In this document: positions 1 through 64,000 of the stretch, in pieces
Numbering within the stretch: position 1 is the stretch's first letter
Layout: every line of letters starts with the position of its first letter
NCBI RefSeq assembly: GCF_036860695.1
Contig: NZ_JAYKGJ010000003.1
Span: forward strand, 1-64,000
Source of the DNA: Rosettibacter firmus
GTDB taxonomy: Bacteria; Bacteroidota; Ignavibacteria; Ignavibacteriales; Melioribacteraceae
Length of the DNA: 64,000 nt
Reading direction: 5' to 3'
Position numbers and translations under genes: made by a program
Notes under the pieces: generated by a model
What the model saw: only the letters and a program-made list of their open reading frames with translations
Database searches by the model: none
Told to the model about the DNA's origin: nothing

Positions 1-20
1 TGCCTTCACAAAAATGATAC

Positions 21-1823
21 TTATTTGAGCAATAACATTTTTTTAATTGTTTGATAATTACCAGCAGTTAATTTATATATATATGTTCCGCTTGGAAATT
101 GAGAGGCATCAAATTCAACTTCATGTTTGCCTGATGGTTTTGTTTCATTAACAAGGGTTACTATTTCTTTTCCAAGAATGTCAAACACTTTCAATGTTAC
201 AAAACTAGCCTCAGGTAAAGAATAAGTTATTTTAGTCGAAGGATTAAAAGGATTAGGATAATTCTGTTCTAAAATATATTCGTTTGAAATCGAAACAAGT
301 TCACTTTCTTTTGCAAGTGAAATTGCTTGTTCATTATTATTACTGTTTTGTACAACTGAGAATTCTGGCGGATATGAAACAACATCAACATAAAATTCAT
401 TTGATGTTTTTGTTGTGTTCGTTGCATCTGTAACAATACATCTTAACCTAAAGTCTCGCAAATCATAAGGATTATGAGGTTTGCTGAAATATGGTGAGTT
501 TGTACCTATTGGCACCCATTCATTACTCGGTGCTTCGTTAATTATAATATCACCCTCTTTTTTCTTTTCCTTATCTTTTTTCTCTTTTCCTTTTTTTACA
601 CTTTCATATGTTTGTAAATATCCTGCTCCTTCCAAATACATTATTTGCCAATTATAGGTGAATGGCTCTATTCCATTTCGTAATTGGACATACCAATGCC
701 CAGTCCCACCAGCGTAAAGCGTAAAATCACCAGACAAGTAAACAGCTTCCAATGGAGATGGCAATATCTGAGCGTTAACTGAAAACCAATGAAGTAAACC
801 AGCTATTGAACGCATTGCGAATACATATGAAGAAGAAGCAATTTGCTGGCTATTAACTCCTGGTGGCGGATCACCAAAAGCTGAATACATTTGGGCTAAT
901 TCTGTCTAATTGCTAAAGGCATCATTGATACCATTTGTATTATTACCAGGATTGTGATCACTTGGGAAATGGTTTGATACTTGTGCTGTTGAATAGAAAA
1001 TCGGATTAGTTTTATTAATGACATTAATTAAGCCCCCTTGGGCAATCCCATGACTATAGTTCCATTGCATGTAGTTATTATTGTTTTCCATATATTGTTC
1101 ATATGTATCATAACCACCACCAAAATATGGATCATGTTGATCATTATGAGAGTGAGCTGGGACACTAACATCAGCTAAAAGATGACACACTCTTCCTAGT
1201 ATTTCCCAAGTAATTTTCTCTCTAAGTTCTTGTGAAAAGTATGTTGTATAAGGTGAACTGCAATAATCATAATACCCAGCTACATTTCTAACCGCTAATA
1301 TTTGGACATAACCAGTTTTATAGAAATCAATTATATCATTAAATCTAAACTTAAGACCGACAATTACCCCAGGCGCGCCACAACTCAAATAATACGGGTT
1401 TGGCTTTGACTCAGTGTAACTCCATATTATTGGACCACCGTAAATCAATTTCAATGCCTTTTGATAAGCATTTTCAAAACACGTATTATCCGGCTGTGTA
1501 CAAAAATGTGAACCATCTCCTCTATCCGGGTCCCAAAAATGTGTAGCCGTAACATATTGTTGAAATATTCCTTCGTAACCGTAAATTATATCTTCAATAT
1601 CTTCTCTTGCTGCTCCGATTACAAGTAAGTTCCCTGGCTCAAATATGCCGGCACCGATTTCATTGCTACCTAAATGTTGCTTAAGTATGGGTATATCAGC
1701 ACCATAAAAACTTTTTACTAATTCATATGCTTGTCTTACTACATATTGATGTGTGTTTCTTTCGTATGCACTAATTACATTGAAATAAAGTAAAAGAGCC
1801 ATAATCAATATTATCTTTTTCAT
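21..1823 (-). pseudogene. Zinc-phospholipase-like T9SS cargo protein interrupted by in-frame TAG
   Basis: Two open stretches, 906-1823 (305 residues, signal peptide at the start) and 21-890, lie in the same frame and are separated only by a TAG at 906-908. Reading through gives one protein of about 600 residues. The first part resembles the zinc-dependent phospholipase C / P1-nuclease fold: an early NTHQ histidine near residue 25, HFWDPDRG near 95, and HLLADVSVPAHSHND at 214-228. The fold seems to continue past the stop (helical segment ending GLLHWF). Residues downstream include a Lys/Glu-rich low-complexity stretch and a C-terminal type IX sorting domain (about 83 residues, NYPNPFNPSTKI start). 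I infer a secreted, surface-delivered lipase/nuclease-like enzyme. It could be a nonsense pseudogene (CAG or TGG to TAG) or a sequence error. The protein upstream, 1835-2434, ends 11 bases before its ATG. Confidence 0.75.
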
Positions 1824-1834
1824 AATATTTTTCC

Positions 1835-2434
1835 TTATAGAATTATTTCTATTCCTAGTGATAAAATTAATGGATTAAAACCTACGCCGGACCCACCTGG
1901 GTCTAGGGTTGCAGCATCTTGATATGAAAGACCGATGTAAGTATTTAACTGATTATAAATTGTATAAGAAAAATTGGATTCTAACCTAAATCCAACGGTA
2001 GTATATCCCATCGAATTAGATATTTCTGGCCCGGAAGCTATACTAAAAGAGCTACGATTAAAACACCATAGTAATCCGATTAACAAATTACCTCCAGTAA
2101 GATTTATACTTTCTTTTTTTTCATCGTTCTTGCTTTTTGCACTCCAAAAAGCATAACCACTTTTTAGAAATAATACTTTACTTATTGGAATTCTGAATCC
2201 AGCTCCTAAAGCTATACCTTCTTTAGTACCGGGATATTTTCGAGATTCGGAAAGTTTTACACCAGTATAAATATAAATTGCACGTGTGTTATTATTTAAA
2301 TTTGTTCTTGTTGTATCAATTATTAATGAATCAGTTTTTAATATAACCTCATTTAAGGTTTTATTATTATTCTGTTGAGCAATGATTACCAAAAATGGGA
2401 ATAGAATTATTTTTAGAATTATTATTAATTTCAT
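1835..2434 (-). CDS. Predicted outer-membrane beta-barrel protein
   Basis: This 199-residue protein has an N-terminal hydrophobic signal (residues 1-19). The rest is rich in alternating hydrophobic/polar segments with Gly and aromatic residues, ending in a hydrophobic strand (LSLGIEIIL), as in small outer-membrane beta-barrels of this phylum. No enzymatic motif is visible. It lies 11 bases upstream of the phospholipase-like gene and probably shares its transcript. It is the first gene after the recombination-site-like sequence at 2567-2645, so it may have entered as an integron cassette. Function unknown. Confidence 0.6.
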   Translation of the reverse strand: MKLIIILKIILFPFLVIIAQQNNNKTLNEVILKTDSLIIDTTRTNLNNNTRAIYIYTGVKLSESRKYPGTKEGIALGAGFRIPISKVLFLKSGYAFWSAKSKNDEKKESINLTGGNLLIGLLWCFNRSSFSIASGPEISNSMGYTTVGFRLESNFSYTIYNQLNTYIGLSYQDAATLDPGGSGVGFNPLILSLGIEIIL

Positions 2435-2566
2435 TTTTACTCCATAATTTTTCTTATTTCACAAATAATTAAAACTAATTAAAACTAAGTAAAACCAGAA
2501 GTAAAATGGTATTGCTCATCATAAAATATTGTTTTTCTTTTTACCGCCATACTACACCTTATGTAA

Positions 2567-2645
2567 GTATAACTATTACTTATCCTGCACCGAAATATTT
2601 ATTTGAGAACGATATCCCGCACGGTGCTGCAGGATATCATTCCGG
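2567..2645 (-). repeat. attI-like recombination site D next to the deleted integrase
   Basis: On the minus strand the site ends in GTTATAC (2573-2567), the same core as the attC at 6058. Arms TATCCTGCACCG (2581-2592 on +) and CGGTGCTGCAGGATA (2622-2636) pair, leaving a 3-base bulge, as in folded attC arms. It sits 132 bases past the stop of the integrase remnant. Site C has the same layout (143 bases) beside the intact integrase, and the two are similar in sequence from the arm to the core. Only one core is visible, so attI is favoured over attC. Confidence 0.6.
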
Positions 2646-2704
2646 TAATTTAATTTTTGTTTCATAAAAAAATAGGGTCTGCATAATATCATTCCACTTG
2701 CTTT

Positions 2705-2930
2705 TCAGTCTAACAGCTCTTCACTCTAAGTCCTCTGTTAAAAAAAATGAGTGTAAATCATAGTAGTTTTTATACTTTTATGCCCAAGTATTTCTTGTAT
2801 GGTTCTTACCAAATCAAGTAGTTTCAGCTTGTGTTTTTCTTAATGAAGATTTACTGAATTGTATGAAATATTTTTCTGCCCTCTAAGCAAGTAACGTTTC
2901 CTTTTGCTTTCTGGTTATAACTTAAATCTA
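2705..2930 (-). pseudogene. Deleted integron integrase remnant
   Basis: The minus-strand reading keeps the integrase start region (LRGQKNISYNSVNL, then KLLDLVRT) fused directly to its C-terminal catalytic segment ([18 protein letters not shown]). About 820 bases are missing compared with the gene at 8354-9361. The junction lies where both flanks carry AGAAC, which suggests a microhomology deletion. There is an in-frame TAA after NSVNLH and further stops before the old C-terminus, so it is not functional. The upstream AAAAGGAA ribosome site and the TTG start are conserved with the intact gene. Confidence 0.85.
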
Positions 2931-3176
2931 TTTTTTTAGTTAATCAATAAAAAATGTTTTTGTGTCATTAGAAATAGTTTGCTTGTTTTACTTTCAAGTA
3001 GGTAACTTATCACACGGGATGACAATGTTATAATTGATACTCTGTTTTAATTTTTAATCAGCTTTATTAACTAAATCCAACTTCCATAAAAAACTATTCT
3101 AAAATCCAATGATAATTACTACATCAAACAATCCAGCCGAAGACATAATTACTTTGAATTGTATGTTATAAATTGT

Positions 3177-3623
3177 CTATTTCTTACTCATTATTACTGA
3201 AACTCTTTTTCCTCCATCACTATATGAAGGGCATCCACCTTTTTTGATTGAATAATCTACATTTTCAAATTTCACAACCTTATCTTTATAGCCTTCAGCA
3301 ACTATCTTAAACTCATATGTACCGGATTCAATTCCGAATCCACATGGGAAATTGCAATAATAAACGCTATCAAAATAAACAATACCATAATTCTTATCAC
3401 CAAGGGGAAGTCCAATTTGTTTTTCCCCATTAATTTTGAGTGATACAATCTTAGCAAATGATATTGGATTATTGCTAGCAGAATCTTTTAATTCAGAAAT
3501 ATGAAATATCGCTTCTTTATACACGTGAACACAGGGACCTACTCCGTCATCTATGAACTCTTTGCAAGAAGTAATAATGATGAATAATAAAAACAGCAAT
3601 GATATTTTAATTTTATTTTTCAT
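3177..3623 (-). CDS. Lipoprotein with carboxypeptidase-regulatory-like domain
   Basis: The protein has 148 residues. Its first 20 form a lipoprotein signal ending in the lipobox ITSC (Cys20). The remainder (SGTYEFKIVAEGYKDKVVKF) resembles a beta-sandwich of the carboxypeptidase-regulatory / surface-adhesion type. No catalytic motif is visible. It is the only gene between the integrase remnant near 3.85 kb and the one near 2.8 kb, so it may be the cassette of that module. Function unknown. Confidence 0.6.
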   Translation of the reverse strand: MKNKIKISLLFLLFIIITSCKEFIDDGVGPCVHVYKEAIFHISELKDSASNNPISFAKIVSLKINGEKQIGLPLGDKNYGIVYFDSVYYCNFPCGFGIESGTYEFKIVAEGYKDKVVKFENVDYSIKKGGCPSYSDGGKRVSVIMSKK

Positions 3624-3734
3624 GTTATATTAAACTTTATAATGTTCTGTAGTTAAGTTACATCGACGTACCATCAAATTACTTGAGGCTATACTTGCGT
3701 AACACTCAGCCAGTTCCTAAATGCTTTTTGAATA

Positions 3735-3803
3735 AGTTAGCTTACTATTAATTAACCCGCTTACAAATATAATTTCTGAAACAATATCCACCAAAGGCGA
3801 CTC
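3735..3803 (-). repeat. attI-like recombination site B, degenerate core
   Basis: The site shares the sequence CTATTAATTAACCCGC and the following spacing with site A at 10721-10790, so the two are copies of one element. The core that reads GTTAGGC in A is GTAAGCT here, so the crossover bases look decayed. It abuts an integrase N-terminal remnant directly, without the integrase 3' end. Confidence 0.55.
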
Positions 3804-3890
3804 AGTTTAGTTCTTACCAAATCGAGCAGTTTCGGTTTGTGATTTTTGACTTAAGGATTTCCGGAATTTGTAGAAATATTTAGTTTTCCA
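3800..3890 (-). pseudogene. Integron integrase N-terminal remnant
   Basis: In one minus-strand frame the sequence reads [16 protein letters not shown], which matches residues 18-34 of the intact integrase ([16 protein letters not shown]). The match to the DNA at 9273-9345 is also clear at base level. Everything downstream of this segment is missing, and site B follows immediately. Confidence 0.8.
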
Positions 3891-4199
3891 CTGTGCAAAA
3901 AAATATTTTCTTTGTTTGCCGATGGAAACTAAAAATATTTTTTTCTTGGTGCAAGATTTTTTAAAGAAATTTTCTTTACAGTCAGAACCTAATTTTTCAT
4001 CCACCTACTGCCTGACCCACCGCTGTCCAAAACTAATTATAAATCAAAAATTAACTCCCAATGCTATAAAACTTCTGATTGCTCTGCTTACTTTATGAAT
4101 GGGACCCTATATCGTCACAAATGGGACTTTTAATTCTTAGGATCATAAATATTACTGTAGAGTATAAAATAGATTAAAACCTCTTGCAACAGATGCACT

Positions 4200-5362
4200 C
4201 TAAGCTTTTTGCATATTATCAAATATTTTCGCTCCTCCTCTGTTCATTGTACCATTGCTGATTAAAATATTACCATAATCTATTGTTCCACCGCCTGTTT
4301 CTATTGTCCACGTTGCCCATTTGAAAGGATTAAAACCGTAAGGTCCACCTGGCTGGGTATAGTTTAAAACTGCAACTTTATCGTTCATCGTTACTAGAAC
4401 GGCATATAGTTCAAGATGTGAATCAAAGATTCCGTCGTCATCGCATAAGCAAACGGAAAAATGACCAGACTGATCAGTTATTGTCAATGTTATGAAATCA
4501 TCGGAAAAAGTATCATCTTCCCAAATTTCTACAGAAGCATTGGGAAGGGGAACATATTGCCCATCAGAATCTTTATAATATAAAGTGCCGTTTACAGTTA
4601 CACAAACGGTAGATTGTACGCTATTTGGAGAAGAAGGAATTTTGTTAGGTGAGTTGTTTTCTTTGGCGCTTCCAGTAGTATCATTGTCGGTTATTATTGT
4701 AAAAAGTTTATTACGGTTAAGGCTGCGCCTTCTTTTTATTTCCGGTTTAGTGGGATTTGCCTGCCTAAAATTTTCATTTTGAATCTGCTGTCTGAAATTT
4801 ACAGAATTTCCTATAGCCTTCAATTTAGTCTCGGGCACAAGATTCCAAATTCTATACTCTTTCGTCATAGTTTCATAAGAAGTTTCTATGGCAAAAGTTT
4901 TTGTTTCTTCATCAAACAACAGCCCAACTTCTTCCATTGTATTAAAAGGTAGATCGCTGTTATTGAAGGGAGTAGTCATCGTCCCTTTAACTTCAATAGT
5001 TATCTTTTGGAAGTCCTGTTTATAAGGCGTTACAGAAATAGGAATTCTTTCTGTATGACCGGAATCAATTTTGTCAAATTTAATTTCGTAGCCTTCGCCA
5101 ATACCTTTCAAACCTTTGGAAAATTTATACATTATTGAAACATCTTTTAGAGGTCTAAGAGCTGTCATTTTCAGAGTTAAGTTTGCTTCTTCAATTAACT
5201 TGACTTCAGATTTTTGTTTTATAACCGCCAAGATTACAGCCTTAATGTTAGGATTACATGATAATTCTTTTTTGTTCAAAGCATCGTTTTTTGAGTCGAT
5301 AATACCGGAGACTGATCCGGATAAAATATTACTAACAAGAGTACAACAGTTAAATGTTTCAT
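4200..5362 (-). pseudogene. Surface protein with carboxypeptidase-regulatory-like domain, frameshifted and possibly truncated
   Basis: The main frame (4200-5279) encodes about 359 residues with no normal start. An ATG at 5360-5362 with GGGG upstream opens a convincing signal peptide (MKHLTVVLLLVIF) in another frame. One extra T in the run at 5323-5326 would join it to LSGSVSGIIDSKNDAL in the main frame. The second half (about residues 225-320) looks like a regulatory Ig-like fold (PLPNASVEIWEDD, TDQSGHFSV). After the TAG at 4200-4202 the frame continues as SASVARGFNLFYTLQ before a TAA, so the stop may also be new (TGG to TAG would fit). It follows the lipoprotein gene by 26 bases. Function unknown. 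Confidence 0.55.
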
Positions 5363-5388
5363 AAATATCCCCACAAATATTTTTGTTT

Positions 5389-5976
5389 TTAGTTAACTTT
5401 TAGTGCTTTGATTTGAATATATACATCCTCTGTTTTGGTGTTTACATAAATATATCCATACGGTGCGTTATTAAAGCCTGGGTTTCCGTAGATCGGAATT
5501 AAATCACCGCTTTCATTTAAATAATAATAGCCTATTAGAATACCTACTGCCCAATCAAACTCACGGTAGCCACCATCAAGTGTAAAATAAATTTTTGTTG
5601 TTTTTTCAGGTGTAAAGAGTGTAGTAAGTTTAATGGTATCAAGATATGATACCTTCCCTTCCCAAAGTGTATCCCCTGACATGACTGTAAAACTTTGTCT
5701 GCCAGGGTCCGGGTAAAATGAAACACGGATATAATTCACTACTGTATCACTAGTTTCAGAAGATGAAGGTAATCTATTATCTTCACCGGTAACAATAAAT
5801 TGAAATTGAAAACTTCCAGTCTTATTAACAGCTGGAAGGCTGTCAATTTTTACAGACATTTCAACCCACCGGGGAGGCTTTGGATCACCACCTTTATCTG
5901 TAGATACTGGTTCTGAACAAGACAAGAAGTTCAGCCCAATATAAACAGAAGACAAAAAAGCAATTATTTTTTTCAT
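5389..5976 (-). CDS. Lipoprotein of unknown function
   Basis: I chose the ATG at 5976 because it opens a lipoprotein signal (MKKIIAFLSSVYIGLNFLSC, Cys20) and follows a GGGG ribosome site. A longer frame exists to 6084 but would bury the signal. The mature part of about 175 residues is beta-rich with no recognisable motif. It is the first full gene after the attC at 6058-6135, so it probably starts a gene cassette, and it is AT-rich like the host. A short leader frame (5997-6035) precedes it. Confidence 0.65.
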   Translation of the reverse strand: MKKIIAFLSSVYIGLNFLSCSEPVSTDKGGDPKPPRWVEMSVKIDSLPAVNKTGSFQFQFIVTGEDNRLPSSSETSDTVVNYIRVSFYPDPGRQSFTVMSGDTLWEGKVSYLDTIKLTTLFTPEKTTKIYFTLDGGYREFDWAVGILIGYYYLNESGDLIPIYGNPGFNNAPYGYIYVNTKTEDVYIQIKALKVN

Positions 5977-5996
5977 AATTACCCCATTCATAAATT

Positions 5997-6035
5997 TTAA
6001 GTTTGGTAATAAAAATAAGAAAAGAATTTTATCAT
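5997..6035 (-). CDS. Short leader peptide ahead of cassette lipoprotein
   Basis: Twelve codons (MIKFFSYFYYQT) start at 6035 behind GGAGGTGAAAC, the strongest ribosome site in the cassette region. The frame ends 21 bases before the lipoprotein ATG. Such leaders can promote translation of a cassette gene by coupling. The same ribosome site is also in frame with an extended lipoprotein start (MEVKHDKI), so the peptide itself may not matter. Confidence 0.35.
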   Translation of the reverse strand: MIKFFSYFYYQT

Positions 6036-6057
6036 GTTTCACCTCCATTTTTAGTAA

Positions 6058-6135
6058 GTATAACGGCTTGCTCATCAGCCGCACGCGGAGCGAGCGAAGC
6101 GATAGGAGCGTGTCGGCTGGATGCGCATGTTGGGC
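6058..6135 (-). repeat. attC recombination site (78 bp)
   Basis: On the minus strand the site opens with R'' GCCCAAC and closes with R' GTTATAC. Inside, CAGCCGACACGC pairs with GCGTGCGGCTG leaving one unpaired A in the 5' arm, the extrahelical base typical of attC sites (as in aadA-type sites). The outer arms (ATGCGCATC / GATGAGCAAG) pair imperfectly. This polarity fixes the cassette direction as minus, the same as the integrase. Confidence 0.85.
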
Positions 6136-6205
6136 GGCATTTCTCTTGTTACGGCACTATCGTCATACAAGCACGTGAATTTGGAGCAATGTAGTCTCCT
6201 GTCGT

Positions 6206-6674
6206 TTAGAACAAACCCCAACTTCCAGAATGAATCAGCGGTATAAAAGGGTAACGTGTCCAAGCATTAGCGTCACGCTCGTCAAAATTCATCGCTACTA
6301 CAACACCGCTTGGAATTGTTGTTCCTTTGACAAATACACCTTCGTTATAGGAACGTCTGGCATTAAATTGATTTATGGCTTTTTGGACAGTGGGGACACT
6401 TGTTTGTCCAACTTTCCATCTCGCAACTTCGCTTCGTTTTATCACCAAAGGGCAAGGATATTTGCCTTTAGGGGCGCTTGATGGTGGTGATGAAGTAGAT
6501 GTGGCTTGGTTGCATAATTTGCGGAGCCACCGTAGCAGTAGGCCGTTTAAGCGTGTCGATGCCAACATCGAGTTCTTCAAGATCCCATCCTGCTACACGT
6601 CCAAAAAACCATCCAAACAAGATAAGGAGGCCTGCAATTGGAAGTAACCAAGCCAAAGATTTTATGTCATTCAC
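6206..6674 (-). pseudogene. Membrane-anchored cassette protein, apparently frameshifted
   Basis: A GTG start at 6674 sits 6 bases after AAGGAG and opens a frame with one membrane helix (AWLLPIAGLLILFGWFFG), which stops at 6468. An overlapping frame to 6206 carries what looks like its continuation: a Ser/Pro/Thr linker (STSSPPSSAPKGKYP) and a domain ending HSGSWGLF. A one-base shift near 6500 joins them into one protein of about 155 residues. The gene is followed by the attC at 6058-6135, as expected of a cassette. Base composition is richer in GC than the host. No family recognised. Two separate small genes is the alternative. Confidence 0.5.
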
Positions 6675-6714
6675 GCCGCTCTCCTTGTTTCATGGTACAG
6701 CCGCGCAATGGTGT

Positions 6715-6832
6715 GCGTTACCTGCGCTGGGGCGGCCGGCGCGAAGCCATCCGATTGGAAAAATGATAAGGCGTTGGAAACTGTTTGAAAATACCACAGA
6801 ATCCCCAGCGTCCAGTGCACGCTTTGTTGGGT
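6715..6832 (-). repeat. attC-like quasi-palindrome with one degenerate core
   Basis: On the minus strand R'' is ACCCAAC (6832-6826). The 5' arm GCGTGCACTGGACGCTGGGG pairs with the 3' arm CCCCAGCGCAGGTAACGC, with two bases (GA) unpaired. The expected 3' core GTTRRRY is not present. The site lies between the VOC gene and the membrane-anchored gene, so it may be a decayed cassette boundary or one side of a cassette fusion. Confidence 0.5.
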
Positions 6833-6950
6833 GGCTACGAACTGAAACAGAAATTGATTGCCTAGCCGACCTGACCTTGATGGCTGGTACAACCAATACT
6901 GGCTCCGCTTGAATATGAAATCACTTTACCCCGCCCTACAGAAATCGCTA

Positions 6951-7310
6951 TCATTTTACAGGTTGACTTGGACGACTTTTGGAGAATTCGAGCAGATAGC
7001 GAGGTCGCCCGTCCGGGTCTCTAACACCAAAGACTTTGCCAAATGGGACATCTTTGAGCGCTAGAATAATTTCAGTTTTTTTAGATAAATCGCTGAATGC
7101 AGATTTGGCGTTATCGACCAGCCAAAACAATTCTTGATCGGCCTCACCGCCCATAGGCTCGTCGGCGGCAAGAGCAAAACCATCAAACTGCACATACGTT
7201 GGATGTTCACGTTGGACTTCAAGACCAAGTACTTCGACATAGAAGTTTTTTGCTGCTTCAATGTCCTTCACGTATTCCACGACGAACCCAAATTTCGGTT
7301 TGTTTTTCAT
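6951..7310 (-). CDS. VOC-superfamily (glyoxalase/bleomycin-resistance fold) protein
   Basis: The start at 7310 is chosen because AAGGAG lies 8 bases upstream. An in-frame ATG 18 bases earlier has no ribosome site. The 119-residue product has the vicinal-oxygen-chelate pattern: GFVVEYVKDIEAAKNFYVEVLGLEV at residues 8-32, and VRDPDGRPRYLLEF near 95-109. Members are glyoxalases, dioxygenases or binding proteins that sequester drugs; which one this is cannot be told. Such proteins are common integron cassette cargo. The gene begins about 70 bases after the GTTAGGC boundary at 7387, and its base composition differs from the host core. Confidence 0.75.
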   Translation of the reverse strand: MKNKPKFGFVVEYVKDIEAAKNFYVEVLGLEVQREHPTYVQFDGFALAADEPMGGEADQELFWLVDNAKSAFSDLSKKTEIILALKDVPFGKVFGVRDPDGRPRYLLEFSKSRPSQPVK

Positions 7311-7380
7311 CGATAGACTCCTTTGCATTTAGATTTCAGTTTAGCATCAGCACTCGCATTTTGCAACCAAGCAGTGTGCC

Positions 7381-7434
7381 GCCTAACGTCCGGCACCGGC
7401 GGCGCTCAGCGCAGTCCCCTGAGTCCTGGACCGC
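7381..7434 (-). repeat. attC-like site after the SDR cassette
   Basis: The site follows the SDR stop at once and ends in the core GTTAGGC (7387-7381) on the minus strand. GGTCCAGGAC and the CCGGTGCCGGAC before the core form the outer arms. CTCAG and CTGAG pair inside. A clear R'' core is missing, probably lost or overlapped by the stop codon. It marks the boundary between the SDR and VOC cassettes. Confidence 0.65.
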
Positions 7435-8187
7435 TCACAGAAGAAACCCCCCGGACACTTCGATGTCCTGGGCTGTCACCCAGCCAAAGGTGTCGGATAG
7501 CAGATTCGTGATTACCTTCGCCAGGTCCTCCGGCTCACCGATACGGCCGAGTGCGGTTTGATCCGCCAAGGGCTTGATATATTCGGGGTGCTTGTCGAAC
7601 GCTCCGTCCCCAAGGTTTGTGCGGACGGGTCCCGGCGAAACCGCGTTGACGCGGATCCGCCGCGCGGCGAGTTCCTTGGCGAGATAGCGGGTCCACGAAG
7701 TGAGTGCAGCCTTCGAGGCCCCATAGGCGGAGTAGCCGACGAAAGAGCCGCGACTAGCGTTGCTCGAAACATTGACGATGCTCCCGCCATCTTCCATCAA
7801 GCGGACCAGTCGCTGCGTCAGGAAGAACGGACCCTTGAAGTTCGTAGTCAGCATTCTGTCGAAGTACTCCTCGGTCATCTCCGAGAACACCATGCCGCCG
7901 CCGACACCGGCATTGTTAACAAGGTAGTCGAAAGTCGATCGCTTCCACACTCTCTCGAGCTCCAGCGCCGTTGATCGCGCGAACTCGTCGAAGGTCGCTG
8001 GGCGTGCGAGGTCGAGTTTCAGCGCGACGGCGGCCGCCCCGACCAGCTCGATGCTCCGCACTACGTCCCGTGCCCCTCGTTCGTTAGAATGATACGTCAG
8101 TAGGACGCCAACCCCGCGCCGGCCCAACTCGAGCGCCGTCGCCTTGCCGATGCCATTACTGCCACCCGTGATGATTGCAACTTTCAT
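7435..8187 (-). CDS. Short-chain dehydrogenase/reductase carried as a gene cassette
   Basis: The 250-residue product is a classical SDR: the cofactor motif TGGSNGIG at 7-14, NNAG near 90, catalytic Tyr-x-x-x-Lys in YGASKAA near 155, and SPGPVRTN after it. It would use NAD(P)H to reduce a carbonyl substrate that cannot be named. AGGAGG lies 6 bases before the ATG. The coding sequence is strikingly GC-rich against a host of roughly one-third GC, so it was recently acquired. It fills the space between two GTTAGGC cores (8211-8205 and 7387-7381) as a first-position cassette would. Confidence 0.85.
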   Translation of the reverse strand: MKVAIITGGSNGIGKATALELGRRGVGVLLTYHSNERGARDVVRSIELVGAAAVALKLDLARPATFDEFARSTALELERVWKRSTFDYLVNNAGVGGGMVFSEMTEEYFDRMLTTNFKGPFFLTQRLVRLMEDGGSIVNVSSNASRGSFVGYSAYGASKAALTSWTRYLAKELAARRIRVNAVSPGPVRTNLGDGAFDKHPEYIKPLADQTALGRIGEPEDLAKVITNLLSDTFGWVTAQDIEVSGGFLL

Positions 8188-8204
8188 GAAGCCTCCTCTT
8201 GGTC

Positions 8205-8276
8205 GCCTAACTATTACTTATACTGCACAGATTTATTACTTAAGGTACATAGATATGCGTGCAGCTGCATAAATAC
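8205..8276 (-). repeat. attI-like recombination site C at the integrase 3' side
   Basis: The core GTTAGGC (8211-8205 on the minus strand) starts the SDR cassette. Arms TATACTGCACAG (8219-8230) and GTGCAGCTGCATAAATA (8259-8275) pair with a 3-base bulge, as at site D. The integrase stop is 143 bases away. Only one core is seen, which fits a primary attI site placed downstream of an inverted integrase gene. Confidence 0.65.
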
Positions 8277-8353
8277 GTGCCAATTATTCTCAAATCTTCT
8301 CAAAATCCCAATATTTAAAAATAGGTTGTGCATATATATCATCCTTACTCATT

Positions 8354-9361
8354 TCAGTCTAACGGACTTCTAACTCCAAGTCCTCTGTTTAAAACATGGG
8401 TATATATCATTGTTGTTTTAACAGAATGGTGCCCCAATAGCTCTTGTATTGTTCTGATATCATAACCGTTTTCTAATAAGTGAGTAGCAAAACTATGCCT
8501 GAACGTGTGAGGACTACCTGGTTTTATAATCCCTGCTTTCTTTATTGCTTCTTTAACAGCTCTTTGGATGGTGCTTTCGTGAATATGCCATCTCAAAATT
8601 AAACCGCTATCTTTATTTTTTATAAATTTATCAGCAGGAAAAGCATACTGCCATCCAAATTCCTTGTCTGCGTTTGGGTATTTCTTTTTCAATGCATAAG
8701 GAAGAATTGTTTCCCCTTTTCCTCTCTTCAAATCTTCTTTGTATTTTAAGCAAACTCTATTTAGATGTTTCTTTAAATCGGGAATTAAAGAATCTGGTAG
8801 AATAGTATGTCTGTCTTTCTCACCTTTACCATCTCTAACCAATATCTGTTTATAATCAAAATCGATATCTTTTATTCTTAATCTCAAGGCCTCAGATAAT
8901 CTTAGTCCGCTTCCGTAGAGAAGAGATACAACTAGTTTTGGAATTCCAGTTAAATTGTCAATAATCTTTGCGGTTTCTTTCTTTGAGAAGACAACAGGCA
9001 AATGTTTAACTCTTGTGGCGTGTTTTATTTCATCTATCCAGCCAACTTCTTTTTTCAATATTCTTTTATATAAAAACAGAATTGCCTGCAACGCCTGGTT
9101 CTGAGTTGAACTGGAAACATTATTATTTACAGCAAGGTGATTTATAAAATTCTGAATCTCTTCTTTCCCCATTTCATTCGGATGTCTTTTATTGTGAAAT
9201 AGAATGTATCTCTTTATCCAACCAACATAAGCCTCTTCGGTTTTAGTGCTGTAATGATTAACTCGCAGTTCGGTTCTTACCAAATCGAGCAGTTTCGGCT
9301 TATGATTTTCTTTCTGAAGATTTACTGAATTGTATGAAATATTTTTCTGCCCTCTAAGCAA
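8354..9361 (-). CDS. intI: Integron integrase (IntI-type tyrosine recombinase)
   Basis: The 335-residue product is a tyrosine recombinase with an N-terminal SAM-like DNA-binding domain (about residues 22-105). The catalytic set is visible: Arg154 (GLRLSEALRLR), Lys near 179-182, HTFRH at 285-289, His311 and Tyr320 (MIYTH). The extra segment at about 205-265, with LKRGKGETILPYAL, KYP and WQYAFP, is the insertion specific to integron integrases and absent from XerC/D. The end LNRGLGVRSPLD is also typical. It cuts and joins attI and attC sites to insert or reorder gene cassettes. The TTG start is supported by an AAAGGAA site and by conservation in two remnants. It lies on the same strand as its cassettes. 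Confidence 0.93.
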   Translation of the reverse strand: MLRGQKNISYNSVNLQKENHKPKLLDLVRTELRVNHYSTKTEEAYVGWIKRYILFHNKRHPNEMGKEEIQNFINHLAVNNNVSSSTQNQALQAILFLYKRILKKEVGWIDEIKHATRVKHLPVVFSKKETAKIIDNLTGIPKLVVSLLYGSGLRLSEALRLRIKDIDFDYKQILVRDGKGEKDRHTILPDSLIPDLKKHLNRVCLKYKEDLKRGKGETILPYALKKKYPNADKEFGWQYAFPADKFIKNKDSGLILRWHIHESTIQRAVKEAIKKAGIIKPGSPHTFRHSFATHLLENGYDIRTIQELLGHHSVKTTMIYTHVLNRGLGVRSPLD

Positions 9362-9858
9362 GTAAGTAATATTTCCTTTTGCTTTCTGGTTACAACTTAA
9401 ATTTATTTTTCACTATAGTCAATAAAAATATTTCAGCCACTAATTAACATTAATGTTTTGAAACTCTTTTGCAATGAACCCAAGATTTTACATTATCAAT
9501 CCTTAATTTCTTCCACAGATAAGGCTCTTGGTAACTAAATAAATGCTTATTGAACGGAGAAATTAGTTTTTAATAATTATTCAGTTTTTTCTTAGAAAGT
9601 CTTATTACTTAACTTAGCAGCAACAACTTTGTTTTTAAGTCACCGCTTGCAGTCCGTTAGATCCTTACGGAGTCTAACGACTCAACACAGCAATGTTGCT
9701 TTTCCCGAAGGAATCCCTGCGGGAGAAAAACAACGCCTATAATTATTTGTTCTGTTCACAAAACTCAAAGAGCAATTACTAATTTTAACGCAACTTTATA
9801 ACCACACAAATGCCGCAATGTTTAAAGTAGTCGCTTTGAGTTGCGTGTTAGGCATTTA
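9362..9858. other. Integrase upstream region with structured repeats
   Basis: No gene is visible. Next to the integrase lies a conserved upstream stretch (to about 9410) that also survives in the remnants. Further on are two strong hairpins: CGTTAGA/TCTAACG around 9654-9679, and a GTTG...CGGG type stem around 9692-9735. After those comes the attC-like sequence at 9764-9853. Position suggests the integrase promoter lies within 9362-9450. Confidence 0.5.
9764..9853 (-). repeat. attC-like site after the membrane-protein cassette
   Basis: The core GCCTAAC (9853-9847, minus strand) follows the stop of the gene at 9859 by a few bases. ACTCAAAG and CTTTGAGT form the outer arms, and a second imperfect pairing (ACTACTTTAAAC with GTTAAAATTAGT) extends the stem. 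A matching 3' core is not adjacent. The nearest is GTTAGAC at 9678-9672, so the full site may extend that far. Confidence 0.5.
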
Positions 9859-10710
9859 TTAGAAAAATTTTTCTCTTTTATCTAGATAATCTAAATCAAT
9901 TCTTTTTGCCGAACTTTTTACAGCAGAATCATTTTGGAATTCATCATACTTTATTTGTAAATATGTTGAAGGCAACTCTTTCACTTGTGCTTTATCATCA
10001 TAAAAATGAATTTCTCTAATAATTTCATTATATAATTCATAAGATCCTTTAATGTTGCCTTGAATTAAAAGAATTGTTCCGTTTATTTCTGATGAATATT
10101 TAGTAGCGGCAAAAATGCTGTTGAAGCTATCATCTCTAACTTTCTTCGTTTCTTCTAACTCCTTATAGCTTGTCAAAATTTTATCTAACCGATTCTGAAT
10201 ATGTCTATATTCAAAGTATTTATGGAAAATCTTCTTTAGTAAATCATAGTTTAGACAAACTGTAGTTAATTCAGCAAATATTTTTTCTGTGATAAAAAAA
10301 GATAAACCGAATGTAGGGAGTAGACGAACATATAGATAAGCATGAAGTTGGCATTCCAAATCTAAATTTCTTTTTACTTCTTCAGATAGAACTTTTAGGA
10401 TTCCTATATATTTATCTTTAGAACGTTTCTTATCTAAATGTCTCAGGTACAACTGCGATAGTAGAAAAGAAACAATACCAACAATCAACGTAAATAAAGC
10501 AGGCAATAAATATTTCATCAGCCAAGGATCACGATCAGATTTCATTATTATTATGAGACTATCGATTCTTCCTACTTGAGTGGTTATCGAATCTTTATAG
10601 AACAATGTCGTGACAACCTTGTTACGTTCAGGATTTATAACCTTTTTTTGCTGACACAATGTTGGACAGCTAAGATATAAGATTATAAAAAGAATAAAAC
10701 ATTTTTTCAT
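9859..10710 (-). CDS. Membrane protein of unknown function (cassette gene)
   Basis: The 283-residue protein has a signal-like N-terminus (MKKCFILFIILYLSC, Cys15 could be a lipobox), a membrane helix near residues 68-90 (LLPALFTLIVGIVSFLLSQL), and then a long largely helical cytoplasmic part with charged, coiled-coil-like segments. No family recognised. It lies exactly between a GTTAGGC core at 10727-10721 and a GCCTAAC core at 9853-9847, so it is a gene cassette. Composition is AT-rich like the host. Confidence 0.65.
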   Translation of the reverse strand: MKKCFILFIILYLSCPTLCQQKKVINPERNKVVTTLFYKDSITTQVGRIDSLIIIMKSDRDPWLMKYLLPALFTLIVGIVSFLLSQLYLRHLDKKRSKDKYIGILKVLSEEVKRNLDLECQLHAYLYVRLLPTFGLSFFITEKIFAELTTVCLNYDLLKKIFHKYFEYRHIQNRLDKILTSYKELEETKKVRDDSFNSIFAATKYSSEINGTILLIQGNIKGSYELYNEIIREIHFYDDKAQVKELPSTYLQIKYDEFQNDSAVKSSAKRIDLDYLDKREKFF

Positions 10711-10720
10711 AATGTAAAAT

Positions 10721-10790
10721 GCCTAACTATTAATTAACCCGCCAATAAATATCATTATCTGGAATGATACCCGCCAGAGGCGGACAAGTC
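10721..10790 (-). repeat. attI-like recombination site A
   Basis: The minus strand ends in GTTAGGC (10727-10721), which starts the cassette with the gene at 9859-10710. ATCATT and AATGAT (10751-10768) form a short hairpin. CCGCC and GGCGG elements form an outer one. Bases near the core match site B at 3735. An integrase remnant lies about 115 bases upstream. Confidence 0.6.
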
Positions 10791-10904
10791 TACCAGCGTT
10801 TTGTTTATTTTTAATTAAAATTCTCAATTTCTTGTTTAATATCACTCTTATCTAAATTATGCTGTCTATCGTTAATCAAATAAAAAATAATTTTTATATG
10901 AATA

Positions 10905-11015
10905 ACCAATCACTGTTTTTCGATTTTCTGTTTGAGGATTTACGATAGTTGGTAAAAGATTTCGTTGCCCTCTAAGCAAGTAATATTTCCTTTTGTTTTG
11001 CAATATAACTTAAAA
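10905..11015 (-). pseudogene. Integron integrase N-terminal remnant
   Basis: From the TTG at 10979 the frame reads LLRGQRN then VNPQTENRK, which aligns with the integrase start (LRGQKN, VNLQKENHK). The ribosome site AAAAGGAA and the sequence upstream are nearly identical to those at 9362-9410. Nothing of the catalytic domain remains between this point and site A. Confidence 0.8.
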
Positions 11016-11391
11016 AATATTTTCTCTGGTGTCAATTGGTTAATAGTAATTTTTAATGTGCTTTCAGTCTTTATATAACCCCTTCATAAAACTGACAAAA
11101 AATATTTATTACATTGCTAAATGATTACAAAACCAGTTTATTCATTTCTTGCATTTAATCAATGATTTATTTTGTTGAATTGTTTTACTAACCTTTACAT
11201 TCTAATTAGTAATATAAAAACAAATCTATCATTTTCTATCTATTTAATATTAATAGATAAACTTTCTTACTCTACTTACTTTTATTTTTATCATTTATTG
11301 AAAAGTATTAACTCATAGCATAATTTTTATGTTAAGTTACTTTTAAAAATTTACTATTTTTATAAACAAACCTGATTAGTAATAATTAAAA

Positions 11392-12141
11392 ATGAATAAA
11401 GAAATAAGAGTTGGTTGTTGTGGTTTTCCTGTCTCGCATAAAAAATATTTTCAGGTTTTTAATTGCATTGAAATAAATATCACTTTCTATCAAATTCCAG
11501 AAATTAACACAGCACTTAAATGGAAAGAAGAATCTCAAAGCTACAATAAAGATTTTGAGTTCATAATAAAAGCATGGCAATTAATTACACATCCAGCATC
11601 AAGTTTTACATACAGAAGATTAAAAGAAAAAATTCCTGAAAATAGAAAAAAATATTGTGGATATTTTCAACCTTCCGAAGAAGTTTTTAATGCGTGGGAA
11701 AGAACAAAAGAATTTGCAGAGAAACTTGATTGTAATAAAATATTATTTCAAACACCTTCAAGTTTTAAACCAACCGAAGAAAACAAAAATAACCTGATAA
11801 ATTTTTTCAATTATATAAACAAATCTAAAAGATATCATTTTATCTGGGAAGCAAGAGGAAACTGGAGTATAGAAGAGATTAAAGAAATTTGTAAAAAATT
11901 AAATCTCACACACTGCGTCGATCCATTATCACCAAATTTGAATAACTCAGTACATGGCAAATTTAATTATTTTAGAATTCATGGTAATTACACAGGCAAC
12001 AAGATTAATTATAACTACAAAATAGATAACGAAGCAATGAAAAAAGTTTTTTTATCGTGTGATAGAAATATTAATTATGTTATGTTCAATAACTCTTATA
12101 TGTTCGAAGATGCATTAACATTTATGAAAAATTATATTTAA
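11392..12141 (+). CDS. DUF72 family protein
   Basis: The 249-residue product belongs to the DUF72 (YecE-like) family, a TIM-barrel fold of uncertain biochemical role. Visible family features are the start RVGCCGF followed by NCIEINITFYQIP, then FEFIIKAWQLITHP, ILFQTPSSFKPTEEN, the FIWEARGNW segment and YFRIHGNY. Length fits the family. It stands alone between the integron region and a convergent hydrolase gene. No operon partner or regulatory site is evident. Confidence 0.85.
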   Translation: MNKEIRVGCCGFPVSHKKYFQVFNCIEINITFYQIPEINTALKWKEESQSYNKDFEFIIKAWQLITHPASSFTYRRLKEKIPENRKKYCGYFQPSEEVFNAWERTKEFAEKLDCNKILFQTPSSFKPTEENKNNLINFFNYINKSKRYHFIWEARGNWSIEEIKEICKKLNLTHCVDPLSPNLNNSVHGKFNYFRIHGNYTGNKINYNYKIDNEAMKKVFLSCDRNINYVMFNNSYMFEDALTFMKNYI

Positions 12142-12377
12142 TTGTTTAATTCACTCATACAAAAGATCAATATTTGAAACAATATTTCTATTATTATTAC
12201 GAAATGAGAAATTATATTCTGGAGATTTGAGTAAACGAAATAAATTTATTTATATGTATTTCTTGAATTACCTGCGTAAAAAATAAATTCCTTTTCTTGC
12301 TAAATAAGATTCCTAAATATTCCTAATGTTATTCTTCAGGCATTAGTTACTATATACTTGCATATAAATATTCTGAA

Positions 12378-13037
12378 TTATTCAACTATATAAGTCTCAA
12401 GACTACCAACATTTTCAATCTCAGCAAATATTTTATCTCCTGGCACAACTCTTCCAACACCTTCTGGTGTTCCTGTAAATATTAAATCACCTTTTTCCAG
12501 AGTCATTTTTTCAGAAATATATTTAACAATTTTAGAAGGAGAAAACATCATGTTTTTTATAGATGAGTTCTGTCTGATTGAATCATTAACTTTTAGAATA
12601 ATATTTTCATCACCACGTAATTTATAATCTTCTTTTAAGATAAAATCAGAAAGCACTGCAGAAGTATCAAAACTTTTTGCTAATGTCCATGGATCTCCTT
12701 TTTTCATAAATTCAAACTGTAAATCACGCAATGTCATATCGAGACCTACAGCATAACCGTAAATAGCTTTTTCAGCTTCTTCTTCGTTTACATTTTTTAT
12801 TGTATCACCTATATAAAGAACAAGTTCTACTTCGTGATGAAGATTATTGGAATATTTTGGATGAATTACAGCTTCTCCCGAATAAATAACATTTGAAGCT
12901 GCTTTTAAAAAAATTACCGGGAATTCAGGAACTTCATTTCCTAATTCCTTAGCATGTGCGGCATAGTTTCTTCCTACACAAACTATTTTACCAATTGGGA
13001 CCTGATACTCATAATTTTTAAATTTTATGTATTTCAT
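12378..13037 (-). CDS. Fumarylacetoacetate hydrolase family protein
   Basis: The 219-residue product matches the short FAH-fold hydrolases (acylpyruvase / 2-hydroxyhepta-diene-dioate isomerase type). It shows VCVGRNYAAHAKELG near 20-34, the metal-ligand stretch HHEVELVLYIG, GLDMTLRDLQ and FTGTPEGVGRVVPGD near the end. These enzymes cleave or isomerise C-C bonds in beta-diketo acids using Mg2+. The exact substrate cannot be told. It is monocistronic here, and length is normal for the short form. Confidence 0.85.
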   Translation of the reverse strand: MKYIKFKNYEYQVPIGKIVCVGRNYAAHAKELGNEVPEFPVIFLKAASNVIYSGEAVIHPKYSNNLHHEVELVLYIGDTIKNVNEEEAEKAIYGYAVGLDMTLRDLQFEFMKKGDPWTLAKSFDTSAVLSDFILKEDYKLRGDENIILKVNDSIRQNSSIKNMMFSPSKIVKYISEKMTLEKGDLIFTGTPEGVGRVVPGDKIFAEIENVGSLETYIVE

Positions 13038-13190
13038 AAAAAATTAAAATTTTATTTTAATATATACAAAAATAGAAATTTTAGTCTGGAAATTATATCA
13101 ATATTTAATGAATTCTAATTATTATTTCATTTTTTAATTTAATATAAGGTTAAAAATGGCTCAATACCCATTTTAAATAATTCCAAAGAT

Positions 13191-13221
13191 TTGACAGATG
13201 TGAAATGCTTTTATATATTTG
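13191..13221 (+). promoter_or_regulatory. Promoter of the initiator tRNA gene (Bacteroidetes type)
   Basis: TTGACA at 13191-13196 and TATATTTG at 13214-13221 match the -33 TTG / -7 TAnnTTTG pattern of this phylum. The tRNA begins 22 bases after the -7 element. Confidence 0.65.
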
Positions 13222-13242
13222 CACACCAAATTTTGATTATAC

Positions 13243-13315
<73 letters not shown>

Positions 13316-13327
13316 CAAACAAATTTT

Positions 13328-13365
13328 AACCCTTTGCAAATAACAAATTGCAAAGGGTTTTTTAT
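13328..13365 (+). terminator. Intrinsic terminator after the tRNA
   Basis: AACCCTTTGCAA pairs perfectly with TTGCAAAGGGTT around an 8-base loop and is followed by a T-rich run. Confidence 0.85.
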
Positions 13366-14076
13366 TTTTAATTCCCTCTTATAAATTACTAAAACGAACT
13401 ATAAAAACTTTATTCCATTCTTCTAAATTTAATTTTCTAATACAACCTAAGCTATATATTACACATCAAACATGAAAGTTAGCATTTCATTCATTGCTGT
13501 ATTAAATATTTCTTTTATACTGACTTTTGCTGGTGTTAATAATCTTAAGTTTTATTTTAAATCTCGATAAAACTCGCGGAAAAAATAATAAGTCATCAAA
13601 CAAAATGTTACTACAATTTAAATAGACTTCGTATTTATCATTTATATTTACTTTGTTTTTTCTCTCTTCAAAAATTTGTTTGAATATTTCTTGAAAGGTA
13701 TAATCAAGTTTATTCTTTTAACATTTATTAATAGATAAAAATAATTTTACAGAATACTTAAGCCTTCTATTACTCAATTAGCAACTTATTCTGAATATTC
13801 CTTTCTATCTAAAATTGTTTGGATAATAAATGGAATAGTATTTTGTTTATTTGGTGTATGATTATGTACAGTCTGGAACTTTGTGAAATGAAGTGATGAT
13901 ACACATTCTTCAATTTTCTAATTCAATATTTTCATATTAAACTCGATTAAAACTCGTTATAAAGTCGTAATTAACAGGATTTAGATACGCTTCACATACG
14001 CTTCAGATACGCTTTATTCTCGATTATTTTTCGGTTATATTTGGATTAAATTTCGTAATAAATATTCATTAACTCT
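13366..14076. other. Long intergenic region, short tandem repeats near its right end
   Basis: About 700 bases without a credible gene on either strand. The sequence is AT-rich. The only structure I see is a tandem repeat at 13984-14015 and several near-copies of an AACTCG word at 13940-13965. Confidence 0.5.
13984..14015. repeat. Three tandem copies of an 11-base unit
   Basis: The word ATACGCTT occurs three times at 11-base spacing (ATACGCTTCAC, ATACGCTTCAG, ATACGCTTTA). It lies 60-90 bases upstream of the next gene and could be a regulator-binding array or a replication slip. Confidence 0.7.
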
Positions 14077-14742
14077 ATGGCAACTTTAAGCAAAAATATT
14101 TTTGGAACCATTAAAGGCAGTTTGGGTTCCCTGGTATTTCGAGAAAGAAATGGAAAAACATTTATCTATTCTAAGCCAGTAAAACAAAAAGTAAGCAAAT
14201 CGAAAGCATCAATAGAAGCAAGACAAAAATTTTCCTTAGCTGTTGCATTAGCCAGGGAAATTAATAAAAATTTGGTCCTATCCGGTGTATGGAATCAATG
14301 CAATATTAAAGCAACAAATGCATATCAAAAAATAATAAAAGTTAATGCCCGTCTAACAGAACCCAAATCTTTATCTCTAAAAAATATGATTACTCCTGCA
14401 GGCTCAATGTTACCTGAAGTATATGTAAATCTTAAAAATGAATCACTGGAAATAATTTTAAGCAGTAATAAACTTCCTGAAGAATTGTTTAATTCAAATT
14501 ATTTATTTTGTTTAATACATCTCTGGAGTAATAATACCAAGAAGTTAGATTTCATAATTAAACTATACCAGTTTGAATTACTGCCATTTGATAAAAACAA
14601 TAAACAAAATTTTATAATTGATTTAAGTAGTTTTAAAAAAGCATCATATAAAGATGGTATTTGTTTTATTGCTTTAACGGGTATGAAAGCAGGAAAAAAT
14701 AAATTTTTCTGGAGTTCTACTTTTGCGAGTAAATTTCTATGA
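14077..14742 (+). CDS. Uncharacterised protein, DUF6266-like N-terminus
   Basis: The 221-residue protein has no signal peptide. Its start (NIFGTIKGSLGSLVFRERNGK) resembles the DUF6266-type opening, in which a short Gly-rich hairpin precedes a basic segment (KPVKQKVSKSKAS). The middle (VWNQCNIKATNAYQKIIKVN) also resembles that family, whose role is unknown. The gene is isolated after a long intergenic stretch. The assignment is a weak pattern match. Confidence 0.5.
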   Translation: MATLSKNIFGTIKGSLGSLVFRERNGKTFIYSKPVKQKVSKSKASIEARQKFSLAVALAREINKNLVLSGVWNQCNIKATNAYQKIIKVNARLTEPKSLSLKNMITPAGSMLPEVYVNLKNESLEIILSSNKLPEELFNSNYLFCLIHLWSNNTKKLDFIIKLYQFELLPFDKNNKQNFIIDLSSFKKASYKDGICFIALTGMKAGKNKFFWSSTFASKFL

Positions 14743-14959
14743 TATTATAAATGGTTTATTCACATATAGTAGTTTTTACACTTTTTAATTAATATTAGTA
14801 TAAGTTGTTTTACACAAATTACTGCATTATTTTTTAATTGGATGTTATTGTAATTAGAAGAGTTCATCTAAAAAACTTTTATAAGTACTCATAATTTGAG
14901 CAGTAATTAGAAAAAATCTATATAAAATTCTTCCCGAGAGAAATAAAAATTAAGATTAT

Positions 14960-14986
14960 AAAGGACGAGTAGTTAACTCGTCCTTT
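14960..14986. terminator. Bidirectional terminator hairpin
   Basis: AAAGGACGAGT and ACTCGTCCTTT form a perfect 11-bp stem with a 5-base loop, next to the stop of the S9 peptidase gene. Confidence 0.75.
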
Positions 14987-14994
14987 AAAATTTC

Positions 14995-17661
14995 TTATTT
15001 AACCAATTCTGATGTTACTGTACCTCCACCCATCATTGCACCTAATTTTGCTTCGGATTTCAAAAGTATTTTATCATTAGTATCAAGCCATAGTGTTTGA
15101 GCACCTTCATCACCATCTGATGGTTTAACTTCTATTTTATATGCTTCATATTCACCGGAAGGTAAAGTTACTTTTTCTACATCAAGAACATTTACTATCA
15201 TCTTTTTAGTACCTGCTCTCATAATATCAATTTGATTAAAAAATGCTTTATAACCTTTCTTCAAAGGTAATGTTTTAAGTGCTAATTCTATACCTGCTCC
15301 TTCTGTAATAACCGGTGAATCAATTTTTATATTTAATGGCATCTTTTGAGGACCAGCTTCTATCTGTCCCTCTATTTTATCGGCACCAAAATTTAAATGA
15401 ATTGTTGCTGGTCCCTGTTTAACATTTCTTTTAATTGGTAATAGAGTATTTGCATCTACAATTAGAGTATCATTGCCTCCCATAATTCCGGTAGCAACAT
15501 CAACAACAACAAAAACATCTTTATCATTTAATTTCGATTTAGTGATATCTCTATTTACATTTATTTCAAATTTTTGTCCTCGTGTATCAATCTTTATAAC
15601 ATATTTTGATGAAACTGGTTGAATTTTTGAACCATCAAAAGAATTAAGAAACTCATTAGCAACTTCTGTTCTGGGCAGCGAAACAGTTTTAACATCAACA
15701 GTAATTTCATCAAGTCTTTTTTGTATTTCTTCTCGAACATCCTGTTGATATCTTCCACCAAGATGTTTTGCAAAAAATTTTTCTAAAGCTACAACCATTG
15801 CAAGTCGATTTAACTCACCAAGGAAACCGTGTCCTTCATCTGGTGCAACAATGTATTCAACATTTCTACCTAAATCTCTTAAAGCAACAACTATCTGGTC
15901 GGATTCTGTTTTCTTTACTCTTGGATCGTTAGCTCCCTGAACTACAAATAATGGTGCTTTAATATTACTTGCATAGTTTAGAGGAGATTGTTCTTCCAGC
16001 ATTTTTCTTTCTTCTGGTTTATCCGGATCGCCAACTCTAATTGTAAATATTTTTTTAATTGGTGCCCAATAAGGAGGAATTGAATTTAATAATGTTATAA
16101 TATTAGAAGGGCCAACAAAATCAAATCCAGCAGCATATAGATCTGGAGTAAAAGCAAGGCCTGCCAGTGTAGCATAACCACCATAAGAACCACCAAATAT
16201 TCCAATTTTTTTAGGATCAGCAATTCCTTCTTTAATTAAATAATTCACTCCATCGGTTATATCCTGTTGCATTGCACCACGTCCCCATTGTTTATTTCCA
16301 GCATTTAGAAATTTTTTACCAAATCCAGTTGAACCTCTAAAATTAGGCATCAGTACAGCATAACCACGATTTGCTAAAAATTGTGCATAAGAATTATATC
16401 CCCAGAAATCACGTGACCAGGGACCTCCATGAGGAAAAACTATAGTAGGTAAATTTTTATGTGGAATTCCTTTTGGTAAAACTAAATAAGCTGGAATTAC
16501 TAATCCATCTTTAGCTTTATATTTTATTGGTTTCATTTCGGCAAGATATTCAGATGGTAAATTTGGTCTTGACTTATAAAGAAATTCAACTTTACCTGTT
16601 CTTCTATCAAATAAGTAAGTAGATCCTGGATCGATATCTCTTGATACACTTACTATCCAGAGATTTTCATCATCGGTCATTGAATTTAATGATATTTCTC
16701 CATCTGGTAGAGCTTTACGTAATTTATTATAAGCACTTTCAAATTCTTTATTCTTGAAATATATTCTTACACGATCTGCACGATAAAATGTAGCAAGTAA
16801 TTCATTTGTATTATCAGAAAATAAAGCACCACCAAAGTCAACTTCATTTTCAGGATCTCTCTCAATGAATTTTATTTCGTTAGTTTCTAAATTAAAAAGA
16901 AGTAATTCTGTTTTATCTACATTTTTACCTTTGTTAGAAACCAGATAAAAACTTTTACCATCAGGAGTAAATCTATATGGATCAGCTGATTCTTCACTCG
17001 ATACTGAATAAATAGGAATTAATTTATCCCCATCAACCTTTAGAATTTCCATTCCTCCATCTTCAGTTTGACGAACTCCAAGTCTTAAATTACCATCTAA
17101 ATCGAAAACCCACGCAACTACATTTTCATCATTCTTACGTATTAAAGTTCTTTCGCCTGTAGTTAGATTTAATTTATAAACATCGTGTAGTTGAGGATTA
17201 CGATCATTCAATCCAATATAAATTTCGTTAGGAGTTTTTTTAGGAACATCGTAGATATATGCTCTAACATTTTCAAGAGGTGTTAAATCTCTTGATGGTG
17301 GAACTGGATCTCCAGTAGCTTTAGGATCAACTGCATAAACTCTAAAATTCTCGTTACCACCTTGATCCTGAACATAAAGAATATATTTACTATCACGAGA
17401 CCAGAAATAATTTGTGATAGGTCTTTTAGTATCGTTAGTAAGTGGTCGAGCTTCTTCGAATTTCTGGTTTAATTCTTTAATCCAGATATTTCTCACATTG
17501 TTGAATGGTTTAATAAATGTAATATACTTACCATCTGGAGAAATTTGAGCTCCCGAAATTTCCGGGTCGCCAAAGAAAACTTCACGATCGATTAGAGGTG
17601 GTAGCTGGGCAAAACTATTTGAAACAAATATGATTAATAAAAGAACAAATAATTTTTTCAT
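14995..17661 (-). CDS. S9 family prolyl oligopeptidase with C-terminal extension
   Basis: The 888-residue product has a signal peptide (1-18) and a WD40/beta-propeller-like domain to about 390. An alpha/beta hydrolase domain follows with nucleophile Ser492 in GGSYGGY, the acid in [11 protein letters not shown] and the base in DEGHGF. Such secreted serine peptidases cleave small peptides, often after proline or in dipeptide steps. The last 230 residues or so form an extra beta-rich domain not found in ordinary S9 enzymes, ending with a TLWLD...LLKSEAKLG pattern. It is transcribed alone. The peptide specificity cannot be told. Confidence 0.88.
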
Positions 17662-17870
17662 GTTAATCCCTCGTTATAAGTTGAATAAAAATAGTTAAGA
17701 AAATTTGTTTGGTTATTTTAAATACAGCAAGAAAATAAATTTACCATCAAGTTTATATGATTAATATCTTTTCATCAAAAGTATTATTTTAATAATTAAA
17801 AAGAAATAGTTTATTGTCATTCATTATATTTTACAATTATCATTTAATACTCACAAACTCAATAAAGAAT

Positions 17871-18368
17871 ATGGCAACAAATCATTCATTTGACATTGTT
17901 TCTGAAATTGATTTTCAGGAAGTAGATAATGCAATCAATCAGGCATTAAAAGAAATTCAGCAACGGTATGACTTAAAAGATTCAAAAACAGAATTTATTC
18001 TTAACAAAAAAGAAAAAGTAATTACACTTAATACAAAAGACGACTATTCTCGCAAACAATCAATTGATATACTTCAATCAAAATTCATTAAACGTGGTAT
18101 ATCAATTAAAGCAATGAAATTAAATGAGCCAGAACCAGCTGCAGGTGGAAGAATAAAACAAATTATAAACTTACAGAGTGGAATTTCAAAGGAAAATGCA
18201 AAGAAGATAACAAAAATGATCAAAGAGAGTAGATTAAAAGTAAATGCTCAAATTCAAGATGAACAAATCAGAGTTATTGCATCTAAAATTGATGACCTTC
18301 AAGCAGTTATAAAATTAATCAAAGAAGCTGATTTAGATTTTCCAGTTCAATTTACTAATTACAAGTAA
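17871..18368 (+). CDS. yajQ: YajQ family nucleotide-binding protein
   Basis: The start at 17871 gives the usual 165-residue length and the family opening MATNHSFDIVSEIDFQEVDNA. A longer frame upstream adds no conserved sequence. Other family features are QRYDLKDSKTEF near 33-44, DDYSRKQSIDIL and GISKENAKKITK. YajQ proteins have two ferredoxin-like subdomains, and some members bind cyclic di-GMP. Cytoplasmic; the gene stands alone and faces the TonB receptor gene across a shared terminator. Confidence 0.92.
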   Translation: MATNHSFDIVSEIDFQEVDNAINQALKEIQQRYDLKDSKTEFILNKKEKVITLNTKDDYSRKQSIDILQSKFIKRGISIKAMKLNEPEPAAGGRIKQIINLQSGISKENAKKITKMIKESRLKVNAQIQDEQIRVIASKIDDLQAVIKLIKEADLDFPVQFTNYK

Positions 18369-18400
18369 GAACCTTTTTTAAATTGCCAAGTAATAAAAAA

Positions 18401-18430
18401 GCCCCTGGAAAATTCCCAGGGGCTCTATAT
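18401..18430. terminator. Shared terminator of yajQ and the TonB receptor gene
   Basis: GCCCCTGG pairs with CCAGGGGC around a 7-base loop between two convergent stops. T- or A-rich sequence lies on each side. Confidence 0.8.
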
Positions 18431-18432
18431 TT

Positions 18433-21400
18433 TTAGAAACTATATCTCAAACCAACCTGCATTCTCCAGCGTGATGCCATATCGCTAACCTGAGCAGCTT
18501 TATTATTATTTGGTTTAGAGAATGAATAAACTGGACGAGTATTCAAAGCTGGATTTGAGTTAACATTACCATTTTCATCAACTCTTCCCTGTAAAGTAAC
18601 TATACGATAAGTTGAACTACCAACAGTTTCAACTCTTCCCCATTCACTATTGAGAAGATTTAGAACATTAAGAATATCAACAGAAAGCTGGAATCTACCC
18701 AATCCCCATAAATCTGGAATATCTTGAGTTACTCTCAAATCAAGATATTGTTGCCATGGTTCTTTAGCAGCGTTTCTTTCAAAAATCTTTCCTCTATAAG
18801 CACTTAAATATTCATCGTTCTTTATGAATGCTTCTAAATCTTCATACATTTTAGTATCTGCTGGTACATATTGTTTATTAACAATTTTACCAAGTAATAT
18901 TTCTGAACTATTTCTCGGTACATAGAATAAGTCATTATAATCAAAGCCATCATTATTTAAATCACCATAAACTATATATGAATATGGTGAACCGCTTTGA
19001 CCATTATAGAATAATGAAATTGTTGTTGGTGCATTCTTAAAGAACTCTTCTGTGTAAGAAACTGAAGCAAATACACGATGTTCAATTTCCCACTGTGAAG
19101 TAGTTAATTTTGGACTATTAGGATCAATATCAATTGGATTATATCTCATTTGAGATTGTGCCTGAGAAGAATTCAAGCTATTTTTATCTTTTGCCTGTCC
19201 ATAAGTATAACCAGCATTAACAGAAATTCCACGTAAAACATTTCTCTGTATCTGGAATACTAAATTATATTGATAACCAGAACTTGTGTTGTATAACTCA
19301 AGAACATCGTAGAAATTGCCACCACCTGAATTAGTACCACCATAAATTGGGCGACCATCAAGTCCAGTTCCAATAATTGATACTTTTGCTATTGGTGCAT
19401 TTAAGTTAACTTTTCTATATAACATTTCATTGAGGTTCTTTGAATAAAGAACTTCAAAAGTACCAATGAAACCAAATGGTAATTGTTGATCAACACCAAC
19501 ATTTAATCTTAATAATTGAGGAAGCTTTAAGTCTGGATCTACTAAATCAATTTCTGATTGTAATCTTGCAGCACCTGTACCAGGATCGCCAGCAATGTAT
19601 TGATTGTAAGGATCTGCTCTAAAGAGCAAACCTGTTCCTGAATTTCTAACTTCTGCAGTAAATGTACCAGCATTACCGAAGTTATTTGACATCCAGACAT
19701 AAGGAATACGACCAGTAAATACTCCTAATCCACCACGAACCTGAGTTGTTCTATCTCCAGAAGCATCCCAGTTAAATCCAATTCGAGGAGACCATAGTAA
19801 ATTTCCACTTGGAACTCTATCTGTTTTGTAATCCGGGAAGTATTGGGTTACTAATGGATTTGCATCTGGTTTATCCGGGAATACAGGAACATCAATACGT
19901 AATCCATAATTTAATTTCAATCTTGGTGATACAGTCCATTCATCCTGAACATAAAATCCTAATTGAACAACTGAAAATTCTGCTGCAGGAATTGCTTTTG
20001 GATCTCTTGGATCTCCCTTTCTTGAATAAACTCTCTGGTAGAATGCAACTTTTTCATTCTGGAAATCTGCTAAGCTATTATATTCATAATATCCAAATGC
20101 AGAACGAGCAAATAAATTTGAAAATCTAAATATTTCATTGTGAGTACCAATAGTAAATGTGTGGTCGCCAGCAAATATATTGAAGTTATCAGTCAATTCA
20201 ATAATATCCTGATCTAATTTATTAGCAGATGAAAATCTATCTGGACCAGCATAGAAACTGAAAGTACCATTTAATTCTTTAATTAAAACTTCTGGTGCAT
20301 CGGCAGAGATACCTTTTCTTTTATCTCTAATCATTGTAAAACCAGCAATCAATTCATTCGACATTGTGTTTCCAAAAGTGCTGTTTAATATCAATACTGT
20401 TGAGTTAGTTGTATTGCTCATCTTATAAGGTTGAGTATCAAACAATAAAGTATTTACCTGACGATAGTTGTAAAACTTTTCTGCAAAGGCATCTACATAA
20501 TTATGTCTTAATGTTAGTTTATGATTTGTTGCAAGGTTATAATCAAATCTTAAGAATAATTTTGTACTTGGTTGTTCAAGTGTTACATCTTCGTATGAAC
20601 CAGGATTAAATCCTTTAGCAAGTAAAGCAGCCTTTACCTGATCTGCCAGTGCTTTTAATTCTGCAGGAGTTTTTCCTCCAAAACCACTAATTAAAGAAAT
20701 ATTTGGAGCTGGATTATCATTAGCGGTCAATTCACCATTTACAAAGAAAAATAATTTATCTCTTAATATAGGACCACCCACTCTAAATCCATATTGATAT
20801 TCTTTGAATTCATCAACAGCTTTTGAAGTAGTACCATTTACTTTGTATTTACCAACTAAATCTTGATTTCTTCCATAGAAATAAGCAGAAGCAGAAAGTT
20901 TATTGGTTCCACTGCGTGTAATAGCATTAATTCCACCACCAGTAAATCCACTTTGACGAACATCATAAGGTGCTATAACAACCTGAAATTCACTTATTGC
21001 ATCCAGACTTATTGGATTTGTGAATGTCTGACCACCTGGAGTTCCTGTTGAACCCAATCCAAATAAGTCATTATACTGTGTACCATCAATTTGAATATTG
21101 TTATAACGACTTGTACGTCCAGCAGCTCCTAAATCTGTTCCTGAAAATAAAGGGGATAGTTTTGCAAAACTTTGAAAACTTCTACTAATAGTTGGTAGAG
21201 CTTCAATAGCTCTTGGAGTTACAGTTTGAGCAGCACCAGTTCTTGCCTGACTCAAGATTGCTCCTTTTTCTGCAGTTACTGTAACACCACCTAATTCTAC
21301 AGCTTGTTCTGGTAATTTAAAATCGATCCTGAGATTTTGACCTAACTCAAGAGAGAAGCCTTCTTCTACTTGTGTGGTATATCCAACATAAGAAACTGTA

Positions 21401-21648
21401 ACTTTATAAGGTCCTCCTACTCTTAAACCAAGCAGATTGTATCTACCATCTTCTCGAGAGGTTGTTCCGTATTGAGTACCTGATGGTTGATGCACTGCAA
21501 TAATATTTGCACCTGGTAGAGGATTACCATTCTGGTCAACTACTCTACCATTTAGTGCTGCTGAAGTTACACCCTGTGCCCAGAGTGTTCCTCCCAGCAA
21601 TAAAATTATAAGAGTTAGGAAAGAAAATATTAGTTGAACTTTTTTCAT
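18433..21648 (-). CDS. Oar-like TonB-dependent outer-membrane receptor
   Basis: The ATG at 21648 is preferred because AAGGAG sits 5 bases before it. A GTG two codons earlier overlaps that site. The 1071-residue product has a signal peptide, a carboxypeptidase-regulatory domain (ALNGRVVDQNGNPLPGANI, near 30-105), a plug domain (IQIDGTQYNDLFG, ISEFQVVIAPYDVRQSGFTGGGINAITRSGTN) and a large barrel ending RMQVGLRYSF. The pattern matches Oar/OmpA-related receptors of Bacteroidota. It would import or display a large substrate using TonB energy. The substrate is unknown. No SusD partner is adjacent. Confidence 0.9.
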   Translation of the reverse strand: MKKVQLIFSFLTLIILLLGGTLWAQGVTSAALNGRVVDQNGNPLPGANIIAVHQPSGTQYGTTSREDGRYNLLGLRVGGPYKVTVSYVGYTTQVEEGFSLELGQNLRIDFKLPEQAVELGGVTVTAEKGAILSQARTGAAQTVTPRAIEALPTISRSFQSFAKLSPLFSGTDLGAAGRTSRYNNIQIDGTQYNDLFGLGSTGTPGGQTFTNPISLDAISEFQVVIAPYDVRQSGFTGGGINAITRSGTNKLSASAYFYGRNQDLVGKYKVNGTTSKAVDEFKEYQYGFRVGGPILRDKLFFFVNGELTANDNPAPNISLISGFGGKTPAELKALADQVKAALLAKGFNPGSYEDVTLEQPSTKLFLRFDYNLATNHKLTLRHNYVDAFAEKFYNYRQVNTLLFDTQPYKMSNTTNSTVLILNSTFGNTMSNELIAGFTMIRDKRKGISADAPEVLIKELNGTFSFYAGPDRFSSANKLDQDIIELTDNFNIFAGDHTFTIGTHNEIFRFSNLFARSAFGYYEYNSLADFQNEKVAFYQRVYSRKGDPRDPKAIPAAEFSVVQLGFYVQDEWTVSPRLKLNYGLRIDVPVFPDKPDANPLVTQYFPDYKTDRVPSGNLLWSPRIGFNWDASGDRTTQVRGGLGVFTGRIPYVWMSNNFGNAGTFTAEVRNSGTGLLFRADPYNQYIAGDPGTGAARLQSEIDLVDPDLKLPQLLRLNVGVDQQLPFGFIGTFEVLYSKNLNEMLYRKVNLNAPIAKVSIIGTGLDGRPIYGGTNSGGGNFYDVLELYNTSSGYQYNLVFQIQRNVLRGISVNAGYTYGQAKDKNSLNSSQAQSQMRYNPIDIDPNSPKLTTSQWEIEHRVFASVSYTEEFFKNAPTTISLFYNGQSGSPYSYIVYGDLNNDGFDYNDLFYVPRNSSEILLGKIVNKQYVPADTKMYEDLEAFIKNDEYLSAYRGKIFERNAAKEPWQQYLDLRVTQDIPDLWGLGRFQLSVDILNVLNLLNSEWGRVETVGSSTYRIVTLQGRVDENGNVNSNPALNTRPVYSFSKPNNNKAAQVSDMASRWRMQVGLRYSF

Positions 21649-21954
21649 ATACACTCCTTATTGGTTTGTAGATTTTTAATTAGGTATATATTGTTTTTTG
21701 ATTTGGTAAAGATTTTTATTCTGAAGTCAAATTTTAGGGGATTTAATTTCATATACAAGTATTAAGCTCAGAGTTAATAATTTTTTAATACTGCAATAAA
21801 ATCACATACTTAGATTTTTTATCCTATTGAAAATAGGAAAATACTTTTAATAGCAAAAGGATTTTTATTTCTTTTTTTATTGTTATTTTAAATCTAATTA
21901 ATACCTGAAATTGTTCATTACAAATTGAACTAACAATATACATTAATAAAAACT
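21649..21954. other. Divergent promoter region
   Basis: About 300 bases separate the divergent receptor and phosphodiesterase genes and must hold both promoters. The sequence is very AT-rich, and no palindrome or riboswitch is visible. Confidence 0.5.
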
Positions 21955-23160
21955 ATGAAAAGAATATACTTCATACTGATATTTTTAATAAATATTATAA
22001 TATCAGCCCAAAAACCTTATGTTTTGCTGATATCTTTCGATGGTTTTCGCTGGGATTACTTAGAAAGAGGATTAACTCCAAATTTAGAAAAGATTCGTCA
22101 AAATGGTGTTGCTGCTCTATCACTTAAACCAGCATTCCCTTCCAAAACATTTCCTAATCACCTTTCTATTGTAACAGGAATGTATCCAGAAAACCACGGT
22201 ATCATAGGAAATTTTTTTACTGATCCTTATAAAAATCTTAAATATAAATTAAACGATACCAGTGCAGTAAAAGAAGCAAGATGGTATCTCGGTGAAGCAT
22301 TCTGGGAAACTGCAGAAAGGAATGGAATTATTACAGCCAGTTACTTCTGGCCTGGCTCTGAAATTAACTTATCTTATCGTCATCCAACCTATTTTGTAAA
22401 TTATGATCATAATCGTTCTTATAAAGAAAAAATCAATGGTATAATTAAATGGTTAACTTTACCACAGGAGAAAAGACCACATTTTCTCACTCTTTATTTT
22501 CACGAAACTGATACTTATGGACATGATTTTGGTCCTAATTCTCCTGAAGTTAATAATGCAATAAAACATCTCGATAGTGTTTCGGGCTATCTTTTTGATG
22601 AACTATCAAAAATTAATATGCTCGATAGTATAAATATCATTTTTGTGTCTGATCATGGGATGACAGAAATCTCAAAAGAAAAATCTATTAATATTGAAAA
22701 ATTAATTGAAAAATATAATTGTAAAATACAGGATGATGGTCCAATAATGTTTATTGAACCACCATCTCAATTAAAAAATGAAGTCTATCTAACATTGAAA
22801 AAGAATGAAAAAAATTATAAAGTATATCTTAAAGAAGAAATGCCAGATTATTATCATTTTAAAAATCATCCATTTATTTTCTCAATAATTGTAGTTGCAG
22901 ATTTAGGATGGTCATTAACTACAAACTCTAAATCAGAATGGATTAATTATGCAAAAGGAAATCATGGTTACGATAATAATCAATTAGATATGCATGGAAT
23001 TTTTATTGCTATTGGTCCAAATTTCAAAAAAAATTATAGAACAGGTACATTATGGAATATTGATATTTATCCATTACTCTGTAAAATTTTTAATATAGCT
23101 CCAAGATCTAATATAGATGGCAAACTTGATAGAATTGAATTTATCTTAAATGAAAAGTAA
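21955..23160 (+). CDS. Ectonucleotide pyrophosphatase/phosphodiesterase family protein
   Basis: The 401-residue product has a signal peptide (1-18) and the alkaline-phosphatase-superfamily NPP fold. Metal and nucleophile motifs are LISFDGFRWDY (Asp29), FPSKTFPNH (Thr65 nucleophile), ETDTYGHDFGP, VSDHGM and GNHGYDN...MHGIF. These enzymes hydrolyse phosphodiester or pyrophosphate bonds in nucleotides or lipids with two zinc ions, here probably in the periplasm. Length fits bacterial NPPs. It leads a three-gene run with two M16 peptidase genes, 6 bases from the first. Confidence 0.9.
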   Translation: MKRIYFILIFLINIIISAQKPYVLLISFDGFRWDYLERGLTPNLEKIRQNGVAALSLKPAFPSKTFPNHLSIVTGMYPENHGIIGNFFTDPYKNLKYKLNDTSAVKEARWYLGEAFWETAERNGIITASYFWPGSEINLSYRHPTYFVNYDHNRSYKEKINGIIKWLTLPQEKRPHFLTLYFHETDTYGHDFGPNSPEVNNAIKHLDSVSGYLFDELSKINMLDSINIIFVSDHGMTEISKEKSINIEKLIEKYNCKIQDDGPIMFIEPPSQLKNEVYLTLKKNEKNYKVYLKEEMPDYYHFKNHPFIFSIIVVADLGWSLTTNSKSEWINYAKGNHGYDNNQLDMHGIFIAIGPNFKKNYRTGTLWNIDIYPLLCKIFNIAPRSNIDGKLDRIEFILNEK

Positions 23161-23166
23161 AATATC

Positions 23167-24441
23167 ATGAACAACAAAATCCTAAAAATAAATTACGAAA
23201 AATATAAACTACCAAATGGATTAGAAGTAATTTTATATCAAGATAAAAGCTTACCAATTGTTGCAGTAAATATCTGGTATCGTGTTGGTTCTGCAAACGA
23301 ATCAAAAGGGAAAACAGGATTTGCACATTTGTTTGAACATATGATGTTTCAAGGTTCTAAACATGTTCCTAAAGGAGAACATTTTAGATTAATTCAGGAA
23401 GCTGGTGGAACACTAAATGGTTCCACATCTTTCGATAGAACTAATTACTTCGAAACTTTACCTTCAAATTATCTCGAATTAGCACTCTGGCTTGAATCTG
23501 ATCGCATGGGATTTTTACTACCAGCTCTTACAGAAGAAAAATTAATTAATCAAAAAGATGTAGTGATGAACGAACGCAGACAACGATACGAAAACCAGCC
23601 TTATGGTCTCGCATGGGAAATTTTACTTTCAAATTTATTTACATCAGATCATCCTTATTCCTGGCCTACAATTGGATGGATGGAAGATATACAAAATTTC
23701 AAATTAGATGATGTTATTAAATTTTTCAAAACATATTATAGTCCAAATAATGCTACTTTAGCTATTGGTGGAAATTTCGATTTTAATAATGCAACAAAAT
23801 TAATTGAAACTTATTTCGGTGAAATTCCTTCAATCGATATAATACCTGAAGTTAAAAGTCCAGAGCAAAAATTAATTAGCTCAAAAAAAATAATTCACGA
23901 AGATAATGTTCAATTACCAAGAATTTATTTAGCATGGCATACAGATAAAATATTTGGTCAATATGATTCTTCATTAGATATTCTTTCAGATATTCTTACT
24001 TCTTCAAAAAATGCAAGACTAACAAAATCTCTTGTATATGATAAACAAATTTCTCAGGATGTTACTTCTTTTCAGTATTCAGGTAAATATGGTGGAATGT
24101 TTTTAATAATATCAACTGCCAAACCTGAATCCACTCTTGAAGAAATAAAAAATGAAATATTTGAGCAAATAAATTTAGTTATAAAAAAAGGGATTGAAGA
24201 AGAAGAATTAATAAGATCAAAAAATAGTATTAAATCTCATTACATTTATTCTTTACAAAAACTTGATGTAGTTGTTGATCATATCAATCAATATAATTTT
24301 TATTTGAATGAGCCAGATTCATTTATGTTTGACTTAAATCGTTATGAAAGTGTTAATCCAAATCAAATTATTGAAGTTGCACAGAAATTTTTAAATCAAC
24401 CATATGTCGAACTTAACATTATTCCCAAGAGAAATAAATGA
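23167..24441 (+). CDS. M16 family zinc peptidase (catalytic subunit)
   Basis: The 424-residue product carries the inverted zinc motif HLFEH at 54-58 with a downstream Glu in the MNERRQRYENQPYG segment. The fold is the M16 (insulinase / mitochondrial processing peptidase) type, with an N-terminal catalytic half and C-terminal repeat. No signal peptide is seen, so it may act in the cytoplasm or leave by another route. It overlaps the next gene by four bases (ATGA). The pair is likely a heterodimer in which this subunit is active. Confidence 0.9.
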   Translation: MNNKILKINYEKYKLPNGLEVILYQDKSLPIVAVNIWYRVGSANESKGKTGFAHLFEHMMFQGSKHVPKGEHFRLIQEAGGTLNGSTSFDRTNYFETLPSNYLELALWLESDRMGFLLPALTEEKLINQKDVVMNERRQRYENQPYGLAWEILLSNLFTSDHPYSWPTIGWMEDIQNFKLDDVIKFFKTYYSPNNATLAIGGNFDFNNATKLIETYFGEIPSIDIIPEVKSPEQKLISSKKIIHEDNVQLPRIYLAWHTDKIFGQYDSSLDILSDILTSSKNARLTKSLVYDKQISQDVTSFQYSGKYGGMFLIISTAKPESTLEEIKNEIFEQINLVIKKGIEEEELIRSKNSIKSHYIYSLQKLDVVVDHINQYNFYLNEPDSFMFDLNRYESVNPNQIIEVAQKFLNQPYVELNIIPKRNK

Positions 24442-25799
24442 AAATGATCAATAGAAGTAAAATACCTGCACCAGCAGAAAATATCTCATTTGAAATACCA
24501 AGAATTAATTTTGTTAATTCATCAGATGGTCATGAAATTTATTTTATCAAAAAAGATAAACTACCAATTGTTAATTTTAATGTTATCTATTTTTGTGGAA
24601 GCAAGTTTGATCCAGAAGATAAAAAGGGATTAGCTCTACTTACTTCTTTTTTAATTGACGAAGGAGCTGGTAAATATGATGCATTTCAAATAAGCAATGA
24701 ATTTGAAAAACTCGGCACAGTATTCAGTATCAGTGTAAATCACGATATTTTTTCATTTTCAATATTATCTTTAAAAGAAAATTTTGAACATTCACTTGAA
24801 TTACTTTCTACAATTATCAATGAACCAAGATTAGAAGAAAAGGATTTTATACGAGAAAAGAAAAAATTAATTGATAAAATTATTCAATTAAAAGATGAAC
24901 CAGCATATATTGCTTCTTCTGCTTTCGAGAAGCAACTATTCAAAAATAGCTATTATGCATTTCCTACAATTGGTTACGAAAATACTGTTAAAAATATTAT
25001 GCTTGATGATATTAAAGATTATTACGAAAAATATATTCAAAACTCTAAATGTAAATTTATAGTTACAGGGAATATTAATTCAGAAGAAATTATAAATCTT
25101 GTTGATAAATACTTTTTACCAGAAAAGAATTTTCTCCCTGATATTGATTTAGAAATTCCAGCTAAATCCACAACTAAATATTATATCATTCATAAAGAAA
25201 ATTCAGCACAGGGAGAAATAAGAATTGGTCATTTATCCAGAAAGAGAAACTCGCCAGATTACTTTGCAAATAAACTTATGAATTCAATCTTAGGTGGTGA
25301 ATTTTTTAGCAGAATTAATCTCAACTTAAGAGAGCAAAAAGGTATTACGTATGGGGCTCATTCATCATTTAATTATTTTCAAAATGCTGGTTATTTTGAA
25401 ATCAATACAGCTGTAAATATAGAGAACGTAGCAGAAGCCATAACAGAAACTTTATCTGAGTTAGAAAAAATAAAAAAGCATATTTCAAGAGAAGAAATAA
25501 ATTTAGCAAAGTCATTTATTATCAAACACTTCCCTTCTAATTTCGAATCATATTCACAACTTGCTCAGAGTATTTTAATATTGCTTAAATACAATCTCCC
25601 ATTAAATTATTATGATAATTATATAAAAAATATTGAATCTGTAAGTGAGAGCGATATTATAAAAGCTGCCAGAGAAAATATAGATCTTGATAAATTGACA
25701 ATACTTGTAGTTGGAGATAAAAATAAAATATTACAACAATTTACCAATCTTTCTCAAGAGATCATCGAATTAGATATTTATGGTAATGTGATTGAATAA
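24438..25799 (+). CDS. M16 family peptidase-like protein (non-catalytic partner)
   Basis: The 453-residue protein has the M16 fold (FNVIYFCGSKFDPEDKKGLALLTSFLIDEGAGKYDA) but the place of HxxEH reads LLTSFLIDEG, so the zinc site is absent. The C-terminal half keeps the conserved RINLNLREQKGITYGAHSSF. The start codon overlaps the stop of the active M16 gene (ATGA), so translation is probably coupled and the two proteins paired, as in other two-subunit M16 systems. Confidence 0.88.
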   Translation: MKMINRSKIPAPAENISFEIPRINFVNSSDGHEIYFIKKDKLPIVNFNVIYFCGSKFDPEDKKGLALLTSFLIDEGAGKYDAFQISNEFEKLGTVFSISVNHDIFSFSILSLKENFEHSLELLSTIINEPRLEEKDFIREKKKLIDKIIQLKDEPAYIASSAFEKQLFKNSYYAFPTIGYENTVKNIMLDDIKDYYEKYIQNSKCKFIVTGNINSEEIINLVDKYFLPEKNFLPDIDLEIPAKSTTKYYIIHKENSAQGEIRIGHLSRKRNSPDYFANKLMNSILGGEFFSRINLNLREQKGITYGAHSSFNYFQNAGYFEINTAVNIENVAEAITETLSELEKIKKHISREEINLAKSFIIKHFPSNFESYSQLAQSILILLKYNLPLNYYDNYIKNIESVSESDIIKAARENIDLDKLTILVVGDKNKILQQFTNLSQEIIELDIYGNVIE

Positions 25800-25804
25800 T
25801 ACTA

Positions 25805-26836
25805 TCATTTAATTGCTAAACTCTTTTCGATTAAATACGTTGATGATATAGGCACAATTTTATTCCCTTTTTTTCTCATTTTATCAAATTCACCTTTTAT
25901 TTTTATAAAATTATCAAAAGGTATGTAAAATATTTTTTGATTATCTCCACTTTTATCTTCTGCATAAAATTTGAATTTTGAATTGAGCTCTATTTCATCA
26001 TCATTTGTTAGGTGAATAAACTCAGATAGATGAATTAATGTGATATTTCGTTTTTTAAATTCATCTCTAATAAAATTATAAGTGGTGGATTTAAATAGAT
26101 CAGAAGATTCATCTACTACAAATATTTTAGCACCACTAAAAACCGAAGCAATATTTTTAATTGAATTTTTTAGTATGTATTTATGAGATTTAGGATCGAG
26201 TTTAAATTGAGAATCTTCAATATCATCATTAATCAATACAATATATTCTTTTGAGTAATTAGCAAGTTTATATAATTTTGAAGCAACTTCTTCATCTGGT
26301 ACAACAGCAGCAGTTAATTTATAAGGGATGGATAAGAAAGAATTAAAATCATTTTCGCTCAAATCAAACACATCAGAAATTACAAAACATAGTTCATTTC
26401 TCTTTCTTATAATTTTTTCATCGGGGATTAATTCAATAAGTAGTTTTAAGTATTCATTAGAATAAATTCGTATTTCGGTAGCACCATAAAAATATTTCTC
26501 TTCTGCTACAAAACTTGTAATATCGTTTTCAATTTTTCGATTGAAATCTTTAATAATAAGTGGAATAGGTAAATCAACAGGTATTTTTACATTTACTTTC
26601 CTTTCTATTGAATCTTCATTTGCAATTTTGATCTTTGAATAAGAAATCCATTCCTGCTCAATTCCAAAATCATTAAGTACAGAAAGAAAAATGGAATCGA
26701 GTTGACGCTTTGAGAATTCAAGTTCTGTGTTAATATTTTTCTTTCGTTTAGTTATAAGATCTACTGCAGCGTTAACAACTAAAATCAAAATAGCTGCAAT
26801 CAATAAATAGTTTGTATATTTATTTTTTATTAACAT
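25805..26836 (-). CDS. Membrane-anchored protein, possibly divergent polysaccharide deacetylase-like
   Basis: The 343-residue protein has an N-terminal membrane helix (LLIAAILILVVNAAVDL). The region near 145-290 (CFVISDVFDLSENDFNSFLSIPYK, AAVVPDEEVASK, IKNIASVFSGAKIFV) weakly resembles the divergent polysaccharide deacetylase (YibQ-like) fold. The motifs are poor, so this is a hint only. It ends 5 bases from the convergent M16 gene. The next gene upstream on the same strand starts 40 bases before it. Confidence 0.4.
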   Translation of the reverse strand: MLIKNKYTNYLLIAAILILVVNAAVDLITKRKKNINTELEFSKRQLDSIFLSVLNDFGIEQEWISYSKIKIANEDSIERKVNVKIPVDLPIPLIIKDFNRKIENDITSFVAEEKYFYGATEIRIYSNEYLKLLIELIPDEKIIRKRNELCFVISDVFDLSENDFNSFLSIPYKLTAAVVPDEEVASKLYKLANYSKEYIVLINDDIEDSQFKLDPKSHKYILKNSIKNIASVFSGAKIFVVDESSDLFKSTTYNFIRDEFKKRNITLIHLSEFIHLTNDDEIELNSKFKFYAEDKSGDNQKIFYIPFDNFIKIKGEFDKMRKKGNKIVPISSTYLIEKSLAIK

Positions 26837-26876
26837 AGATTAAAATCAGTTTGGAAGGAAACACTAAATAATTCAT

Positions 26877-27464
26877 TTAAAACTTCACAAAAATCGGTAT
26901 GTTAGCTTTTATGATAAAAGATAAATGTTGATTACTTGGTAAATAATTATAGTATGTTATAACATCAAGAATAAACATAGAAAAACCTGCTCCTATTTGA
27001 AAACCAAATCTTCCAAAATTTTCAAGAAAGTTTTGTTTATTTCTGTCTACTTTGAACTGATGTAAATTTTCAAAATATGCATATTCAATTCCACCATCTA
27101 CAATTGGCATTAACAGAGCAACATTTTCTAAAATTGGTGGAAAGTAATATCTAATACCAGAAGAGATTAGAATTAAATTACTTGCGAATGTTGAATAATC
27201 TGATTTCTTATACAAATCCTGATTACCAGGAAAATGTCCATAACCAATAGTTGTATACAAAAAAACTGGAATAATAACATTATCTGTGTAAGACAATGTT
27301 ACATCGAAGCCAATACCAATGCTACTATTATTATTTAATGTACCGATTGGGAATTTTGGACCTACACCAACTGCCATAAACAAACCGCGTGCTTCTCCAA
27401 ATTCTAATATTTGTGAATACAATACCGATACATTCAATAAAATTATTATAAATAATTTCTTCAT
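26877..27464 (-). CDS. Predicted outer-membrane beta-barrel protein
   Basis: The 195-residue protein has a signal peptide (1-16). It then shows repeated amphipathic strands with Gly and aromatic residues (GVGPKFPIGTL, IGIGFDVTLSY, RFGFQIGAGFSMFILDV) and a hydrophobic C-terminal strand ending in Phe, the usual end of an outer-membrane barrel. It lies 5 bases after the DUF2231 gene. Function unknown. Confidence 0.6.
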   Translation of the reverse strand: MKKLFIIILLNVSVLYSQILEFGEARGLFMAVGVGPKFPIGTLNNNSSIGIGFDVTLSYTDNVIIPVFLYTTIGYGHFPGNQDLYKKSDYSTFASNLILISSGIRYYFPPILENVALLMPIVDGGIEYAYFENLHQFKVDRNKQNFLENFGRFGFQIGAGFSMFILDVITYYNYLPSNQHLSFIIKANIPIFVKF

Positions 27465-27469
27465 AAAAT

Positions 27470-27931
27470 TTATTTGCCAAATAATTTTGTTCCTATTCCA
27501 TATTCAAAAACCAATTCGCCGCCATAATAAGCAGTCATCAAAATTAAAATTACACCAATAAAACTAAATAAAAGAAAAACAATTTGATATTTTTTAGTTA
27601 ATTTTTTCTTTAGAGATAAATATATTCTTAACAATAAAAGTGCAGAAAAGTACCACACGGTAATTGTAGCATAATCTTCGTGTAGTTCAATCAAATCATA
27701 GTACATCGATAAATTATTTTGAAAATTATTTTTGAATGTTTCAAAAGCCTGATGACCTGAAAGGACTGATAAGATTGAACTTATGACACCTATAATCAAT
27801 AACACAAACGCACTTTTTTGTAAATATTCTTTTTTAAATACAAATCCAGATAAATCAAAAACGAAATAGATAACAAAAAGTGATATTGAAAAATGAACAA
27901 CTTTTGGATGAAAATTCGAAAGTAACTCCAT
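27470..27931 (-). CDS. DUF2231 domain membrane protein
   Basis: The 153-residue protein has four predicted membrane helices. The first (FHPKVVHFSISLFVIYFVFDLSGF) carries the conserved His of the DUF2231 family, and HEDYATITVWYFS holds another pair of conserved polar residues. Family members are often found with redox or heme proteins, but the role is not established. It is the first gene of a small minus-strand run. Confidence 0.75.
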   Translation of the reverse strand: MELLSNFHPKVVHFSISLFVIYFVFDLSGFVFKKEYLQKSAFVLLIIGVISSILSVLSGHQAFETFKNNFQNNLSMYYDLIELHEDYATITVWYFSALLLLRIYLSLKKKLTKKYQIVFLLFSFIGVILILMTAYYGGELVFEYGIGTKLFGK

Positions 27932-27988
27932 CTTTACAATCCTATTAAATTTATTTTTCTTATATGAAAATCAGAAAATAAAAATCAT

Positions 27989-28738
27989 TTAACCACAAAG
28001 CACACTTCCACCATTAACATTTAGAATTTCGCCATTTATATGTCGAGCTAAATCTGATGCAAGAAAAAGAATTGGTCCAGCAATATCCTCAGCCGAAGCA
28101 ATTCTACCAACCGGTATTTCTCTACGAACTTTTTCTTTAAATTCTTTATCTGCAAAAACTTCGCTACACATATCTGTATCTACCCAGCCGGGAGCTACCG
28201 AATTAACTGTTATATTAAAAGGAGCTAATTCAACAGCAAGAGATTTTGTAAATGAAATTATTCCACCTTTCGATGCAGCATAGTGCGAATGATATGCTTC
28301 TCCTCTTTGACCGGCTGTAGAAGATACAAATATCATTCTACCAAAATTACTTTTCTTCATGTATGGTAAACAAGCTTTAGCAAATAGATAAGTTGAAGTC
28401 AAATTAATTCTAAGCATTTCTTCCCATCTGTCTAAAGTTAAGTTTTCAAGTGTACCATCATTCCATATTCCAGCATTATGAACCAGAATATCGATATTAC
28501 CAAAATCATTAATTACATTTTCTACAACATTAAAAATATCTTCTTCTGATTCCATGCTTGCTTTATAAGCTTTAACCATTGGGAATAACTCTTTTTCTAA
28601 TATTTCAGCTTTTACATTAGAGTTTTTATAAGTAAATGCAACTCTTGAATTAGCTTTTACAAAAAGTTTAACACAAGCCTCGCCTATACCGCGAGTTCCT
28701 CCAGTTATTAAAGTTACTTTATTTTTTAAATCGATCAT
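27989..28738 (-). CDS. FabG-like short-chain dehydrogenase
   Basis: The 249-residue product is a classical SDR with TGGTRGIG at 12-19, HNAG near 88, Ser/Tyr/Lys in SSTAGQRGEAYHSHYAASKGG and the PGWVDTDM segment. It is most like 3-oxoacyl-ACP reductases, which reduce beta-keto acyl chains with NADPH, but many SDRs share these signs. The start overlaps the truA stop (TAATG), so the two genes are coupled. Its base composition is typical of the host, unlike the cassette SDR at 7435. Confidence 0.8.
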   Translation of the reverse strand: MIDLKNKVTLITGGTRGIGEACVKLFVKANSRVAFTYKNSNVKAEILEKELFPMVKAYKASMESEEDIFNVVENVINDFGNIDILVHNAGIWNDGTLENLTLDRWEEMLRINLTSTYLFAKACLPYMKKSNFGRMIFVSSTAGQRGEAYHSHYAASKGGIISFTKSLAVELAPFNITVNSVAPGWVDTDMCSEVFADKEFKEKVRREIPVGRIASAEDIAGPILFLASDLARHINGEILNVNGGSVLCG

Positions 28739-29472
28739 TAATACCTCACTTTATATAAAAATAAACCTTTTGCAGGAACAGATTCTTTTGCAAAACTTCT
28801 ATTCTTTTTTTCCATTATATCGAGCAAAAAATTTTCATCATATTTTTTTTCTACTGCATAAAGCAGAGTTCCAACCAAAGCTCTTACCATTCCATATAAA
28901 AAACGATTTGCTGATATGTAAAATAAAGTAAATTCTTTACTTCTTCTCCAACGAATTTCATTAACAAAACAAATTTTATTTTTTACTTCACTATTTACTT
29001 TAGAAAATGATGTAAAATCATGTTCACCTAAAAATACTTTGCTTAAATTATTGAGATTATCAATATCTAACTTCATAATAGGTGGATATAAATAAGAATA
29101 TCTTTCCAGGAAAGGAGATTTGATATGTGTAAAAAGATAAATGTAGCATCTGCTTTTAGCATCAAATCTTGCATGAAAAGTTTCATGAACTTTTTCAATT
29201 TTTTTAATAGATATATCGCTGGGGAGAATACCATTAAGTGAATGCTGAAATTTATATAAATCAAAATTCTTCTCTGTACGGAAATTTGCAGTTTGACCAA
29301 AAGCATGAACTCCAGTATCTGTTCTACCAGAACCGATTAGATTAACTTTTTCTTTTAAAAGAATTTCAATAGCATCAATAATTTTTTGTTGAACTGTCAT
29401 TGCATTACTCTGAATTTGCCATCCTGCATAATTTGTTCCATCATACTGAATATGTAAAAGATAGTTGTTCAT
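28738..29472 (-). CDS. truA: tRNA pseudouridine synthase A
   Basis: The protein converts uridines 38-40 of tRNA anticodon arms to pseudouridine. It shows HIQYDGTNYAGWQ at the start, the catalytic GRTDTGVHA (Asp near 52 from the chosen start), FHARFDAKSR, and NRFLYGMVRALVGTLL near the end. The start at 29472 (MNNYLLHIQYDG) is preferred over one four codons earlier because the family opens this way. About 244 residues, normal length. It is the first gene of the pair with the FabG-like SDR. Confidence 0.95.
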   Translation of the reverse strand: MNNYLLHIQYDGTNYAGWQIQSNAMTVQQKIIDAIEILLKEKVNLIGSGRTDTGVHAFGQTANFRTEKNFDLYKFQHSLNGILPSDISIKKIEKVHETFHARFDAKSRCYIYLFTHIKSPFLERYSYLYPPIMKLDIDNLNNLSKVFLGEHDFTSFSKVNSEVKNKICFVNEIRWRRSKEFTLFYISANRFLYGMVRALVGTLLYAVEKKYDENFLLDIMEKKNRSFAKESVPAKGLFLYKVRY

Positions 29473-29728
29473 TTTAGTTATCAAATAAATTAATGTCTTA
29501 CAAAATTAAGTTAACAAAAAGACAAAAAAGAATTCATCAATAAAAATTTTCAAGTCAATATTGAAATATTCAATAAGAATTTTAAAGTCTCTAAAAAATT
29601 TTTATTGTTTTTTAAAAATCAAACAATTAGATTGTTTTTCGAATAAGCAATTAGGTTTTCAAAACAATAATGAATCTATAAATAACAATTTCCTAACAAA
29701 CTCATTTACCAACCAAATAGGGGTGTGT

Positions 29729-32632
29729 ATGAAAAAAATAATACCACTTTTATTTCTATTTGCTCTAATTCCATCCTACCTTTTAGCACAGAACACCTTT
29801 AGAGTTATGGGAAAAGTAACCGATACTAAAGGTGAACCACTCATAGGAGCAAATGTATACATTAAAGCTCTTAACATGGGAGCTGCAACCGATCTTGAAG
29901 GGAATTATTCCTTCGAAGTACCAAAAGACCTGGCAAAAGGTCAAACCGTAGAATTAAGTGTTTCATATGTTGGATATAAGTCAAAATCAGTTTCGATTAT
30001 ATTAACAGGAAATTCAATTGAGCAGAACTTTCAATTAGAAGAAGATATCTTTGAAAGTGAAACCATAGTTGTGACTGGTATTGCTTCGAGAACTTCAAAA
30101 TCGGTTTCAGAAATTGCAGTATCAAGGATTCCAGCTGCAGAATTAACCGCAGTTCAAAGTTATCAGGGAATTAATCAATTATTGAGTGGTAAAGTTACTG
30201 GTGTACAATTAAAACAAGCTTCGGGAAATGTTGGTAGTGGATTTAGCTTTTTTGTTCGTGGTGGTGGAGGATTAAATGGCGATGAACAACCCATGATTTA
30301 TATAGATGGCGTTCGTGTAGATAATGCAGAAATTGTAGGCTATGGTCGTGGTGGGCAGGGTTTTAGCATCCTGGCAAATCTTAATGTGCAGGATATTGAA
30401 AAAATAGAAGTTCTCAAAGGTCCTGCTGCTGCAGCAATGTATGGTACAAATGCTTCCAATGGTGTTGTTATGATTACAACTAAAACTGGTAAACTTGTTC
30501 CTGGTTTAGGTAAAGGTGTTTCTATTGATTATAAATATAATTTTGGTATTAATACTCCATCATTCAAATATAAAGCAGAAGATTTCCTTTCAGTAAAAGA
30601 TAACGATAGAGCAAATAAAATTTATAAAGATGGCTTTGTTAGAGATCATTTCATAAGTGCTTCGGGTGGAACTGGATTTATTAGATACTATACTTCTTTC
30701 CAAAATAGAATTGAAGAAGGAATACTTGATCCAGTTAAAGGAGATAGAAAAACATTCAAAGTAAATGTTGCTGCTTATCCCACAGAAAACTTAAGTATGA
30801 GATTTAATACAGGATTTGCTTACAATTATTTACGTGCACCTAATAACGATAATAATATTTATGGATACTTAGGAAATACTTTGCTTGCATTATGGGGTTT
30901 TACAGATAGTGCTGCTGTAGCAAATTTCATCGATAATAATAACAATAACCAATTTATAGGTTCTTACTCATTAACATGGGCACCAATTCAGAATATGGAA
31001 ATAAATGCAGGCGTTGGCATGGAAGATTCCGATTGGAGACAGGATCAAATTTATCCAGCTCAATATCGATATGGTACAATTAACAAAGGTGCAAAGAGAA
31101 TTTATAATAGACACTTTAGAGGATTTACATATGACCTGAATGCAAGATATTCTTATGATATTCTCGAAGGACTAAGAAGTACATCTATCATAGGTACACA
31201 AATATCTGATCGTAGAATTCAAACAAGTTTTATGAATGCAGAACAATTTGGTTCTCAATACATAATGAATGTTGGTTCTGGTGCTACAATTAGAGAATAT
31301 AATGAAGGAGCAGCACATAATAGAGATGCTGGAATTTATTTTGAAAACGACTTCTCTTATCAAGATACATATTTCTGGACATTAGCTATAAGAAGAGACT
31401 ATGCAAGTGCAGTTGGTCGAGAAGCACCTGCTATTACATATCCTAAAGCAAGCTTTGCAATTTGACTTGACAAAATGGTAAAACTTCCTGAACAAATTGA
31501 ACTCTTAAAATTAAGAGCTGCTTATGGTGTTAGTGGTCAATTACCTGCTAATGATGATGGTATTCCTTTATTATGGCAGGCTACAAATGCCGGTCATGGA
31601 ATTGGTGCAATCTTAAATTCAATTGGTAATGCAGCAATAAAACCAGAAGAAATAAAAGAACTTGAAGTTGGATTTGAAACAGAATTTCTTAAAATGTTCT
31701 CTCTTGAATTTACCTATTTTAATCAAAATGCAAGTAACTCAATTGTTGATAAACAAAATGCTCCATCTACTGGTCTTACAGCAAGTGCTGTTCCATTTAA
31801 TATTGGAGGCATGAAAAACTGGGGCTTTGAATCCTTATTGCAATTCAACCCGATTAGAACAAGAGATTATAATTTATCTTTCTCCTTCATCTGGAATTAC
31901 CAGAATAATGAAGTTACAGATTTAGGTGGAGCTCAACCAATATTTGATGGATTTGATGTAAATGTAATTAAAGAAGGAATGAGAAAACATGAATTCTATA
32001 CATGGAAAACAAAAGGTGCTAAATTTGATGCAAATGGTAAATATATTGGTGCTGAAGCTACCGAAGATAGAGTTGATTTAGGTAATCCATATCCTGACCA
32101 TTATGGTTCGTTTACAGTCAACTTTAAATTCTTAAAGAACTTTAATTTCTATGCACTGGCTGAATATGGATTAAATAATAAAGTATATAATCTTACAAAA
32201 CAATTTGCAATACAGTTCAACAACAACACAACATACGAAGAACTGAAAGCAAAATTAGGTCTTACAAATAATTATCCAGAAATTCAAAGATTAGAAGTTG
32301 GTTCTGCCGAATACAAAGCTGCTGCCGAACAATATGCCAGCATGTACTATGGTTATGATGGTAATTTCATTGAAGATGCAGATTTCCTTGTTATTAGAGA
32401 AGTAAGCTTAAGCTACGATTTTACAGATTTAATTACTGAATTTATTCCTGGAAATTATATTCGCAATTTTGTTGTAGGATTTTCTGGATACAATCTTTTA
32501 AAATTCTCTAAATACACAGGTGCAGATATCGAAGTTAATTTTGCAGGTAGCAGAAGCTTATCTCGTGGTCAGGATTTCTTGACTTTACAAAATCCCAGAG
32601 TATTCAACTTCTGGTTCCAAATCGGATTTTAA
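29729..32632 (+). pseudogene. SusC/RagA TonB-linked receptor interrupted by in-frame TGA
   Basis: The start at 29729 (MKKIIPLLFLFALIPSYLLAQ) opens a signal peptide after AGGGGTG. A regulatory domain (GKVTDTKGEPLIGANVYIK), a SusC-type plug (MIYIDGVRVDNAE, GPAAAAMYGTNASNGVVMITTK) and a barrel follow. The frame stops at TGA 31463-31465, after ITYPKASFAI. In the same frame it resumes as LDKMVKLPEQIELLKLRAAYG and runs to 32632, where the barrel ends FNFWFQIGF. The whole is about 967 residues. In relatives this spot usually reads as an ordinary strand with a basic residue (CGA to TGA would fit). It pairs with SusD downstream and would import oligosaccharides or peptides. Mutation or sequence error both fit. 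Confidence 0.85.
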
Positions 32633-32649
32633 TTGAAGGAGAAATGAAT

Positions 32650-33888
32650 ATGAAAAAAATAAAATTATTAAAATATGTTTCTCTACTCTTATTCCTCACA
32701 GTTTTCGCCTGTGAAGATTATGTAACAAGTGTAGATCCATTTATTGACCGTGTTGAAGATAATGTGCTTGATAGAGAAGATCAGGTTGGCTTTCTTGTCA
32801 TAGGAATTCAAGATGCTGCTGCATTTTGTATTGACGATCTATTTATAGCAGCAGATGGATTATCTGATCAACTATTCTTCGATCGAAAAGTTCGAAATGC
32901 TACATTCCCAACTTATGAACAAATAGATCTTGGTGATATTTTAACAGACAATAACTCAATTGATGCTGCATATACTCCTCTCCATCGTTTTAGAAAATAT
33001 GCAGATACTTTAATTGCTCGAATTGATAGAATCACATTTAAAGATGAGAATATAAAGAAGAATGGACTCTTTAATGCTTATCTATATGGTGGACTTGCAA
33101 GATATTTCAGTGCAACTTACTTTGGATTAACAAAGGATCAGGGTGGAGATGCTATTAATCGCAGTCCAATTATACCATCTGCTCAACTTTATGATCAGGC
33201 AATAGATAGATGGAAAACTGCAATAAATTTCACAACTACTGATGCACAAAAAAGATTAGTAAATTCATTAATTGCACGAGCATATTTATTCAAGGGTGAT
33301 TATACAAATGCTGCTACTTATGCAAAAGATGGAATGAAAAGTGGCGATGCAGTTTTTGATGCTAAGTACAACACTTTAAATGATAACAATTATCGAGTTC
33401 AGGCAGGTGAATTACGTTCTCAATTTGTTCTAACTCAAAGAATGGTTGATTACGTAACTAAAGATCCAAAAGAAGCTAATAGAATTCCATTCAAGAAAGC
33501 TGCCCTTGCAGCTGGTGCATCAGGTAATTTTTATTATCAATATAAATACAAACTGGATCCCGGTACAGGTTTAATTACTGGAATACCAATTATGACATGG
33601 CAGGAAAATAATTTAATGTTGGCAGAATTAATATTGAGAGGAGCTGCATCGGGTGATGCTCTTGCTCTTGTAAATGAAGTTCGTGCATCACATCAAATTG
33701 ATCCTTTAAATGAAATTACTTTAAACGATCCATCAAAACCTAGTATTGTTGAAGAAAGAGATAAAGAACTTTGTTTCCAGGGGATGAGATTGCCAGATCA
33801 AAGAAGATTTGGGTTATGGCACTTACCAGGTAAATGGCAATACTTACCAATACCTGAAGGTGAAAGAAACGAAAATCCGAACTTCTAA
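32650..33888 (+). CDS. SusD/RagB family outer-membrane lipoprotein
   Basis: A lipoprotein signal (MKKIKLLKYVSLLLFLTVFAC, lipobox FAC) is followed by the tetratrico-like helical SusD body. This includes LYGGLARYFSATYFG, the repeat region LIARAYLFKGDYTNAATYAKDGMKSG, and a C-terminal region with LCFQGMRLPDQRRFG and W residues. SusD proteins bind nutrient chains and cap the SusC barrel. The start codon at 32650 is within 18 bases of the SusC stop, so they are one operon. About 412 residues, a little short of typical 450-550. The substrate is not shown by the sequence. Confidence 0.9.
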   Translation: MKKIKLLKYVSLLLFLTVFACEDYVTSVDPFIDRVEDNVLDREDQVGFLVIGIQDAAAFCIDDLFIAADGLSDQLFFDRKVRNATFPTYEQIDLGDILTDNNSIDAAYTPLHRFRKYADTLIARIDRITFKDENIKKNGLFNAYLYGGLARYFSATYFGLTKDQGGDAINRSPIIPSAQLYDQAIDRWKTAINFTTTDAQKRLVNSLIARAYLFKGDYTNAATYAKDGMKSGDAVFDAKYNTLNDNNYRVQAGELRSQFVLTQRMVDYVTKDPKEANRIPFKKAALAAGASGNFYYQYKYKLDPGTGLITGIPIMTWQENNLMLAELILRGAASGDALALVNEVRASHQIDPLNEITLNDPSKPSIVEERDKELCFQGMRLPDQRRFGLWHLPGKWQYLPIPEGERNENPNF

Positions 33889-33894
33889 AAACAA

Positions 33895-33922
33895 AAAAGG
33901 CTGATCTTATGATCAGCCTTTT
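33895..33922 (+). terminator. Terminator after SusD
   Basis: AAAAGGCTGATC and GATCAGCCTTTT form a perfect stem with a 4-base loop, followed by T-rich sequence. Confidence 0.9.
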
Positions 33923-33928
33923 TTATTA

Positions 33929-34708
33929 TCAAAAACTTCTATAAAAATTTAGTGTTAATAAAGCTGGTAAACCAGGATTATTTACCACACTAAAATTTAA
34001 ATTCCATCCCATTTCAGTAGAAAGATTTTTATTATATGCATTAACCAGTCTAATTGCATTTACTGCACTTATTAATCTATTCAATATCAATGCACCCACA
34101 GCAAATCTTACATTATTATATGCCTGTTCGCTGGAAAGCCATAATTGGCGATATTCTTTTCTCTGTTCTTCACTACTCCATTTCCAGAAATCTCTTTGAG
34201 GATCATAAACATTGTAAAAATCCCGGCTCAATTCTTTTTTACGATTATATTCATCTATGTTAATATAAATTCCAATTGTAGCAAAATAATCAGAATCTTT
34301 TCCTTCGAGATTAACACCACCTTTAGATTGTGCAAAAGATTTATAATCATTTTCTTTCCAGTGTCCATAAATATTAAATCCAGCAAATACACCCCAGAGT
34401 ATTCCATCTGTTATTGTAAAGTATTTGCCACTTTCATAATTATTTGCATATAATTCTCCCATACCGGGAATTAACATTGAATATAAAATTGCAAGTGCTG
34501 GATTCTTTTTATTTTTTGAAAAGTCACTCAGAATAGATTCTGTGTTCTGTTGAAAAAATTTCTTGGGATAATTATCTAATTTGTCTTCATCAATTCTATT
34601 ACTTAAATTTTTTGATAAACTATAGCGATACTCAAATAATATTTCATTCTTAATTTCCTGAGAAAAAATTACTGATGAGACAAACATCAAAAAAAATATT
34701 TTTTTCAT
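33929..34708 (-). CDS. DUF5683-like membrane protein
   Basis: The 259-residue protein has a signal peptide (1-15). A segment NPALAILYSMLIPGMGELYANNYESGKYF follows, similar to the LPGLGQIY-type motif of DUF5683 proteins, then two hydrophobic stretches and a beta-rich end (LTLNFYRSF). Its role is unknown. The start overlaps the mtaB stop by four bases (ATGA). Confidence 0.6.
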   Translation of the reverse strand: MKKIFFLMFVSSVIFSQEIKNEILFEYRYSLSKNLSNRIDEDKLDNYPKKFFQQNTESILSDFSKNKKNPALAILYSMLIPGMGELYANNYESGKYFTITDGILWGVFAGFNIYGHWKENDYKSFAQSKGGVNLEGKDSDYFATIGIYINIDEYNRKKELSRDFYNVYDPQRDFWKWSSEEQRKEYRQLWLSSEQAYNNVRFAVGALILNRLISAVNAIRLVNAYNKNLSTEMGWNLNFSVVNNPGLPALLTLNFYRSF

Positions 34709-36018
34709 ATAGTAACCTTATTTGTTAATGGAACTGCTGTAGCAATATTCTCATTAACCTCCGTTATTTTTACTTTTATAAACTGATTAATAAAACTCTC
34801 TTCAAAAGGAATTTTTACACGCACATAATTAGAAGAAAATCCTTTCATAAAACCATTATGTTCTTCTGCTTCAAATAATACTATTAATTCTTGATTAATC
34901 ATAGTACGATAAAATTCATTTCTCTTTTTTTCACTTAAGATTCTGAGCATATTATTTCTTTTTCTTCTTTCGTTAACTTCAACTTTATCTGGTAGATTTA
35001 TTGCTTTTGTATTGGGTCTTTCTGAATATGTAAAAACATGAAGATATGCAATGGGTAGCTCTTTTAGAAAATTATAAGTATCAAGAAAATCATCATAAGT
35101 TTCTCCAGGAAATCCTACAATTACATCAACTCCAATTGCAAGTTTATTAATTTTTTCAACTGCTTTATAAATTGTATTACGATAATCTTCGGTTTTATAT
35201 CTTCTTTGCATCAGTTTTAAAATTTTATTACTTCCACTCTGGAGTGGTACATGAAGGTGATTACAAATTTTATTGCTATTTGCTATTAGTTCAATTAAAT
35301 CATCACTTAATAAATTAGGTTCAATCGAACTAATTCTTATTCTAAATTCACCTTCGATTTTAATCAGATCATTTAATAATGAATAAAGATTATAACCAAA
35401 AGCTTTACCATAATCGCCAACATTAACACCAGTTAAAACAATTTCTTTATAGCCATGATCCAGTATTTGTTCAAATTCATCAATAATTTCTTCTGGTTTT
35501 GCACTTCTACTTTTACCCCGTGCAAGTGGGATTGTGCAGAATGAACATTTATAATCACATCCATCCTGAACTTTGAAGAAAGCACGTGTTCTATCGTTGG
35601 TTTCGTTCGAATAAGATGGATTAAATGTATCTAATTCTTCGGTTGGAGAAACATGAATGCACGAAAGATTCTTCTTTTCAAAGTTGTCTATATAATCAAA
35701 TAAATTGAATTTTTCTTTACTACCGAGAACTGCACTTACACCTTCGATGCTTGCTATTTCTTCTGGTCTTAACTGAGCATAACATCCAGTTACAATAACA
35801 TATGCATCTGGATTATTTCTTAAAGCACGACGAACTATCTGTCGGCATTCTTTTTCTGCACTTTCCGTTACACTGCATGTATTAACAACATAAACATCTG
35901 CATAATCATTATACTCGACAATATCAAATCCACGTTTTAAGAATTGTTCACTTATTGTATTCGTTTCAGAATAATTTAATTTACACCCTAATGTATAGAA
36001 AGCAACTTTTTTATTCAT
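34705..36018 (-). CDS. mtaB: tRNA t6A37 methylthiotransferase MtaB
   Basis: The 437-residue radical-SAM enzyme adds a methylthio group to N6-threonylcarbamoyladenosine at tRNA position 37. The N-terminal domain carries three Cys for the auxiliary [4Fe-4S] cluster (TLGCKLN, NTCSVTESA, VTGCYAQ). The SAM motif CDYKCSFC lies near 155, followed by LARGKSRS, and a TRAM-like domain sits at the end. MtaB rather than MiaB is favoured by GCKLN and the overall length. It is separated from rpsA by a terminator and is followed by the DUF5683-like gene. Confidence 0.93.
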   Translation of the reverse strand: MNKKVAFYTLGCKLNYSETNTISEQFLKRGFDIVEYNDYADVYVVNTCSVTESAEKECRQIVRRALRNNPDAYVIVTGCYAQLRPEEIASIEGVSAVLGSKEKFNLFDYIDNFEKKNLSCIHVSPTEELDTFNPSYSNETNDRTRAFFKVQDGCDYKCSFCTIPLARGKSRSAKPEEIIDEFEQILDHGYKEIVLTGVNVGDYGKAFGYNLYSLLNDLIKIEGEFRIRISSIEPNLLSDDLIELIANSNKICNHLHVPLQSGSNKILKLMQRRYKTEDYRNTIYKAVEKINKLAIGVDVIVGFPGETYDDFLDTYNFLKELPIAYLHVFTYSERPNTKAINLPDKVEVNERRKRNNMLRILSEKKRNEFYRTMINQELIVLFEAEEHNGFMKGFSSNYVRVKIPFEESFINQFIKVKITEVNENIATAVPLTNKVTI

Positions 36019-36098
36019 ACCTTAATCAAATTTTAATAAAATAATAAAATGTTTATATCAATACTACAAACAATTTTATATATATAAAAATAACAAAC

Positions 36099-36139
36099 GG
36101 GCTGAGTTTATTCAGTGCAGAATAAATTCTCAACCCGTA
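36099..36139 (-). terminator. Terminator after rpsA
   Basis: On the minus strand GGGTTGAGAATTTATTC pairs imperfectly with GAATAAACTCAGCCC around a short loop, followed by a T-rich tract. Confidence 0.7.
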
Positions 36140-36158
36140 AGGTATTTTTTATTAATAA

Positions 36159-37994
36159 TTATTCAGATTTAGTTTCTTCTTGCTTGGGATTCTCGCTCTG
36201 TGGTGGCTGAGGTGGAGCTGGTGGAACTTTATCATCATACAGATTAAAATCAGATGAATCAAATTTACCTGCATCAGCCTGTCTAATATCTTCAACTGTA
36301 ACTTTTTCAAGTTTATGTTGAGTTATATATTCTGCTATTTCTTCATCAGATTTTTCTTTTAGAACAGCAATAGCACTCAGAACAATTTTTTTATTTTCTT
36401 TATCAAATTCAACAACTTTAAGATCGAGCTTTGTTCCTATCGGGAAACAATAGGATAGATTTTTAATTTTTGATGTTGACAATTGAGTTGCAGGAACAAA
36501 ACCATCAACTCCAAGTGGGAGTTCTACAATTAATCCTTTCTCGATTATGCGAACAACTTTTCCTTCTGTTTGTTTTCCAACTGCATAAACAGATTCAAAT
36601 CCATCCCATGGATTTGGATTAATTTGTTTATGTCCAAGAGATATTTTTCTTTGTTCAGTATCAACATTAAGAACTACAACTTCAATTTTTTCACCTTTTT
36701 TAACAACTTCACCGGGGTGACGAATTTTCTTTGTCCATGATAAATCTGAAATATGAATCAATCCATCAATTCCAGGTTCGAGTTCAACAAATACACCAAA
36801 GCTTGTAAGATTTCTTGCAATTCCAGTGTGACGAGAACCTACGGGATATTTCTTAACAATATCCTGCCATGGATCTGGTGTTAATTGTTTCATTCCAAGA
36901 GAAATTTTCTTTTCTTCTTTATCGAGACTTAAAATAACAGCTTCTACAACCTGTCCCATCGAAACAAATTGTGAAGGATGACTAATATGCTGTGTCCAGC
37001 TCATTTCTGAAATATGAATTAATCCTTCGATTCCTTTTTCAATTTCGATGAAAGCACCATAATCTGTAAGAGAAACAACGCGACCAGAAACCTTATCGCC
37101 AACTTTATATTTTTCGTCAATATTTTCCCATGGATGTGGTTGTAATTGTTTTAAGCTAAGAGAAATTCTTTTCTTCTCTTTATCATAATCGGTAACAACA
37201 ACTTTAATTTTCTCATCAAGTTTAACAACTTCGCTTGGATGATTTATTCTTCCCCAGCTTAAATCTGTAATGTGAATTAAACCATCAACTCCATTAAGAT
37301 CAACGAATACACCAAAATCTGTAATTGCTTTAACAGTACCTTCGAGAACCTGACCTTTTTCAAGTTTTTCAAGAATTTCTTTGCGTTGATCTGCAATAGT
37401 TTCTTCAATTAATACTTTATGCGAAACAACAATATTTTCTGCTGGCTTATTGACTTTAACAATTTTAAAGTCCATTGTTTTACCAACATAAGCATCAAAA
37501 TCTCGCACCGGTCTAATATCAATTTGTGAACCTGGTAGAAATGCTTCAACTCCCATTAAGTCAACCTGCATTCCACCTTTAACTCTTTTGAGAATTTTAC
37601 CTTGAAGAACTTTATCATTTTCATAGGCATCCATAACTTTAGCCCATGTTTTAAGAAATTCTGCTCTCTTTTTACTTAGAACCAGATTTCCTTCTTCATC
37701 TTCAACACTTTCTATTACAATATCGATTTTAGAGCCAATTTTTATTTCTTCTGTGGAACTGAATTCAGATTTAGGAATCATTCCATCGGATTTAAAGCCG
37801 ACATCAACAACAACATTATCTCCGCTAATTCCTACAATTGTTCCCTGAATAATCTCACCTTCTTTAATATCTCTAAATGATTCTGAATATAGTTTTGAAA
37901 GTTGTTCAAGTTCTTCAGGTGAATATTCTTCTGCGTTAATAAATTTTGGATGATCAGTTTTTTTGTTTAATGTATCTTTTTGTAAATCGGACAT
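36159..37994 (-). CDS. rpsA: 30S ribosomal protein S1
   Basis: The 611-residue product has six S1 RNA-binding domains. Domain starts are visible at GEIIQGTIVG, DKVLQGKILK, GQVLEGTVKA, GDKVSGRVVS, GSRHTGIARN and GKQTEGKVVR, and domains three to five carry the DGLIHI[TS] signature. S1 holds mRNA on the small subunit. A Pro/Glu-rich tail follows the last domain. AGGAGG lies 5 bases before the ATG. The 112-base leader between cmk and rpsA holds overlapping inverted repeats (see 38031-38095). It sits downstream of the CoA/cmk genes on the same strand. Confidence 0.95.
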   Translation of the reverse strand: MSDLQKDTLNKKTDHPKFINAEEYSPEELEQLSKLYSESFRDIKEGEIIQGTIVGISGDNVVVDVGFKSDGMIPKSEFSSTEEIKIGSKIDIVIESVEDEEGNLVLSKKRAEFLKTWAKVMDAYENDKVLQGKILKRVKGGMQVDLMGVEAFLPGSQIDIRPVRDFDAYVGKTMDFKIVKVNKPAENIVVSHKVLIEETIADQRKEILEKLEKGQVLEGTVKAITDFGVFVDLNGVDGLIHITDLSWGRINHPSEVVKLDEKIKVVVTDYDKEKKRISLSLKQLQPHPWENIDEKYKVGDKVSGRVVSLTDYGAFIEIEKGIEGLIHISEMSWTQHISHPSQFVSMGQVVEAVILSLDKEEKKISLGMKQLTPDPWQDIVKKYPVGSRHTGIARNLTSFGVFVELEPGIDGLIHISDLSWTKKIRHPGEVVKKGEKIEVVVLNVDTEQRKISLGHKQINPNPWDGFESVYAVGKQTEGKVVRIIEKGLIVELPLGVDGFVPATQLSTSKIKNLSYCFPIGTKLDLKVVEFDKENKKIVLSAIAVLKEKSDEEIAEYITQHKLEKVTVEDIRQADAGKFDSSDFNLYDDKVPPAPPQPPQSENPKQEETKSE

Positions 37995-38030
37995 TAGTCC
38001 TCCTGCTTAATTTACTGCCTTCGTCTTTCC

Positions 38031-38095
38031 GCCATCAAAGAAAGCCGTAGCAGTTTATTGTTTTGTTACACATTAGTTATTTAGTGATGGCTTTC
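38031..38095 (-). promoter_or_regulatory. Candidate rpsA leader with alternative stems
   Basis: Two inverted repeats share a GGC: GCCATCA (38031-38037) with TGATGGC (38085-38091), and GAAAGCC (38040-38046) with GGCTTTC (38089-38095). They cannot form together. Such switching stems ahead of a ribosomal-protein gene suggest an autoregulatory leader, but a conserved alignment would be needed. Confidence 0.35.
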
Positions 38096-38106
38096 AGTGT
38101 AAAACT

Positions 38107-38805
38107 TCAGTTATTTAATATTTCAATCCCTTTACTTCTTAATGTTTCATTTATTTTTTTTAATAAAAATTCTAAATCTTCTTCTGGAGTAAAACCAGTA
38201 TTATCAAATTCAATAGCATCATCTGCTTTTTTAAGAGGAGAAACTTTTCGTCCGCTATCTATTTTATCTCGTTTTTCGAGATTGGCTTTAACTTCTTCAA
38301 AAGTAATAGGGATATTCTTTTGTTGAAATTCTCTTAATCGTCTTTGTGCTCTTACATCAAGCGAAGCAGTTAAAAATATTTTTACATCAGCATCTGGAAA
38401 AACAACAGTTGTAACATCCCGTCCTTCTGCTACAATATTACCTTTACTACCAATTTCTCTTTGAATTTTAACCATCTGTTCTCTTACTTCGGGTATAGCA
38501 CTAATTTCGCTTACCTTTGAATTTACTTCTGCACTTCTAATTTCATCAGTTACTTCCTGACCATTAACAAAAACTTTTGTTAAGCCATTTTCAAACTTCA
38601 AATTCAGGTTTAAATTTTTTGCCATTTCTATTACAGCCTGTGTATCGTCAACAATCCCTTTTTTAATAGCCATAAGCGTTATTGCACGATACATTGCTCC
38701 AGTATCTAAATAAATAAATCCAAGTTTAGTTGCTAAATTTTTAGCAGCAGTGGATTTACCTGAGCCAGCAGGACCGTCTATTGCTATTATAATTTTCTTT
38801 AACAT
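38107..38805 (-). CDS. cmk: Cytidylate kinase
   Basis: The 232-residue product phosphorylates CMP and dCMP with ATP. It opens with IIAIDGPAGSGKSTAAKNLA (Walker A, residues 5-24), followed by LDTGAMYRA, and later EGRDVTTVVFPDADVKIFLTAS and RDKIDSGRKVSPLKKADDAIEFDNT. Normal length for a bacterial Cmk. It is between panD and rpsA on one strand, and cmk-rpsA pairing is common in bacteria. Confidence 0.95.
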   Translation of the reverse strand: MLKKIIIAIDGPAGSGKSTAAKNLATKLGFIYLDTGAMYRAITLMAIKKGIVDDTQAVIEMAKNLNLNLKFENGLTKVFVNGQEVTDEIRSAEVNSKVSEISAIPEVREQMVKIQREIGSKGNIVAEGRDVTTVVFPDADVKIFLTASLDVRAQRRLREFQQKNIPITFEEVKANLEKRDKIDSGRKVSPLKKADDAIEFDNTGFTPEEDLEFLLKKINETLRSKGIEILNN

Positions 38806-38856
38806 TGGGTTACAAAAATAGAAAAAGAGCTTTGATGTAGCAAATTTAAATAACTT

Positions 38857-39207
38857 TTAAACTTTGTTTATTATTCTATTATTATTATCAACATGCAGGA
38901 TTTTTGGGGTATGACTTTTTAATTCTTCTTCTGAGTAAATTCCATAACTTGCAATTATTATTAAATCCCCTTTCTGTACTAAACGAGCTGCTGCCCCATT
39001 CAAAATTATTTCTCCTTCTTTACCAAAAATTACATAAGTTGAAAATCTTATTCCATTATTAATATTGTAAATATCTACTTTTTCATATTCTAATATGTCT
39101 GCCTTTTCGCATAAAAATTTATCAATTGTTATTGAACCTTCGTAATTCAAATTAGCATCTGTAACAACCGCACGATGAATTTTTGACTTTAAGACTGTTC
39201 TTAACAT
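38857..39207 (-). CDS. panD: Aspartate 1-decarboxylase
   Basis: The 116-residue proenzyme makes beta-alanine for pantothenate. It cleaves itself at Gly24-Ser25 (NYEGSITID) to leave a pyruvoyl group. Other marks are the opening [44 protein letters not shown]. Its ATG overlaps the coaX stop. It completes the set panB, panC, panD in one cluster. Confidence 0.96.
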
Positions 39208-39992
39208 TATACAACCTCTTTTTCTTTGTTAATGTTATAAGCAAGATATAAACCATTTAAAACCAGTGTTGGAATAATAATATCAAAAAGTTTTGCGTTT
39301 TCAAATAAACGTGAAAAACCACCAGTACCAATTACTACAGGAGCTTCATCTTTAAATGCTTCTTCAATAATTCTTGATTTAATTTCTTTTACAATTCCTA
39401 TCTGTCCAAAATATAATCCAGATTGTATACTCTCAACAGTGGAGCGTCCAATTACTTCATTCATTTCTTTAATTTCAACAGCAGGTAATTGTGCCGTTTT
39501 GCTCTCCAAAGCTTCCATAGAAATTTTTATACCGGGTAATATTACTCCCCCAAGATATTCTTTGTTTTTTGATATTACACAAAAAGTGGTTGCTGTTCCA
39601 AAATCGATAACAATAAGATTTTTATTGGGAAATGTATGAACAGCGGCAATTGCATTAGCAATTCTATCTGCTCCAACTTCAACAGGATTGCGGTATTTTA
39701 TTTTTAATCCAGTTTTTACACCTGGTTTAAGAAAGAAAGGTTCTATATTAAAATACTTGACACATCCAGCTCTCAGCGAATGATTTAAATCCGGAACAAC
39801 ACTACAAATAGAAATTCCATCTATATTTTCTGTGTCGAAATTATTTTCTTTCAAAACACTTTTCAAAAATATACCAATTTCATCCGACGAAAATTCCTGA
39901 CGAGATGTTTTTCTAAATTGTAAAACCAGTTCATTATTATGAAAAAGACCGCCATAAATATGTGTGTTGCCGACGTCAATGCAAAGAATCAT
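39207..39992 (-). CDS. coaX: Type III pantothenate kinase
   Basis: The 261-residue product phosphorylates pantothenate, the first committed step to CoA. Features are [17 protein letters not shown] (phosphate loop), [25 protein letters not shown] and [15 protein letters not shown], all typical of the CoaX type rather than CoaA. The start overlaps coaBC by four bases, and panD follows with one-base overlap. It sits in a CoA-synthesis run with panB, panC and coaBC. Confidence 0.95.
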
Positions 39993-41230
39993 TTTTTATC
40001 TCCAATTTTTTGAATAACAATTTTTTCAATTTCTTCCGATAAATCATAAGCAGTATTTACAGTTATTTTTTTCAATTCTCTATCATAAATATGAAAGATT
40101 CGTTGAACATTATTTTCGTCTCTATCATTTAAATCATTATTAACAACTAAATCGCAATTTGAATTGTGAAAACATTTTTTAACTGCACTAATTTTTTCTT
40201 CTTCATTAAGTGCATTTGTAAATTTAAACGCAACCAGAAATAGATTTTTATTTTTTGAATAGTCTTTAATCTTATCGAGTATTTTAAAATTCTTCTTTAA
40301 ATGAATATTAATTTCATCCACTTCAGATTTAATTTTAGAATTTAGTGGTACATCATATTTAACATTTCCAAGTTCTACAAAAACCGGTGAATAGTCACTA
40401 ACAGCAGCATTGTGAATTACTAAATCATATGAATCAGAATTAAGAATACTTTCAATTTTTTTATTCAAATCATTAAAATCGTTATAAGAAATTTTATTGC
40501 AATGTGCTGATGGTGTAGTAGCATCAAATGCATGAAGATAAGTTACGCTATGACCATTTCGAGCAAAATAACTGGCAATTTCTGAAGCTGTTCTACCAGT
40601 ACTCAAATTTGTGATATATCGTATTCCATCAATATTTTCTTTAGTTCCCCCACCAGTAACAAGAACTTTCAGTTTTCTTTTCTGATTATTTTCATTAAGT
40701 GAAATTAATATATATTCATAAATTTCATCTGGTTCAAGAAGTTTTCCTTCTCCCATATCACCACATGCCAGGTAACCTTTAGAAGTTGGTAAAACTTTTA
40801 TTCCCCAGTCACTTAATTTTTTTAATGATTCTTTTGTTACTGGATGCTCATACATTTTCACATTCATTGCAGGGGCAATTAAAAAAGGTCTTTTAAAATC
40901 ATAAGCAAGAAACAAAGAAGTTATTAAATTATCTGCAACTCCATTTGCAAATTTGTTAATTGTATTGGCAGAAGCAGGACATACAATTATTAAATCAGCC
41001 CATTTCATAAGATTAATATGATTCATCATTTCGCCCTGTTCAAATGAATCGCAATAAACTTTATTGCCAGTTAATCCTTCAAGTGTAGCATTTCCAATAA
41101 ATTTCAGTGCATTTTCTGTTATAACAACTTTAACTTCAAAACCATTCTGAACCAGTTTTGAAATTAAGTATGCACTTTTATATGCAGCTATTGAGCCAGT
41201 TATTCCAAATAAAATTTTATAATTCGACAT
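39989..41230 (-). CDS. coaBC: Phosphopantothenoylcysteine decarboxylase / phosphopantothenate-cysteine ligase
   Basis: This is a two-domain enzyme. The CoaC half (1-180) has [18 protein letters not shown], the active-site His region, [18 protein letters not shown] and [10 protein letters not shown]. The CoaB half (from about 190) has [22 protein letters not shown] and NAAVSDY. Together they add cysteine to 4'-phosphopantothenate and decarboxylate it. The start at 41230 is the second Met; the first lies two codons earlier. It overlaps panC by about 14 bases and coaX by four. Confidence 0.94.
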
Positions 41231-41981
41231 TGTCAATTAACCTCACTTTTCCAATGTGAACGGCACCAAATCTTCTTCCTTCTATATCTTCAATATAGTC
41301 AACTTTAAAACCAAGTTTTTCGAGTTCTTCTTTAATTTGATTAGCAGATTTTTTTGATTTAAGAAGCTCGGGAAAATTTACTGCAATTTTTCTTTCTTCA
41401 TCTGTCAACAATAAATTTCTTGAACTTAATGCAAGTCCATCTTCATCTCGAACAATTGGACAGGGCACTATTTCGATATCCATAAAAAATGCTTTGCACA
41501 TTCCTTCAATTAGTTTTAATTGCTGATAATCTTTTTCGCCAAAATATGCTTTGTGTGGTCTTACTATATTAAATAATTTCATAACAACCGTAAGAACACC
41601 TTCAAAATGTCCTGGTCGAAATGCTCCGCATAGTTTTTTACTGAAGTCTGTCTCAACAATTTTGTAGCGATAATTATCAGAATAAATTTCTCCGTATTCA
41701 GGATAAAACAAGTAATCGACATTCATAGTTTCGAGCAACTTAAAATCATTTTCAAATGTTCTTGGATAATTTCGTAAATCATCAGGATCATTAAATTGAG
41801 TTGGATTAACAAATATACTTACAACTGAAATATCATTTTCTTTTAAGCATCTTTCTATAAGTGATGCATGACCTTTATGAAGAGCTCCCATAGTGGGTAC
41901 AAAACCAATTGTTTTGTTTTTTAAGTCTTCTGAATTTCTAATGACTTTCCATTCAGAAATATTTTTTATCACTTTTGTCAT
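41217..41981 (-). CDS. panC: Pantothenate synthetase
   Basis: The 254-residue enzyme joins pantoate and beta-alanine using ATP. It shows PTMGALHKGHASLI (ATP site), FVNPTQFNDPDDLRNYPRT, FGEKDYQQLKLI, PIVRDEDGLALSSRN and the end [12 protein letters not shown]. It is about 30 residues shorter than usual, because the C-terminal helical segment between SSRNLLLTDEERKIA and VDYIEDI is compact. The catalytic residues are kept. It overlaps panB and coaBC at its ends. Confidence 0.94.
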   Translation of the reverse strand: MTKVIKNISEWKVIRNSEDLKNKTIGFVPTMGALHKGHASLIERCLKENDISVVSIFVNPTQFNDPDDLRNYPRTFENDFKLLETMNVDYLFYPEYGEIYSDNYRYKIVETDFSKKLCGAFRPGHFEGVLTVVMKLFNIVRPHKAYFGEKDYQQLKLIEGMCKAFFMDIEIVPCPIVRDEDGLALSSRNLLLTDEERKIAVNFPELLKSKKSANQIKEELEKLGFKVDYIEDIEGRRFGAVHIGKVRLIDNVEL

Positions 41982-42769
41982 GTGTAACTCTCATTTAAGT
42001 CCGGGTAAATTTGATTTTTAACATCATTATTGAATTTATTAAGTGAGTTTAAGATTAATTCATAGCCATTCAAATATTTTCTTAAAAATTTTGGTTGAAA
42101 TTCTTTTGATAAACCAAGCATATCCTGAAGTACAAGAATTTGACCATTTGTAAAAGGTCCGGCACCAATTCCAATTGTAGGGATTGAAAGTTCATCTGTA
42201 ATTTTTTTAGAGAGTTCATAAGGAAGCATTTCTAAAACAATTGAGAAACATCCAGCCTTTTCAAGTTTTTGAGCATCATCCAGTAATTTCTTTGAAGCTT
42301 CACTATCTTTCCCCTGTAATTTATAGCCACCTAATTGATGAACAGATTGTGGTGTTAATCCAAGATGGCCCATCACAGGAATTCCTGTTTTAACAATGTA
42401 TTGAATCAATTCGATATTATCATCTGCCCCTTCAATCTTAATTGCTTGAGCTCCAGCTTTCATTAATTTGTCGATTGCTTCCATTAAATATTTTGTACCT
42501 TTTCTATGTGCAAGAAAGGGTAAGTCTGCAATTAATAATTTATCTTTTAAGCCACGTTTAACCGCAGCCACATGATAGCACATCATTTCAATTTCTGCAT
42601 TAATTGTTGTCTCGAAACCATGCATAACCATTGCAACACTATCACCAACAAGGACTGCATCAATTTCACTTTCATCTATAATTTTGGCTGACCAGTAATC
42701 ATAACATGTAACCATTGATATCTTTTTTCCCTGTTGCTTAGAATTTTTAAAATCGATAACTGTTTTCAT
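41978..42769 (-). CDS. panB: 3-methyl-2-oxobutanoate hydroxymethyltransferase
   Basis: The 263-residue TIM-barrel enzyme makes ketopantoate from 2-oxoisovalerate and methylene-THF. It shows MVTCYDYWSAKIIDESEIDAVLVGDS, DLPFLAHR, KIEGADDN, MGHLGLTPQSVHQLGG and PTIGIGAG. It is the first gene of the pan/coa run and overlaps panC by four bases (ATGA). The 270 bases upstream hold its promoter, but I see no riboswitch. Confidence 0.95.
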   Translation of the reverse strand: MKTVIDFKNSKQQGKKISMVTCYDYWSAKIIDESEIDAVLVGDSVAMVMHGFETTINAEIEMMCYHVAAVKRGLKDKLLIADLPFLAHRKGTKYLMEAIDKLMKAGAQAIKIEGADDNIELIQYIVKTGIPVMGHLGLTPQSVHQLGGYKLQGKDSEASKKLLDDAQKLEKAGCFSIVLEMLPYELSKKITDELSIPTIGIGAGPFTNGQILVLQDMLGLSKEFQPKFLRKYLNGYELILNSLNKFNNDVKNQIYPDLNESYT

Positions 42770-43039
42770 TTTACACCAATGAATTAAATTAAAATGTCTT
42801 TACAAAATTTATCGAGAAGTAATTTATGAGATGAAATGGTGCGGATAGTTGTTTGTTGATTTGATTCTGGTACCTGTCTCATCGATCAAGTCCTTTTTGT
42901 AGTACGAAATATTTTATGTAATTGTTCCTTTTCAGGAATCAACTCATTTTACAATCGAAAGATAAAGTTTATAATCAAAATAATCTAATGTGTTTTTAAA
43001 TGGCAATAAAATTTATTGAATGAAAACCGGAATAATTTA

Positions 43040-43510
43040 TCAATTGGTTATTCCAATATTTTTTGAATTATGAATAATTTCAAAAAAGTAATTTTCTGAA
43101 TTCAGTAAATCTTTTAAGGTAATATTTTCAATAATGGTATCAATAGCATCCTGAATAATTCTCCATAAAGAACGAAGAGAACAATCAATAGAATTTGTAC
43201 AAAAGTTTGTAATACCTGCATGAGTCTGGCAAAAAGTATCGTCATATAATCTTCCACCTAAAACATATAATACATCTTTAATTTTAATTTCTTCGGGTGG
43301 TCTGGATAAAGTGTAACCACCCATTTGCCCCCGTTCAGCCACAAGAAATCCAGCCAATCTTAATATTCTTAATATTTTACCTACATTATGATGCGACATT
43401 TTCTCAGCACGTGAAATTTCTGGAATAGTTAAAGATTTGCCAGCGCTATAAAATTTAGCTATTCTCAGTAATAATCTTAAGCCATATTCTTCTTGTGAAC
43501 TAAACTTCAA
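43040..43510 (-). CDS. Rrf2 family iron-sulphur regulator
   Basis: The 156-residue protein has the Rrf2 winged helix at the start (MKFSSQEEYGLRLLLRIAKFY, then GQMGGYTLSRPPEEI near 61-74). Three cysteines, C94, C104 and C110, match the Fe-S ligand arrangement of IscR/SufR-like members. It is the last gene of the suf operon and probably senses Fe-S status and represses sufB. A candidate operator is at 49350-49373. The start lies 37 bases after the bacilliredoxin gene. Confidence 0.88.
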   Translation of the reverse strand: MKFSSQEEYGLRLLLRIAKFYSAGKSLTIPEISRAEKMSHHNVGKILRILRLAGFLVAERGQMGGYTLSRPPEEIKIKDVLYVLGGRLYDDTFCQTHAGITNFCTNSIDCSLRSLWRIIQDAIDTIIENITLKDLLNSENYFFEIIHNSKNIGITN

Positions 43511-43547
43511 TTTAAATTCCTATTTATTTCTTACCAATTTTTCATAG

Positions 43548-44081
43548 TCATGAATTCAAAGGTATTTTTGAACCACAAGAAATAGCATGAACTAATTGAG
43601 CATATTTTTCAGGTGAAATTGATGGACCTTTTCGTTTGCAATATTTATCAAAAATTGATTTTAATTCTTCTGCTATTTCTTCGGCATATCTTCCTTCAAT
43701 TCTATATCTGGGAAGAAAATATACCAGCTCACCATTATCAAACAAAGCCATTGATGGAGACGATGGTGGATATTGACTCAAGTATTTTTCGCGAAGATAA
43801 TCAACTGCTTCTCTATCCTGTCCAGCAAACACTGTAATAAGTTTATCTGGAATTGTATGATGTTGCAGTGCTAAAGTAGCAGCTGGACGAGCACTTCCTG
43901 CAGCACATCCACAAACAGAATTAATAACCACAAAAACTGTTTCACCATTTTTTTGAGAAAGAAAATCATCAATCAATTGAGGTGTTGTTGCTTCCTGAAA
44001 ACCAACATAAATTAATTCATCACGCATAGGTTGAACAGCTTCTGGATCATAAAGCGGTGTTTTAGTATTTATATTAAACAT
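43548..44081 (-). CDS. BrxA/BrxB family bacilliredoxin
   Basis: The 177-residue protein has the thioredoxin-like fold with a CGC centre (INSVCGCAAGSARPA) at about residues 57-59. It also has the segment VFAGQDREAVDYLREKYL, SSPSMALFDNGELVYFLPR and EGRYAEEIAEELKSIFDKYC. Such proteins remove bacillithiol or similar mixed disulfides and are often linked to Fe-S assembly. It lies between the sufT-like gene and the Rrf2 regulator. The C-terminal 30 residues extend beyond the usual family end. Confidence 0.85.
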   Translation of the reverse strand: MFNINTKTPLYDPEAVQPMRDELIYVGFQEATTPQLIDDFLSQKNGETVFVVINSVCGCAAGSARPAATLALQHHTIPDKLITVFAGQDREAVDYLREKYLSQYPPSSPSMALFDNGELVYFLPRYRIEGRYAEEIAEELKSIFDKYCKRKGPSISPEKYAQLVHAISCGSKIPLNS

Positions 44082-44099
44082 ATTGAACCCTTTCTTTTT

Positions 44100-44426
44100 T
44101 TATAGAAATCCTAATTCTAATTTTGCAGCCTCACTCATCTTATCCATACTCCATGGTGGATCCCATACAATATCAACGTATACATCTTTCACTCCACTTA
44201 CTTTCTGAACTTTATATTTAACTTCTGATGGAAGACTTTCTGCAACCGGACAGTGAGGCGAAGTTAAAGTCATTTTTATATATGTATTTCCTTCATCATC
44301 AATCTTTAAATCATAAATTAATCCTAATTCCCAGATATCTACCGGTATCTCAGGATCAAAACATGTTTTAAGTACAGAAATTATATCTTGTTCAAGTTTT
44401 CCTTTATCTATCATATCACGATGCAA
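44100..44426 (-). CDS. SufT-like DUF59 iron-sulphur assembly protein
   Basis: The 108-residue protein has the DUF59 / MIP18 fold: VLKTCFDPEIPVDIWELGLIYDL, MTLTSPHCPVAESLPSEV (with the reactive Cys) and VDIVWDPPWSMDKMSEAAKLELGFL. It assists late Fe-S cluster delivery in many bacteria. It overlaps the sufS stop by 11 bases and is followed by the bacilliredoxin gene. Confidence 0.88.
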   Translation of the reverse strand: MHRDMIDKGKLEQDIISVLKTCFDPEIPVDIWELGLIYDLKIDDEGNTYIKMTLTSPHCPVAESLPSEVKYKVQKVSGVKDVYVDIVWDPPWSMDKMSEAAKLELGFL

Positions 44427-45669
44427 ATATTTGTTTTACTTTTATTAAACTTTCTACGAACTTATCTATTTCTTCTTTAGTATTATAAAATGAAAAAGAT
44501 GCCCTTGCTGTAGCTGGGATATTAAATCTTCTCATAATTGGTTGAGTACAGTGATGACCTGTTCGAATAGCAATTCCATCTGTGTCAATAATAGTTCCAA
44601 TATCATAAGGATGAATTCCTTCAATTATAAAAGAAATTACAGAAGCTTTCTTCTTTGCTGTTCCAATAATTTTTAATCCTTCAATTTCCATAAGTCTATT
44701 TGTAGCATATTCAAGAAGTGAATTTTCATAATTAATAAGTTCGGTTCTATCAAATTGATTTAGATAATCAATGGCGGCACCAAGACCAATTCCACCAGCA
44801 ATATTTGGAGTTCCAGCTTCAAACTTACGTGGAATATCTTCAAATGTAGTTTTTTCAAAAGTCACGGTTCTGATCATATCACCACCACCCTGATAAGGAG
44901 GCATCATTTCAAGATATTCAGTTTTACCATACAGAACACCAATTCCAGTCGGCCCAAAAACTTTATGACCTGAGAATGCATAAAAATCAGCATCGAGTTC
45001 CTGCACATCAATTTTAAGATGCGACATTGCCTGTGCACCATCAATTAGAACGGGTATCTTATATGAATGAGCTATTTTTATAATTTCTTTAACTGGATTG
45101 ATTGTTCCAAGTGTATTGGAAATATGAACAATTGAAACAAGTTTAGTTTTTTCTGTAATTAATTTCTCAAATTCATCTAATTGAATTTCACCATTATCAT
45201 TTATAGGTATTACTTTCAAATTAATATTTTTTCTATCTCTAATTAGCTGCCATGGTACTATATTCGAATGATGTTCCATGTTTGAAATTATTATTTCGTC
45301 TCCTTCACGAAAATACTTTGTTCTGCACAACGAAGAAGCAACTAGATTGATTGCCTCTGTAGTACCCCGTACAAAAATAATTTCTGAAGCACTAATTGCA
45401 TTAATAAATTCTTTTACTTTTAATCTTGCATTTTCATATTGTTCTGTAGCAAGTTCACTTAAAAAGTATAATCCTCTATGGATATTTGCATTATCATAAG
45501 TATAGTAATGAGTTAATGCATCTATTACTGATTGGGGTTTTTGTGTTGTCGCAGCATTATCAAGATAAACAAGTGGTTTGCCATTAACCAATCTTTTTAG
45601 TATTGGAAAATCTTTTCTTACTTCTTCAACATTAAATTTTCTTTTTGTCTCTGTAACTGTATTAATCAC
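44416..45669 (-). CDS. sufS: Cysteine desulfurase SufS
   Basis: The 417-residue PLP enzyme releases sulphur from cysteine for Fe-S assembly. It shows YLDNAATTQKPQSV, MEHHSNIVPWQLI, DGAQAMSHLKIDVQELDADFYAFSGHKVFGPTGIGVLYG (PLP Lys in SGHK) and the active Cys in RTGHHCTQP. This is the group II (SufS) pattern. There is no SufE in this operon, and SufU is also missing, so a partner may be elsewhere. It is coupled to the sufT-like gene. Confidence 0.95.
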   Translation of the reverse strand: MINTVTETKRKFNVEEVRKDFPILKRLVNGKPLVYLDNAATTQKPQSVIDALTHYYTYDNANIHRGLYFLSELATEQYENARLKVKEFINAISASEIIFVRGTTEAINLVASSLCRTKYFREGDEIIISNMEHHSNIVPWQLIRDRKNINLKVIPINDNGEIQLDEFEKLITEKTKLVSIVHISNTLGTINPVKEIIKIAHSYKIPVLIDGAQAMSHLKIDVQELDADFYAFSGHKVFGPTGIGVLYGKTEYLEMMPPYQGGGDMIRTVTFEKTTFEDIPRKFEAGTPNIAGGIGLGAAIDYLNQFDRTELINYENSLLEYATNRLMEIEGLKIIGTAKKKASVISFIIEGIHPYDIGTIIDTDGIAIRTGHHCTQPIMRRFNIPATARASFSFYNTKEEIDKFVESLIKVKQIFAS

Positions 45670-45684
45670 TTTATCACCGTAAGA

Positions 45685-47031
45685 TTATTGATTTTTAATT
45701 TCAACTCTGTGAAGATGTTTGAATATTATGTGATTAATTTGTTCACGAAGTTCTTCAATTTTAATTGTTTCAATTACATCATAAGCAAAAGCTCTAATTA
45801 AAATTGATTTTGCCAATTCTTCAGGAACTCCTCGAGAACGAATATAGAATTCTGCACTTTCATCTAAATGACCAACAGCTGCACCGTGTGTGCATTTAAC
45901 ATCGTCAGCAAAGATTTCGAGTTGTGGTTTTGTATCTACTTTTGCATTTGGTGAAAGTAAAATTGCTTTATTCTGTTGATAAGCATTTGTCTTTTGAGCA
46001 CCGGGTCGAACAAATATTTTACCATTAAAAACACCATGCGATTCATCATCAAGTATACCTTTATACAATTCATTACTTATACAATTTGGTTTTATATGAT
46101 CTATAAAAGTATGATTATCAATATGCTGTTTACCATTGGCGAGATATAAACCATAAAAATGTGTTTCTATATTTTCGCCGTCTAATTTTGAATTGATGTC
46201 GTTACGAACAAGTTCTCCACCAAAATTAATATTGAATTGATTAAACACACTTTTACTTTTCTGAATCACATCAATTTTTTCTATGTGAAATGAATTCTCA
46301 TTTTCTTCTTGAATTTTATAGTAATCTACAATTGCTGCTTCATCAATAAAAACATTTACGGTTGAGTTTAAAAAATATTTTTGATTACCAAATCCTTTGT
46401 AATTATAAATAAAGCTGGCTTTAGAATTTTTATTTGCAATAATAAAATTTCGAGGAGATGATAATACTTCATTATTATCATTTCCATTAATAAATAAAAT
46501 CTGAATGGGCTTATCTACAGTCACGTTTTCATCAATAATAATTACAGAACCGTCATTTGCATAAATATTATTGAGAGCATGGAATATATTTTCGTCCCCA
46601 GAAAATTGATTTAGATATCTTTCAAGAATTTCCTGATTCTCGTTAACTAATTTTTTCAAACTCCCGATTATTACACCTTCTGGAAGATCATTTATATTAC
46701 TTAATTGCTCATAAAAAATACCATTAACTAAAGTCACAAGATAGAAATCAAAATCTTGAAATAAATATTTATTGATTTCTTCAAAAGAAAATTGAGGATT
46801 ATCTACTATTAAAGAAGGAACAAATCTATGTTTAAGAATAGGGGTTATATCTGTGTATTTCCATTCTTCATTTTCCTTTGTAGGGAAATTCAATTCTGTA
46901 AATTTTTGTATGGACTTTTCTCTAATTTTATGAAGCAATGGTTTTTCTGTGCCATTTATTTTTTTCGATAATAATTCCAGATTAGATAAATACCAATTCT
47001 TTGCTTCTATATGTAAATTGGTTTGATTCAT
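45685..47031 (-). CDS. sufD: Fe-S assembly scaffold protein SufD
   Basis: The 448-residue beta-helix protein has the SufBD-family core in its C-terminal half: NFGGELVRNDINSKLDGEN, HGVFNGKIFVRPGAQKTNAYQQNKAILLS, DDVKCTHGAAVGHLDES and RGVPEELAKSILIRAFA. It forms the SufBC2D complex. A start segment of about 60 residues is family-typical. It is 15 bases after sufC and upstream of sufS. Confidence 0.94.
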   Translation of the reverse strand: MNQTNLHIEAKNWYLSNLELLSKKINGTEKPLLHKIREKSIQKFTELNFPTKENEEWKYTDITPILKHRFVPSLIVDNPQFSFEEINKYLFQDFDFYLVTLVNGIFYEQLSNINDLPEGVIIGSLKKLVNENQEILERYLNQFSGDENIFHALNNIYANDGSVIIIDENVTVDKPIQILFINGNDNNEVLSSPRNFIIANKNSKASFIYNYKGFGNQKYFLNSTVNVFIDEAAIVDYYKIQEENENSFHIEKIDVIQKSKSVFNQFNINFGGELVRNDINSKLDGENIETHFYGLYLANGKQHIDNHTFIDHIKPNCISNELYKGILDDESHGVFNGKIFVRPGAQKTNAYQQNKAILLSPNAKVDTKPQLEIFADDVKCTHGAAVGHLDESAEFYIRSRGVPEELAKSILIRAFAYDVIETIKIEELREQINHIIFKHLHRVEIKNQ

Positions 47032-47043
47032 AAATTCTCCTGC

Positions 47044-47808
47044 TTATACATTTTCTGTTTCAAATTCATCTGTTATAACCCAATCGTAACCTTTTTCTTC
47101 GAGTTCTAGAGCTAATTCTTTTCCACCAGATTTTACAATTTTACCTTTATAGAGAACATGAACATAGTCTGGTGTTATATAATTAAGTAATCGTTGATAA
47201 TGAGTAACAACAATTACAGCATTTTTTTCATTATGAAATACATTTACACCATTCGAAACTATTCTTAATGCATCAATATCAAGTCCAGAATCTGTTTCAT
47301 CAAGTATGGCTAATTTTGGGTCTAACATTAATAGTTGAAAAATTTCATTTCTCTTTTTTTCGCCACCAGAAAAACCAACATTTACAGAACGACTTATTAA
47401 TGATTCGTCCATTCCAAGTATATTTGATTTTTCTTTCATCAAATCAAGAAATTCTTTTGGTGTAAGTTCAGGAAGATTCTGATACTTTCTTTTTTCGTTC
47501 AATGCAGTTTTTAAGAAAGTTGCATTGGACACACCGGGAATTTCAACAGGATATTGAAATGCCAGAAACACACCTTCGCGAGCTCTTTCTTCTGGTTCCA
47601 TCTCAAGTAAATTTTTTCCTTCAAACCAGATTTCACCTTCTGTAACTTCATATCCTTTGTTACCGGCAAGAACATTTGCAAGTGTACTTTTGCCAGAACC
47701 ATTCGGTCCCATAATAGCATGTATTTCGCCAGCTTTTACTTCAAGATTTATTCCTCTCAGAATTTCTTTCCCTTCAACATTCGCATGTAAATTTTTTATT
47801 ACTAACAT
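47044..47808 (-). CDS. sufC: Fe-S assembly ATPase SufC
   Basis: The 254-residue ABC ATPase shows Walker [15 protein letters not shown], the Q-loop FLAFQYP, the signature [10 protein letters not shown] and Walker [17 protein letters not shown]. The sequence [24 protein letters not shown] is specific to SufC. It supplies ATP hydrolysis for the SufBCD scaffold. It is 24 bases after sufB and 12 before sufD. Confidence 0.96.
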
Positions 47809-47832
47809 TTTTTTCCTCTTTATTTTTTTTAA

Positions 47833-49311
47833 TTATCCTACACTACCTTCTAAACTTATAGCAAGTAGTTTTTGTGCTTCTACAGCAAATTCCATTGGTA
47901 ATTCTTTAAATACCTCTTTACAAAATCCATTGACAATCATATTTATTGCATCTTCAGTTGATATTCCTCTTTGATTTAGATAAAAGATTTGATCTTCACC
48001 AACTTTTGAAGTTGTTGCTTCGTGTTCAACTTTTGCTGTATTATTTTCTACTTCGATATATGGAAATGTATTTGCACTGCATTTATCTCCCATTAACATG
48101 GAATCGCACTGAGTAAAATTGCGTGCACCAATAGCGTTCTTACCAATTTTGACAAGACCACGATATGAATTTTTACTCCTTCCAGCAGAAATACCTTTAG
48201 ATACAACAGTACTCTTTGTATACTTTCCGATATGAATCATTTTAGTTCCAGTATCTGCCTGTTGATAATTATTTGTTACAGCTACTGAATAAAATTCTCC
48301 TATTGAATAATCTCCCTGCAGTATACAACTTGGATATTTCCATGTAATTGCGGAACCTGTTTCAACCTGTGTCCATGAAATCTTGGAATGTTTACCACGA
48401 CATGCACCTCTCTTAGTTACAAAATTGTAAATTCCTCCTTTACCTTCTTTATCGCCTGGATACCAATTTTGAACTGTTGAATATTTTATTTCTGCATTAT
48501 CGAGAGCAATTAATTCTACAACTGCAGCATGAAGTTGATTATTATCGCGTATTGGAGCAGTGCAACCTTCAAGATAACTTACATAAGAACCCTCATCAGC
48601 TATAATTAATGTTCTTTCAAATTGTCCGGTTTCCTGTGCATTAATTCTAAAGTAAGTGGATAATTCCATTGGACATCTTACACCTTTTGGTATATATACA
48701 AAAGAACCATCACTGAATACTGCAGAATTTAATGCAGCATAAAAATTATCAGTATATGGAACAACCGAGCCGAGATATTTTCTCACAAGGTCTGGATGTT
48801 CTCGTATAGCTTCTGAGATTGAACAAAAAATTATTCCTTTTTCTTTCAATGTCTCCTTGAAAGTTGTTGCAACCGAAACTGAATCGAAAACAGCATCTAC
48901 AGCAACTCCAGCTAATAGTTTTTGTTCTTCCAGTGGTATTCCTAACTTTTCAAAAGTTTTTAGTAATTCTGGATCTACCTCATCAAGACTTTTTTTCTTG
49001 GGGACTTTTTTAGGTGCTGCATAATAACTTATATTTTGAAAATCAATTTTAGGATAAGTTACATTTGGCCATTTAGGTTCTTCCATTGTCTTCCAATAAC
49101 GGAATGCTTTCAGTCGCCACTCTGTCATCCATTCAGGTTCCCCTTTTTTATTAGAAATTAATCTAATGATATCCTCGTTCAAACCTTTTGGCGCAACTTC
49201 AGATTCAATTTCTGTAACAAAACCCCATTTATACTCAGATTCAGTTAATTCATTAAGTATATTCATATCATCGGGGTGTTTTTCTACTGATTTCTTTAAT
49301 AATTCATCCAT
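47833..49311 (-). CDS. sufB: Fe-S assembly scaffold protein SufB
   Basis: The 492-residue scaffold has [28 protein letters not shown], the Cys/His-rich stretch [31 protein letters not shown] and [22 protein letters not shown]. The end matches [16 protein letters not shown]. It is the first gene of the suf run. Clusters are built on the SufB/SufD pair. The upstream inverted repeat at 49350-49373 is likely its operator. Confidence 0.95.
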
Positions 49312-49349
49312 CTTTAATAACCTTAAAATTTTATTTATGAAACCTATCT

Positions 49350-49373
49350 AATCTTGATTATTTTGTCAAGATT
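49350..49373 (-). promoter_or_regulatory. Inverted repeat overlapping the sufB promoter
   Basis: AATCTTGA and TCAAGATT form a perfect 8-bp inverted repeat with an 8-base spacer, 39 bases upstream of the sufB start. On the minus strand it overlaps TTGACA and lies just before TAGGTTTC, which resemble -33 and -7 elements. The Rrf2 protein encoded in the operon is the natural candidate binder. Confidence 0.55.
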
Positions 49374-49446
49374 TATTTACAAAAACATATTAATAATTTC
49401 TAAAGTTCACTAAATAATTTTTTCAGAGAATTTTTATGAATTGTCA

Positions 49447-49803
49447 TTATTTCCCACCTGTTACATACTTTATAATTTCTGCTTTTTCGATAGTAATTAA
49501 TCCACCGCACTTTGCTTCTTCAAATATTTTGTTTAATACTGGCAAAAATTTTTCAACTTTTTCTGATTCATCCACAATTTCAATTACAATTGGTAAATCT
49601 TCTGAAAGTCTTAAAATTTTTGCAGTATGGATTCTGCTATCTTTACCAAATCCCATAATTCCCTTAAACACTGTTGCACCAGCAAGACCAGCTTTACGTG
49701 CTTCTAAAACAATTGTTTCATAAACTGGCTTATGATTTAAAATATCATCCTCACCTAAAAAAATTCTAATTAATTTTGCCTCGCCTTTAATTTCCATTAT
49801 CAA
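49447..49803 (-). CDS. DUF190 family protein
   Basis: The 118-residue protein has the DUF190 pattern: MEIKGEAKLIRIFLGEDD, then HKPVYETIVLEARKAGLAGATVFKGIMGFGKDSRIHTAKILRLSEDLPIVIEIVDESEKVEKFLPVL. DUF190 proteins are small ferredoxin-like cytoplasmic proteins often found beside CrcB. They may assist fluoride export, but the action is not known. It overlaps crcB by four bases, so the two are coupled under the fluoride riboswitch. Confidence 0.9.
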   Translation of the reverse strand: MIMEIKGEAKLIRIFLGEDDILNHKPVYETIVLEARKAGLAGATVFKGIMGFGKDSRIHTAKILRLSEDLPIVIEIVDESEKVEKFLPVLNKIFEEAKCGGLITIEKAEIIKYVTGGK

Positions 49804-50195
49804 TCCCCGGAAATAATTTTTGATAATTTATAAGTAATGAAAAGTACAAACAAAGTTAGAAATAAGTTAAAGAATATATTTAATCCTGCATATAAATATT
49901 CTCGTTCTTTTAAGAAATTAATTGTTTCGTAAGAAAAAGTAGAAAATGTAGTTAAACCACCACATAAGCCAATAGTTAAAAATAATCTTAATTGCTGGCT
50001 GATTAATTCATTTGCGTCGAGATAATACATAACAATCCCAATAATAAAACTTCCCAGAACATTTACTGTTAATGTCCCATATGGAAATATCGGGCTTAAA
50101 AATTTATAAACAAAACCAGAAAGCCAGTATCTTAATACACCCCCTAATCCTGCACCTACAAATACAATAATATAATTTTGCATTTTTTTACCCAT
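49800..50195 (-). CDS. crcB: Fluoride channel CrcB (Fluc)
   Basis: The protein has four membrane helices and the CrcB signatures VGAGLGGVLRYWLSG at the start, TLTVNVLGSFIIGIVMYYL (the central Asn) and TIGLCGGLTTFSTFSYE. Dual-topology dimers export fluoride passively. Two starts are possible, 50195 and 50183 (MQNYIIVFV); neither has a strong ribosome site. A fluoride riboswitch precedes the gene and a DUF190 gene follows it. Length 127-131 is normal. Confidence 0.95.
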   Translation of the reverse strand: MGKKMQNYIIVFVGAGLGGVLRYWLSGFVYKFLSPIFPYGTLTVNVLGSFIIGIVMYYLDANELISQQLRLFLTIGLCGGLTTFSTFSYETINFLKEREYLYAGLNIFFNLFLTLFVLFITYKLSKIISGD

Positions 50196-50212
50196 TTGAT
50201 TAAAAATTGCAG

Positions 50213-50283
50213 GTAGGAGTTATCAGTCCGTAGTAATTTAGTAGGACGTTTTACTCAATAATGAGAAGGCTAACTCCATAGCC
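50213..50283 (-). promoter_or_regulatory. Fluoride riboswitch (crcB motif)
   Basis: On the minus strand the RNA starts with GGCTATGGAGTTAGCC, a stem GGC/GCC with the conserved ATG in the loop region. It ends with AACGTCC ... GGACTGATAACTCCTAC, matching the conserved crcB-motif end (stem, CTGAT, CTCCTAC). The loop GGAGT can pair with ACTCC to form the pseudoknot. An extra small hairpin (CTCA/TGAG) sits in between. It lies 17 bases before the first crcB start codon, so translational control is likely. Confidence 0.88.
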
Positions 50284-50327
50284 ATTGCAAAATTAACAAA
50301 GTTTACTTTTCAAAACAATTTAAACGA

Positions 50328-51016
50328 TCAATAACTAATAAGTAAATAAATTCCTCCAAGGATAACCAGAATGCCACACATTTTTTTATTCAACAAAGTT
50401 GCTCTACTTTTTTCTGTCCAATTAAGATATTGTTGAACTTTACCTGTTAAGGTGCCAGCTCCAACAATAATAGAACAATGACCAATTCCAAAAGAAATTA
50501 AAAAAAAATTGCCAATAAATAATTATATTGAGCTGTTTGAAATACCATACCCAGCACAGAAGTCATATAAGCAAATGTACATGGTCCTAGTGCTATCCCA
50601 AACAATAACCCTAATATTAGAGCTGCAAAAAATCCTTTATAATTAGTTGATCGCAAACTTACGCTGTTCCAATCCAGTTTTAAGATATTCAGAAGATATA
50701 ATCCAACTAAAAAAAATAATTGAAACCAAAATATTTCCTACTTTACCAACATCTCCCATAAGTCTTCCAAGCGATGCAGTAATAATTCCTAATATAACAG
50801 TAATTAAAATCCCGGTGGCAAAAATCAATGATATTAAAAAAGTCTTTTTAATTGAAATTTTCCCCTGTGAACTAATAAATCCAACTATGAGTGGTATGCT
50901 TGATAAATGACAAGGCAATAAAAGTATTGATAGTACTCCCCATGAAAAAGAAGCAAAAAACAAGCCATATATTGCCAGTTATTGTTTCATAAAGTGATTT
51001 AAATATTTTTTTCCAT
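50328..51016 (-). pseudogene. CcdA-like thiol-disulfide membrane protein with several homopolymer frameshifts
   Basis: No frame covers the gene, but joining frames gives a CcdA/DsbD-beta protein of about 229 residues. From its start KIFKSLYETITGNIWLVF it runs to SWGVLSILLLPCHLSSIPLIVGF, then VGLYLLNILKLDW, GLLFGIALGPCTFAYM, ISFGIGHCSIIVGAG and ILGGIYLLISY. It would pass electrons across the inner membrane through the two Cys (PCH, PCT). Frame changes occur at four homopolymers: 51006-51012 (7), 50955-50960 (6), 50709-50716 (8) and 50500-50508 (9). Decay or run-length error both fit. It starts 2 bases after the thioredoxin gene. Confidence 0.85.
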
Positions 51017-51018
51017 TA

Positions 51019-51417
51019 TTAACCCTTTGATTTTAATGGTACTAATCCTTGAGCTTGCAATATTTTATCTATTTCTGCCTCGGAATAATAACCTTCGTGA
51101 CGATGAAATTCTTTTCCATTTTCATCTAAAAAAACTTGAGTAGGTATAACTCTTATTTTGTAAGCTTCAGCTTATTTCCTTTGTTCTTGTGTCCACACAT
51201 CGTAGAAAATAACTTTTATTTGTTTTCCATACTTTAACTCAATATTTTTCATAACAGGTTGCATCATCCTGCAGGGGATACAATTTACAGAGCCAAGTTC
51301 TATAAATATAACCCTTGGTTTTTCTTCGGTTTTTTTTGTTGTTTTTGATTGAGCAATAATCAAATTAAATGAAAGTGTTGAGAAAAGGCATATTAATAGA
51401 AAATATTTAATTTTCAT
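51019..51417 (-). pseudogene. Periplasmic thioredoxin-like protein interrupted by in-frame TAA
   Basis: The ATG at 51417 overlaps the upstream stop (ATGA) and opens a signal peptide (MKIKYFLLICLFSTLSFNLIIAQ). The thioredoxin core follows: FIELGSVNCIPCRMMQPVMKNIE with a CIPC centre, then FYDVWTQEQRK and TAA at 51172-51174. The same frame continues AEAYKIRVIPTQVFLDENGKEFHRHEG (with the cis-Pro of the fold) to 51019. GAA to TAA would explain the stop. It likely worked with the CcdA-like protein encoded next. Confidence 0.88.
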
Positions 51418-51662
51418 TTTTGATATCCTTCTTTTAACCACGAAATAATCTGTTCTTCTTTAGGAATAATGCCAAAGCATTTTACCTGGTCATTAATAAC
51501 CAACCCGGGTGTCATCATTATACCATAATTCATAATTTCACTTATATCAGTTACTTTTTCAATTATTGCTTCAATACCTTCTTTATTTACAATTTCTTTT
51601 ACTTTTGATTCAAGAGTCTGGCATTTTTTACAACCTGGACCAAGAATTTTAATTCTAATCAT
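51414..51662 (-). CDS. Small thioredoxin-family protein (MTH895-type)
   Basis: The 82-residue protein has a CKKC-type centre (GPGCKKCQTLESKVKEIV) and the segment VTDISEIMNYGIMMTPGLVIND, whose TPGLVI is the cis-Pro region. This matches small archaeal-type glutaredoxin/thioredoxin proteins often found with permeases in metal operons. It is cytoplasmic. Start and stop are packed against its neighbours. Confidence 0.88.
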   Translation of the reverse strand: MIRIKILGPGCKKCQTLESKVKEIVNKEGIEAIIEKVTDISEIMNYGIMMTPGLVINDQVKCFGIIPKEEQIISWLKEGYQK

Positions 51663-51668
51663 AATTTG

Positions 51669-51980
51669 TTAATCCTCCTTATTTATTTTCTGAATTATTT
51701 TTTTTCTTATTTCATCAGGTGATGGAATTCCATTTATATAAAATCTGCATGAGAGATTAGGATTTTCAGGTTCTGGCAATCCTTCAAAATCTTCTCCATC
51801 AATTAATAATGTAGGTGAACCTCTAAATCCAATTTGCTTTGCTTTTAATTGATCTTTAACTAAAATTAGATTAAACTCAATTTTATCCTCAATATCTTTG
51901 ATTGCATAAAGCAAATTTTCATACATTTTTTTATGATTAGGACATTCATCGAAATATTGAAATTCGAGTTTTACTTTCAT
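51669..51980 (-). CDS. Small thioredoxin-fold protein in the permease operon
   Basis: The 103-residue protein shows LEFQYFDECPNHKKMYENLL with a single Cys in place of a CxxC, and later FRGSPTLLIDGEDFEGLP with the cis-Pro of the thioredoxin fold. A second Cys lies in NLSCRFYIN. Similar proteins accompany organo-arsenic or mercury resistance genes. The role is inferred only from context. It sits 16 bases after the permease. Confidence 0.65.
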   Translation of the reverse strand: MKVKLEFQYFDECPNHKKMYENLLYAIKDIEDKIEFNLILVKDQLKAKQIGFRGSPTLLIDGEDFEGLPEPENPNLSCRFYINGIPSPDEIRKKIIQKINKED

Positions 51981-51996
51981 CTATTTTACCTTTCAA

Positions 51997-53301
51997 TTAA
52001 AATAAAGAACCGTAAATTAGACCACTGATTGTTGCCATAATAACAACTAATGAAACGTATGTTACAGTTTTTTTAATTCCAATAACACTTTTAATTACCA
52101 GCATATTTGGTAACGATAATGCAGGACCGGCAAGTAATAAAGCAAGTGCTGGACCTTTACCCATTCCATTATTAATTAATCCCTGGAGAATTGGTATTTC
52201 TGTTAAAGTTGCAAAATACATAAACGCACCTGTGAGTGAAGCAAAGAAATTTGAGAATAAAGAATTACCCCCAACTAAAGTATAAATCCAGTTTTTTGGA
52301 ATAATCCCTCCATTACCATTTGCAGAACCAAGCAAGAAACCTGCAATTAAAACACCTGCACCGAGTAGTGGCATAATTTGTTTTGTGAATCCCCAGGTTT
52401 CACCAAGCCATTGATTTGGTTCATCTTCTGAAAATGTCAAAGCAATAGTAGTTGCAATCACTCCTACTAAAAATGGTATGGTGGGATTATCATAAAATAA
52501 AAGTGCAGATAAAACAACTCCGAGTGCACCAAGTATTACATATACTTTTTTTACTTTGATTATAAAAATCATTGAGAGAGCAAATGCAATCCCAAACAAT
52601 GAAGTAATAAACCATTTATTAGCATAAATATGATACCAGAAACTATTAGTATCATTAACTGGTTTTCCCCAATTAACAAAAACAAGAATTGCAACAAGAA
52701 TAAAAAAGTGAATGGCTGTCTGCCAGAAAGGTCTTGCTTCTTCAATATCTGGCATTGTAAGTTGATTATCTTCTTTTTCCTTTTCTTCTTTTCTAAAAAT
52801 AAAAGCCATTAATAATCCTATTATAATACTGAATGAAACAGCTCCAATAACTCTTGCAATTCCAAGCTCAATTCCCAAAATACGTGCTGTTAAAATTATT
52901 GCCAGAATATTAATTGCTGGTCCTGAATATAAAAATGCAATTGCTGGACCTAAACCAGCTCCTTTCTTATGAATTGATGAAAAAAGTGGCAGAACAGTGC
53001 ATGAACATACTGCTAATATGGTACCTGAAATCGAAGCAATTAAATAGGCTTTCCATTTTTTTGCTTTTGCACCAAAATATTTTACAATAGATGCCTGACC
53101 AATAAAAACAGCAATAACTCCTGCTATAAAAAAAGCTGGCACCAAACAAAGTAACACATGTTCCTGTGCATACCATTTAGTAAGTTCGAAAGCATTTATA
53201 ATTGCATTTCTAAAATTTTCTGAATCTAAAGGCATAAAGTATGCGAATAAGAAAAACCCAAGAATCCACAAAAAAGATTTATATTGTTCTTTCCAATTCA
53301 T
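51997..53301 (-). CDS. ArsP-like / UPF0718 family permease
   Basis: The 434-residue protein has about ten membrane helices in two related halves. The first half has SGTILAVCSCTVLPLFSSIHKKGAGLGPAIAFLYSGPAINILA, the second has GAFMYFATLTEIPILQGLINNGMGKGPALALLLAGPALSLPNML. These are hallmarks of the permease family that includes ArsP, which exports methylated arsenicals. The CSC pair is a possible metal contact. A charged cytoplasmic loop (KEEKEKEDNQ) joins the halves. It is the central gene of the ArsR-headed operon. The substrate is unknown; arsenic is inferred from the neighbours. Confidence 0.85.
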   Translation of the reverse strand: MNWKEQYKSFLWILGFFLFAYFMPLDSENFRNAIINAFELTKWYAQEHVLLCLVPAFFIAGVIAVFIGQASIVKYFGAKAKKWKAYLIASISGTILAVCSCTVLPLFSSIHKKGAGLGPAIAFLYSGPAINILAIILTARILGIELGIARVIGAVSFSIIIGLLMAFIFRKEEKEKEDNQLTMPDIEEARPFWQTAIHFFILVAILVFVNWGKPVNDTNSFWYHIYANKWFITSLFGIAFALSMIFIIKVKKVYVILGALGVVLSALLFYDNPTIPFLVGVIATTIALTFSEDEPNQWLGETWGFTKQIMPLLGAGVLIAGFLLGSANGNGGIIPKNWIYTLVGGNSLFSNFFASLTGAFMYFATLTEIPILQGLINNGMGKGPALALLLAGPALSLPNMLVIKSVIGIKKTVTYVSLVVIMATISGLIYGSLF

Positions 53302-53311
53302 TTTGCAACCT

Positions 53312-53680
53312 CTAAAAAGTTAAAAAAGATTGTTTTCTATAAAAATTCAGTAAGACACAAAATTCAGGATATTCAAAACAATCCCGAAAACTACTTTTTT
53401 CATAAATAGAATATTTTTGTTTCAATTCTTTTAATTTAGCAATAAGTTCTTCTTTTGCTGGAAAAGATATTGCACCTGTTTCGCATTATTTAGCACAGGA
53501 TGAACAGCCAACAACACAGTAATATGGATTAACCACTTCTGTATAAAGTTTTCCAGCTTTGAAAACATCATTACTACAAAAATCAATGCAATTGCCGCAA
53601 CTATTACATAGATCTGTGTTTATAGTAGGATACCAAGGTATTTCTTCCCTTGGGATACCCATATAATCTCTTCCAGTCAT
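53312..53680 (-). pseudogene. Ferredoxin-like protein interrupted by in-frame TAA
   Basis: The first part has a 4Fe-4S site (NTDLCNSCGNCIDFCSNDVFKAGK). The second site begins VVGCSSCAK and is cut by TAA at 53486-53488. The same frame resumes as CETGAISFPAKEELIAKLKELKQKYS, completing CxxCxxxC. It runs to a TAG at 53312. A single base change (for instance ATA or TTA to TAA) explains it. It would carry electrons for the permease-operon redox system. It starts 2 bases after the HdrA-like gene. Confidence 0.85.
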
Positions 53681-53682
53681 AA

Positions 53683-54060
53683 TTATGATTCCTCCAGTGC
53701 TTTCTTAATATCATTAAAAGCTGTATCGGTATTTTTAAATGATATAGAAACAGGTTTCCAGTTATCATTCATTTCTACACCAGCTTTTTGAAAACCATCT
53801 CGTAATAGTTTTTTCTGTTTTTCTTCTTTACATGCTGGTGTAACATACAATACATTATTTTTTAATAAATCAGCTAAAAGATTTTCACCATTTTCTTCGC
53901 ACAATCTCGGATGAAGTAACATATAATCGTGGGGCAATTCCATTCGTATTCTTTCTGATAATTCCCCAAAATTTATATCCTTCATGCTTGGACATGCAAA
54001 GCTACACGTACAAATTAAAACTGCTTTTTTCTTAAATACCTCTGCCATACTCCATCTCAT
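53683..54060 (-). CDS. Cysteine-rich protein resembling an HdrA-type N-terminal domain
   Basis: The 125-residue protein has the pattern VLICTCSFACPSMKDINFGELSERIR, LLHPRLCEENGENLLADLLKNN, VLYVTPACKEEKQKKLLRDGFQKAGVE. The spaced Cys residues resemble the N-terminal Fe-S domain of heterodisulfide-reductase HdrA proteins. The start may be at 54048 (M5). It lies between the ArsR regulator and the ferredoxin-like gene, so it is a redox partner in the same operon. The match is by pattern only. Confidence 0.55.
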   Translation of the reverse strand: MRWSMAEVFKKKAVLICTCSFACPSMKDINFGELSERIRMELPHDYMLLHPRLCEENGENLLADLLKNNVLYVTPACKEEKQKKLLRDGFQKAGVEMNDNWKPVSISFKNTDTAFNDIKKALEES

Positions 54061-54111
54061 TAATTATGATTATATGCTCAATAACTCATATATATATTTA
54101 AAAAAATTTTA

Positions 54112-54417
54112 TTAAACAAGTACTTTCAAATTTGACAGCTTTTTATTTACTATTTGCTCTGCAATGTCAAGAATGTCAAATATTCTTTTATCAGAAATTT
54201 TATAATTCATTCTTGTCCCTTCTTTCCATGCATAAATAACACCTGCCTGTACAAGTGTATTCAAATGTCTGGAAAGATTTGACTGTTCAATACCAATAGC
54301 AGATAAAATTTCACATCCACAAAGAGTCTTTTCTTCTTTCAGCAATCTTAATATTTTTATTCTATTAGGATGCGAAATTGCTGTCAATAATCTTTCTATG
54401 TAGTAATCTTTTTCCAT
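54112..54417 (-). CDS. ArsR family transcriptional regulator
   Basis: The 101-residue winged-helix protein shows ISHPNRIKILRLLKEEKTLCGCEILSAIGIEQSNLSRHLNTLVQAGVIYAWKEGTRMNYKI. The CGC pair in LCGCEIL sits where ArsR proteins place the ELCVCDL thiols, so arsenite or a related soft metal may be the inducer. It heads the operon with the permease and would repress it. A palindrome 26 bases upstream (54443-54462) is a likely operator. Confidence 0.92.
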   Translation of the reverse strand: MEKDYYIERLLTAISHPNRIKILRLLKEEKTLCGCEILSAIGIEQSNLSRHLNTLVQAGVIYAWKEGTRMNYKISDKRIFDILDIAEQIVNKKLSNLKVLV

Positions 54418-54917
54418 ACTTACTCTTATTTACTATTTAAATATATGCCTTTAAATGCATATAGCAAAATTAAATTTTTCTATAAATATTAATATTCATG
54501 ATATATTATTTTGAGTATTTATTTATCAAGTAGAAAAGCAGTAAGTATAAGTTCAACACTGTTTTTTCTGTGGAATCTCATTGATTTAAAAATCATCTCT
54601 TAAGTATTTCTAAAAATAGCACTTAAAACATTTCCATCTCGTTTAATGGATATAACTAAAACAAATACATTTTTCATATGTTTATTTTCTGATCTTATCA
54701 ATTGAAATCTCATCAAAAGATTAGTAATTCAAGAACATTCTTCCTATGATTAATATCCTTTCCAAAAATAATTTCATTTGATTAAATTAATATATTAAGG
54801 TATACAGATTATTTTAAAATTTCATAAATAATTCCAAGAAATATTTTTTAATAAGACCGTGACTTATTGTTTAATTCAACATCTAATATCCATCAATTAT
54901 GTATTTACTTAGAATTT
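54418..54917. other. Divergent regulatory region of the ArsR operon and the exporter gene
   Basis: The 500 bases are AT-rich. The ArsR-side palindrome is the only element I can support. An upstream TTG start at 54867 for the exporter gene is possible but adds non-membrane residues. Confidence 0.5.
54443..54462 (-). promoter_or_regulatory. Candidate ArsR operator
   Basis: ATATGC and GCATAT form an inverted repeat with an 8-base spacer CTTTAAAT. A second repeat, ATTTAAA / TTTAAAT, overlaps it. Its place just upstream of arsR fits an autorepressor site. Confidence 0.45.
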
Positions 54918-55760
54918 ATGATTGATACACTTTTAAATCCTGTTAAAGAATCAATTCAAATTTCACTGCTTGTAGCGGTGATGATGATATTAGTCGATTT
55001 AATAAATGTTTCCACAAAAAATAAACTTGAATCTTTTTTTATTAACGCAAGAAAGTTTAAGCAATATATTTTAGCTTCATTAATCGGAACAGTCCCTGGT
55101 TGCATTGGTGGATTTACAAATGTTTCTCTTTACATTCACGGATTGATAAGCTTTGGGGCACTTGCAGGAGCGATGGTTGCTGTTTCTGGTGATGAGGCAT
55201 TTGTTATGCTTGCAATGTTTCCTAAACAGGCATTAATTCTATTTGCTATTCTTTTTGTAATTGGAGTTTTTAGCGGATGGCTTATTGATTTGATTGTTAA
55301 GAAATATAAAATCCCAACTTGCGAAAATTGTAAAGAGATGATAACTCATCCAAAAGAGAATAGTTTTAAGCATTATATTAAAGAGCATATCTGGAAACAC
55401 ATAATTAAAAAACATCTCTGGAAAACTGCACTCTGGACATTTGGTGCTCTTGCTGTTGTTGAGTTTGGATTAAAGTATTTACATCTGGAAGAATTTACAT
55501 CACAATATAAAATTGTTTTTCTCTTTGTTGGAGCTTTAGTTGGACTGATACCTGAATCAGGTCCTCATTTAATTTTTGTTACATTATTTGCACAAGGATT
55601 AATCCCATTTTCTGTTTTATTAACAAGTTCCATTGTTCAGGATGGTCATGGTATGCTACCAATGTTATCTTATTCATTAAAAGATTCAATGCTTTTGAAG
55701 ACCTTTAATTTTATTATAGGAATTACAATTGGATTGATTTTACTTGCAGTAGGATTATGA
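54918..55760 (+). CDS. Putative 10-TM heavy-metal/manganese exporter (ArsP_2 type)
   Basis: The 280-residue protein has about seven to ten membrane helices. Marks of the family are VPGCIGGFTNVSLYIHGLISFGALAGAMVAVSGDEAFVMLAMFPKQAL, VGALVGLIPESGPHLIFVTLFAQGLIPFSVLL and VQDGHGMLPMLSYSLKDS. A His-rich loop near 150-180 and the pair CENC may bind metal. The start at 54918 fits the membrane topology; an upstream TTG is possible. It diverges from arsR. The metal is not shown. Confidence 0.8.
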   Translation: MIDTLLNPVKESIQISLLVAVMMILVDLINVSTKNKLESFFINARKFKQYILASLIGTVPGCIGGFTNVSLYIHGLISFGALAGAMVAVSGDEAFVMLAMFPKQALILFAILFVIGVFSGWLIDLIVKKYKIPTCENCKEMITHPKENSFKHYIKEHIWKHIIKKHLWKTALWTFGALAVVEFGLKYLHLEEFTSQYKIVFLFVGALVGLIPESGPHLIFVTLFAQGLIPFSVLLTSSIVQDGHGMLPMLSYSLKDSMLLKTFNFIIGITIGLILLAVGL

Positions 55761-55890
55761 TTAAAATAACTATTACTTAAATAAGCACTCCTTTTATTAA
55801 TCACTCGCTTAAGATTGAGAATCCTTTCCATTATTATTGAATCTAATTTCATAAAAATATTTTTAGCTAATAATAAAGAAAGGATTCAAC

Positions 55891-56346
55891 ATGAAAAGAC
55901 TAATCATCACATTTTTTGTTTTAATATATACAATAGCTATAAATGCTCAGACTGTTAATCCAATTATAGAAAGCCAAAGTAAGTATAATTTTTCTACCAC
56001 TGTTGATTCACTTACAAAAGTAGCAGAGCAAAATAAATGGAAGGTAATCATCGTTCACGATTTACAGACATCATTAAAGAAAAATGGTAAAGAAGTTTTA
56101 CCTGTTAAAGTTATTGAAGTTTGTAATCCAAATTATTCTTTTAATGTCTTGAGTAAAGAAGAGTTTAAATTGTTTTCAACAATGATGCCTTGCAGAATCT
56201 CTGTTTATGAAAAATCTGATGGAAAAACCTATGTAGCAAGAATTAACTCTGCATTTATGAATGAAGTGATGAAAGATAAACAGTGTAAGTCAATGAACAA
56301 TGCATTAAACGACATTGAAAATTTTATATCAATTGTTACAAAATGA
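55891..56346 (+). CDS. DUF302 domain protein with signal peptide
   Basis: The 151-residue protein has a signal peptide (1-19). Its body has the DUF302 fold, with KVIIVHDLQTSLKKNGKEVLPVKVIEVCNPNYSFNVLS and FSTMMPCRISVYEKSDGKTYVARINS. DUF302 proteins are small alpha/beta proteins of unknown role, often found near redox and sulphur genes. It overlaps the methyltransferase start by four bases (ATGA). Confidence 0.85.
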   Translation: MKRLIITFFVLIYTIAINAQTVNPIIESQSKYNFSTTVDSLTKVAEQNKWKVIIVHDLQTSLKKNGKEVLPVKVIEVCNPNYSFNVLSKEEFKLFSTMMPCRISVYEKSDGKTYVARINSAFMNEVMKDKQCKSMNNALNDIENFISIVTK

Positions 56347-56963
56347 AAAATAGTTTAAACAAAACTCACTGGTATGATGGCTGGTTTTATGATCTCATTA
56401 TAGCTCCTAACCAGGATAGATTGTTTTTTCAAATAAAAGAAATTATAGAACCAGCTTCATCAGTAATTGATGTTGGTTGTGGAACTGGAAGATTATCTTT
56501 TTTTATTGCAGATAAAGTTTCAAATGTGGTTGGTATTGATTTATCACAAAAGAATATTGAAAGAGCAAATAAAAATCTTTCGAAAAATCCAGATAAAAAA
56601 ATTTCTTTTGTCCATACCGATATTTCTTCAATGATTTCAAAAAATGAAAAATTTGATTACGCTGTTATGACTTATGTAATTCATGAAGTTAATGAAGACG
56701 AACGAGTTGAGTTTTTAAAACAGCTTTCACGGATTGCTGATAAAATTATCATTGGAGATTATTCTGTTCCTGAACATCCTGGAATCTTTTCTTTTTTAAA
56801 TGTAGTGATTGAGTTTCTTGCTGGCAGTGAACATTACAATAATTACAAAAGTTATATTCGAAACGGTGGCATAAAGTACTTAGCTGAAAAAGCTGAATTA
56901 AGAATAATCAATGAAATTAAAAATAAACCATTAACAGGTCATTTAGTAGTTTTAACCATGTAA
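56343..56963 (+). CDS. Class I SAM-dependent methyltransferase
   Basis: The 206-residue protein has the SAM-binding motif IDVGCGTGRLSFFIAD at about 40-55, then VVGIDLSQKNIERANKN and FDYAVMTYVIHEV. The opening HWYDGWFYDLIIAP resembles UbiE-like or arsenic/lipid methyltransferases, but no substrate motif decides between them. It is coupled to DUF302 upstream and lies 8 bases before the flavin enzyme. Confidence 0.8.
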   Translation: MKNSLNKTHWYDGWFYDLIIAPNQDRLFFQIKEIIEPASSVIDVGCGTGRLSFFIADKVSNVVGIDLSQKNIERANKNLSKNPDKKISFVHTDISSMISKNEKFDYAVMTYVIHEVNEDERVEFLKQLSRIADKIIIGDYSVPEHPGIFSFLNVVIEFLAGSEHYNNYKSYIRNGGIKYLAEKAELRIINEIKNKPLTGHLVVLTM

Positions 56964-56971
56964 GAAATAAA

Positions 56972-58852
56972 ATGAAATTAGGAGATATTAATTTACGAAA
57001 CAATTTTTTTATGTCTCCTGTAAAGACTGGTTATGGAGATTCAGAAGGAAATATTACTGAACGTCATCTTGCCTTCTGGGATAAAAGATCTAAACATGTT
57101 GCCGCAGTAATATTTGAACCATTCTTTATTGATAAAAAAGTCCGCGAACTTGCAACTCAAATTGGGATTGATGATGACAACAAAATTGAAGGACATAAAA
57201 AATTAGTTGAAGTTGTTCATCAAAATGGAGCAAAAGCAGTTGCACACATTAATCATCCGGGTAGAATGGCAAATCCGAAATTGCCCAATAATATTTATCT
57301 TTCCGCATCAGATATTGAATGTCCAAACGGTGGACAGAAACCAAAAGCACTTTCAATCGAAGAAATAAAACTTGTTCAGCAGCAATATGTTGATGCAGCA
57401 ATTCGTGCAGAAAAATCTGGTTATGATTTTATTGAATTACAATTTGGTCTTGGATATCTAATTGCTCAATTTATCTCACCAAATTCAAATAAAAGAAATG
57501 ATGAATATGGTGGTAATCTGGAAAACCGATTAAGATTTGGTTTGGAAATATTGCAAGGAATAAAATCTTCTGTTCACCTTCCAATCATTGTAAGATTAAG
57601 TGGCGATGAGAAATATGAAGGTGGATTAACAATCAACGAAACAATTGAAATTGCTAAAATTCTTGAACAGGAAAAAATTGCAGCTCTTCACATTACAAGT
57701 GGAGATGCCTGTATGAGTCCACCTTGGTATTATCAGCATCATTTTATTCCTAAAGGAAAAACCTGGGAACTTGCAAAAAAGATTAAAGAAAAAGTTACAC
57801 TCCCAATCATTACAGTTGGACAAATAAATGAACCAGAAGATATCGAAGAAATTTTATCAAACAATGCAGCAAATTTTATAGCAATAGGAAGAGCATTAAT
57901 TGCCGACCCTGATTTTGTTGGCAAATATTTAAAACAAGTTGAAGGAAGAATTCGACCTTGTAGCTCGTGTTTAACAGGCTGTCTTGGAAGAATAAAAATT
58001 GGTAAAGGATTGCAATGCGAAATTAATCCACTTGTCGGAAGAGAGCTTGAAGAAATTACTCCTGCTTTAGAAAAAAAGAATTATGCTGTTGTTGGTGGTG
58101 GATTAGCAGGAATGCAGGCTGCTTTAGCATTAAAACAACGCGGTCATAAAGTAACATTATTTGAAAAAGATAAACTTGGTGGACAATTTAACTTTGCACC
58201 ACTTCCTTCACAGAAAAATTCATTGCAGAAACAGATTGATTATTTTGTTAATGAAATTAAAGACAAAAAAATTGAAGTCATAAACAAAGAAGCAACTGCA
58301 GATGATTTAATCGGAAAATTTGATGGAGTAATAATTGCAACCGGTTCAAAACCATTTATTCCCCCGATAGAAGGATTAAAAGAATATCACTGGGCAGAAA
58401 TTCTCTATGAATTTAATCTCCCCAAAAATAAAAATGTGCTAATTATTGGCGGTGGATTAATAGGAGTTGAAATAGCAAATACATTGGTTGATTATGGAAA
58501 TAATATAACCATTATCGAAGCACTTGATGATATTGCCCGCGATATGGAAATGGTTACTCGTAAATTGAATTTAATGAAACTGAAAAAAGCAAATGTCCAG
58601 ATTTTTACAAATTCAATAGTAAGTAAAATTGATGGTAGTAAAGTTTATTTTACTCAAACAAATGGAACTGATAAAGAACATATACTTGAAAACATTGATG
58701 TTTTTGTAATTGCAGCAGGAATGCGACCAAATAAAGAATTAATTGAACAACTTGAAAATAAAATTCCATATTATGTTGTTGGAGATGCAGATAAAATTGG
58801 TGATGCAGTTTCAGCAATTCAAAGTGGATATTTTATTGCAAAAGAACTTTAA
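56972..58852 (+). CDS. Fe-S/flavin ene-reductase of the 2,4-dienoyl-CoA reductase family
   Basis: The 626-residue enzyme has an Old-Yellow-Enzyme FMN barrel (about 1-320) with VAHINHPGRMA, YDFIELQFGLGYLIAQFISPNSNKR and ALIADPDFVGK. A [4Fe-4S] site follows, CSSCLTGCLGR and a later Cys. The C-terminal half has two dinucleotide folds (AVVGGGLAGMQAALAL and LIIGGGLIGVEIANTL). It reduces an activated double bond with NAD(P)H through FAD, the Fe-S cluster and FMN. The substrate is unknown. It is part of the DUF302-methyltransferase run. Confidence 0.9.
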   Translation: MKLGDINLRNNFFMSPVKTGYGDSEGNITERHLAFWDKRSKHVAAVIFEPFFIDKKVRELATQIGIDDDNKIEGHKKLVEVVHQNGAKAVAHINHPGRMANPKLPNNIYLSASDIECPNGGQKPKALSIEEIKLVQQQYVDAAIRAEKSGYDFIELQFGLGYLIAQFISPNSNKRNDEYGGNLENRLRFGLEILQGIKSSVHLPIIVRLSGDEKYEGGLTINETIEIAKILEQEKIAALHITSGDACMSPPWYYQHHFIPKGKTWELAKKIKEKVTLPIITVGQINEPEDIEEILSNNAANFIAIGRALIADPDFVGKYLKQVEGRIRPCSSCLTGCLGRIKIGKGLQCEINPLVGRELEEITPALEKKNYAVVGGGLAGMQAALALKQRGHKVTLFEKDKLGGQFNFAPLPSQKNSLQKQIDYFVNEIKDKKIEVINKEATADDLIGKFDGVIIATGSKPFIPPIEGLKEYHWAEILYEFNLPKNKNVLIIGGGLIGVEIANTLVDYGNNITIIEALDDIARDMEMVTRKLNLMKLKKANVQIFTNSIVSKIDGSKVYFTQTNGTDKEHILENIDVFVIAAGMRPNKELIEQLENKIPYYVVGDADKIGDAVSAIQSGYFIAKEL

Positions 58853-58942
58853 TTAATAATATTGAAATTCAATTAGGAATGCACTAAAACATTTTATTAT
58901 TAACCTGTACCCAAATATTTTTTAAACAATTCGAGGTAACAA

Positions 58943-59299
58943 ATGCTAATTTTAATAAGCTCAGATTCAAACAATCTTGATAGTCCAGTAGCAAAACGAT
59001 TTGGACATGCAAACTATTATATACTATATAACACTGAAACTAAAACTTATGAAGTATTTGAAAACACAGAACATGGGCATCATCATGAAAACTTACAAAA
59101 ATATTTAGATATGGGAGTTGAAATATTTTTAGTAGGTAATATTGGTCCACATGCCTTTGAAATGATTAATACTACTAAAAGCAAAGTTTACTTAGCAAGA
59201 AAAATGTCTGTGAAAGAAGCAATAGAAAAATTTTTGAATGGAGAATTACAGCAACTCTACGAGCCAACAGCTAAAAGAAGTATTGGCGAACATCATTGA
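58943..59299 (+). CDS. NifB/NifX-family Fe-Mo cluster-binding protein
   Basis: The 118-residue protein has the NifX-like fold: ILISSDSNNLDSPVAKRFGHANYYILYN near the start, and VEIFLVGNIGPHAFEMINTTKSKVYLA. His-rich stretches (HGHHHE near 45-49 and EHH at the end) suggest metal binding. The family is widespread outside nitrogen fixation, and no nif genes are near, so a role in metal-cluster handling is more likely. It lies between the flavin enzyme and the cytochrome. Confidence 0.85.
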   Translation: MLILISSDSNNLDSPVAKRFGHANYYILYNTETKTYEVFENTEHGHHHENLQKYLDMGVEIFLVGNIGPHAFEMINTTKSKVYLARKMSVKEAIEKFLNGELQQLYEPTAKRSIGEHH

Positions 59300-59390
59300 T
59301 TTATCAAATGAATATTATTTAATCTAAATTTTTGTTGCTTATAAATTTTCTCATATTTATGTTTCATTAAAAAAATAAAGCGGAGGGTTG

Positions 59391-60725
59391 ATGAAACTAT
59401 TTAAACTTATTGTCTTCACCTTTATATTTTCATTTATGTGTATTAATGGGCAAAGTGGTTTGGGAAGTTTTAAATATGATGATTTTAAAACTCCTAAATA
59501 TTGCGGTTCATGTCATACAGATTTTTATCAGCAATGGAGTCAAGCAATGATGTCTCAGGCATATACTCATGAGTGGGATGAAATTGAATATTTCAAATTA
59601 GCTGTACCGCATGCAGAAAAAGATGAAAAAGTTGCAGAAGTAAAAGCCGGTTGTAATGGATGTCATTCACCAATTGCATTTTTAGCAGGAGATGTTCCAC
59701 CACCTTTACCCAGCAAAAATTCACGAGCAAATGAATCAGTCTCCTGCGACGTTTGTCATAGCATATCTGGTTATGCTGGAGATACACCTTATAATTATAA
59801 CTATATTATGAAACCAGGTAAAACAAAATTCTCATCACGCAAGCCTGAAGTAGAATCACCTGCACATGAAATTGAGGTTAATCCTTTATTAAAGTCAGGA
59901 GATTTTTGTGGAATCTGCCACAATGAAAAATCACCTTATGGTGTCTGGGTTAAATCAACACAACTTGAGTGGAAAGAAGGACCTTATGCAAAAGAAGGTG
60001 TACAATGTCAGGATTGTCATATGCCAAAAGCAGAAATGAAAACTGCATCGATGGGAAATAAATATACTGATGCAAGATTACATCTTTTCCATGGTGCTCA
60101 CGATCCGGGAAAAGTAAGAGGTGCAATAGAATTAAGAATTAATCCTGATGTTAAAGAGGTAGAACCGGGCAGTGTTGTTAAGTTTACTGTTGCATTATTC
60201 AATCAAAAGACCGGACATAAATTTCCAACCGGCTCTGTAGAAGATAGAATCGTATGGCTTCATGTTGAAGCTGTTGATTCGAAAGGAAATGTTTATCATT
60301 TACCGGTTGATAAAAAAGGTTTTGAAGGAGAAGAATACACAATTGGAAGCAATGCTTTAGCTTATCAGGATATGGGAATAGCATTAAATATACCTGATTT
60401 CAAAGGAGTTCAACGAGATGGAATTCCAATCGGAGATAGAATTTTTAGAATGCCATATTTTGATCCCCAGGGAAGAATGACAATTCAACAATGGAATACA
60501 GCTTCTCTTGGGGTTGATTATAGAATTGGTCCACGCGAAACTAAAATAGAAACGTTCACATTTAAAATCCCTGATAACGCACCACCCGGAAAATTAAAAG
60601 TTACTGCAACATTAAACTATCAACTTCTGGTAAAACCTGTTGCAGATTTTCTTGGTGTTCCCGAGAGCGAATCTCAAATTGTAAAAGTAAATGAACATTC
60701 AACAGAACTTACTATCCTTCAATAG
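59391..60725 (+). CDS. Pentaheme c-type cytochrome
   Basis: The start at 59391 follows GGAGGG; an upstream TTG is one codon earlier. The protein has about 444 residues, a signal peptide and five CxxCH sites: CGSCH, CNGCH, CDVCH, CGICH and CQDCH. The spacing fits the c554-like multiheme group. A beta-rich C-terminal half (from about 230) follows the hemes. It would act in the periplasm or at the outer membrane in electron transfer. The heme-barrel gene follows 8 bases later, so the two may form one electron path. Confidence 0.92.
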   Translation: MKLFKLIVFTFIFSFMCINGQSGLGSFKYDDFKTPKYCGSCHTDFYQQWSQAMMSQAYTHEWDEIEYFKLAVPHAEKDEKVAEVKAGCNGCHSPIAFLAGDVPPPLPSKNSRANESVSCDVCHSISGYAGDTPYNYNYIMKPGKTKFSSRKPEVESPAHEIEVNPLLKSGDFCGICHNEKSPYGVWVKSTQLEWKEGPYAKEGVQCQDCHMPKAEMKTASMGNKYTDARLHLFHGAHDPGKVRGAIELRINPDVKEVEPGSVVKFTVALFNQKTGHKFPTGSVEDRIVWLHVEAVDSKGNVYHLPVDKKGFEGEEYTIGSNALAYQDMGIALNIPDFKGVQRDGIPIGDRIFRMPYFDPQGRMTIQQWNTASLGVDYRIGPRETKIETFTFKIPDNAPPGKLKVTATLNYQLLVKPVADFLGVPESESQIVKVNEHSTELTILQ

Positions 60726-60733
60726 AGGTTAAT

Positions 60734-61903
60734 ATGAAAAAAACATTTATCCTTTTTTGTATCACAATCTCTTTATTTTTATTATTAGAAAATAATTTTG
60801 CAATTCCTGCATTTGCACGTAAATACAATATGAGTTGCCAGACCTGTCATTCGCCCTTCCCAAAATTAAAACCTTACGGAGATGAATTTGCAGGAAATGG
60901 ATTTGTTATTGCAGTTAAAGATGCTCCAAGATATTTCATCGATACAGGCGACGAAGAATTATCTCTTCTTCGAGAAATACCAATTGCTTTAAGATTGGAA
61001 GCTTATGTTACTTATAATAATTTAAAATCTGAAAGATTGGATTTTTCTGCTCCTTACATTTTGAAATTAATATCTGGAGGAGCTCTAACAAAAAATATTT
61101 CTTATTACTTCTACTTTTTCCTAGGTGAACGTGGCGAAATTGCAGGTCTTGAAGATGCTTTCATTATGTTCAATAATTTATTTAATCAAGACTTAGATTT
61201 GTATGCTGGACAGTTTCAGGTATCTGATCCTTTGTTCAAAAGAGAATTAAGATTAACTTTCGAAGATTATCAGATTTACAGAACTAAACCAGGTTTAACT
61301 AAAGCAAATTTAACTTACGATAGAGGTATTATGTTAACATACGGATTACCTACCGGAACAGACATAGTCTTTGAAATTCTAAATGGAACAGGAGTGGGTT
61401 CTGCAAATAAATTCAAAATTTTTGATGATGATAACTACAAAAATTTCTTTGGTAGAGTTTCTCAGGATATTGTTAATGATATAAGATTGGGTTTATTTGG
61501 TTATTATGGGAAAGAAAATATCGAGGATGAATTAAAAAGAAAATTCACAAATACTTTTTCGATGTGGGGACCGGATTTAAAAATTAAATTAAAAGATAGA
61601 ATAGAATTTAATTTTCAATATGCACAAAGGATTGATAAGCAGGCTTTTTATCAATTCAGTGATTTTAAAACTAAAGGCTTATTTGGTGAGCTAATTTTTA
61701 CACCAGAAGGCGACGAAAGTAAATGGTATGCTTGTGCACTTTATAACTGGATAGATTCTGATTTTGATGACCTGGACTATATCAGTAGCACTCTTAATCT
61801 TGGATATTTAATAAAAAGAAATATTAGATTGATTAGCGAGTTTACATACAATTTTGAAAAAGAATTCGGGAATTTTTCTATAGGTATAGTTTCTGCATTT
61901 TAA
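60734..61903 (+). CDS. Monoheme cytochrome fused to an outer-membrane beta-barrel
   Basis: The 389-residue protein has a signal peptide, then one heme site (CQTCH at 35-39) in ARKYNMSCQTCHSPFPKLKPYGDEFAGNGF. About 330 residues of beta-strands follow, ending in LISEFTYNFEKEFGNFSIGIVSAF, as outer-membrane barrels do. This architecture would place a heme at the barrel mouth. It is coupled with the pentaheme gene, suggesting electron transfer across the outer membrane, which is an inference. Confidence 0.82.
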   Translation: MKKTFILFCITISLFLLLENNFAIPAFARKYNMSCQTCHSPFPKLKPYGDEFAGNGFVIAVKDAPRYFIDTGDEELSLLREIPIALRLEAYVTYNNLKSERLDFSAPYILKLISGGALTKNISYYFYFFLGERGEIAGLEDAFIMFNNLFNQDLDLYAGQFQVSDPLFKRELRLTFEDYQIYRTKPGLTKANLTYDRGIMLTYGLPTGTDIVFEILNGTGVGSANKFKIFDDDNYKNFFGRVSQDIVNDIRLGLFGYYGKENIEDELKRKFTNTFSMWGPDLKIKLKDRIEFNFQYAQRIDKQAFYQFSDFKTKGLFGELIFTPEGDESKWYACALYNWIDSDFDDLDYISSTLNLGYLIKRNIRLISEFTYNFEKEFGNFSIGIVSAF

Positions 61904-61907
61904 AGAA

Positions 61908-61944
61908 TTTAAGAGGATGACTTAAATTATGTCATCCTCTTAAA
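61908..61944. terminator. Terminator between the cytochrome and peroxiredoxin genes
   Basis: TTTAAGAGGATGAC and GTCATCCTCTTAAA pair perfectly around a 9-base loop. It serves two convergent genes. Confidence 0.88.
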
Positions 61945-61947
61945 AAT

Positions 61948-62598
61948 TTATAATGATTTATAAGTAAACCACCAATCATAACCTTCAAATTCTTTCTTTC
62001 TTTTTTCTGCTTCTACAATATCTTTTGGTGGTGGAATTATAACCTTATCCTGAATTAATTCATTATTAGGCCAGTTTTCTGGTAAAGCAACTTTATTCTG
62101 ATCAGAAATTTGCAATGCTTTTAATGCTCGTAAAATTTCATCAATCTGTCTTCCTACTTCAGGTGGATAATAAATCATTAATCTAATTATTCCCTGAGGA
62201 TCAATTATAAAAACTGCTCTTACTGTGTTTGTCCCTTTACCAGGATGAACCATTCCAAATGTAGTTGCTACTTTTCCCATATCATCAGCAATAATCGGGA
62301 AAGGAATTTCAACTCCAATATTTTCCTTTATCCATTCAACCCATTTAATATGAGAAAAAACCTGATCGATCGATAAACCAATTAATTCTGCATTTAATTT
62401 CTTAAACTCCTCATTCCGTTTTGCAAAGGCAACAAATTCTGTTGTGCATACTGGTGTAAAATCTGCAGGATGACTGAATAAAACAATCCACTTACCAGCA
62501 TAATCTTCAGGAATTCTTTTTTTTCCGTGTGTTGTTTGAACTTCGATACCGGGCATTCTTTCGCCTAATAGAGGAATACCTTTCTTAATCTCTTCCAT
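61948..62598 (-). CDS. 1-Cys peroxiredoxin
   Basis: The 216-residue enzyme belongs to the Prx6/AhpC2 type: [25 protein letters not shown] with the peroxidatic Cys51, [21 protein letters not shown] and [15 protein letters not shown]. No other Cys is present, so it acts as a 1-Cys enzyme and needs an external thiol. It detoxifies peroxides. A half-site ACTAAATA (62635-62628) just upstream matches the dps-regulator motif. Confidence 0.95.
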
Positions 62599-62732
62599 AA
62601 TAATCTCCTATTTTTATTTTATGCATTATTTAGTTTGTATGAATTCTTTCTAACAAGTGAAATTAATTTTGAAAATAACTTATAGATTTCACTAAAAAGT
62701 AATTTTCTACCATAACTGCAATCGCATACCAT

Positions 62733-63212
62733 TTAATTCCCTCCTTCAATTATTGATTTTAATAACCACACATGTTTTTCATATCTTTCTGCAATGCTAT
62801 ATAATTTCCCGGCAGTAACTTCATCTCCAAATTCAGATTGAACTTCGTAACCAATATCTCTAATCCTTGATGCAAGGAAATCATAGTCATTAGCAATTCT
62901 TTTTACCATTTCAAATTGATCTGGATAATTTCCTTCAGCTTCTTCTTTTAATTGTGCAATTTTCAAAAATTCTTTCATAGTACCTGGAGCATATAAACCA
63001 TAAGCACGTATTCTTTCTGCTGTTTCATCAATATCATCAGCTAATTCGTTATAAAGTTCTTCGAATTTTTTATGAAGTGTTAAAAATTGAGAACCCTGAA
63101 CATTCCAGTGATAATTTCTTGCTTTTGTATAAAGCACAAATTGATCTGCCAGAATAGGCTTTAAAATTTCAGCTATCTTAGCTTTTGAAACACTACTTAA
63201 TATCATTTCCAT
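62733..63212 (-). CDS. dps: Dps-like ferritin
   Basis: The start at 63212 follows GGAGG by 6 bases and gives the usual 159 residues. The upstream frame adds an unlikely basic stretch. The four-helix protein shows NYHWNVQGSQFLTLHKKFEELYNELADDIDETAERI, the ferroxidase-site segment of Dps. Twelve subunits oxidise and store iron and protect DNA from peroxide. The ACTAAATAT sites at 63321-63370 lie between it and the GAF regulator. Confidence 0.93.
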   Translation of the reverse strand: MEMILSSVSKAKIAEILKPILADQFVLYTKARNYHWNVQGSQFLTLHKKFEELYNELADDIDETAERIRAYGLYAPGTMKEFLKIAQLKEEAEGNYPDQFEMVKRIANDYDFLASRIRDIGYEVQSEFGDEVTAGKLYSIAERYEKHVWLLKSIIEGGN

Positions 63213-63320
63213 TTCCAACCTCCATTGTTTTTTATCTTTATAGCCAATCTTTATGCCATTAATTTTATTTTTGAAAACAAACCAAATAAGTAGTTTTTTT
63301 AATCTACTTTTATTTAACAA

Positions 63321-63370
63321 CGATATTTAGTAATATTGCATAACTAAATATAGTTGCCAACTAAATATCG
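63321..63370. promoter_or_regulatory. Repeated ACTAAATAT motif between dps and the GAF regulator
   Basis: CGATATTTAGT (63321-63331) and ACTAAATATCG (63360-63370) are perfect inverted 11-mers. A third ACTAAATAT lies at 63343-63351 between them. The last copy ends 7 bases before the regulator ATG. This is a strong operator candidate shared by the two divergent genes. Confidence 0.6.
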
Positions 63371-63377
63371 GTGAAAA

Positions 63378-64000
63378 ATGAATGAGGTTGAACTTTTACA
63401 ATCACAACTAACTTACCTAACTCCTCAGAAAACAATGGAAATAGTTTTAGATACAATTAGTGAAATAATTCCTTATGAGCTTGCTGTAATTTTAAGCAAA
63501 GAACCAAATGACTATTTAAAAGTAAGATATGTAAGAGGAAGTCTTGTAAATGAAAGACTTAAAAACTATGAAATACCTTTATCAAGTCGACCGGATATAC
63601 AGGAAGTTTTACAAATTGGTGAAGTAAAACTTGTAGAAGAAACAAAAAATCCAGAACATGTTGATACATACAAAGGGATTGTTGATTTACCAATTGGACA
63701 TTCATGTATGCTTGCACCTTTAAAAATTAATGGAGAACCATTTGGACTTATGACACTTGATCATAGTCAATGCGATATGTTTACACCACAACGAGTAAGT
63801 ATTGCAAATTCTCTAACAAAATTAATTGCACTTGCTCTTGCACAAACCATTGTAAATGATACTCTTATGAGTGAAAAGGAAACTTTAATTTATGAACGAA
63901 ATTCACTTATTGGAGATATAAATACAGTTTATGAAGGATTAATTGGAAATACACCTGTATGGTTACAGGTAATTGAAAAAATTAAATTAGTAGCTCCCAC
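63378..64000 (+). CDS. GAF-domain sigma-54-dependent activator, N-terminal part
   Basis: The frame opens at 63378 and runs off the window after 207 residues. Residues 15-160 form a GAF sensory domain (ISEIIPYELAVILSK, LPIGHSCMLAPLKINGEPFGLMTLDH). The segment GLIGNTPVWLQVIEKIKLVAPT is the usual entry into the AAA+ domain of sigma-54 activators, as in NorR-type regulators of nitrosative stress. The ligand is unknown. It diverges from dps across the ACTAAATAT motif. Confidence 0.88.
   Translation, partial: MNEVELLQSQLTYLTPQKTMEIVLDTISEIIPYELAVILSKEPNDYLKVRYVRGSLVNERLKNYEIPLSSRPDIQEVLQIGEVKLVEETKNPEHVDTYKGIVDLPIGHSCMLAPLKINGEPFGLMTLDHSQCDMFTPQRVSIANSLTKLIALALAQTIVNDTLMSEKETLIYERNSLIGDINTVYEGLIGNTPVWLQVIEKIKLVAP

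Follow-up and report, generated by a model that had tools for sequence, protein, structure and literature searches.

The usual description of an integron has a single integrase, a single attI and a single cassette array. In class 1 integrons, attI1 consists of L, R, DR1 and DR2 (PMC8946536), with a single L-R core beside intI, extra repeats upstream of it and cassette insertion in G^TTRRRY (PMC8946536, PMC4792948). The integrons of Treponema have intI transcribed toward attI, so that intI and cassettes share a strand and attI follows the intI stop; one attI is stated per integron (PMC3607928). Complete integrons are already known in Ignavibacteriae, and cassettes without a neighboring integrase are found in CALIN, clusters of attC lacking an integrase (PMC9024848). 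The nearest precedents for sites elsewhere are attG sites, used by the integrase off the canonical attI but neither attC nor attI (PMC12901181, PMC12444791), and delta-attI cassettes, in which attI copies lie inside arrays (PMC12901181). Since attI outside class 1 is poorly described and goes undetected by IntegronFinder (PMC9024848), loci like those presented here would not be recognized as having attI.

We analyzed a stretch of 64,000 nt (the window; positions 1 to 64000 of contig C3) from a 3.24-Mb AT-rich genome (31% GC), in which four sites, A to D, had been noted. Their layout can be likened to that of attI1, but here the repeats include a palindromic pair at fixed spacing, the centre of which is complementary to the L flank, and many copies occur without intI. 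Site C and its integrase follow the Treponema-type arrangement, whereas several attI are present per genome, most of them without intI. In contrast to CALIN, the cassette is headed by a conserved attI, often with a promoter-like element, and in contrast to the delta-attI copies, which are parts of unusual resistance cassettes, whole attI modules of ∼150 nt are conserved in dozens of genomes. Our search of the open-access literature, to which it was confined, returned no description of conserved, multicopy, integrase-less attI.

The explanation that we favor, and hold to be probable, is that A to D are attI sites of two IntI lineages and act as double-stranded attI rather than as attI/attC intermediates. 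An intact site would form an array of IntI-box-like repeats on duplex DNA, made up of DR1, a palindromic box pair (S1) at fixed spacing and the L-R core, and at this core IntI would join the folded attC of a cassette. Platforms composed of a promoter and attI, with intI intact, internally deleted or absent, would have been copied around Ignavibacteriales genomes, with the remaining IntI loading cassettes at intI-less attI in trans and the platform's own promoter transcribing the first cassette. If this is true, a genome would hold many expression-ready attI, mostly without integrase, numerous positions on the chromosome could receive a captured gene as the first one behind a promoter, and integrase-based surveys would pass over such platforms, given how little attI has been described beyond class 1 (PMC9024848).

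Site C and its integrase

The features of the window are listed in Table 1. The intact integrase not only scores far above the TIGR02249 cut-off but also aligns over its full length with the IntI of PDB 2a3v (284 bits), including the C-terminal tyrosine-recombinase motifs, HTFRHSFATHLLE and one of 14 residues, which places it in the integron-specific IntI family. Its closest named relatives are found in Stygiobacter electus, Melioribacteraceae and Ignavibacteriales MAGs, from which we place the host in Ignavibacteriales. Transcription of the gene runs toward site C and the cassettes. In integrons from other orders of the class (L152, L160, L166 and L146), intI seemingly is also transcribed toward attI, and palindromic repeats, such as GTGTTAGACGGAAACCGTATAACAC-like sequences, appear to lie 3' of its stop.

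Table 1. Features of the window discussed in the text
Feature	Position	Strand	Basis
Site D, attI of C/D family, best-folding palindrome	2567..2649	-	Model 83.6 bits; fold z -3.55
intI of platform D with internal deletion joining N-terminus to C-terminus	2705..2890	-	Relic comparison
Promoter-like element, platform D	2919..2947	-	Motif search
Site A, decayed-looking attI of A/B family, core GTAAGCT	3739..3820	-	Sequence
intI N-terminus relic adjoining A	3803..3898	-	Relic comparison
First cassette gene at C, SDR oxidoreductase, 61% GC	7435..8187	-	Sequence
Site C, attI of intact integron, C/D family	8205..8287	-	Covariance model R2, 87.9 bits; 16-site alignment
L-R core of C, TATAAG-TAATA-GTTAGGC, crossover G^TTAGGC	8205..8222	-	Sequence, alignment
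S2 of C, 3' strand GTGCAGT, abutting L box	8222..8228	-	cis complementarity
Palindrome S1 of C, 3' arm	8244..8258	-	Alignment, covariation
S2 of C, 5' strand GCTGCAC, centre of palindrome	8259..8265	-	cis complementarity
Palindrome S1 of C, 5' arm	8267..8281	-	Alignment, covariation
DR1 GGATGATATATATGCA, directly 3' of intI stop	8329..8344	-	Sequence; kept in relatives
IntI, intact integron integrase	8354..9361	-	TIGR02249, 444 bits (cut-off 265)
Promoter-like TTGAC-N18-TAAGTT, upstream of intI (platform C)	9394..9422	-	Motif search
Cassette gene at B	9859..10710	-	attC R'' GCCTAAC (9847-9853), complementary to B core
Site B, attI of A/B family; palindrome 10750-10769; core GTTAGGC 10721-10727	10721..10800	-	Sequence
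Palindromic insert TTGTCCGCCTCTGGCGGG within site B	10770..10787	-	Sequence
Promoter-like element, platform B	11007..11035	-	Motif; short intI relic alone between element and B

The original prediction gave coordinates for C only, and we located A, B and D through a shared 16-mer and a C-like core. The span that it assigned to C (8205-8276) proved too short, as the element reaches 8287 and is accompanied by DR1 upstream. The proposed layout, with sites 130 to 145 bases from the integrase stop, agrees with what we observe: site C starts 145 nt after the intI stop and D ∼131 nt after the relic of one. In the relatives of the clade, the same order is kept 3' of the stop, with DR1 (..ATATATGCA) followed by a variable stretch of near-constant length, S1, a spacer and the core, which reads TATAAGTAATAGTTATAC or ..GTTAGGC and in which the L and R boxes are inverted. 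The 5' arm of S1 resembles DR1. These repeats of similar sequence, at fixed spacing upstream of the L-R core, are candidate IntI boxes on the strength of their sequence, and IntI is predicted to bind them.

Sites C and D and 14 sites from relatives could be aligned over 83 nt with zero indels, and a single covariance model fits both C and D. Twenty columns are invariant among the 16 sites, most of them outside the core heptamer, so that the resemblance of C and D is not limited to the core. The alignment and model make attI searchable in Ignavibacteriales, and the conserved palindrome together with S2, the complementarity of its centre to the L flank, offers precise and testable features for the recognition of attI by IntI.

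A location beside intI is found for C and for relatives of both families, while A, B and D adjoin intI relics; the relic is evident behind B and less clear behind A. Both B and C have a single GTTRRRY core at the cassette boundary without attC partner boxes. The D core, GTTATAC, is off the strict consensus and is common in relatives. Site A, with a core that does not conform to GTTRRRY, looks decayed.

A palindromic insert of ∼20 bp (CTTGTCCGCC..GGCGGA-like) was observed in several attI modules, namely site B, L008 and L186 (in DR1) and, in related form, L128. Some other attI copies carry insertions of ∼19 to 21 or 41 nt.

Two families of attI

As had been predicted, A (3745) and B (10727) share CTATTAATTAACCCGC as an exact 16-mer. 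Allowing up to three mismatches, we found three matches in the window against 0.59 expected, a number reached in none of 100 shuffles. A tree of 83 IntI proteins groups the integrases with C/D-type sites in one clade of 15 (99/87), that of the window included, and those with A/B-type (GGCGGGTTAA) sites or GGCAG variants in another, of 12 (99/95); further attI types go with further clades. The Stygiobacter integrase (L114) was placed in the A/B clade and conforms to this rule. Judged from the tree, each of two IntI clades has its cognate attI type, C/D in one and A/B in the other, as would be expected from the co-evolution of attI and IntI proposed in the literature (PMC8946536).

The attI-like elements are indeed of attI type and form two families, but the families reflect two IntI clades rather than two ages of modules beside one integrase type. 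Only remnants of an A/B-clade integrase are present in the genome of the window. The wide occurrence of both families in multiple and mostly integrase-free copies across the order had escaped the original prediction.

Dispersal without an integrase

The whole genome has eight attI-type sites and one intact IntI, which adjoins site C. Four sites were returned by the C/D covariance model (C, D, C6:6253-6335 and C7:50-132) and four have A/B cores (C3:10724, C3:3744, C6:322 and C6:11263). Of the 164 Ignavibacteriales genomes searched, 64 gave C/D-type matches at an E value of 0.01 or below, many in multiple copies and up to 12 per genome. Order-wide, 79 C/D-type matches reach at least 50 bits, about 14 of them beside an integrase (counted manually from the match list). 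A/B cores were found at 58 places in 31 of the 164 genomes, against one match for a reversed-pattern control. Across the phylum, all 16 positive genomes among 296 belong to the same order. For 30 of 45 additional C/D sites, the sequence inspected upstream (1.5 kb in most cases, 49 to 383 nt for L172 and L175) held no detectable intI relic. Sites without an integrase retain the spacing of the element.

This dispersal is also observed in closed genomes (G071, G069 and G058) and so is no product of contig breaks. G071 has three sites at 1.55, 1.97 and 2.71 Mb and the integrase at 3.15 Mb. Some genomes bear sites and lack IntI: closed G058 has two A/B sites and no integron integrase above the cut-off, and in G154 (99% complete) we found six C/D-type matches, several of them weak, besides seven A/B cores, of which three contain one mismatch, again with no integron integrase above the cut-off and with Xer-like recombinases alone.

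Along the window contig the families alternate (B-C-A-D, that is, A/B, C/D, A/B, C/D), as they do on contig C6 (A/B, C/D, A/B). We set this pattern aside: it would arise by accident about once in nine times, and neighbors of the same family exist elsewhere.

Cassettes at the sites

When a cassette enters, the left core receives its TTRRRY from the cassette, whose attC is expected to carry the complement as R''. Crude attC pattern searches did not separate attC from background, and we searched instead the 2 kb downstream of each site for its core heptamer in reverse complement, using permuted cores as the control. It was present at 26 of 43 orphan C/D sites (4.1 expected), where a few of these loci have an intI relic upstream and none has an intact intI there, at 13 of 19 A/B sites (control, 1.5) and at 19 of 39 intI-adjacent sites (control, 2.8); these counts rest on the R'' heptamer, full attC stems being clear in few cassettes. 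In the window, the cassette at B carries this complement (Table 1), and no R'' was recognized for the SDR cassette at C.

Two unrelated attI from different genera are each followed, from the core on, by one 724-bp cassette that is 100% identical in both places, whereas upstream of the core identity is 31%. In G158, five platforms are 86 to 95% identical over ∼290 to 370 bp and lose homology at the core. An ATG-initiated ORF of at least 60 codons begins within 140 nt of the core at 35 of 42 orphan sites (median, 29 nt). To judge from these sequences, integrase-less sites hold genuine cassettes. A remaining IntI may have inserted them in trans, rather than their having been loaded before intI was lost.

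The first cassettes at C (window 6000-8200) encode SDR and glyoxalase-like proteins and have a GC content of ∼50 to 61% in a genome of 31%, which suggests recent capture from a distant donor.

Promoter-like element and copying of platforms

The platforms of B, C and D in the window have a promoter-like element. Its exact form, TTGAC-N18-TAAGTT, precedes 9 of 45 orphan C/D sites, 212 to 318 nt before the core, and a looser form precedes 16 of the 45, out to 360 nt. At intI-less sites the spacer is exactly 18 nt; no motif was found at other spacings from 12 to 24 or on the other strand. Where a platform bears intI, the looser motif lies mostly ∼1.15 to 1.3 kb before the core, i.e., upstream of intI. 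The element is a putative promoter from which the platform would be transcribed.

Upstream of the promoter, a segment of ∼400 bp is 88% identical before three platforms (window 9422-9833; L168 5540-5940 and 10558-10970). Since it starts inside the preceding attC, the repeated unit may consist of part of an attC, a spacer, the promoter and attI. This raised the idea of platforms moving in the manner of cassettes, bounded by an attC and their own attI, which we abandoned, as their left ends do not lie on a core.

Orphan platforms could alternatively be nonautonomous mobile elements, MITE-like derivatives of intI-attI multiplied as units, perhaps by recombination between attI sites. One internal intI deletion is common to D and a copy on contig C6, and the short intI relic of platform B recurs in two further C6 copies. 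The five near-identical deleted copies in G158 also speak for such elements, as do two precedents from class 1 integrons, recombination between attI sites and cassettes of attI type (PMC4792948, PMC12901181), but we hold this alternative to be rather unlikely. Their left ends, however, are inconstant, and the picture would be no different under segmental duplication or gene conversion; the C/D copy on C6 looks chimeric.

Internal intI deletions recur in two integrase lineages, joining codons ∼42 and ∼274 in the numbering of TIGR02249, and were seen in the window (2705-2890), at L168 6067-6183 and in G069 (C1:1463086-1463322 and 2688686-2688913), where frames of 113 to 156 amino acids are still open. 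AGAAC is present at both deletion ends in the gene of the window, which makes a repeat-mediated deletion possible.

Duplex boxes or a folded strand

The paired arms that had been predicted are borne out by comparison of sites, though not for C and A taken singly. Across the 16 C/D sites, S1 is a 15-bp palindrome in which 89.2% of cells are paired and 8 of 15 pairs are changed on both sides (21 such cells), covariation that none of 500 shuffles equaled. Folded as single-stranded DNA in the intI sense, D (z = -3.55) and, weakly, B (z = -1.32) do better than shuffled sequence, while C (z = +0.89) and A (z = +1.69) do not and, taken singly, fail the refuting check set by the original prediction.

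For S2, the sequence varies from site to site and the complementarity in cis is kept (CTGCAC/GTGCAG, GCACCG/CGGTGC, CTGCGT/ACGCAG, GCATGT/ACATGC and GCTGAGC/GTTCAGC). The summed longest Watson-Crick run was 93 in the first set of sites, against 68.8 ± 4.0 with permuted partners, and 224 against 181.9 ± 5.5 in 43 further sites that had played no part in the discovery; neither value was reached in 5,000 permutations, counts that are not to be read as probabilities because related sequences are not independent. Eight sites have S2 in the same register; in these, 98.2% of its cells are paired and three of seven pairs are doubly changed. Integrase boxes alone leave this complementarity unexplained.

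Folding of a single strand should tolerate G.T over A.C. In the first set, G.T pairs lengthen S2 by 19 and A.C pairs by 0, against an expectation of 8.5 for the latter (P = 0.0001). Over all types of site, the helices that reach the pre-core segment have 35 G.T against 16 A.C, the numbers in trans being 329 and 310. No such asymmetry was found for S2 in the 43 new sites (22 versus 22) or for S1 in the first set (7 versus 8). Given the absence of bias in these two cases, the poor folding of C and the zero indels, which fit duplex geometry, integrase boxes on duplex DNA appear likelier than an attC-like hairpin. A strand-specific pseudoknot may nevertheless form at the C/D attI. It enters a broader proposal, which we regard as doubtful: the dispersed integrons of Ignavibacteriales would consist of promoter-attI platforms of at least two families, nonautonomous, multiplying and loaded in trans, with attI forming a strand-specific H-type pseudoknot that serves in recombination or in cassette expression.

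The distance of the palindrome centre from the core (∼51, 40 and 74 nt) suggests phasing by helical turns, but with steps of 11 to 12 and 22 to 23 nt we make no claim of it.

The same S1 and S2 could instead belong to a structured RNA leader, an H-type pseudoknot in the transcript from the promoter to the first cassette that regulates or stabilizes the cassette mRNA, its location at attI being secondary. The cis complementarity of S2 in two separate sets, the G.T excess in the first set and in the pre-core helices and the promoter-like element upstream all agree with this. We nevertheless judge it unlikely: the G.T excess is absent from S2 in the 43 new sites and from S1 in the first set, zero indels in 16 sites would be unusual for an RNA loop and C folds no better than its shuffles. 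A riboswitch claimed for attI1 was unsupported by experiment (PMC9410878), which calls for caution with an RNA interpretation. Covariation is strong, with a strand asymmetry present in one set and absent from the other, and an Rfam search gave no match except a tRNA.

Orphan sites and decay

Some orphan sites have decayed, A and several others among them, so part of the attI family is fossil. That all intI-less sites are mere fossils of complete integrons, with no present function, would accord with the broken core of A and its lack of a significant fold, with the broken S2 of several orphans and with the absence of a second intact intI from most genomes. Set against this, the orphans L173, L182, L186 and L211 are among those with a perfect or near-perfect S1, an S2 of 7 to 8 bp and DR1, and L173 also has the promoter-like element. 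Moreover, attC-type cassettes occur at orphans at least as often as at intI-adjacent sites, and we find it unlikely that these sites are fossils throughout.

Despite their palindromic arms and GTTRRRY cores, it is very improbable that the sites are attC-like or decayed attC left over from CALIN, or that their features lie between those of attI and attC as the original prediction had it, since each has a single core with no R''/L'' partner in place of paired R''-R' and L''-L' boxes folding on one strand, C and A fold no better than shuffles, the position right after intI is conserved across the clade as the attI of relatives and cassettes start, rather than end, at the core.

The attI of other IntI clades in the order (L012, L018, L024, L129 and related loci) are differently built, and in several of them the partner of the pre-core segment is not the centre of the palindrome but a hairpin loop or a strand farther upstream.
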